From IMG/VR virus record IMGVR_UViG_3300013126_000230, positions 1 to 24,756 of that record: a DNA stretch of 24,756 nucleotides; one strand, written 5' to 3'. Numbering within the stretch: position 1 is the stretch's first letter; the number at the start of each line of letters is the position of its first letter. Under the pieces are notes generated by a model, which worked only from the letters and a program-made list of their open reading frames with translations, was not told the DNA's origin and did not search any database. This DNA comes from a virus. Below, in pieces: positions 1 through 24,756 of the stretch. Position numbers and translations under genes: made by a program.

Positions 1-249
1 TACAACTACTTGCTTCATGTTTGGATCACCCTTGACACCATTGAATGGCAACTTGATGATCTGTCGCTCTACCCAGAAAAATGTGTTGTTTGAATCTTTG
101 TCTGGAAGAAAACGAATCGTGGCTGTAGTGCCTTCGTCCATATTCCAGTGTGGATAGATTGCGTTATCACTTTGGGTACGTTGACCCTGACCTGTTCTTT
201 TTGTTTCTTGTGCCATGATACGGGCACGGATATCTGCTAGACTTGCCAT
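1..249 (-). CDS. 32: Single-stranded DNA-binding protein, T4 gp32 type (N-terminal part, cut by the window edge)
   Basis: Only the first 83 codons are visible; the reading frame is open to base 1. The start ATG (247-249) follows a good ribosome binding site, AGGAGA, six bases upstream. The segment HWNMDEGTTATIRFLPDK followed by FFWVERQIIKLPF has the pattern of the gp32 core of T4-like phages, where an N-terminal tail for cooperative binding leads into an OB-fold with a conserved IRFLP strand. gp32 coats single-stranded DNA during phage replication, recombination and repair in the cytoplasm. The zinc-binding part and acidic tail would lie outside the window. The gene has its own sigma70-like promoter and a structured leader (see those entries), which fits the known autoregulation of T4 gene 32. 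The family call rests on this short N-terminal segment, so it is strong but not complete. Confidence 0.85.
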   Translation of the reverse strand, partial: MASLADIRARIMAQETKRTGQGQRTQSDNAIYPHWNMDEGTTATIRFLPDKDSNNTFFWVERQIIKLPFNGVKGDPNMKQVVV

Positions 250-305
250 ATATAATCTCCTATGTTGTAAATGCCTATGTTGAGCCTAAATGTGTTTTTA
301 TGTTG

Positions 306-324
306 AGTTGTCTAGGAGACAACT
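306..324 (-). promoter_or_regulatory. Hairpin in the gene 32 mRNA leader, complementary to the gene 32 ribosome binding site
   Basis: AGTTGTCT and AGACAACT form a perfect 8-bp stem with a 3-base loop close to the predicted 5' end of the gene 32 mRNA. The transcript segment UCUCCUA at the loop (319 to 313) is exactly complementary to UAGGAGA at 262 to 256, which contains the gene 32 Shine-Dalgarno sequence. The two states, local hairpin or long-range pairing that hides the binding site, could make a translational switch. In T4 the gene 32 leader is bound by gp32 for autoregulation; that this element does the same is inference. Confidence 0.5.
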
Positions 325-337
325 AACACATAATGAT

Positions 338-365
338 ATTCTACACGAATATCACGCTGTGTCAA
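338..365 (-). promoter_or_regulatory. Sigma70-like promoter of gene 32
   Basis: On the minus strand TTGACA (360-365) and TAGAAT (338-343) are separated by 16 bases, a near-consensus host sigma70 promoter. Predicted initiation near base 331 would give a leader of about 80 bases before the gene 32 start. A perfect inverted repeat (GATATTC/GAATATC with one flanking T-A pair, 334-341 and 347-354) covers the -10 box and part of the spacer, as an operator for a dimeric repressor would. Confidence 0.65.
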
Positions 366-398
366 TATTATATATCACCGAAGTGTGTGTAAAAAATA

Positions 399-2858
399 TT
401 ACTTTATTCCCGAAAGTGCTTTTATTCTATCCAATTCAACACTTTCACTTGCACCAACTAATTTACCAATATTATTGTTTTTGACCTTTTCAGTCGGGCC
501 TAATTGACCTACACGCTTTTGGTTAGCATCTAAATCTTCTTCTATTTCTTCTTCGTTAAATTTGTCTTTTACCCATGCACCTGCATTTTTAATTCTACCA
601 ACCACTGGTTGTGTATTATAATTATATCCATACTTGCTATAACCTTGATCAGTCATTTGTTTGTCAAGATCACCTTGATATTGTTTATAATTTGCTTTTG
701 CTTGTGCTGGTGTTATTGCTAAATTTTTATCCATTTCTGCTCTGTCAGCATCAGTGCCGGCATCATATGCTTTCTTAAATCCTTCCGGATCTTGTTTCTG
801 AAATTTCTGTGTCATTCCAGGGGCATCTCTATAATAAAACTTACCTACTGTTCTGCCGAAATCGCTGGCTACTGGCATTATTGTATCAACAGCACGTCCC
901 ATGCCTCTACTAAAACTATATGTGCCATCTTTATTTTGTGCAGACTTCATTAATTTTGCTGCTTCTGGATTATCTTTAAACTGATCTGCTGGTACTGCTA
1001 TATCATTAGGCATTTGATTTTTTTGCATGTAGGCTGTCTGTTGAGCCATATTCTTATTACTTAAATCAGCATCATCTTCTGCTTCAGTAACATCATCAGT
1101 TTTATCACGGGCTGCTTGTTCTGCTCTTTTACGATCTTGTCTGACAAAAGATACACTAACGCCCAAATAATCTGCCAATTCTTTGTCCGTCATTAGTTCA
1201 ATTGGTGCGTCTCCTGAGCCTTCAGCGATATCTGGAACCATGATACCTTTACCGTGCAATTTATCAAAGATGATCTGTGCGACTTCATCCGCATCCAATC
1301 TTTCTGGATTATCCATTATATGATATTGATATTCATCAATTACGCGATAGATATCATCACTTGTTAGTTTACCAACTCCGCCCATGCTTTGTATGATCAT
1401 ATCTGCGACTTCTTCGCTAGGACTGAACCCTTCATCTAAATCAAATGCTTTTAGATTTGATTTTTCTGTTGACTGATTATGTGCTAATGTTTCTGCACCG
1501 GGTGCTTCATCTAACATATCATCTGCTGAAACTGCTAGGCTAGCAGTGGTTGAATCCATCTTTTCGTCAAGTTGGATATTTAACTTGTCCATTAATATTT
1601 GTGCTACTTTATCTTCGTTGACATCGTAGCCTTTTTCTGCTAATAATTCTTTATACTCATCTATAGCACTATAGATGTCATCGCTTGTTAACCCTTTTTC
1701 GCCACCAAAACTTTTTGCAATTACTGACGCAACTTCTTGGCTATTTGCAATTTTTTTTTTGTCTATATTTTCACTAACATCTTCGGCGCCTCCTTCTCCG
1801 GCATCACCGGGAGTATCGCCGTCAGTTTCTTCGCTTGCCTCGCCGCCGTCGCCGCCTTCTAATATTTGTTGTGACCATTCAGCAAGTTCATTTACTTCAT
1901 TCATTTCTTGTAAATTCTTACTCAATCTTTTTAAAATAGGCATTACACTTTCAATGCGTGGGTCAAGTGTTTCCTGTACAAACAATTCATTTAAATTTTC
2001 TGTGTCATCGGTTTCTTCATTTAGTACAGGAGTATAACTTTCAAAATACTTCGTGTAACCACGATGAGTAGTAAGGCGTGTTAGTGTTTCACGTAAACTT
2101 GAATAATGATTTAATCCTTCATTAATCAAACGCTGTGTTGATTCATTAAATTGACCGTTCTTAGTAGCGCGGACGAATCCAGCCATCTTTGTATATTCTT
2201 CAACTAATGTTGTGATATGTTTTGCCTTATCATCGTAAGGAGTACCGCCCTCTGCTATATGGCGTGCATAAACTCTTGCTAGACCTGGGCGAGCGGTTGG
2301 TAACAAAAATCTTTCACCGGACATATTTTCTACAAAAATTCTATGTACATTACGGAATCTTTGTTCACCTTCTTCAATAGCACGATTATGCTCAATTATA
2401 ATTTTTACAGTTGGAACATTATCGCTGTAACTTGTTTTCTTACCTAAAGGATAATATCCTTCAGCAATAGTATCTTTTTCTTGTTGCATTTTGTGTTTCG
2501 CCCTTTTTTGCATATCAAATTGAAAGTGGTCTGACTTTCTTATTTCAAAGTCACCGATTTTATTGAGGACCCATGGTTTAATAAACTTATGAAATGTTTG
2601 AAATTCTGGACTTCTAATAACTTCACCGTCTACCCAAATAGTTGAAGTAATAATATCTTTTCTAGGCTTTTTATCCATAGAGATATAGGCAGGATCCGAT
2701 TTAACACCGTTCTCGTCACGTAATGTGAATCCTATAGTTAGTGCCTTTTCAGGGTCGAGAGTCTTTTTGCCCGTACGGTCTAATGCGTATGGTTCATAAC
2801 CGCGGTTATGTAACTCATCATAAAGTTCTGCCATTTTTCTTTCTACTTTAAGAGCCAT
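399..2858 (-). CDS. Large conserved phage protein with two internal repeats and a helix-turn-helix-like segment, function unknown
   Basis: An 819-residue protein that I recognise only as a type seen in T4-like aquatic phages; no enzyme motif is evident. The N-terminal ~340 residues look globular and charged. Residues about 345-375 are an acidic Gly/Glu/Asp linker. Two similar ~50-residue units follow (about 372-422 and 480-532), both with LTSDDIY, IDEY, VAQI and DKL at matching spacing. Around residues 553-580 the sequence DKELADYLGVSVSFVRQDRK resembles a helix-turn-helix. The protein ends ELDRIKALSGIK, a hydrophobic tail. It lies 20 bases downstream of the large terminase and has no clear Shine-Dalgarno sequence; instead AATAAATA lies 5 bases before the ATG. 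A virion or head-assembly role is a guess from position and length. Confidence 0.75.
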   Translation of the reverse strand: MALKVERKMAELYDELHNRGYEPYALDRTGKKTLDPEKALTIGFTLRDENGVKSDPAYISMDKKPRKDIITSTIWVDGEVIRSPEFQTFHKFIKPWVLNKIGDFEIRKSDHFQFDMQKRAKHKMQQEKDTIAEGYYPLGKKTSYSDNVPTVKIIIEHNRAIEEGEQRFRNVHRIFVENMSGERFLLPTARPGLARVYARHIAEGGTPYDDKAKHITTLVEEYTKMAGFVRATKNGQFNESTQRLINEGLNHYSSLRETLTRLTTHRGYTKYFESYTPVLNEETDDTENLNELFVQETLDPRIESVMPILKRLSKNLQEMNEVNELAEWSQQILEGGDGGEASEETDGDTPGDAGEGGAEDVSENIDKKKIANSQEVASVIAKSFGGEKGLTSDDIYSAIDEYKELLAEKGYDVNEDKVAQILMDKLNIQLDEKMDSTTASLAVSADDMLDEAPGAETLAHNQSTEKSNLKAFDLDEGFSPSEEVADMIIQSMGGVGKLTSDDIYRVIDEYQYHIMDNPERLDADEVAQIIFDKLHGKGIMVPDIAEGSGDAPIELMTDKELADYLGVSVSFVRQDRKRAEQAARDKTDDVTEAEDDADLSNKNMAQQTAYMQKNQMPNDIAVPADQFKDNPEAAKLMKSAQNKDGTYSFSRGMGRAVDTIMPVASDFGRTVGKFYYRDAPGMTQKFQKQDPEGFKKAYDAGTDADRAEMDKNLAITPAQAKANYKQYQGDLDKQMTDQGYSKYGYNYNTQPVVGRIKNAGAWVKDKFNEEEIEEDLDANQKRVGQLGPTEKVKNNNIGKLVGASESVELDRIKALSGIK

Positions 2859-2863
2859 AATAT

Positions 2864-2871
2864 TATTTATT
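2864..2871 (-). promoter_or_regulatory. Late-promoter-like octamer directly before the 819-residue gene
   Basis: The minus strand reads AATAAATA, one base from the T4 late consensus TATAAATA, followed by exactly five bases and then the ATG at 2858. No Shine-Dalgarno sequence is present. T4 late promoters occupy about -13 to -6, so initiation would fall on the A of the ATG. In AT-rich DNA a chance match is possible, hence the modest score. Confidence 0.35.
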
Positions 2872-2878
2872 CAATTTT

Positions 2879-4426
2879 TCAACTAAGGACGGCAAAAAAC
2901 GGTAATGGGGGTATAACCTCATCATGGTCGCGCATTTGAGTTTCTAAGTCATAATGGAAATCGGTAAGTTGCTGGAGCATCCTAGTTACAAGTAGTGTGG
3001 CCATCACTAAATCGTCAGTTTCTCCTACTTTAGCACTATAGCTACCCCCCAGAGCAACGAATGTCTTAAGTTCTGATATAAGACTACGACTATGTAATTT
3101 CATCTTTTTGCTTTCTAGTAATGTTTTAAACTTAGCGCAAGCAGTCAATTTGACTTTATGTGTTGTATTAAAACCCTTACGTTTTTTGCCGGTCTCGCTA
3201 AAAAATATACCTGGAATATTGCTTTCCCCGAATTCATTTAAAGATATCAGTGCTGCCTCGCCTATGCTATTGTTTTCAAGGCTATAATATAAGTTATTAG
3301 GTTCCCCTGTACATTCCACAATATATTTGTTTATTTCTGCTACTAATTTAATCTGTTGGGGAATCTCTGTCTTATTATGTTTCCATTCACCTATCTGTTC
3401 TGTAGTATTTGCTTCAAATATCTGTATAGCAGCAGGATCACTTCCTGTACCAAGACTTGGATCCAATGCTACTACATATAAGTTGCCCTTTGTTGGTTTC
3501 TTATACCAACGTACTTGACCCATACGATCTAAAGGCTCTTGTCCCTCTAGCATAATAAGTGTGTTTGGGTTAATCAGTGTTTCGTCGGCGATAATGAATT
3601 CGCAACCGATTTCACGATTGAAACGGTCTTGTCCCAACTGACTACGCATTTCTTCAGCCCATTTCTCGTCACGTCCGGGCTGCTCATGCCAATAACTTCT
3701 ATATGCTTTGAATCCGTTCTTGCCTACATCAGTCTTGTTACCGAACTCATCTTCGGTCTTATTAGCACCTTTCCATATCAATGCGAATTGATCTTCGTCA
3801 CTGTTTGGCGTACTTGTAATGATAGCCTTACCACCAGTTGCTAGAGTTGGTGTGATAGATGTCCAGAACTGTTCAGCGATTGTTGGTCTTACGAACGCGA
3901 ATTCGTCAAGATATAACAATGTGATAGACATACCACGACCAGTATTTTCAGTTGTCGTGGCTGATACGATACGGCTACCATTATCAAAGAATAAACTACC
4001 TTTGTTATATGTCGCTACACCCGCTTTAATATGCATTGAGCAGTTTTCATAAGCATAGCGAATACGTTGCATGATTTCTTGCGCGCCAGCATATTTGTGA
4101 GCAGCAATCAAAATAGTTGAATCAGGAACAAACATAGCATACCATAATAGATAGCCTGCAGCACTTGTTGTTTTACCACTCTGTCTAGGCATGAGTGCTA
4201 TACTATATCTGTACGTATGATAAGTATTGATTAGTCGTTCTTGATACTTATAGGGATGATATAACATGCTACCCTTAGTAGGATGTTGTATATAAAAGAA
4301 ATTATCCATGAAATATAGATAACCAGTTTGTGAATCACAACACTTTACAAAATCTTCTAACTCTTTATCAGTTTTGAAGACCGTTTTTACATAAGGACTT
4401 TTGATTAGTGTATCGGCTTGTGCCAT
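2879..4426 (-). CDS. 17: Terminase large subunit, T4 gp17 type
   Basis: This is the DNA-packaging motor: an N-terminal ATPase joined to a C-terminal RNase-H-fold nuclease that cuts concatemeric DNA and pumps it into the prohead. Walker A is PRQSGKTT (residues 80-87), Walker B with the catalytic acid is LYLDE (171-175), and the coupling motif is TSTPN (204-208). Acidic residues expected in the nuclease site are visible: D322 in VALDPS, E384 in SLENNS, and D471/D472 in GETDDLV. At 515 residues it is shorter than T4 gp17 (610) but complete. The start codon lies 8 bases past the endolysin stop and has no evident Shine-Dalgarno sequence; TATAAGTA overlaps the endolysin end 5 bases upstream. The product call is secure. 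Confidence 0.95.
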   Translation of the reverse strand: MAQADTLIKSPYVKTVFKTDKELEDFVKCCDSQTGYLYFMDNFFYIQHPTKGSMLYHPYKYQERLINTYHTYRYSIALMPRQSGKTTSAAGYLLWYAMFVPDSTILIAAHKYAGAQEIMQRIRYAYENCSMHIKAGVATYNKGSLFFDNGSRIVSATTTENTGRGMSITLLYLDEFAFVRPTIAEQFWTSITPTLATGGKAIITSTPNSDEDQFALIWKGANKTEDEFGNKTDVGKNGFKAYRSYWHEQPGRDEKWAEEMRSQLGQDRFNREIGCEFIIADETLINPNTLIMLEGQEPLDRMGQVRWYKKPTKGNLYVVALDPSLGTGSDPAAIQIFEANTTEQIGEWKHNKTEIPQQIKLVAEINKYIVECTGEPNNLYYSLENNSIGEAALISLNEFGESNIPGIFFSETGKKRKGFNTTHKVKLTACAKFKTLLESKKMKLHSRSLISELKTFVALGGSYSAKVGETDDLVMATLLVTRMLQQLTDFHYDLETQMRDHDEVIPPLPFFAVLS

Positions 4427-4431
4427 ACGTA

Positions 4432-4439
4432 TACTTATA
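4432..4439 (-). promoter_or_regulatory. Late-promoter-like octamer before the terminase gene
   Basis: The minus strand reads TATAAGTA, one base from TATAAATA, then TACGT and the terminase ATG (4426). The octamer overlaps the last codons of the endolysin gene. The same octamer occurs before the methyltransferase gene at 7246-7253. With T4 late-promoter geometry, transcription would begin at the start codon itself. Confidence 0.4.
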
Positions 4440-5592
4440 CAACAAACCCGGGCTTGTAAACTGTTTTACCTTTTTCCATTACAGCAGTTAGTTTCTGTTT
4501 GCGATTAGCACCTTCTGCGTAACTGGCATGTACCCAGCCACTGTTTGGGCCTTCTTTAGGATTGTAGAATTCAAGTATGATCTGATCAAACTCACAATTC
4601 TCACTAACCCACTTTGCTAGTTCAGGATTGGCAAGTCCGTCAATTTCAAAGTCGACGGCCTCTCCATTGCAATGTTGTGATTTGCTGGATCCGCCAACAG
4701 CGGAATTAAGAGCAGGACCACGATAGCCACTATTAATACGAACTGGTTTTTTAAAGTGGTTACGAACTGGTTCAAGTATTTTTTCACAGACTTTTTGTAG
4801 ATTTTTTGCATGTACTGGTCCTGGTGTGTTGTCAATTCTTTTTCTGATTGCTGTATCACTTTTTGTAAACTCATTTAATTTAAAATGTGGGCTAAGTTGC
4901 ATGTCAGGTGTAACTGATAATGCAGGTGTACTTGGTGCTGTTGCTTGAGGTGCTGAAACTGCCACGACGGGACTTGCACCCGCTGTCCACATAAAGTATT
5001 TTTTTGTTTTCTCGCTACGATCAGCAAGACCATGCGTACCACCATTGATCTTTTTAGTCAGTGCTAATATTGCACTATCACTAACACCTTTATCACAAAT
5101 AGCCCATAACTTGTTTCTTTCAAAGAAAAACATTGCGCTTTCAAAGGCTAAATCAGTAGCAACAATGTCTGGATTACTCATTACATCGGGACGATTACAA
5201 TACTTTGCGAATGCTTGATAGTTATCTTTGCCAGTCAACTGTAATGCGCCACGACCACGATATCTCCAACCGTCGCCACTTGCCTCTGGTCCATTGCCCA
5301 TACGTGAAGCATATACACGATTAGCGATCTTTTCTGGCTGGCGTGCATAACGATTTGCTGTTGCCATATCTGGGAAATACTTTTTAAATATCCCTACTAA
5401 GCCAGCAGCATTATAATTTAAATTTTCGCTAAATGCTTTATATCCGCCTGTTTCATGTGCTGTTTGAGCAAAGAAATGTGCGGCACGAACTGGCGTGAAC
5501 TTATAATAAGCCATTGCTGATTTGAATGTGCCTGGACCCCAAGCCCCGTCGGCTGGTACGCCGATCTTTGCTTGTAAACTTTTCAAACTCAT
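4435..5592 (-). CDS. Two-domain endolysin: GH19-like glycosidase plus M15-family peptidase
   Basis: A 385-residue cell-wall hydrolase predicted to cut both peptidoglycan glycan strands and peptide cross-links. Residues 1-30 contain a short ADGAWGPGT stretch like a peptidoglycan-binding repeat. Residues about 35-200 are chitinase/lysozyme class GH19-like: HETGG (46-50, likely catalytic E47) and GRGALQLTG (113-121). A Pro/Ala/Ser linker (205-228) leads to an M15-type D-Ala-D-Ala peptidase domain: SGYRGPALN, SQHCNGEAVD (zinc ligands H307 and D314) and WVHAS (H355). There is no signal peptide, so export probably depends on the holin-like gene just upstream, whose stop codon overlaps this start (TAATG). 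GH19 together with M15 in one phage lysin is less common than single-domain forms. Domain calls are confident; cleavage specificity is inferred. Confidence 0.92.
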   Translation of the reverse strand: MSLKSLQAKIGVPADGAWGPGTFKSAMAYYKFTPVRAAHFFAQTAHETGGYKAFSENLNYNAAGLVGIFKKYFPDMATANRYARQPEKIANRVYASRMGNGPEASGDGWRYRGRGALQLTGKDNYQAFAKYCNRPDVMSNPDIVATDLAFESAMFFFERNKLWAICDKGVSDSAILALTKKINGGTHGLADRSEKTKKYFMWTAGASPVVAVSAPQATAPSTPALSVTPDMQLSPHFKLNEFTKSDTAIRKRIDNTPGPVHAKNLQKVCEKILEPVRNHFKKPVRINSGYRGPALNSAVGGSSKSQHCNGEAVDFEIDGLANPELAKWVSENCEFDQIILEFYNPKEGPNSGWVHASYAEGANRKQKLTAVMEKGKTVYKPGFVV

Positions 5593-5906
5593 TAGGCTAT
5601 TTCGTCCTCATCAAGTTCCAACGGTTCCTTAGCAGGACCTAATGCTGGTTCTTCTTTCTTCTCTGGAGTTTCGTTACTCTTACCCAACATAATGCCTGAC
5701 AATATACCTGTCAAAAATGTTGCGATTGGAGTAATCAACTTGAAGAATTCAGCATCGTTTGGACTTTGATAACCAATCGGCTGTGTGACGAATATCAATG
5801 AGTATAGAATGACGAACACGATGCCTACAAGGCAAAAGGCTAATGCTAAGCCTATAGTGAATTTCATTCTTGTCATTAATTCTGCTTCTGTATATCTCTG
5901 ACCCAT
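5592..5906 (-). CDS. Small membrane protein, putative holin
   Basis: A 104-residue protein with two predicted transmembrane segments (about residues 16-38 and 56-77) and a long charged, Glu/Pro-rich cytoplasmic-looking C-terminal tail. Size, two-helix topology, and position directly in front of the endolysin (stop and start overlap as TAATG) fit a class II holin that permeabilises the inner membrane at lysis. Holins are poorly conserved, so the assignment depends on context rather than on sequence family. It follows a lipoprotein gene by nine bases and is presumably transcribed with it. An alternative is a membrane anchor or antiholin unrelated to pore formation. Confidence 0.6.
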   Translation of the reverse strand: MGQRYTEAELMTRMKFTIGLALAFCLVGIVFVILYSLIFVTQPIGYQSPNDAEFFKLITPIATFLTGILSGIMLGKSNETPEKKEEPALGPAKEPLELDEDEIA

Positions 5907-5915
5907 ATAAACCTC

Positions 5916-6380
5916 TTACTTTGTAGCAGCGTTATGTGCTGCTGTATCAACAACTGTATTCATTGTGAGTGGTGCTTCTTCATCCATACTTGGTGGAGTT
6001 CTGCTTGGTACTTCATACTCATTACCTTCTGCCCCCATAACAACTGGTTCAATCTTTTCTTTTGGTACTTCTATTCTTTTTACTCTAAAGTCAACTTGTT
6101 TGTTGTTATCAACATATTCAGCCTGATCTATTGTCTTAGAGCAAGTATCATTACTTATTTCAGTTTCACTATCCTCTGTAGAAAGTTCAGTTTGAGTACT
6201 ACCAAATTCTCTACTACCAGCAGGAGCAAGTACATCACTTGTACAACTACCCTCTGCCTTACATACATCATTATTACATTCTAACTTACCCCAATTTGCA
6301 GGGTCTTGACAAGGATAACGATAATGTCCATCGCATCCTGCTATTAGTAATAACGGTAATATTATTTTTATTATTCTCAT
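5916..6380 (-). CDS. Lipoprotein with cysteine-rich N-terminal region, function unknown
   Basis: A 154-residue protein with a short signal peptide of isoleucine and leucine ending in the lipobox LIAGC (C16 is the lipidation site). The mature N terminus holds five closely spaced cysteines in YRYPCQDPANW, LECNNDVC and EGSC; the rest is acidic and probably unstructured. The cysteine pattern is one I associate with lipoproteins of T4-like aquatic phages, but no function is known to me. It lies at the head of the lysis operon, so roles in envelope disruption or in blocking superinfection are possible. Its ATG overlaps the stop of the 27-codon frame upstream (ATGA), suggesting that its translation is coupled to the leader peptide. 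Confidence 0.8.
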   Translation of the reverse strand: MRIIKIILPLLLIAGCDGHYRYPCQDPANWGKLECNNDVCKAEGSCTSDVLAPAGSREFGSTQTELSTEDSETEISNDTCSKTIDQAEYVDNNKQVDFRVKRIEVPKEKIEPVVMGAEGNEYEVPSRTPPSMDEEAPLTMNTVVDTAAHNAATK

Positions 6381-6460
6381 ATATTCTCCGTTAGTTGGTC
6401 AGTTTTTCCCAACCCCATCTTATACCATGGTGTTACTTCGCTTGGATCTGGCTCAGCCAT
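6377..6460 (-). CDS. 27-codon leader peptide before the lipoprotein gene
   Basis: A short open frame begins MAEPDPSEVTPWYKMG and ends at a TGA that overlaps the ATG of the lipoprotein gene (ATGA). It has a suitably spaced Shine-Dalgarno sequence, GAGAG, seven bases before the ATG, located in the 3' arm of the hairpin at 6463-6498. The 4-base overlap, the binding site, and the lack of another good binding site for the lipoprotein gene support real translation. The peptide is soluble and acidic, without a membrane segment. It may serve mainly to couple translation of the lysis operon, or may be a functional micropeptide; the sequence cannot decide. Confidence 0.6.
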   Translation of the reverse strand: MAEPDPSEVTPWYKMGLGKTDQLTENI

Positions 6461-6462
6461 AA

Positions 6463-6498
6463 AAATACTCTCATAAATGGTTATCTATGAGAGTATTT
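6463..6498 (-). promoter_or_regulatory. 13-bp hairpin: possible terminator and ribosome-binding-site switch before the lysis operon
   Basis: AAATACTCTCATA (6486-6498 on the minus strand) and TATGAGAGTATTT (6463-6475) are perfect complements around a 10-base loop, followed by more T residues. It lies 17 bases after the methyltransferase stop, so it can act as a rho-independent terminator for that gene, although the stem has only four G-C pairs. Its 3' arm contains GAGAG, the binding site of the 27-codon frame, so any read-through RNA would hide it. Confidence 0.65.
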
Positions 6499-6501
6499 AT
6501 C
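6494..6501 (-). promoter_or_regulatory. Late-promoter-like octamer overlapping the 5' arm of the lysis-operon hairpin
   Basis: The minus strand reads CGATAAATA, the same nine bases as at 8589-8597. With T4 late-promoter spacing, initiation falls near base 6488, inside the hairpin. Such transcripts keep only three bases of the 5' arm, so the GAGAG binding site of the leader peptide is exposed. This is the geometry known from T4 genes e and soc. Confidence 0.5.
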
Positions 6502-6515
6502 GTTTTGGGACTGTA

Positions 6516-7223
6516 TTACTTGATGTCTAATGGACGGTCTTTAGTTGCAAGAATACAATAATATTTTTCTTTTAACTCTCTAATAGAGCCATCTTCATTT
6601 TTTAGGGTAGGTACTCCTACACCGAACTCAATTGCTTCAAACTTATTACTTTTGAATCCTGTTCTTTGTAATAGGGCTGCTAATTGATGTTGTCCTAAGA
6701 TGCTATAGTGGTTGAGATTATATTCATGCATTCTATCGCACTCAGGGGCCGGGACCTCTATATAGATTTGCCCGCCCTGCTTTAATATACGATTATATTC
6801 CATCAATGTAAAGATAGGATAAGGGCTATGCTCTAATGCATGGCGACAGAAAATAAAGTCTACGCTTTCGTCATAATATCCATCTTTTTGAGGTAAGAAT
6901 GACAAGTCGTACTTTTTTATTATATGACCTTTTTCTTCACACGTTTTAATATCACCCGGACTTAATGTGACTCCATGAACATTTGTGTATTCGCGCTTTT
7001 TCATTTCATCTAGGAAATAACCAGGACCGCAACCTAAATCTAAAATATGTGCATCTTTTGGAATATTAAGCGGGTCAATATATTTTTCAACAATCTTGGT
7101 TGTCAATCCTTTATGCATATTGCTATCACCCTCATCATAGATGTGGGCAGTATAAAGCCATTCATTGTAAAGTTTTAACTTAACAAGATCAAGTGTTTGA
7201 TTTATATCAATTAAGTTTTGCAT
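6516..7223 (-). CDS. Class I SAM-dependent methyltransferase
   Basis: A 235-residue Rossmann-fold methyltransferase. Motif I is LDLGCGPG (residues 61-68), which binds S-adenosylmethionine; GVTLSP follows at the end of strand 2; the segment DFIFCRHALEHSPYP corresponds to motif IV of the Methyltransf_11 type, and LKQGGQIYIEVPAP to motif V-VI. The substrate is not evident. Enzymes of this subclass often methylate small molecules or sugars, and the operons to the right include sugar-modifying enzymes, but no DNA-methyltransferase motif (DPPY or a PCQ loop) is present. It has a conventional binding site (AGGA) and a late-promoter-like TATAAGTA 22 bases upstream. The hairpin at 6463-6498 follows its stop. 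Confidence 0.85.
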   Translation of the reverse strand: MQNLIDINQTLDLVKLKLYNEWLYTAHIYDEGDSNMHKGLTTKIVEKYIDPLNIPKDAHILDLGCGPGYFLDEMKKREYTNVHGVTLSPGDIKTCEEKGHIIKKYDLSFLPQKDGYYDESVDFIFCRHALEHSPYPIFTLMEYNRILKQGGQIYIEVPAPECDRMHEYNLNHYSILGQHQLAALLQRTGFKSNKFEAIEFGVGVPTLKNEDGSIRELKEKYYCILATKDRPLDIK

Positions 7224-7232
7224 CTGTGTTCC

Positions 7233-7259
7233 TATTAGTTTTTAATACTTATACTAATA
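7233..7259 (-). promoter_or_regulatory. Late-promoter-like octamer inside a hairpin next to the methyltransferase ribosome binding site
   Basis: On the minus strand TATTAGT (7253-7259) pairs with ACTAATA (7233-7239), and the second arm abuts the binding site AGGA (7230-7233). TATAAGTA (7246-7253) overlaps the first arm. Initiation at about base 7240 would omit the first arm and free the binding site. The stem is short and AT-rich, so it is weaker evidence than the similar element at 6463-6501. Confidence 0.4.
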
Positions 7260-7275
7260 AGAAATGTGCAAAAAA

Positions 7276-7638
7276 TTATTCGTAGCCTTTAAATGGTTTT
7301 ATAGGACTTTGTGTATATATGCTAGGTAATTCACGACTTTTTAAATCACCTTTATTAAGATCAGTATAAGGTATACCAGCTGCGTCAAATGCAAGCTCAA
7401 GCATATTTTGTTCTACTTCTGTATAAGCATGAGCAGTATTTTGTTTTGCTGCCCAACTCTCTCCTTCTAGATTTGGTCTAGTTTTACCATCAGTTGATGC
7501 AACAGCCATCATCACACGATTTAAATCATATGTTCTATCATAATTTGTGTTAGTAAAGGTATGCAAACCCACACTAGCGTAATGTTGTCTTTTGCTAGGT
7601 TTGTTTCTTTGCTCCGTTACAAATTCTTTTGCTCTCAT
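7276..7638 (-). CDS. Small phage protein with T4-type capsid-targeting N terminus (paralogue 1)
   Basis: A 120-residue protein paralogous to the gene immediately upstream. Both begin MRAKEF, then VTEQ here, and end SPIKPFKGY or SPIKAFKGY; a central match (YDLNRVMMAVAS against YDLYRFGVAIAA) and an ESWAAK/ESKWGK match show that the similarity runs the whole length. The N terminus resembles the capsid-targeting peptide of T4 internal proteins (basic residue, EF, then a V/L-T-E site like the gp21 protease consensus (L/I)-X-E). It may therefore be packaged in the head and trimmed at residue 9. The start ATG overlaps the previous stop (ATGA). No enzymatic motif is visible; its job after delivery is unknown. 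Confidence 0.75.
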   Translation of the reverse strand: MRAKEFVTEQRNKPSKRQHYASVGLHTFTNTNYDRTYDLNRVMMAVASTDGKTRPNLEGESWAAKQNTAHAYTEVEQNMLELAFDAAGIPYTDLNKGDLKSRELPSIYTQSPIKPFKGYE

Positions 7639-8039
7639 TTACTATAACCTTTAAATGCTTTTATAGGAGAGCCTTTATATGTGTCCTTCATTTCTTCACT
7701 GCCCGGACTACTTACTGATTTTTTTCCGTGTTTGTTAACTTTAGCCAATGCTTTATCAATTACTTTACCTACATTGGGATCAAAACTGCTTATTGTAGGA
7801 TGCTTGCCCCATTTGCTTTCAGGTCTGAATTTAGGTCTATTTTTATCCTGCACGTTATCTTCGCTACCCCCTTCACCTCTAACTGCTGCTATGGCTACTC
7901 CAAAACGATAAAGATCATAGAAGTTGCTATTGGAAAGTTCAGGAATTATGTACGTATATGGTAATGCCATGAATGCGACATCCATTCCGTCATGGACATT
8001 ACTTAATTGTTGTTCTGTTAAAAATTCTTTGGCGCGCAT
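7635..8039 (-). CDS. Small phage protein with T4-type capsid-targeting N terminus (paralogue 2)
   Basis: A 134-residue protein starting MRAKEFLTEQ. The LTE at residues 7-9 fits the (L/I)-X-E cleavage rule of the T4 prohead protease, and the whole N terminus resembles the T4 internal-protein signal MKTYQEFIAE. The body contains YDLYRFGVAIAAVRGEGG, and the tail SPIKAFKGY is shared with the next gene, with which it forms a tandem pair overlapping by four bases. The protein is rich in Lys and Ser near the C terminus. I recognise the pattern as recurring in T4-like aquatic phages without a known function. The binding site AAGG precedes the ATG, which lies two bases beyond the stop of the virion-protein gene upstream. 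Confidence 0.75.
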   Translation of the reverse strand: MRAKEFLTEQQLSNVHDGMDVAFMALPYTYIIPELSNSNFYDLYRFGVAIAAVRGEGGSEDNVQDKNRPKFRPESKWGKHPTISSFDPNVGKVIDKALAKVNKHGKKSVSSPGSEEMKDTYKGSPIKAFKGYSK

Positions 8040-8040
8040 C

Positions 8041-8568
8041 TTAACCTTCTGTGGTAATTAAGACATTACCTGTTTCAGTGACTAATCCTGCCCCGCCCTC
8101 GGCAATCATTGTTGATCCAATACCTAAATCACCTATCCAAGTTACTTGGTAGGCAATAAAATGAGTGATGACTTGGTCTTGTAACGGAGAAACTAATAAA
8201 CGCACATTACCATCAAACACATCCATATCATATTGTGTTAACCAATTACCAGTATTTGTTATTCCATAAATTGTAAATTTAACATCAGACAAATCGTTAA
8301 GAATACTTGCACCTATTAGTGCATTTTGACTATCATTAGTACCTTCACGAAAACTATGTATTTGAAGTAGTGCTTGTGTAAATTCGTCAGCAGGGTATTC
8401 CCATATACCTTGATTGGGAGTATCGTCAAGTGTGACCGAACTTGAAATCTCAGTGGCTGTTTGTTGCGTCCAAATAAAGTTGTTGTTTATCTTGCTAAAC
8501 GCAGTACGTAATGGATCGCCCTCTCCGTCGTTTGGATTTGCGCCGATATTGACTAGTTCTATTGCCAT
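8041..8568 (-). CDS. Virion protein with the NIG-PNDG-GDPLRTAF-KIN motif, probably tail or fibre associated
   Basis: A 175-residue protein. Residues 6-31 carry the NIGANPNDGEGDPLRTAF-KINNNF signature, a motif found at the start of many structural proteins of T4-like phages, including fibre and whisker-type proteins. The remainder is rich in Thr, Asn, Ile and Gly, with beta-strand character, and ends with LVTETGNVLITTEG, a strand-turn-strand repeat. There are no transmembrane segments or catalytic motifs. It has a good binding site (AGGGA) and a GATAAATA late-promoter-like octamer 20 bases upstream, fitting late expression with virion genes. The exact place in the particle cannot be told. Confidence 0.75.
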   Translation of the reverse strand: MAIELVNIGANPNDGEGDPLRTAFSKINNNFIWTQQTATEISSSVTLDDTPNQGIWEYPADEFTQALLQIHSFREGTNDSQNALIGASILNDLSDVKFTIYGITNTGNWLTQYDMDVFDGNVRLLVSPLQDQVITHFIAYQVTWIGDLGIGSTMIAEGGAGLVTETGNVLITTEG

Positions 8569-8588
8569 AGGATTATCCCTGTTTCTAT

Positions 8589-8596
8589 TATTTATC
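8589..8596 (-). promoter_or_regulatory. Late-promoter-like octamer for the virion-protein gene
   Basis: The minus strand reads GATAAATA, followed by 20 bases that include AGGGA and then the ATG at 8568. This is a conventional late promoter with a leader of about 15 bases, and the same CGATAAATA nonamer occurs before the lysis operon. It abuts the divergent octamer at 8598-8605. Confidence 0.5.
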
Positions 8597-8597
8597 G

Positions 8598-8605
8598 CAT
8601 AAATA
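8598..8605 (+). promoter_or_regulatory. Late-promoter-like octamer directly before the spanin operon
   Basis: The plus strand reads CATAAATA, then TCTTT and the ATG at 8611, with no Shine-Dalgarno sequence. As before the genes at 2858 and 4426, exactly five bases separate octamer and start, so T4 late-promoter geometry puts initiation on the ATG. The sequence AAATATC that follows is shared with the plus-strand gene at 22767. Confidence 0.4.
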
Positions 8606-8610
8606 TCTTT

Positions 8611-9087
8611 ATGTGGATAATCAACTGGTTACCAGAATTTGTAGTCCATCTCATTTTTCTAGCAGGTATTGTTGGAACCATTGCTGGTTTCGTGTTAGGG
8701 TTTATACCCTTTGTCAGTAAGTATAAACTCCCAATACAGATCATAAGTCTATTACTGTTATCATTAGGCGTGTACCTCGAGGGGGGTTTAGCCGAGAAAG
8801 CCAAATGGGAACTACGTGTAAAAGAGATGGAAGCAAAGGTCGCTGCTGCCCAAGCAGAATCACAAAAGACCAACGTAGAGATAGTAGAAAAGATAGTGAC
8901 TGAAAAAGAATACATAAGATTGAAGGGCCAGAAGGTTGTTGAATATATAGATAGAGAAGTAAAAGTATTTGATAGTAACTGTACAGTGCCAGAAGTCGCT
9001 ATAAAAGCGCATGACATGTCAGCCGCAAATGAGGCACCAACAGAGAATACAATTACTGTGGTCAAGCCAGAAGGGGAAAGTAAGTGA
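8611..9087 (+). CDS. Inner-membrane spanin-like protein (Rz-like) with two membrane segments and a coiled coil
   Basis: A 158-residue protein with two hydrophobic segments (about residues 9-33 and 40-57), then an Ala/Glu/Lys-rich predicted coiled coil (about 60-105) and a polar C-terminal tail. This is the layout expected of an inner-membrane spanin, except that classical Rz has a single membrane segment. The next gene is an outer-membrane-type lipoprotein whose GTG start overlaps this stop, as for Rz/Rz1 pairs. Together the two would bridge the periplasm and fuse the membranes in the last step of lysis. No Shine-Dalgarno sequence precedes the ATG. A similar-length open frame on the opposite strand exists but lacks these features. 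Confidence 0.7.
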   Translation: MWIINWLPEFVVHLIFLAGIVGTIAGFVLGFIPFVSKYKLPIQIISLLLLSLGVYLEGGLAEKAKWELRVKEMEAKVAAAQAESQKTNVEIVEKIVTEKEYIRLKGQKVVEYIDREVKVFDSNCTVPEVAIKAHDMSAANEAPTENTITVVKPEGESK

Positions 9088-9362
9088 AAAAACTACTACT
9101 ATTTTGCGTAGCAATTGTAGGTTTAGCGGGCTGTAGTACTACGGTTCCTGTCACTGCTAAGTTCCCCGAAGCACCAGAGATATTACTTGTTGAGTGTGAA
9201 AAGTTAGATAAAATTGGTAAAGACAAAGTATTGTTTAGCGAGTTCCTAACTACTGTAGTGGGAAACTACAACAAGCACCATATGTGCGCTGCTCAAAATG
9301 CTATGTGGAAAGAATGGTACCACAAGCAAAAAGAAATATTTGATAGTATTAGCAAAGAATAA
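9084..9362 (+). CDS. Outer-membrane lipoprotein, putative o-spanin (Rz1-like)
   Basis: A 92-residue protein with signal peptide and lipobox GLAGC (lipidated C17), then a short Pro-containing region (KFPEAPEILLVECEKL) and a C-terminal part with NYNKHH and KEWYHKQKEIF. It begins with GTG, supported by the strong binding site AAGGGGA nine bases upstream and by the 4-base overlap with the spanin-like gene. The combination of a coiled-coil inner-membrane protein and a small lipoprotein immediately downstream supports the spanin assignment, though these proteins diverge quickly. Two cysteines in the mature part could give interchain disulfides, as o-spanins often have. The stop overlaps the next ATG (TAATG). 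Confidence 0.7.
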   Translation: MKKLLLFCVAIVGLAGCSTTVPVTAKFPEAPEILLVECEKLDKIGKDKVLFSEFLTTVVGNYNKHHMCAAQNAMWKEWYHKQKEIFDSISKE

Positions 9363-10099
9363 TGATAGTCAACTTGTGGACGACTCCTAGAACCGGAAGC
9401 AATTGGTATAGTCAATACCTTTTCAGAAAATATACTTCTGAAAACAAAAGAACACAACTGTACACACAATATCTAAATCAATATCATTTTATAAATTATA
9501 TAAAACCAAATTACAATGATTTTGTGTATGAGTACGAGAACGGCTGTTATTATAAGTATTATACATTGGATCATCTTCGCCAATCTATATCGTATAAAAA
9601 TAAATCAGAAAAAAGAATTTGTAGTAGTGATCATGAAGAAAAATATAGACTTGAGTTACTAGTTAAACATAATCATAAAAAGAACCCTAGTATTTTTTAC
9701 AATCATATCGCACCTATGAGCGATTTATCCTATAATACATTGTTTGATATCGCTGATAAAAATATATTTTTATATAGAAAAGATATAAAAAGACAGATAT
9801 CAAGTTATACTCTAGCATATGGCACTGTACAGTATAAGAAATCTGTAAAAATTTATGAGAATGTAACTGTTGAATATAATGTAATAAAAAATTTAGTAGA
9901 TAGAATAATAAAATGGCATAAACTTGATAAAACTAATTGTGAAATTATATGTTATGAAGATTTAGAATTTGATTTGTATCCCGACCTTCCTAAGCAACAA
10001 AATAAAATAGATCCATTTACACAATTATCAAGCAATACCCAAGAAAATATTTTAAACTTATTAGACTACTTTAATAAATCTATTAAAAAAATTGTTTGA
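9362..10099 (+). CDS. Sulfotransferase-like protein
   Basis: A 245-residue protein. The N terminus VNLWTTPRTGSNW (residues 3-15) matches the 5'-phosphosulfate-binding loop of PAPS-dependent sulfotransferases, and IFLYRKDIKRQISSYTLA in the second half matches the 3'-phosphate-binding region with its conserved Arg and Ser. Such enzymes transfer sulfate from PAPS to sugars, lipids or proteins. The acceptor is unknown. The gene is far richer in A+T than the spanin genes it follows, with a TAATG overlap, and its end overlaps the convergent aminotransferase gene by 17 bases; this looks like a cargo gene added at an operon end. A second protein of the same type lies at 22767-23531. Other P-loop-like enzymes cannot be excluded. 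Confidence 0.65.
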   Translation: MIVNLWTTPRTGSNWYSQYLFRKYTSENKRTQLYTQYLNQYHFINYIKPNYNDFVYEYENGCYYKYYTLDHLRQSISYKNKSEKRICSSDHEEKYRLELLVKHNHKKNPSIFYNHIAPMSDLSYNTLFDIADKNIFLYRKDIKRQISSYTLAYGTVQYKKSVKIYENVTVEYNVIKNLVDRIIKWHKLDKTNCEIICYEDLEFDLYPDLPKQQNKIDPFTQLSSNTQENILNLLDYFNKSIKKIV

Positions 10100-11165
10100 C
10101 TGTTTTTGAAATAAACTCTACTTCACTGTCTGATAACTCAGGATAGATCGGTAAACTTAGTAATCCCTTTGTTAGCATCACACTAACACTCAGCATGTCA
10201 GGTTTGATTTTTATTTTTTTTGCTAATGGCAATTCACTAAGTGCGTGTGAATAGTGAACTTTGACTTCAATACCTGCATCTGCTAGGTGCTTTTGAAATT
10301 CATTACGCTTGTCACTATAAACTACAAACTTTTGATCGGAGTGTATCATATGATCACAACTCAAGCAACGTAAATCAATATTTTTAAATTCATCAAGATA
10401 ATAATGACGTATTTCTTTACGACGCCACTGCCACTTATCAATATACTTTGCTCTGACTAATAGTTGAGCGCATTCTTGTTCGCTCATTCTACTATTTGTA
10501 CCTGATAATTCGTGTTCGTGCTTACCATTGCTACGATAACTATATGCAAAATCATATAGACTACGATCATTAGTTACGATGGCACCACCGTTACCGCTTG
10601 CTGGTAAATTCTTTGTAGGATCAAAACTGATAGCCATACCTTGACCTATATCATTAGCTACAAGCCAATGCTGCGCGCCATCTACTATATCATTCAATCC
10701 TGCAGGGGTGCGGTGCGGGTTAGCACCATAAAGTCCTACATTACAAGTGTGTTTAGTAAAGTCATCTAATAGGTTATTACTATTATCAAATAACATCAAT
10801 CCGTTCTTATCTGTGTCTATCAATTCAACTTCATATCCAGTGTTGATGAAGGCATTGAGTGTTGCTACATAAGTTATGTTGGGTATACGAACTATAGGTT
10901 TGACATTATGAATAGGATCTAATTCATCATTCATAAGTAGATCATGTTCAAGTTTAGACCATTTGGCTATGATCTCTAATGCCTGTGTACCGCTATGTAC
11001 TGTGATAGCAAACATAGTCTTAGTACGCATAGCCAACCAAGTCTCAAACTTAGCCGTATACTCACCGTTCATTAGATTACCACTAGATAATACTTTATCA
11101 GTAGCATCTAAAAGTTCGTCTTTGAGATTACGATATTGTCTGTCTAAACCAAAAAAAGGTATCAT
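10083..11165 (-). CDS. DegT/DnrJ/EryC1-type PLP-dependent sugar aminotransferase
   Basis: A 360-residue protein of the DegT/DnrJ/EryC1 family, which transaminates keto-sugar nucleotides to amino sugars used in surface glycans. The probable Schiff-base lysine is K185 in SFDPTKNLPASGNGGAIVTN; VDGAQH (161-166) holds the PLP-contacting Asp and His; HSGTQAL (57-63) is the cofactor phosphate loop. Length fits the family (about 360-390). It is the last gene of a long operon that also carries an epimerase, an asparagine-synthetase-like protein and an SGNH hydrolase, which points to nucleotide-sugar chemistry. The sugar substrate cannot be read from the sequence. Its 3' end overlaps the convergent sulfotransferase-like gene. 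Confidence 0.88.
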   Translation of the reverse strand: MIPFFGLDRQYRNLKDELLDATDKVLSSGNLMNGEYTAKFETWLAMRTKTMFAITVHSGTQALEIIAKWSKLEHDLLMNDELDPIHNVKPIVRIPNITYVATLNAFINTGYEVELIDTDKNGLMLFDNSNNLLDDFTKHTCNVGLYGANPHRTPAGLNDIVDGAQHWLVANDIGQGMAISFDPTKNLPASGNGGAIVTNDRSLYDFAYSYRSNGKHEHELSGTNSRMSEQECAQLLVRAKYIDKWQWRRKEIRHYYLDEFKNIDLRCLSCDHMIHSDQKFVVYSDKRNEFQKHLADAGIEVKVHYSHALSELPLAKKIKIKPDMLSVSVMLTKGLLSLPIYPELSDSEVEFISKTVKQFF

Positions 11166-11166
11166 A

Positions 11167-12294
11167 TTAGATAATAAATTTGTTTATATTTTCACGTAAT
11201 GTAATTTTACTAAAGTTCTTTTTATAATTAGCCCAAATATTACCTGTATTTTTATAATCTGATAATAGTTGTAAGAACTCCGGTCTGTTATATTTTATAA
11301 TATTTTTCTGTATTATGGCATTGAGTGCATTGCTTACTATATCATCTAATGATAGTTGATTTACAATATTAGTGATTCTTATATCATAAAAAGGACTAAA
11401 ATGATAATTGTTATCTATATGCCACATTTGATGATCATAATAAACACTTTGATTGCAATGGTCTAATAAATCTTGTTCATTTGTTAATGTAGGTTCTTTA
11501 TTGATTTTTCTGTTAGGTCTTTGTAAGAAATAATAGAGGTAATCTTTTCTAGTAGGAATCTCATGTAGTTTTTTGCCCACATAGTTAGCAATGGCATGTC
11601 CTTGTGTAACTTCCCTAAGTTGTATTCTTTCTGAATAGAAACCAGTAATGTACCAGTTTTCTTTTGTATAACAACTGGTCATGGTATAGCCCCAAAACTT
11701 CTTTCTACATAAGTCTATTAGATCAGATTGATATTCTTGTTTGACTCCAAAATGATTTCCGGGTTTAGGAGTGTGTATATGTAAATCATAATCATATCCT
11801 AAACTATCTACTATAGACCAAACAGTAAGGGTGTCTATACCTGCACTAAACAATACATTGAGTTTGTCTATTTTATTATATCTAAAAAAGTTTACAACGT
11901 TATCTTTTAGGACTTCATTGATTTGTATTGAGGCTTCTTCTAATGATATAGTAGATGTTCTTTTTATTTTACATGTATCGTAATAATCATCTACTAGATT
12001 GTCTAATGGAATATTAGTTTTTATATTTTCCTTATCTGTGTAAACAGGAAAACCACGTAGTAATGGATGATATATGTCACCACGTTCACTGATTACAGCA
12101 TACTTGCCATTAGGTTTGTATCCACCAACTATCTCAGTGATATGTTCTGATAAAACGCAATCAGTACTATATCCTTTATACCAATAATTTACAGCATTGA
12201 CATTTTGACAGTTCCAACCTTTGTCCAAAAACAATTTGTCTGCTACTTTATCAGCAGACTTGATAGGACAATCTTGACCGATATAGAAAAACAT
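11167..12294 (-). CDS. Asparagine-synthetase-like PP-loop ATPase
   Basis: A 375-residue protein. LNVLFSAGIDTLTVWSIVD (from residue 145) is the pyrophosphate-binding loop of the N-type ATP pyrophosphatases, as in the synthetase half of asparagine synthetase, though with SAGIDT in place of SGGxDS. The N-terminal 110 residues include KYAVISERGDIY and may be a remnant of a glutaminase-like fold, but there is no N-terminal catalytic Cys after Met, so it would not be a glutamine hydrolase. A likely reaction is adenylation of a carboxylate followed by amidation, perhaps on a sugar acid, given the aminotransferase and epimerase next to it. It overlaps the epimerase gene by one base (TAATG). AT-rich. 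Confidence 0.6.
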   Translation of the reverse strand: MFFYIGQDCPIKSADKVADKLFLDKGWNCQNVNAVNYWYKGYSTDCVLSEHITEIVGGYKPNGKYAVISERGDIYHPLLRGFPVYTDKENIKTNIPLDNLVDDYYDTCKIKRTSTISLEEASIQINEVLKDNVVNFFRYNKIDKLNVLFSAGIDTLTVWSIVDSLGYDYDLHIHTPKPGNHFGVKQEYQSDLIDLCRKKFWGYTMTSCYTKENWYITGFYSERIQLREVTQGHAIANYVGKKLHEIPTRKDYLYYFLQRPNRKINKEPTLTNEQDLLDHCNQSVYYDHQMWHIDNNYHFSPFYDIRITNIVNQLSLDDIVSNALNAIIQKNIIKYNRPEFLQLLSDYKNTGNIWANYKKNFSKITLRENINKFII

Positions 12295-13262
12295 TAGAGT
12301 TTAGATTGCCAAAACTCACTCTTGCTTAGCCAGTCATAGTATTTTTGAAAGCCTTCTTCTACGTCCACTTTTGGATCGTAATCAAAATCATTACGTGCTG
12401 CATCAATGTTTAGTGCGCCGCGACTTGGGAAGTCGGCATCTTTGTCACGAACATCAATACTACCCTTGCCTACAATTTGTACAGCCAGTTTTGCTGCGTC
12501 AAGTAATGTGCGACTATGGCTCTTTGTGATATTATATGTTTTATTGTTTGTATTGTCACTCAATGCTGCTCTGACAATACCTTCAGCAGCATCGTCAACA
12601 TATGTGAAATCTAGTGTTTCCCCGGCACCATTGACTTTGAGTGTACCACCGCGCATAGCAGTCAACATAAACTTAGCGATAACACGATCTTCAACATCAA
12701 GTGGTCCGTATACAGCACTTGGACGTATGATAGTATGTGCCATACCAGTGCTGCGTGTATAATCTCTAGTTAGCCACTCACCTGCTAACTTCATGATACC
12801 ATATTGTCCTTGTGGACGACATATAGCATTTTCAGTTACGTCATCTGTAAAATCGCCATAGACCATACTGCTACTGATATAAACAAACTTCTTTACTTTA
12901 TGTAGTTTGCTTTCTTCAAGTAAGTTTAGTAATCCCTCACTCATGACTTTTGATCCATGTGGTGGATTAGCGTTTACAACTTTTTGTCTTGGAAAACTTG
13001 CCATATGTATAACGATATCTGGCATGAATCTTTTGAATACATGATTGACTAAAAATCTATCGCTGATATCATGTGTATAACTTTCAACGGAGCCAGTAAC
13101 TTTTTTACGCTGTACCATAAGATAGTCAATTTCATCTTGTGGTATGATACCATAATTGGTTTCTGTATCTACTACACAAACTCTATGTTTTAGATCACGT
13201 AATTTTCTTACTACGTTATGACCAATAAGGCCATAACCACCTGTCACTAATATATCACTCAT
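12294..13262 (-). CDS. NAD-dependent epimerase/dehydratase (extended SDR)
   Basis: A 322-residue extended short-chain dehydrogenase acting on nucleotide sugars. The dinucleotide-binding motif is TGGYGLIG (residues 7-14); VVD at 30-32 with its Asp indicates NAD; SSSMVYG (130-136) holds the catalytic Ser; YGIMK (154-158) is the YxxxK catalytic pair; IRPSAVYGP and DFTYVDDAA are typical of the UDP-glucose 4-epimerase-like group. Whether it epimerises, dehydrates or decarboxylates cannot be decided. It lies between the asparagine-synthetase-like gene and a small gene overlapped by 8 bases, and shares an operon with the sugar aminotransferase. Confidence 0.9.
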   Translation of the reverse strand: MSDILVTGGYGLIGHNVVRKLRDLKHRVCVVDTETNYGIIPQDEIDYLMVQRKKVTGSVESYTHDISDRFLVNHVFKRFMPDIVIHMASFPRQKVVNANPPHGSKVMSEGLLNLLEESKLHKVKKFVYISSSMVYGDFTDDVTENAICRPQGQYGIMKLAGEWLTRDYTRSTGMAHTIIRPSAVYGPLDVEDRVIAKFMLTAMRGGTLKVNGAGETLDFTYVDDAAEGIVRAALSDNTNNKTYNITKSHSRTLLDAAKLAVQIVGKGSIDVRDKDADFPSRGALNIDAARNDFDYDPKVDVEEGFQKYYDWLSKSEFWQSKL

Positions 13263-13494
13263 ACTTAAGTTTCCAATATGTCAAATCTGCACCATCAAGA
13301 TAAGCAATAATATCGTAACGGTATCCATAGTGTGTAACATCCATATGTCGTCGCCACATGGGCTTTTCTAGACTATGTTCCATTACCCATTTACCTTCAT
13401 CTGTCTGTTGCCATTTCCAAATTGGTTCCGCAACGAATAGATCGGGATCTTCAACATCACCCATCATGATACTATGTACGATTACTTCTTGCAT
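13255..13494 (-). CDS. Small conserved phage protein, function unknown
   Basis: A 79-residue soluble protein with a high content of Trp, Tyr and His (IWKWQQ, HYGYRYD, LTYWKLKYE), no cysteine, and no membrane segment. The start ATG overlaps the stop of the thymidylate synthase gene (TAATG) and the end overlaps the epimerase start, so it is translated as part of that operon. MQEVIVHSIMMGDVEDPDL at the N terminus is the sort of sequence seen in small proteins of T4-like phages, but I cannot name a family. Its place directly behind thymidylate synthase could mean a role in nucleotide metabolism, though position is the only hint. Confidence 0.7.
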   Translation of the reverse strand: MQEVIVHSIMMGDVEDPDLFVAEPIWKWQQTDEGKWVMEHSLEKPMWRRHMDVTHYGYRYDIIAYLDGADLTYWKLKYE

Positions 13495-14396
13495 TATACT
13501 GCCATCTTTGCTTTGATAGTATCATGGCTTTGATAGTCAATCAACTTGATATCATCCATAGTAAATTTATCAATGTCTTTAATATCAGGATTCAACCATA
13601 GTGTGGGTTGTTTATACATCTCCCGACGTAATTGTTCGTTCACTTGGTCAATATGATCTTTATAAATGTGGGTATCGCCCGTTGATATTATTAGTTCGCC
13701 TACATTTAGATCACAGACCTGAGCAAGCATATGTGTCAATAACGCATAACTTGCTATGTTGAATGGTAATCCCAAAAAGACATCAGCACTACGTTGATAC
13801 ATATGGCAACTGAGTTCATTATTCGTATTGACATAATATTGACTCATGACATGACAAGGTGGCAATGCCATCAGTTCCAATTCACCTACATTCCATGCTG
13901 ATAGTATATGTCTACGACTATATGGATCTTTTTTCAATCCATCAATCAATGCTTGTACTTGATCAATAACTTTACCGTTAGGATCGAACCAAAATTGACC
14001 ATAGTCATCGTCAATATCCGGTGGACTATCTGGTACAGGGCTATGCCAATTACGCCACTGCACACCATATACACGACCTAGATCACCTTCAAAGTCTGCC
14101 TTAGGTTTCCAATAACTTGCCATTGCGTTTGGGGTCCATATAGTTACAACTCCTTCTCTAGTTCCATGTGTGATCTCTGCTAATCGTCTTTCGTCACGAC
14201 TGCCTTCTAAGAACCAAAGTAGTTCACCTACACAGGCTTTCCATGCTAACTTTTTTGTAGTGATAGCAGGGAAACTTTCGCGTAGATCAAACCGCACTTG
14301 TCTAGCGAAAACGCTGATGGTACCTACTCCAGTACGGTCATCGCGCACTTCCCCGTTTTCTAATATGTCTGTTAATAAATCGTGATATTGTTTCAT
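13494..14396 (-). CDS. thyA: Thymidylate synthase
   Basis: A 300-residue ThyA-type enzyme converting dUMP and methylenetetrahydrofolate to dTMP for phage DNA synthesis. The catalytic Cys is C181 in ALPPCHVMSQYYV; the paired arginines that bind dUMP phosphate are R161/R162 in YSRRHILSAWN; the Arg in RDDRTGVGT (residue 21) also contacts phosphate; GDTHIYKDH (from about 243) is the C-terminal substrate-binding motif. It is full length, with an intact C terminus ending in KAKMAV, and no intron is present, unlike the T4 td gene. It overlaps the SGNH hydrolase gene upstream (ATGA) and the small gene downstream. Highly confident. Confidence 0.97.
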   Translation of the reverse strand: MKQYHDLLTDILENGEVRDDRTGVGTISVFARQVRFDLRESFPAITTKKLAWKACVGELLWFLEGSRDERRLAEITHGTREGVVTIWTPNAMASYWKPKADFEGDLGRVYGVQWRNWHSPVPDSPPDIDDDYGQFWFDPNGKVIDQVQALIDGLKKDPYSRRHILSAWNVGELELMALPPCHVMSQYYVNTNNELSCHMYQRSADVFLGLPFNIASYALLTHMLAQVCDLNVGELIISTGDTHIYKDHIDQVNEQLRREMYKQPTLWLNPDIKDIDKFTMDDIKLIDYQSHDTIKAKMAV

Positions 14397-15238
14397 ATGA
14401 TACCGTTAGCCTTTACATAATAATCATATTTTTCTTGCATATCCTTGTATACTATTTTTACTTGGTCTAAACTTTGGCAACTAAAAATAATCTTATTATG
14501 AATATCTGCATAGTCAAGTGCTGACTGATTTAATTGTACTCCTATATGCTGTAAATATTCTACTACTTGTAGTGGGTTAGGATGGCTGTCATGTTCATTT
14601 CCAAGTCTAACTCCACTTGGTTTTTGTAAGGATATATAATTTTTGTATAAAAATTCGTGGTAAGAGATCGGAAATTTAAACAATAATGAGTTATAAGTAT
14701 TAAGTAAATTTGTGTAATTATCCTTATTTTTTTCTTCAATAAGAATTGATGCACTCTGATCAGCCACAGTATTTTCTACGTTAGTAAGACTTGCACTCAA
14801 CAAGGTAAACTTATCGCATTCAAGTTTTTCTAAGAAACTTTCTACCATAAAAATATATGACATGTCCCTGATCATATAGTGTAAGTAACACCCATAAGAT
14901 TTATAAAAATTTAAGGCTTCAGAAGATACGAGGCTACTATTAAATATATTACCGGGAGTATCCCAAATTCCCTCTGATAAAAATCTATCCTCTCTTGTGT
15001 AACTAGGATACATTATTAGAACTAAATCATCTTTTTGTATTTTAAATTTACTGTGTACTTGAGCCAGACGAGTGAATAATAAAGAATTACCGCTGCCCGA
15101 CACTCCGAAATTTATAAAGTGATCGATCGTAGGAAATTGACTGGCTATTATATTTGCCCATGTTGGATAGTAGTATCTAGTGAAACTACATCCAAAAGAA
15201 AATATTCTATTGTAATTTTTGTTGCTGAAATTTATCAT
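14393..15238 (-). CDS. SGNH/GDSL-type hydrolase
   Basis: A 281-residue protein. Block I is FSFGCSFT (residues 13-20) with the probable nucleophile S18; block II/III features are NFGVSGSGN (43-51); block V is DSHPN (217-221), giving the Asp-His pair. Enzymes of this family are esterases, often removing or placing O-acetyl groups on sugars, and in phages they occur among fibre and glycan-modifying proteins. The GCSFT form with a second SGxGN block is common in proteins found next to glycan clusters. There is no signal peptide, so it works inside the cell or on the virion. Its first 32 bases overlap the end of the upstream gene, an unusually long overlap. AT-rich. Confidence 0.7.
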   Translation of the reverse strand: MINFSNKNYNRIFSFGCSFTRYYYPTWANIIASQFPTIDHFINFGVSGSGNSLLFTRLAQVHSKFKIQKDDLVLIMYPSYTREDRFLSEGIWDTPGNIFNSSLVSSEALNFYKSYGCYLHYMIRDMSYIFMVESFLEKLECDKFTLLSASLTNVENTVADQSASILIEEKNKDNYTNLLNTYNSLLFKFPISYHEFLYKNYISLQKPSGVRLGNEHDSHPNPLQVVEYLQHIGVQLNQSALDYADIHNKIIFSCQSLDQVKIVYKDMQEKYDYYVKANGII

Positions 15239-16295
15239 GGATATTATTTAAGTTTCCCATAAAAACACTTGGATAATGAAAATAAGGGTAAGGTATCTCA
15301 TCATCAGGGATAAATTCTTGCTGTGATAGTTGCATGTATATAGGAGGAAAGTGAGAAATATCAAATGCATACTTTAAAGCAAGTTTCCTATTGTGAACTA
15401 ATTTTGGATAAATCTTGAAATACATTTGTTTCCATTGATTCTTCAAACCTTCAATCCTTTTGATTTCGCTAGCAAAGACTTCTGCTCTTTCTTCCATATT
15501 AGATATAGAATCATAAGAGTAGTCAAAAATTTCATTATACTTCAAGAATCCTAAATCTTCAAGATGTTTCATAAAATATTGAGGACCTAAGTTTAAGAAT
15601 GGTTTATTAAAGAGTAAAGGTATTACAGTACTACCGCTTAGTGTATACAAAGTTTGACCATCACTTTCACCTGCAACATGCATAAAACAGTTATTATAAC
15701 AATTAGGCAAGTTCTCTCTGGTAAATATTATACCTTCATTACTCTCTTGGTCTAGAAATAAACTTTTAGGATTTTGCCAATAGTAAAATGTAGCATCTTT
15801 TACTTTTCTAAAACTAATTTTATTAGTATCTATCAAATCATATTTTGCAAACATATCCATTAGTGCGATACGATGGATATGTGGCTGATTATTCATACAA
15901 ACAAAAGTATGTTCATAATCTCTATATGGTGTGATAAGTTCTATGTCTAGACCGTTACTAGAATTGTGTTCTTTAGTGTCAAATCTGTTGAATAATAATA
16001 GTGAATAGGAAAACCAATATGTAGGCCAATAAAGTACAGTGAATCTATTATATAGTATATCATCTTCAGGAATAAGGTTTGAATTTTTCCTACTGAGTCC
16101 AGTTATAAAGTAAACAGGAATATTTTTAGAATCTGCATAGTCACAAATATCAATCAATAACTGTTTCTCACTTAAAATACTATTATAATGAAATTCTGTT
16201 TCTCCTAGAATAACAATACGTTCAGAATTGTTACGTCTTTTTATTTGTTCAAAATGAACTTTAGGTTTGCCCCAAATCGGTATGTAGCCTATCAT
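15207..16295 (-). CDS. Possible glycosyltransferase-like protein, function uncertain
   Basis: A 362-residue soluble protein. The middle contains FVCMNNQPHIHRIALMD and, near residue 205, FMHVAGESDG followed by LSGSTVIPLLFNKPFLNLG and LEDLGFLKYNEIFDYSYDS. The series of an E-S/T region, then KPFL, then DLGF and a DYSYD segment recurs in a group of poorly characterised proteins of glycan clusters and phages that resemble glycosyltransferases of the fucosyltransferase or exostosin type. I have no catalytic residue to point to. Position between the SGNH hydrolase and small phage genes, in the operon with nucleotide-sugar enzymes, fits glycan work. It starts 4 bases inside the end of the 98-residue gene. 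Confidence 0.5.
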   Translation of the reverse strand: MIGYIPIWGKPKVHFEQIKRRNNSERIVILGETEFHYNSILSEKQLLIDICDYADSKNIPVYFITGLSRKNSNLIPEDDILYNRFTVLYWPTYWFSYSLLLFNRFDTKEHNSSNGLDIELITPYRDYEHTFVCMNNQPHIHRIALMDMFAKYDLIDTNKISFRKVKDATFYYWQNPKSLFLDQESNEGIIFTRENLPNCYNNCFMHVAGESDGQTLYTLSGSTVIPLLFNKPFLNLGPQYFMKHLEDLGFLKYNEIFDYSYDSISNMEERAEVFASEIKRIEGLKNQWKQMYFKIYPKLVHNRKLALKYAFDISHFPPIYMQLSQQEFIPDDEIPYPYFHYPSVFMGNLNNIHDKFQQQKLQ

Positions 16296-16588
16296 AGTTT
16301 ATTTAGTAATTTATCAGTTTCCGGTTGCACTGCTTTAGCAATACTTTCTATATTTAACACAAACTCTACACTCTGTATGTGGTCATCATACTCAGCAAGT
16401 TTACGGCTTACTGCTTCTTCAATTTGTTCAGGAGCTAATCCTTGATCAAGGAACTTTTTTATATTAATAGTTTGTTGACGTTTCCCTGCTAACTTTATAA
16501 TTAATTTTTTTATAAACTCAACAGGGATTTTTTGCTTATCAACATCATCAATAATATGTTCCCACTTCTTAAGAAAATCAGGAGACAT
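16292..16588 (-). CDS. Small conserved phage protein, function unknown
   Basis: A 98-residue basic helical protein beginning MSPDFLKKWEHIIDDVDK, with FIKKLIIKLAGKRQQTINI and a segment LDQGLAPEQIEEAVSRKL. I recognise it as a type common in T4-like aquatic phages but not with a known function. The pattern of alternating charged helices and an arginine/lysine-rich middle would be compatible with binding nucleic acid or another phage protein. It lies 5 bases after the 220-residue gene and overlaps the following gene by 4 bases, so it is within the same operon. Confidence 0.75.
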   Translation of the reverse strand: MSPDFLKKWEHIIDDVDKQKIPVEFIKKLIIKLAGKRQQTINIKKFLDQGLAPEQIEEAVSRKLAEYDDHIQSVEFVLNIESIAKAVQPETDKLLNKL

Positions 16589-16593
16589 TTATA

Positions 16594-17256
16594 TTACGCT
16601 TCTACTTTAGACTTTACCTTAGTTGCCTTCTTTGCCTTAGGAGCCGATTCTTTGACTGCCCTTACAGGGTCAAGACTGGCTGCTTCCTTCAACAAACGCT
16701 GTGCTTCAGCCATTAGACCTTTCGCTTCTAGATTCATGCGATCAGCCTGATCACGCAAATTTCTTGCAATGCCAGCATCAGATAATGCTTCATCTGATCC
16801 TGCTGGAGCAGGGGCCTTATCTCCGCGCATTCTACGTGCTACTTGAGCAGGGTCTTGCATACCCATCTGCTTATCCATTTCTGCAAGTTTCTTAACTGCT
16901 TCTTCACCTTGCTTCATTTCATTTAAAATTTTGTTCAATTCATCTAACTTAATTTTTGTGTTTGGGGCAGGAGTCATTACAACTGATTCAGTACGAATTT
17001 TCTTTAGCATGCCTTCGCTGTGTAATTTTTGTAGAATGATTACGCCATCTTTAGTATGTGTACGATTTAATGCGTCCGCTAAATTTTCACTATTTTGTCC
17101 TATATCACTTTCAATACATTTCATGAGTGGGTCATGGATGTGTTGATTTAATACTTCAGGATATGTGACTAAACACATATGAGGCTCACCAGGAACCTCT
17201 CTAAAAATAACTGCTACCTTACGATCTCCATGTTTTCCAACGTGTCTTAAAAACAT
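16594..17256 (-). CDS. Conserved phage protein with globular N terminus and coiled-coil C terminus, function unknown
   Basis: A 220-residue protein. The first ~100 residues (MFLRHVGKHGDRKVAVIFRE, CLVTYPEVLNQHIHDPLMK) are a well-ordered domain, the type seen widely in T4-like aquatic phages. From about 105 on, the sequence is helical and charged with probable coiled coils (KLDELNKILNEMKQGEEA), and it ends in a Lys/Ala-rich tail resembling a nucleic-acid-binding tail. No enzymatic motif is visible. It is the first gene of the long operon down to the aminotransferase, has a good binding site (AGGAGA), and a late-promoter-like ATTAAATA 22 bases upstream. A role in gene expression or virion assembly is possible but unproven. 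Confidence 0.75.
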   Translation of the reverse strand: MFLRHVGKHGDRKVAVIFREVPGEPHMCLVTYPEVLNQHIHDPLMKCIESDIGQNSENLADALNRTHTKDGVIILQKLHSEGMLKKIRTESVVMTPAPNTKIKLDELNKILNEMKQGEEAVKKLAEMDKQMGMQDPAQVARRMRGDKAPAPAGSDEALSDAGIARNLRDQADRMNLEAKGLMAEAQRLLKEAASLDPVRAVKESAPKAKKATKVKSKVEA

Positions 17257-17278
17257 AATTATGTCTCCTATAGTTTTG

Positions 17279-17286
17279 TATTTAAT
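17279..17286 (-). promoter_or_regulatory. Weak late-promoter-like octamer before the 17256-10083 operon
   Basis: The minus strand reads ATTAAATA, two bases from TATAAATA, 22 bases before the ATG at 17256 with AGGAGA between. The distance equals that of the octamer before the methyltransferase gene. The match is weak in AT-rich DNA. Confidence 0.25.
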
Positions 17287-17309
17287 GAGTTTTTACTACT
17301 GGTTTAATT

Positions 17310-17543
17310 TTATGACCAGGCAATTTCATAAAATACAGCCTCTTGCGGATCTTCAAAATATATAATACCTTCTGAATCTAAAAATAGACTATGCGTAAAA
17401 GTTGAGACATAAAATCTTCCTGAAAGTTTTTCTAATACCCATAATTTACTTTCTTGCGTGACCGGGGTACTAGTTTTTATAAAGTGTTTTGGGCAAAAAT
17501 CTAATTCGCGCTCACTAAACCATGTATGTAAATTTATATTCAT
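17310..17543 (-). CDS. Small phage protein, function unknown
   Basis: A 77-residue protein, MNINLHTWFSERELDFCPKH at the start and EDPQEAVFYEIAWS at the end. I chose the ATG at 17543 because it overlaps the stop of the preceding gene as ATGA, as do the other genes of this set; an ATG ten codons further upstream (17573) would intrude by 34 bases into that gene. The protein has aromatic residues and a SEGIIYFEDP strand-like segment, and no membrane helix. It is the last gene of the operon starting with the VWA-metallopeptidase. No family recognised. Confidence 0.6.
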   Translation of the reverse strand: MNINLHTWFSERELDFCPKHFIKTSTPVTQESKLWVLEKLSGRFYVSTFTHSLFLDSEGIIYFEDPQEAVFYEIAWS

Positions 17544-17830
17544 ATGTATTGATCTACTAATGTACCTACCCAATAAGCGTACTTGTAGTCATTGTAACCC
17601 TTTTGTTTGGACAATGCTTCATACATTCTTACATCTTCTAGTTCTTTAGTCAGCAACCTTTTATCTAACAGTCTTTGTTCTTCTTGGTATTTTTCTAATC
17701 TAATCTTTTCGCTTCTATCTTCTTCACGTTGACGCTCAAGCAAATAAAGACGATAATCTTCCTTAGTTTCATTATAAAGTTTAGTATAGTCTAATCGTGG
17801 TGTAGGTACAAATGTAATAGGGGTAGTCAT
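17540..17830 (-). CDS. Small helical phage protein, function unknown
   Basis: A 96-residue protein whose middle (residues about 20-75) is a long, highly charged helix rich in Glu, Arg, Lys and Leu (YLLERQREEDRSEK, YQEEQRLLDKRLL), probably a coiled coil. The N terminus MTTPITFVPTPRLDY is Pro/Thr-rich and the C terminus has KYAYWVGTLVDQYI. Start and stop overlap the neighbours by 4 bases each. A scaffold, adaptor or nucleic-acid-associated role would fit such a helix but is only a possibility. Confidence 0.7.
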   Translation of the reverse strand: MTTPITFVPTPRLDYTKLYNETKEDYRLYLLERQREEDRSEKIRLEKYQEEQRLLDKRLLTKELEDVRMYEALSKQKGYNDYKYAYWVGTLVDQYI

Positions 17831-18066
17831 TTTAATAACCTATAAAATGTTTCTGCTTTCATAATCAAGTCAGCAAGTCCAGTATTCTCTTTACTTGCAG
17901 CCAATATATCACGCCATTCTAGCCAGCGGTCACGATCTTTCTTATCAGGATCTTCTTGTATACAAACTCTTTGTGTATAGTCTTGCCCTGACTTACGCGC
18001 ATAAATGGTTTTGCCCCCATCGGGGCTTTCAAATATTGTTACTTCTTCTATACTTTTTATGATCAC
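17827..18066 (-). CDS. Small phage protein, function unknown
   Basis: A 79-residue soluble protein. The first half looks like beta strands (VTIFESPDGGKTIYARKS, then RVCIQED), the second like helices (RWLEWRDILAASKENTG and ADLIMKAETFYRLL). It overlaps both neighbours by 4 bases. I do not recognise a named family, though small proteins of this type occur in T4-like aquatic phages next to MoxR/VWA modules. Location in that operon is the only functional clue. Confidence 0.7.
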   Translation of the reverse strand: MIIKSIEEVTIFESPDGGKTIYARKSGQDYTQRVCIQEDPDKKDRDRWLEWRDILAASKENTGLADLIMKAETFYRLLK

Positions 18067-18413
18067 ACGATGACTACATCCTTTGTCTTTACACGGTCGC
18101 TAAAATACTTGATACCGTTTTCACGAATCCAATCCACAATAATTTGCGGTTCGTTTTCAAACATATCACGTATATCACGTTCACTAATAGTACTATTAAA
18201 AAAATAAATCTCATAGTGACGTTGATTGTTAGCACGGGCCCTTATTACCATTTGGTTCAATGGCAATGTAGGTTTGGGTTCGACAAGTTTATCACCTTTC
18301 AATATGTTCCAAGCCTTACGCTTCTCCCACATATCAATTTCCTTTTCATGTTTAGTTACATTAAGTATGCATTCTAAACCTGTATTATCCCACATAGCAA
18401 TAAACTTTTTCAT
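18063..18413 (-). CDS. Small phage protein following the VWA-metallopeptidase, function unknown
   Basis: A 116-residue protein beginning MKKFIAMWDNTGLECILN. The ATG at 18413 is preferred because it lies five bases after the VWA-gene stop with AGAAG upstream; a longer in-frame version (to 18518) would overlap 100 bases of the VWA gene's coding region. It contains MWEKRKAWNILKG, RANNQRHYEIYFFNST and IVDWIRENG, and looks globular. Its place directly behind the MoxR-partner gene in the same operon suggests involvement with that module, but no motif supports any activity. Confidence 0.7.
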   Translation of the reverse strand: MKKFIAMWDNTGLECILNVTKHEKEIDMWEKRKAWNILKGDKLVEPKPTLPLNQMVIRARANNQRHYEIYFFNSTISERDIRDMFENEPQIIVDWIRENGIKYFSDRVKTKDVVIV

Positions 18414-18417
18414 GGTA

Positions 18418-19716
18418 TTACTTCTTGTGATCGTTGTAAAGTGCAAACGTACCAAACGGGGGTTTGGGGTCCGGGTCACCGTGAATGATCCAGATAGTAT
18501 CACAATAGTTCTCATCACCCCAACTGCCGAACGGGTAGCCGTCAGTGAATACGATCAAGCGAGTGGGTACGCGACCCTCTTCTTTGAGATGTTTGAAGAT
18601 ACAATCAAAGTCAGTGCCACCACCGCCCATCAACTGATAATCTTCAACAGTATCAAGATTGTCGCTAGTGAATGTCTGCGGGTTATAGACCTCAGTATCA
18701 AAGCAAGCAACATTGACACGATAGCCATCAAACGATGCCATCATGCCAGCAACTTCACTGATGAATGCCTTGCCCTGCTCAGTGCTAATACTACCCGACA
18801 AGTCAATAAAAACATCAACATCAATTTCTTCGCCGGGAGTCATAGCGGGCATGATTGCATCCATATGCCAACCTCGACGTGACGGGCGAATGAAACTAAA
18901 GTCGTTCTTGATCGCAGACGTAAGATTAGTTTGAATCAACTCACGCCAGGGCATGACAGGGTTAGTCATGTCCTTGATCATGCGCTCAACTCCAGCAGGC
19001 AAACTACCTGCCTCAGCACTCTGAGCAGCATTGATCACAGCCTGCTTGATCTCCTGCTTAAGAGCCTCACGCTCCTCAGCAGTCATAGTGGGACGCTTGC
19101 CTTTCTTCTTGCCGTCACCGTCACCGTCGCCTTCTCCCTCGCCCTCACCTTCATTACCATCCATGTGATCATCAAGCAACATATCAATGAGTTGGTCCAT
19201 GTCAATCTTTTGAACATTCTTCATAAGATCGTCATAGATTTCTTCACTTGCCTTGCCATCATACTTTTGTTCGTACAATGCAGGGACACTTGTAATAAAC
19301 TGACCCACTTTGTGACGTTTCAAGTCACCATTGACCGCATAGTCATCAGCAATGTTCCAAATCTGAGGGTCACGCTCACCACGACGGCCCATGTGATCAT
19401 AGACTACGTGAAGGACCTCATGCGCCACAAGGAACTCAACCTCTTTAGGCTTGAGTAGCATAATGAATCGTGAATTGTAATAAAACTTCTTGCCGTCAGT
19501 AGCAGCAGTAGCACACCAGTCATCGGCATTGATCAATTGCAAACGTGTTGCAAGATTGCCGAAAAAACTATGACGCAAGAGTAGACCGATACGGGCGGTG
19601 ACCAGTCGTTCACGCGCCTGTGCGTCAATCTTGGGGTCAGTGGGACCGATAAGATTGTCAAACTTTTTATTACGTTTTGACTTCTTGCCCTTAGTGCCGG
19701 GAATTACATCTGACAT
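18418..19716 (-). CDS. VWA-domain putative metallopeptidase (DUF2201-like), MoxR partner
   Basis: A 432-residue protein from the ATG at 19716, chosen for its Shine-Dalgarno sequence AGGTGA five bases away and because the promoter at 19747-19775 lies just upstream; a longer frame to 19839 would run into the promoter. An N-terminal zinc-peptidase-like region has HEVLH (residues 99-103) and WNIADDYAVN. A Gly/Glu/Asp linker with short repeats follows (near 188-205). The C-terminal VWA-like domain has the MIDAS motif DLSGS (305-309), GGGGTDF (with T368) and FTDG (D392). Such proteins work with MoxR AAA ATPases, which lie directly upstream here; together they are thought to act as metal-dependent chaperones. 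The phage target is unknown. Coding sequence is more G+C-rich than its flanks. Confidence 0.88.
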   Translation of the reverse strand: MSDVIPGTKGKKSKRNKKFDNLIGPTDPKIDAQARERLVTARIGLLLRHSFFGNLATRLQLINADDWCATAATDGKKFYYNSRFIMLLKPKEVEFLVAHEVLHVVYDHMGRRGERDPQIWNIADDYAVNGDLKRHKVGQFITSVPALYEQKYDGKASEEIYDDLMKNVQKIDMDQLIDMLLDDHMDGNEGEGEGEGDGDGDGKKKGKRPTMTAEEREALKQEIKQAVINAAQSAEAGSLPAGVERMIKDMTNPVMPWRELIQTNLTSAIKNDFSFIRPSRRGWHMDAIMPAMTPGEEIDVDVFIDLSGSISTEQGKAFISEVAGMMASFDGYRVNVACFDTEVYNPQTFTSDNLDTVEDYQLMGGGGTDFDCIFKHLKEEGRVPTRLIVFTDGYPFGSWGDENYCDTIWIIHGDPDPKPPFGTFALYNDHKK

Positions 19717-19746
19717 ATTGATCACCTGAGAGTTCATCATATGTAT

Positions 19747-19775
19747 ATTATAGTATATATCGGTGTGAGAGTCAA
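19747..19775 (-). promoter_or_regulatory. Near-consensus sigma70 promoter of the VWA operon
   Basis: On the minus strand TTGACT (19770-19775) and a perfect TATAAT (19747-19752) are 17 bases apart, an almost ideal host sigma70 promoter. Initiation near base 19740 gives a leader of about 25 bases to the VWA start, which includes the binding site AGGTGA. It would serve the VWA gene and the four small genes after it. Confidence 0.8.
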
Positions 19776-19791
19776 GAACAATTTGAGATGA

Positions 19792-19842
19792 TCCGTGATG
19801 CCCAATTCCTAGACTCTCAAAATAGGAACCAGGCACCACGGA
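19792..19842 (-). promoter_or_regulatory. Long interrupted hairpin between MoxR and VWA genes
   Basis: TCCGTG/CACGGA, TGCC/GGCA and TTCCTA/TAGGAA pair in nested order with a 1x1 mismatch, a 3x3 internal loop and an 11-base apical loop: 16 base pairs in all, starting 12 bases after the MoxR stop. No U-run follows on the minus strand, so a simple terminator is unlikely; mRNA protection, processing, or attenuation of read-through are options. The apical loop contains UGAGAGUC, complementary to GACUCUCA in the MoxR ribosome-binding region. Confidence 0.55.
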
Positions 19843-19854
19843 CCTTTTTGGACC

Positions 19855-20949
19855 TTAGTTACCGGCCTCGACGATGTACTTGCCGTACTTCTTGTGGAAC
19901 TCGTCAAAGTTCTTCAACTGACTGGGTTCGATGGGCAACTTGAAAGTCTTGAGTGCGACTTTAGCACCCATAACAACAAGTTCAGTCTCAAAGTTAGCCA
20001 TCATGTAACTAAAGAAATTGTCGCACATACTGTGAAACTTCTTGCTGTCAACACGATTCTCAACAGCATCACGCAATTCGTAACACATTGAAGTAGTCAA
20101 CGAATACATTGCCGAGATTTCTTTGACATTGAGTTCTTTCACCTTGCCCGAAAGAATGTCGCTCGGGTTAGGCATCTTGCTACTCACTTTGCGGTGAGCC
20201 ATAAACTTGACAGCAAGACCCTCGCCAACACTACCTGCGACAAGATTGAACATAGTATCGTTATCGGTGTCTGCCTCATCAGCAAGCAACTGTGATACGA
20301 ATGTCCAACTACGCGGGGTAGCGAATGCGCGGCTAGCACTCTTGCTATCAAAGTCATACAAATCATTCTTAGCGAACGACAAGTAACCCACAACATCAGT
20401 ATGAATGCCGTTGTTCACAGCCCAGTTTTGCCAACTCGCAAAATCGGCTCGCATTTCAATATGCAAGAAACGATTAGCGAGGGGCATGGGCATACGATAA
20501 GTCACACCCTTGTCACTTTCACGGTTGCCCGCAGCGACGATGACAACATTATCGGGCAACTTGTATTTGCCTACAGCACGATTTAGTACCAACTGATAGC
20601 CTGCTGCCTGCACAGCAGGAGCCGCACTGTTCATTTCATCAAGAAACAATACGATGATCGGGTACTGACTTGCCAATTCAGCATCGGGCAGATCAATTGG
20701 GGGAGCCCAGTCCATCTTACCGATATCCTTATTGTAATAAGGGATACCACGCAAGTCAGTAGGTTCCATTTGTGCCATACGCAAGTCAATCATATGACCG
20801 CCAAGTTCCTGAGTAATGTCAAACACTACCTCAGACTTGCCGATGCCGGGAGGGCCCCAGAGAAACACCGGGCGCTTAGCCTTGAATGCCTTCAGTATCG
20901 CCTTACGCGCCTGAACGCTAGTTACAGTCAAATTATCAGAAATAGCCAT
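19855..20949 (-). CDS. MoxR-type AAA+ ATPase
   Basis: A 364-residue AAA+ ATPase of the MoxR group. Walker A is GPPGIGKS (residues 32-39), Walker B is LFLDEMN (101-107, D104/E105), sensor 1 is AAGN (139-142), and PLANRF (157-162) carries the arginine finger and the typical MoxR motif. The C-terminal helical part is complete. MoxR ATPases form hexamers that remodel client proteins with a VWA-containing partner, here the next gene. The gene has its own promoter and a strong binding site, AGGAGA, and is richer in G+C than the rest of the window. In phages the pair recurs without a settled function; roles in virion assembly or in remodelling host complexes are hypotheses. Confidence 0.93.
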   Translation of the reverse strand: MAISDNLTVTSVQARKAILKAFKAKRPVFLWGPPGIGKSEVVFDITQELGGHMIDLRMAQMEPTDLRGIPYYNKDIGKMDWAPPIDLPDAELASQYPIIVLFLDEMNSAAPAVQAAGYQLVLNRAVGKYKLPDNVVIVAAGNRESDKGVTYRMPMPLANRFLHIEMRADFASWQNWAVNNGIHTDVVGYLSFAKNDLYDFDSKSASRAFATPRSWTFVSQLLADEADTDNDTMFNLVAGSVGEGLAVKFMAHRKVSSKMPNPSDILSGKVKELNVKEISAMYSLTTSMCYELRDAVENRVDSKKFHSMCDNFFSYMMANFETELVVMGAKVALKTFKLPIEPSQLKNFDEFHKKYGKYIVEAGN

Positions 20950-20978
20950 GAGAGTCTCCTATCAATCAATGTATAGTT

Positions 20979-21007
20979 AGCCTATACTTATTCACACCTG
21001 TTGTCAA
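20979..21007 (-). promoter_or_regulatory. Sigma70-like promoter of the MoxR gene
   Basis: On the minus strand the consensus -35 box TTGACA (21002-21007) and TAGGCT (20979-20984) are 17 bases apart; the -10 box is weak (three of six). The -35 box overlaps the stop codon of the preceding gene, as in the next promoter to the right, which supports a planned arrangement. Confidence 0.5.
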
Positions 21008-21279
21008 GCCCGATATCGCTCATACGAACGAATTGGGCTATAACGATTGGTATGCTTCTGTTTAAGATGCACACCAATAACGCGGTTACCAAGCGCCGTC
21101 AAGAGAGTACCGAGGTCCATATCTTCCTCAAGATACACTGTCTGACCCTTCTGATAACTGTAGTTGGTAATCTTATCCGCGATACCCAAATCAGTTAGCA
21201 TCTTTCGCTTGACCGCGACCCAACCATGACCAGGGTCACCATAAAACTTAAGAGTAATCAACTTTTCTTTCTGGAACAT
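21004..21279 (-). CDS. Small phage protein, function unknown
   Basis: A 91-residue basic protein. It begins MFQKEKLITLKFYGDPGHGW, continues through VAVKRKMLTDLGI and EEDMDLGTLLTAL, and ends in a Tyr/Arg-rich segment (RYSPIRSYERYRA). The first part looks like a small beta-rich domain. It has its own promoter and leader, which are copies of those of the next gene to the right, and both genes start MFQ. The stop codon lies within the -35 box of the MoxR promoter. Small, basic and apparently early-expressed, it could be a host-takeover factor, but nothing in the sequence identifies a target. Confidence 0.7.
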   Translation of the reverse strand: MFQKEKLITLKFYGDPGHGWVAVKRKMLTDLGIADKITNYSYQKGQTVYLEEDMDLGTLLTALGNRVIGVHLKQKHTNRYSPIRSYERYRA

Positions 21280-21285
21280 AAAATG

Positions 21286-21343
21286 TCTCCGTGAATCAAC
21301 TATAGATAAATGATAACACCGTTCGCGCCCAAAGTCAAGCCTT
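21286..21343. repeat. Promoter-leader cassette, copy 1 (copy 2 at 21589-21646)
   Basis: Two 58-base copies share a 23-base block (21286-21308 and 21589-21611, one mismatch) that includes the binding site and leader, a 19-base variable interval holding the -10 box, and an identical 16-base block CCCAAAGTCAAGCCTT (21328-21343 and 21631-21646) holding the -35 box. Spacing is conserved exactly. The copies precede the 91- and 82-residue genes. Confidence 0.85.
21310..21338 (-). promoter_or_regulatory. Sigma70-like promoter of the 91-residue gene
   Basis: On the minus strand TTGACT (21333-21338) and TATCAT (21310-21315) are 17 bases apart. The -35 box overlaps the stop of the 82-residue gene. The flanks (GGCTTGACTTTGGG before, and TATCTATAGTTGATTCACGG after) recur at the next promoter. 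Confidence 0.7.
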
Positions 21344-21583
21344 GTCTAGTTCCTTGAGTTGGGTCAAGAGCCGTGTAAAGTGATTGTATTTCGCAGCGAC
21401 CTCACTACGCGGAAGTTCGCCGTCGCAGGTCAAATTTTCGGGGCTGAGTTCACTTTCAATAATGCCCTCAAGAATCTTGCGATCAGACTTGACCTCAAGA
21501 CTGAGCGGGGCATGATTCCAGATGCTGCGCCACTTGTTAGTACGCACAACAAACTCATGTAAATTTCCCTTGTTCTGAAACAT
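21335..21583 (-). CDS. Small phage protein, function unknown
   Basis: An 82-residue protein starting MFQNKGNLHEFVVRTNKW, with HAPLSLEVKSDRKILEGI in the middle and a helical end (FTRLLTQLKELDKA). It is probably soluble; no motif is recognised. It carries a promoter and leader nearly identical to those of the 91-residue gene, and the two proteins share the first three residues, so the shared part ends soon after the start codon. Expression by the host polymerase early in infection is likely from the promoter type. Confidence 0.7.
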   Translation of the reverse strand: MFQNKGNLHEFVVRTNKWRSIWNHAPLSLEVKSDRKILEGIIESELSPENLTCDGELPRSEVAAKYNHFTRLLTQLKELDKA

Positions 21584-21588
21584 ATCAA

Positions 21589-21646
21589 TCTCCGTTAATC
21601 AACTATAGATACAGTATGCGCCCAAATGAACCCAAAGTCAAGCCTT
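21589..21646. repeat. Promoter-leader cassette, copy 2 (copy 1 at 21286-21343)
   Basis: This is the second copy of the duplicated promoter and 5' leader described at 21286-21343. Its variable interval (21612-21630) differs from copy 1 at most positions, while the blocks around it are nearly identical, so the conserved parts rather than the interval are likely under constraint or recently copied. Confidence 0.85.
21613..21641 (-). promoter_or_regulatory. Sigma70-like promoter of the 82-residue gene
   Basis: On the minus strand TTGACT (21636-21641) and CATACT (21613-21618) are 17 bases apart, in the same register as the duplicate at 21310-21338. The -10 box matches four of six bases. The interval 21584-21674 holds only this promoter and its leader, with no gene. 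Confidence 0.55.
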
Positions 21647-21674
21647 ACGTAAGTTATTGATTCTATTAGGGTTT

Positions 21675-21935
21675 TTACTGCGTCAATCTGAGGATTAGTA
21701 GCATTTTCTCGCAATAATCTATGGCCTGGGCTAGTTCTTCGCGTGGCTTGTTTGCTAGATAGGGCTTGTGTAATTGTCTAGCACGTACCTCAGCACTACC
21801 CAATGCCCCTACTAGTTTGTGTGCATTCTTTATAAGTTTGCGAATATCACTATTATAATTTAGTGTACGTGCCTGTTTGTCAAGGTCATCAATTATGTAA
21901 CTGGCATCCAGTGCAGTTTCAAATCTACGATGCAC
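21675..21935 (-). CDS. Small phage protein, function unknown
   Basis: An 86-residue helical protein containing RRFETALDASYIIDDLDKQ, IRKLIKNAHKLVGALG and ELAQAIDYCEKMLLI. I place the start at the GTG at 21935, one base after the stop of the kinase-nucleotidyltransferase gene (TAACGTG); an alternative GTG 13 codons upstream (21974) would overlap that gene by 38 bases and lacks a binding site. AAGGAGA lies 15 bases before the chosen GTG, farther than usual. It looks like a small all-helical protein of a type frequent in T4-like aquatic phages. Function unknown. Confidence 0.6.
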   Translation of the reverse strand: MHRRFETALDASYIIDDLDKQARTLNYNSDIRKLIKNAHKLVGALGSAEVRARQLHKPYLANKPREELAQAIDYCEKMLLILRLTQ

Positions 21936-21936
21936 G

Positions 21937-22740
21937 TTACTTGAGTCCCATCTCCTTACGGATTTTTGTGGCACTGATTAAGTGTATAGCATCGTCAAAG
22001 ACCTCTTGCTCAATTTTGTAACCTACATCACGCCCATATGTAATGTTGACGATGTTTGGAACGACAACGATTTCATATTGACCTTGATACTTTGGATCTA
22101 AGTCTCTACGAATATACTCTTTTACCTGTTCAATAGCAAATGGATTTGACCCATTCCATCCTTGACAGTCACGTATCATTATACATACTTGACCTGTCTT
22201 TGCTAATGCTCTTTCAAATAACGCACGATGTCCACTATGCCAGGGTTGCCAGCGACCTAACATCTCTACCGTTTCTTTTTGATAGTCAAATACCGGTCTG
22301 CGTTGATTTTTCAATATATGATTGGCAACGAACGGTGCCCATACTTCTGCGTTTTGTTCTGTGATGCGAAAATCATAAACAGTCGGGGGTATGAATGCTT
22401 TATTGGTATCTTCATACCTACCCTTTTCAATCGTATCGATCCATACTGTCCAATCTGCTTTATAATTGTTACGCATCTCTACTAATGGTGCTACGAAATC
22501 ACAAATCACATAATCACATTCTGAACTTTCTGCAAGGTCGTGCATTCTATGCGATTGCCTAATACGACCTTCATGACTGAAATCCCAGTCATTGAACTGC
22601 TTGCGAACCTCATCAGCATTATACCATTCAGTAGTGACTCCAATTATTGATTCAAGTTCTCTTTTCAATATATTAGTAAAATATGTTTTGCCGGCGCCCG
22701 GCAGACCCATTACAAGAATTTTGATAGATTTTTTCGTCAT
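21937..22740 (-). CDS. APS-kinase-like domain fused to an NMN-adenylyltransferase-type nucleotidyltransferase
   Basis: A 267-residue two-domain protein. Residues 1-145 resemble adenylylsulfate kinase (CysC): Walker A GLPGAGKT (12-19), then NADEVRKQFNDWDFSHEGRI (41-60), which mirrors the D-x-D-x-VR and GFS-x-x-R-x-x-N region of CysC, and WIDT (100-103). Residues about 155-267 form a nucleotidyltransferase of the NadM/NadR type: GRWQPWHSGH (162-171) with the HxGH motif, and ISATKIR (255-261). APS kinase makes PAPS, the sulfate donor for sulfotransferases; the second domain would make NAD or another adenylated compound, or possibly APS itself if the fold has been reused. A sulfotransferase-like gene starts divergently 26 bases away. 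Domain calls are good; the true substrates are open. Confidence 0.75.
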   Translation of the reverse strand: MTKKSIKILVMGLPGAGKTYFTNILKRELESIIGVTTEWYNADEVRKQFNDWDFSHEGRIRQSHRMHDLAESSECDYVICDFVAPLVEMRNNYKADWTVWIDTIEKGRYEDTNKAFIPPTVYDFRITEQNAEVWAPFVANHILKNQRRPVFDYQKETVEMLGRWQPWHSGHRALFERALAKTGQVCIMIRDCQGWNGSNPFAIEQVKEYIRRDLDPKYQGQYEIVVVPNIVNITYGRDVGYKIEQEVFDDAIHLISATKIRKEMGLK

Positions 22741-22748
22741 AGTACTCT

Positions 22749-22760
22749 TATTTATAAATA
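22749..22760. promoter_or_regulatory. Palindromic two-way late-promoter-like element
   Basis: TATTTATAAATA contains a perfect TATAAATA on each strand (22753-22760 plus, 22749-22756 minus). The plus copy is 6 bases from the ATG at 22767, the minus copy 8 bases from the ATG at 22740. It is the only element in the 26-base gap between the kinase-nucleotidyltransferase gene and the sulfotransferase-like gene, so both may be switched on together late. Confidence 0.5.
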
Positions 22761-22766
22761 TCAGAT

Positions 22767-23531
22767 ATGAAAATATTACTTTTTGGTTTTCCTAGAACTA
22801 GGTCTTCATTACTTCAGGATGTTCTATGTAAACACTTTAATTTAAAAAATTTATGGGAACCATATGAAAACATCCGCGATAAAATTAAAAGTATAAAAAT
22901 AACCTCAACTGATTTATGGAACAGCCATAAACTTCAAGTTATTGAAACTACGGAATTGCTAGAAAATGATTCTAACTTTGTAGCAAAGTGTTTTGCTTGT
23001 TATGGATTTAATATCTATAAGACAAAACATGATCTTCCTATTTTTTGGGAAAAAGGTGATTTTTTAGATTTGAGTTATTTTAAATTGAATATGTATGATA
23101 AAATTTATTGTACATATAGAACAAACTATACAGACATGATATGTAGTTACAGGTTTATGAAAAATTTCAGTTCTCCATTTTACCGCATAGACCATAAAAA
23201 CGATTTAAAAAACAAAGAAATGCATAGTAGGCAAAAAATAATAATACCATATGACGTTAAAACCGCGTATCTTGATTGCATAGAAAAAATAATATACGAT
23301 TGTCGTATTAATCAATTTAAAAAATTAAATTATAATTTTTTAGAGTTAGAATATAACGAAATACCAAAATACATTGAAAAAAATTTATCTAATGTTCAAA
23401 GTAAATATGTAGAATCTGAATTTGATTATAAAAAAAGAGTTAGAAATTATTCAGAAATAGATGATAAAATTAAAAAAACTTTTGAAGAATTAGAACCAGT
23501 CAAGAAACAAATAGAACTTTTATTTTCTTAA
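22767..23531 (+). CDS. Sulfotransferase-like protein (second copy type)
   Basis: A 254-residue protein. The N terminus LLFGFPRTRSSLLQDVL (residues 4-20) matches the 5'-phosphosulfate loop of sulfotransferases, with PRTRSS in place of the PRTGSN seen at 9362-10099. KIYCTYRTNYTDMICSYRFM near the middle matches the 3'-phosphate region with conserved Arg and Ser. The gene is very rich in A+T, with long runs of AAA and AAT codons, and is the only plus-strand gene in this part of the genome; its end overlaps the convergent gene by 12 bases. This suggests separate acquisition. There is no Shine-Dalgarno sequence; TATAAATA lies 6 bases before the ATG. The acceptor is unknown. Confidence 0.6.
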   Translation: MKILLFGFPRTRSSLLQDVLCKHFNLKNLWEPYENIRDKIKSIKITSTDLWNSHKLQVIETTELLENDSNFVAKCFACYGFNIYKTKHDLPIFWEKGDFLDLSYFKLNMYDKIYCTYRTNYTDMICSYRFMKNFSSPFYRIDHKNDLKNKEMHSRQKIIIPYDVKTAYLDCIEKIIYDCRINQFKKLNYNFLELEYNEIPKYIEKNLSNVQSKYVESEFDYKKRVRNYSEIDDKIKKTFEELEPVKKQIELLFS

Positions 23532-24756
23532 TAGTGGGGGTATGCCTGCTCTACTTATGTTCCAACCAAATGCTTTGGCATTTTTTTTGATACTGTCGGG
23601 CTTTACATCTACAGTCAATGCTGTCTTAAATCGTGGATCATTCTTTTCTTTTTCATTAGGTATATAGCCGCTTGCTTCTTTTACTTCTTTACCTTGAACA
23701 CTTGTAGTTTTATCTGGTTCCGGCGCACTTGATTTCTTAGCCTTTGGCATAAACTTGTTTATAGACTGTAATGTAAGCGGGCCTAATATACCATCAACAT
23801 CTAAATTAGCATTATACTTTTTGTTTAGAAACTTTTGTATCTTACGTACTGCTTCTGCCTTTGATTCCATCAATGGACTTTCGCCTTTATAATCACGTAT
23901 AACACCCTTGCCGTCCCACTTAGCACAGCACATACGCTCAGTCACCCAGTCGTTGATATCTTTATGGTAGCAAAACCCTTTTTCTTTTACAGTATCTTTA
24001 CCTGGCAATGTGACTAGATCAACACGCTTGCTCATAGCGATATATTCTTTATTAGGTGGTTTCAATCCACCATACTTGTTTAGTTCATCTTTGCCTACAG
24101 GTTTTTCGCTATCTTTTTTCCACCATACACAATTCTTACAATTGGTACCTTCTATAAACTTGACGCTTTCTTTTACCGATTCTGTTCCTATTTTCTGTAG
24201 TAAAAACGGTGTATCATCTGAACTTAGCATCACTGAAGTAACAGGTTTAGGAATGGTATTAGCACTAATTTGTTTGTATCCAAACTTATTAGCAAAACGA
24301 TTTACAAATGCTTGATATAGTTTAGCACGATTAGGTTCTTTCGCTCCAAACAATATATACTTAGGTTGTTCATCTCTTAGATATTGTTTGATAGTTTCTA
24401 ATAGTGTAGCAAATACAGTATATTGATCTCCTGCATTATCAACACTAAAATTATCTCCCCAGGGACCAACTGCTCTACTAAATTCTATTCCGGTCAAATC
24501 ATAATGCGGAAAATTATAAAAATTGTATTTTAGTATATTCTTATTTTTATCTTGTGTGGCTGCTGTATGAACAGTATACTTTTTATTATTATAAAAGTCT
24601 AACTCAACATTCTCTTGACTCCAATATATTTTTTTAGCGGCACTATCCTTATCTAGTATTTCATTTACAGTATCTTCACCATATATATTTTCTAAACTTA
24701 ATTCTTTGCTATGTAATTGATTTTTATAGTCATATAGTTTTTGAATATATCCTAAA
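23520..24756 (-). CDS. Phage protein with cysteine cluster and peptidoglycan-binding-like domain (start beyond the window)
   Basis: The frame is open to the right edge, so the real start lies outside; 411 residues are visible. A TTG at 24497 is not needed as a start because an uninterrupted, protein-like sequence (for example IYWSQENVELDFYNNKKYTV) continues upstream. In visible numbering, residues 206-277 hold a cysteine set (C206, C209, C262, C276, C277; KNCVWW and RMCCAKW) that could bind an iron-sulfur cluster or zinc. Residues 300-336 match a PG_binding_1 repeat (IQKFLNKKY, DVDGILGPLTLQSINKF). The C terminus is Lys/Pro-rich. A virion protein that contacts the cell wall is a reasonable reading; no enzyme domain is seen. 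Confidence concerns the frame and domains, not the function. Confidence 0.7.
   Translation of the reverse strand, partial: LGYIQKLYDYKNQLHSKELSLENIYGEDTVNEILDKDSAAKKIYWSQENVELDFYNNKKYTVHTAATQDKNKNILKYNFYNFPHYDLTGIEFSRAVGPWGDNFSVDNAGDQYTVFATLLETIKQYLRDEQPKYILFGAKEPNRAKLYQAFVNRFANKFGYKQISANTIPKPVTSVMLSSDDTPFLLQKIGTESVKESVKFIEGTNCKNCVWWKKDSEKPVGKDELNKYGGLKPPNKEYIAMSKRVDLVTLPGKDTVKEKGFCYHKDINDWVTERMCCAKWDGKGVIRDYKGESPLMESKAEAVRKIQKFLNKKYNANLDVDGILGPLTLQSINKFMPKAKKSSAPEPDKTTSVQGKEVKEASGYIPNEKEKNDPRFKTALTVDVKPDSIKKNAKAFGWNISRAGIPPLLRK

Follow-up and report, generated by a model that had tools for sequence, protein, structure and literature searches.

A late promoter within a predicted translation-blocking hairpin ahead of the lysis genes of an uncultured T4-like phage

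A 24,756-nucleotide stretch of viral DNA (IMG/VR record IMGVR_UViG_3300013126_000230, positions 1 to 24,756), hereafter the window, contains a short inverted repeat that stands between a methyltransferase gene and a set of lysis genes and is overlapped by a sequence of the late-promoter type. Does this arrangement determine which RNA is translated, and, if so, to which gene does it belong? The features of the locus, all on the minus strand, are as follows:

7223-6516, minus: methyltransferase gene, its end 14 nt from the octamer; the conserved upstream neighbour of the element
6501-6494, minus: late-promoter octamer GATAAATA, recognized by its sequence and running into the hairpin's 5' arm
6498-6463, minus: hairpin of 13 perfect pairs (5' arm 6498-6486, loop 6485-6476, 3' arm 6475-6463)
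6488, minus: late RNA start (+1) as predicted from T4 spacing, within the 5' arm
6472-6468, minus: GAGAG ribosome-binding site, inside the 3' arm, seven bases 5' of the ATG at 6460
6460-6377, minus: 27-codon frame MAEPDPSEVTPWYKMGLGKTDQLTENI, what is left of a virion structural gene of phrog_1645
6380-5916, minus: lipoprotein gene (lipobox LLIAGC), with its own GGAG at 6389-6386
5906-5592, minus: 104-aa putative membrane protein, phrog_25359, function unassigned
5592-4435, minus: endolysin with GH19-like and Peptidase M15_3 domains, phrog_181

Anatomy of the promoter-hairpin element

The original prediction described a perfect 13-bp hairpin with the GAGAG of the 27-codon frame in its 3' arm and a late-type octamer overlapping its 5' arm. 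Both are found in the sequence, which on the minus strand reads ...GATAAATACTCTCATAGATAACCATTTATGAGAGTATTTTTATGGCT...: the octamer at 6501-6494 runs into the 5' arm at 6498-6486, the two arms are AAATACTCTCA and TGAGAGTATTT, and UAUUUUUAU lies directly 3' of the stem. Adding A-U and G-U pairs in the 10-nt loop lengthens the stem to 16 pairs and leaves a loop of 4 nt. The window has no other perfect stem of at least 11 bp with a loop of 3-10 nt. The 45-nt segment folds with a minimum free energy of -17.6 kcal/mol (z = -6.1), a stability equalled in none of 200 shuffles, and the arm score of the leader, 33.5, is reached by none of 100 leader shuffles. Among Rfam covariance models, the only match, to an unrelated family, stayed below the gathering score (E = 0.69), and a megablast of the window against phage records gave no match. 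The exact hairpin pattern occurs once per fetched stretch, with variants preceding other genes, and a genome-wide identical repeat was rejected on account of this single occurrence.

Folding of the long and the short RNA came out as had been anticipated: in the models GAGAG is fully paired in the long RNA and about 0.6 unpaired in RNA from 6488, while the modelled cost of opening the start region at 6460 is 17.9 kcal/mol in the long RNA versus 3.3 kcal/mol in the late RNA, a difference of 14.6 kcal/mol. We consider it probable that the element is a late promoter within a translation-blocking hairpin, working like the leaders of the T4 genes e, soc, 49 and I-TevI. RNA entering from the methyltransferase operon would carry both arms, with GAGAG locked in a stem of 13-16 pairs, so that the frame at 6460 would go untranslated; RNA begun at GATAAATA would start near 6488, without most of the 5' arm, and leave GAGAG free.

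Comparison with the T4 leaders

The mechanism is known in kind from T4, where it is documented for few genes. The start regions of e, 49, I-TevI and soc are hidden in long RNA (review, PMC3014915), those of e and I-TevI being freed by late promoters within the hairpin (PMC3014915; also PMC2988022), and translation of e from its long RNA is about 100-fold poorer (PMC3014915). As a yardstick, we used a leader scan that takes octamers (NATAAATA) 18-62 bases before an ATG, in T4 and in the fetched contigs, and scores the pairing of the octamer end or start site with the ribosome-binding site or AUG, with a threshold of 18. T4 has 35 such octamer leaders, and exactly four of them exceed 18: e, 49, I-TevI and soc. 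For e, the modelled opening costs of long and late RNA are 16.3/1.2 and 15.7/4.0 kcal/mol, i.e. differences of 11.7-15.1 kcal/mol. Thus, the T4 scan and these energies, together with the covariation described below, support the proposed e- and soc-like geometry.

The individual T4 leaders show distinct degrees of likeness to that of the window. The e leader resembles it in having a late octamer in the 5' strand and the ribosome-binding site in the 3' strand, in its energies and in its adjoining lysis functions; however, its hairpin stands before the gene of the lysis enzyme and is carried on known early/middle RNA, whereas that of the window precedes a gene remnant and the RNA coming in from upstream is probably late. 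The arms of I-TevI (AAATACTTCT / AGAGGTATTT) are close to those of the window, but this is an intron-borne homing endonuclease rather than a virion or lysis gene. The leaders of soc and 49, found by the same scan, have a geometry equal to that of the window in front of different genes; soc hides its AUG, as do the hairpins of the tail-fibre-like and lipoprotein families of the relatives.

Recurrence of the leader and the question of termination

Using the endolysin as a query, we fetched 80 relative loci. The gene families found behind the element are virion structural, tail-fibre-like, 55-aa unassigned and lysis lipoprotein. In the tail-fibre-like family, which begins M[AS]IIQISK, the AUG sits at the stem base, the scan is passed by 46 of 52 octamer leaders, and the arms covary (0.372 vs 0.142 in shuffles, with double changes in nine of 12 pairs). 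In the 55-aa family it is GGAG that lies in the 3' arm, and 39 of 47 octamer leaders pass. Where the octamer is directly 5' of the lipoprotein (L004/L008, L018, L068, L006), a hairpin covers either the AUG or the ribosome-binding site, and because of these lipoprotein hairpins it appears that the entry to the lysis genes gained the geometry in at least two sequence forms.

Two further observations concern these families. The 55-aa protein (MAKIVEDV..., L127:18974-19138; relatives L332-L411) is conserved, mostly behind a late-promoter hairpin, and of unassigned function, with no PHROG match. At L006:1323-1366 (also in L007, L096, L101 and L119) two late octamers lie in one hairpin directly before the lipoprotein; two late octamers in one hairpin have been described for T4 gene e (review, PMC3014915).

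A stem at such a position could alternatively be mainly the intrinsic terminator of the methyltransferase operon, with the late promoter in the 5' arm letting its own RNA escape. As in a terminator at an operon boundary, a stem and a U-run follow the last upstream gene: UAUUUUUAU comes after the stem in the window, T-runs of 5-8 are found in elements right after the methyltransferase, and L008, L018 and L029 hold a GC-rich terminator-like hairpin at the site, with a separate octamer further on. The window stem, however, is AT-rich and has a promoter inside it; despite its U-run, it was not called by a terminator scan with strict loop and tail rules. Moreover, the U-run is dispensable in sister elements: members of the same family elsewhere keep the pairing without a T-run (L175, L188, L189, L217), and so do the 55-aa, tail-fibre-like and lipoprotein families, while the 3' arm always ends on a ribosome-binding site or start codon. 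The survey of sister elements took out-of-frame ATGs in long-loop elements and missed some elements, and its counts are therefore not used alone. Hence, we regard termination as an unlikely principal role, albeit one that can coexist with the translation-blocking late-promoter hairpin and could account for part of the stem.

A virion gene reduced to 27 codons

In the closest relatives the hairpin comes after the same methyltransferase and is followed by a phrog_1645 virion structural protein of 503-541 aa, and the homologues behind this leader are 23, 27, 54 and 503-619 aa in length. The shortened frames of 54, 27 or 23 codons share the N-terminus MAxPxPxxVxPWY with the virion protein. After the 54-codon form comes a brief segment, KMGWKELTN, which is the end of the long gene, and the frame of L093 ends in KKLTN. 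By this shared N-terminus and these ends the 27-codon frame is a deletion remnant. To judge from the sequences, the promoter and hairpin are an inheritance from the phrog_1645 virion gene, which has shrunk here by internal deletion to 27 codons, its promoter and hairpin being left before the lysis genes.

The original prediction had taken the frame for an evolved leader peptide. A selected regulatory peptide, whose translation would control the lysis genes via coupling, accords with the overlap of its TGA stop with the lipoprotein ATG (ATGA, 6380-6377) and with the retention of the 27-aa frame in L092. Yet L093 stops four codons earlier and has no overlap with the lipoprotein; the window and L092 are distinguished from it by a two-base length difference, pointing to a frame shift that created the ATGA overlap in these two. 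Further, between the window and L092 there are three amino-acid changes to one silent change, and the N-terminus is that of virion proteins of 500-600 aa. A selected peptide is thus quite improbable, and that part of the prediction was not borne out: the C-terminus and stop of this virion-gene remnant are changeable.

The site between the methyltransferase and the lipoprotein (6380-6516; L004-L030) is variable, holding full, shortened or different genes that share the leader and an N-terminal tag, MAxPxPxxVxPWYLRNI; it looks like a hotspot of exchange or deletion.

Conservation and covariation of the arms

To test the conservation without bias, we used the protein to retrieve relatives of the virion gene and limited the counts to PWYLR starts. 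The octamer and the arm complementarity are kept together: by our count, paired arms are present in about 17 of the 22 relatives with an octamer within 65 bases, versus a comparable hairpin in one of the 14 without it. The original prediction thus passes the check in relatives that had been set for refuting it. The octamer GATAAATA is found before late-type genes both in the window and in relatives. A query with T4 gp55, defined by T4 record coordinates, matched 10 of 12 relative records; there was no match in the near relatives G001 and G002, which are also apparent fragments, as is the window itself. In the fetched contigs, with the window's own family excluded, 11 of 91 octamer leaders (12.1%) pass the scan, compared to 34 of 1278 leaders with permuted motifs (2.7%).

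The arms change jointly, as CTCTC/GAGAG, CTCAC/GTGAG, CTCTT/AAGAG and CACA/TGTG, plus G-U steps. For the virion gene, 92% of cells are paired and the covariation score is 0.208 versus 0.086 in shuffles, a value reached by none of 500; the arms are nearly invariant at the exact window locus, the double changes being those of more distant relatives. The arm alignments (A2, A5) omit the loops and hence bear on pairing alone. A2 includes several sequences retrieved with a pattern in which the outer seven pairs are fixed, so that only its inner pairs are informative, whereas the loci in A5 were retrieved by protein.

This covariation bears on whether the inverted repeat serves instead at the DNA level, as the operator of a dimeric repressor acting on the late promoter. 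The palindrome does overlap the promoter, and I-TevI, an autorepressor, binds over its own late promoter (PMC2988022). An operator is nevertheless very improbable, given that the loop varies in length while the arms stay complementary, both arm sides change together, G-U pairs are common (e.g. CUCU/GGAG in the 55-aa family), and the arms are tied to a ribosome-binding site or AUG. A chance repeat beside an ordinary late promoter, conceivable in AT-rich sequence where an octamer and spacer can pair weakly through composition, has a negligible probability and is refuted by covariation far above both shuffles and slid pairings, as also by the shuffles (z = -6.1) and the permuted-motif control.

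The lysis genes and their control

The three genes downstream had been labeled lipoprotein, holin-like protein and endolysin. The endolysin is upheld by its M15 and GH19 domains and phrog_181, and the lipoprotein by its lipobox; the holin-like label is not, the protein belonging to phrog_25359. The lipoprotein has no Pfam or PHROG match; in its family the lipobox is directly followed by a strongly conserved motif, YRYPCQDP, and most of the fetched relatives have the gene 5' of those for the holin-position protein and the endolysin. In the window, the octamer at 6501 is probably still the promoter of the lysis operon.

The lipoprotein has the stronger ribosome-binding site, with an anti-SD pairing of -6.6 for its GGAG versus -3.1 kcal/mol for GAGAG, and the modelled cost of opening its start is 2.9-4.9 kcal/mol in the long RNA versus 2.4 in the short. 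As the lipoprotein start is thus modelled as open in the long RNA, the hairpin could control the whole operon only by way of coupling or termination. Any effect of the hairpin on the lysis genes would accordingly be indirect, through the ATGA or through transcription stopping at the stem, and its timing of the whole lysis operon, as originally predicted, is no more than a possibility.

Divergent from the lysis operon, a 158-aa protein (8611-9087, plus strand) weakly matches the Rz-like spanins of phrog_312 (E = 1e-4).

Upstream transcription: timing or insulation

The operon that would read into the hairpin begins at a second octamer:

8596-8589, minus: late octamer GATAAATA, the next one upstream, where the operon that would read into the hairpin starts

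In every relative with an upstream leader inside the contig, the next octamer leader is 2.1-3.5 kb above the hairpin, and matches to sigma70-like promoters were not above chance. Since the octamer at 8596 is of the late type, the RNA entering the hairpin is probably itself late, and insulating late operons from one another fits at least as well as delaying lysis. This leads to a more tentative proposal, to which we give somewhat less than even chances: the compact cassette of octamer, hairpin and start, 30-60 bases long, may be a standard part across a large set of T4-like phages that are uncultured, used within late operons in at least four gene families to silence late read-through RNA, so that a gene would be translated only from its own late RNA; this would be insulation and not early/late timing.

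What is new relative to T4 is how widely the device occurs and how strongly it covaries among T4-like phages that have not been cultured, where it precedes several virion and lysis genes. By this covariation and recurrence it looks like a common way of choosing which RNA is translated. The device is a recognisable signature, which predicts lysis control in phages that have never been grown. It also raises a further question: what advantage does silence on late read-through RNA bring to a late gene?

Late octamers are also found between divergent genes in the window: back to back at 8589-8605, with GATAAATA on the minus and CATAAATA on the plus strand, and as overlapping TATAAATA octamers on both strands at 22752-22764, between the genes 21937-22740 (minus) and 22767-23531 (plus). 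Finally, the adjacent small genes at 7276-7638 and 7635-8039 (minus) share an MRAKEF(V/L)TEQ N-terminus and an SPIKxFKGY C-terminus, and occur as tandem copies in relatives.
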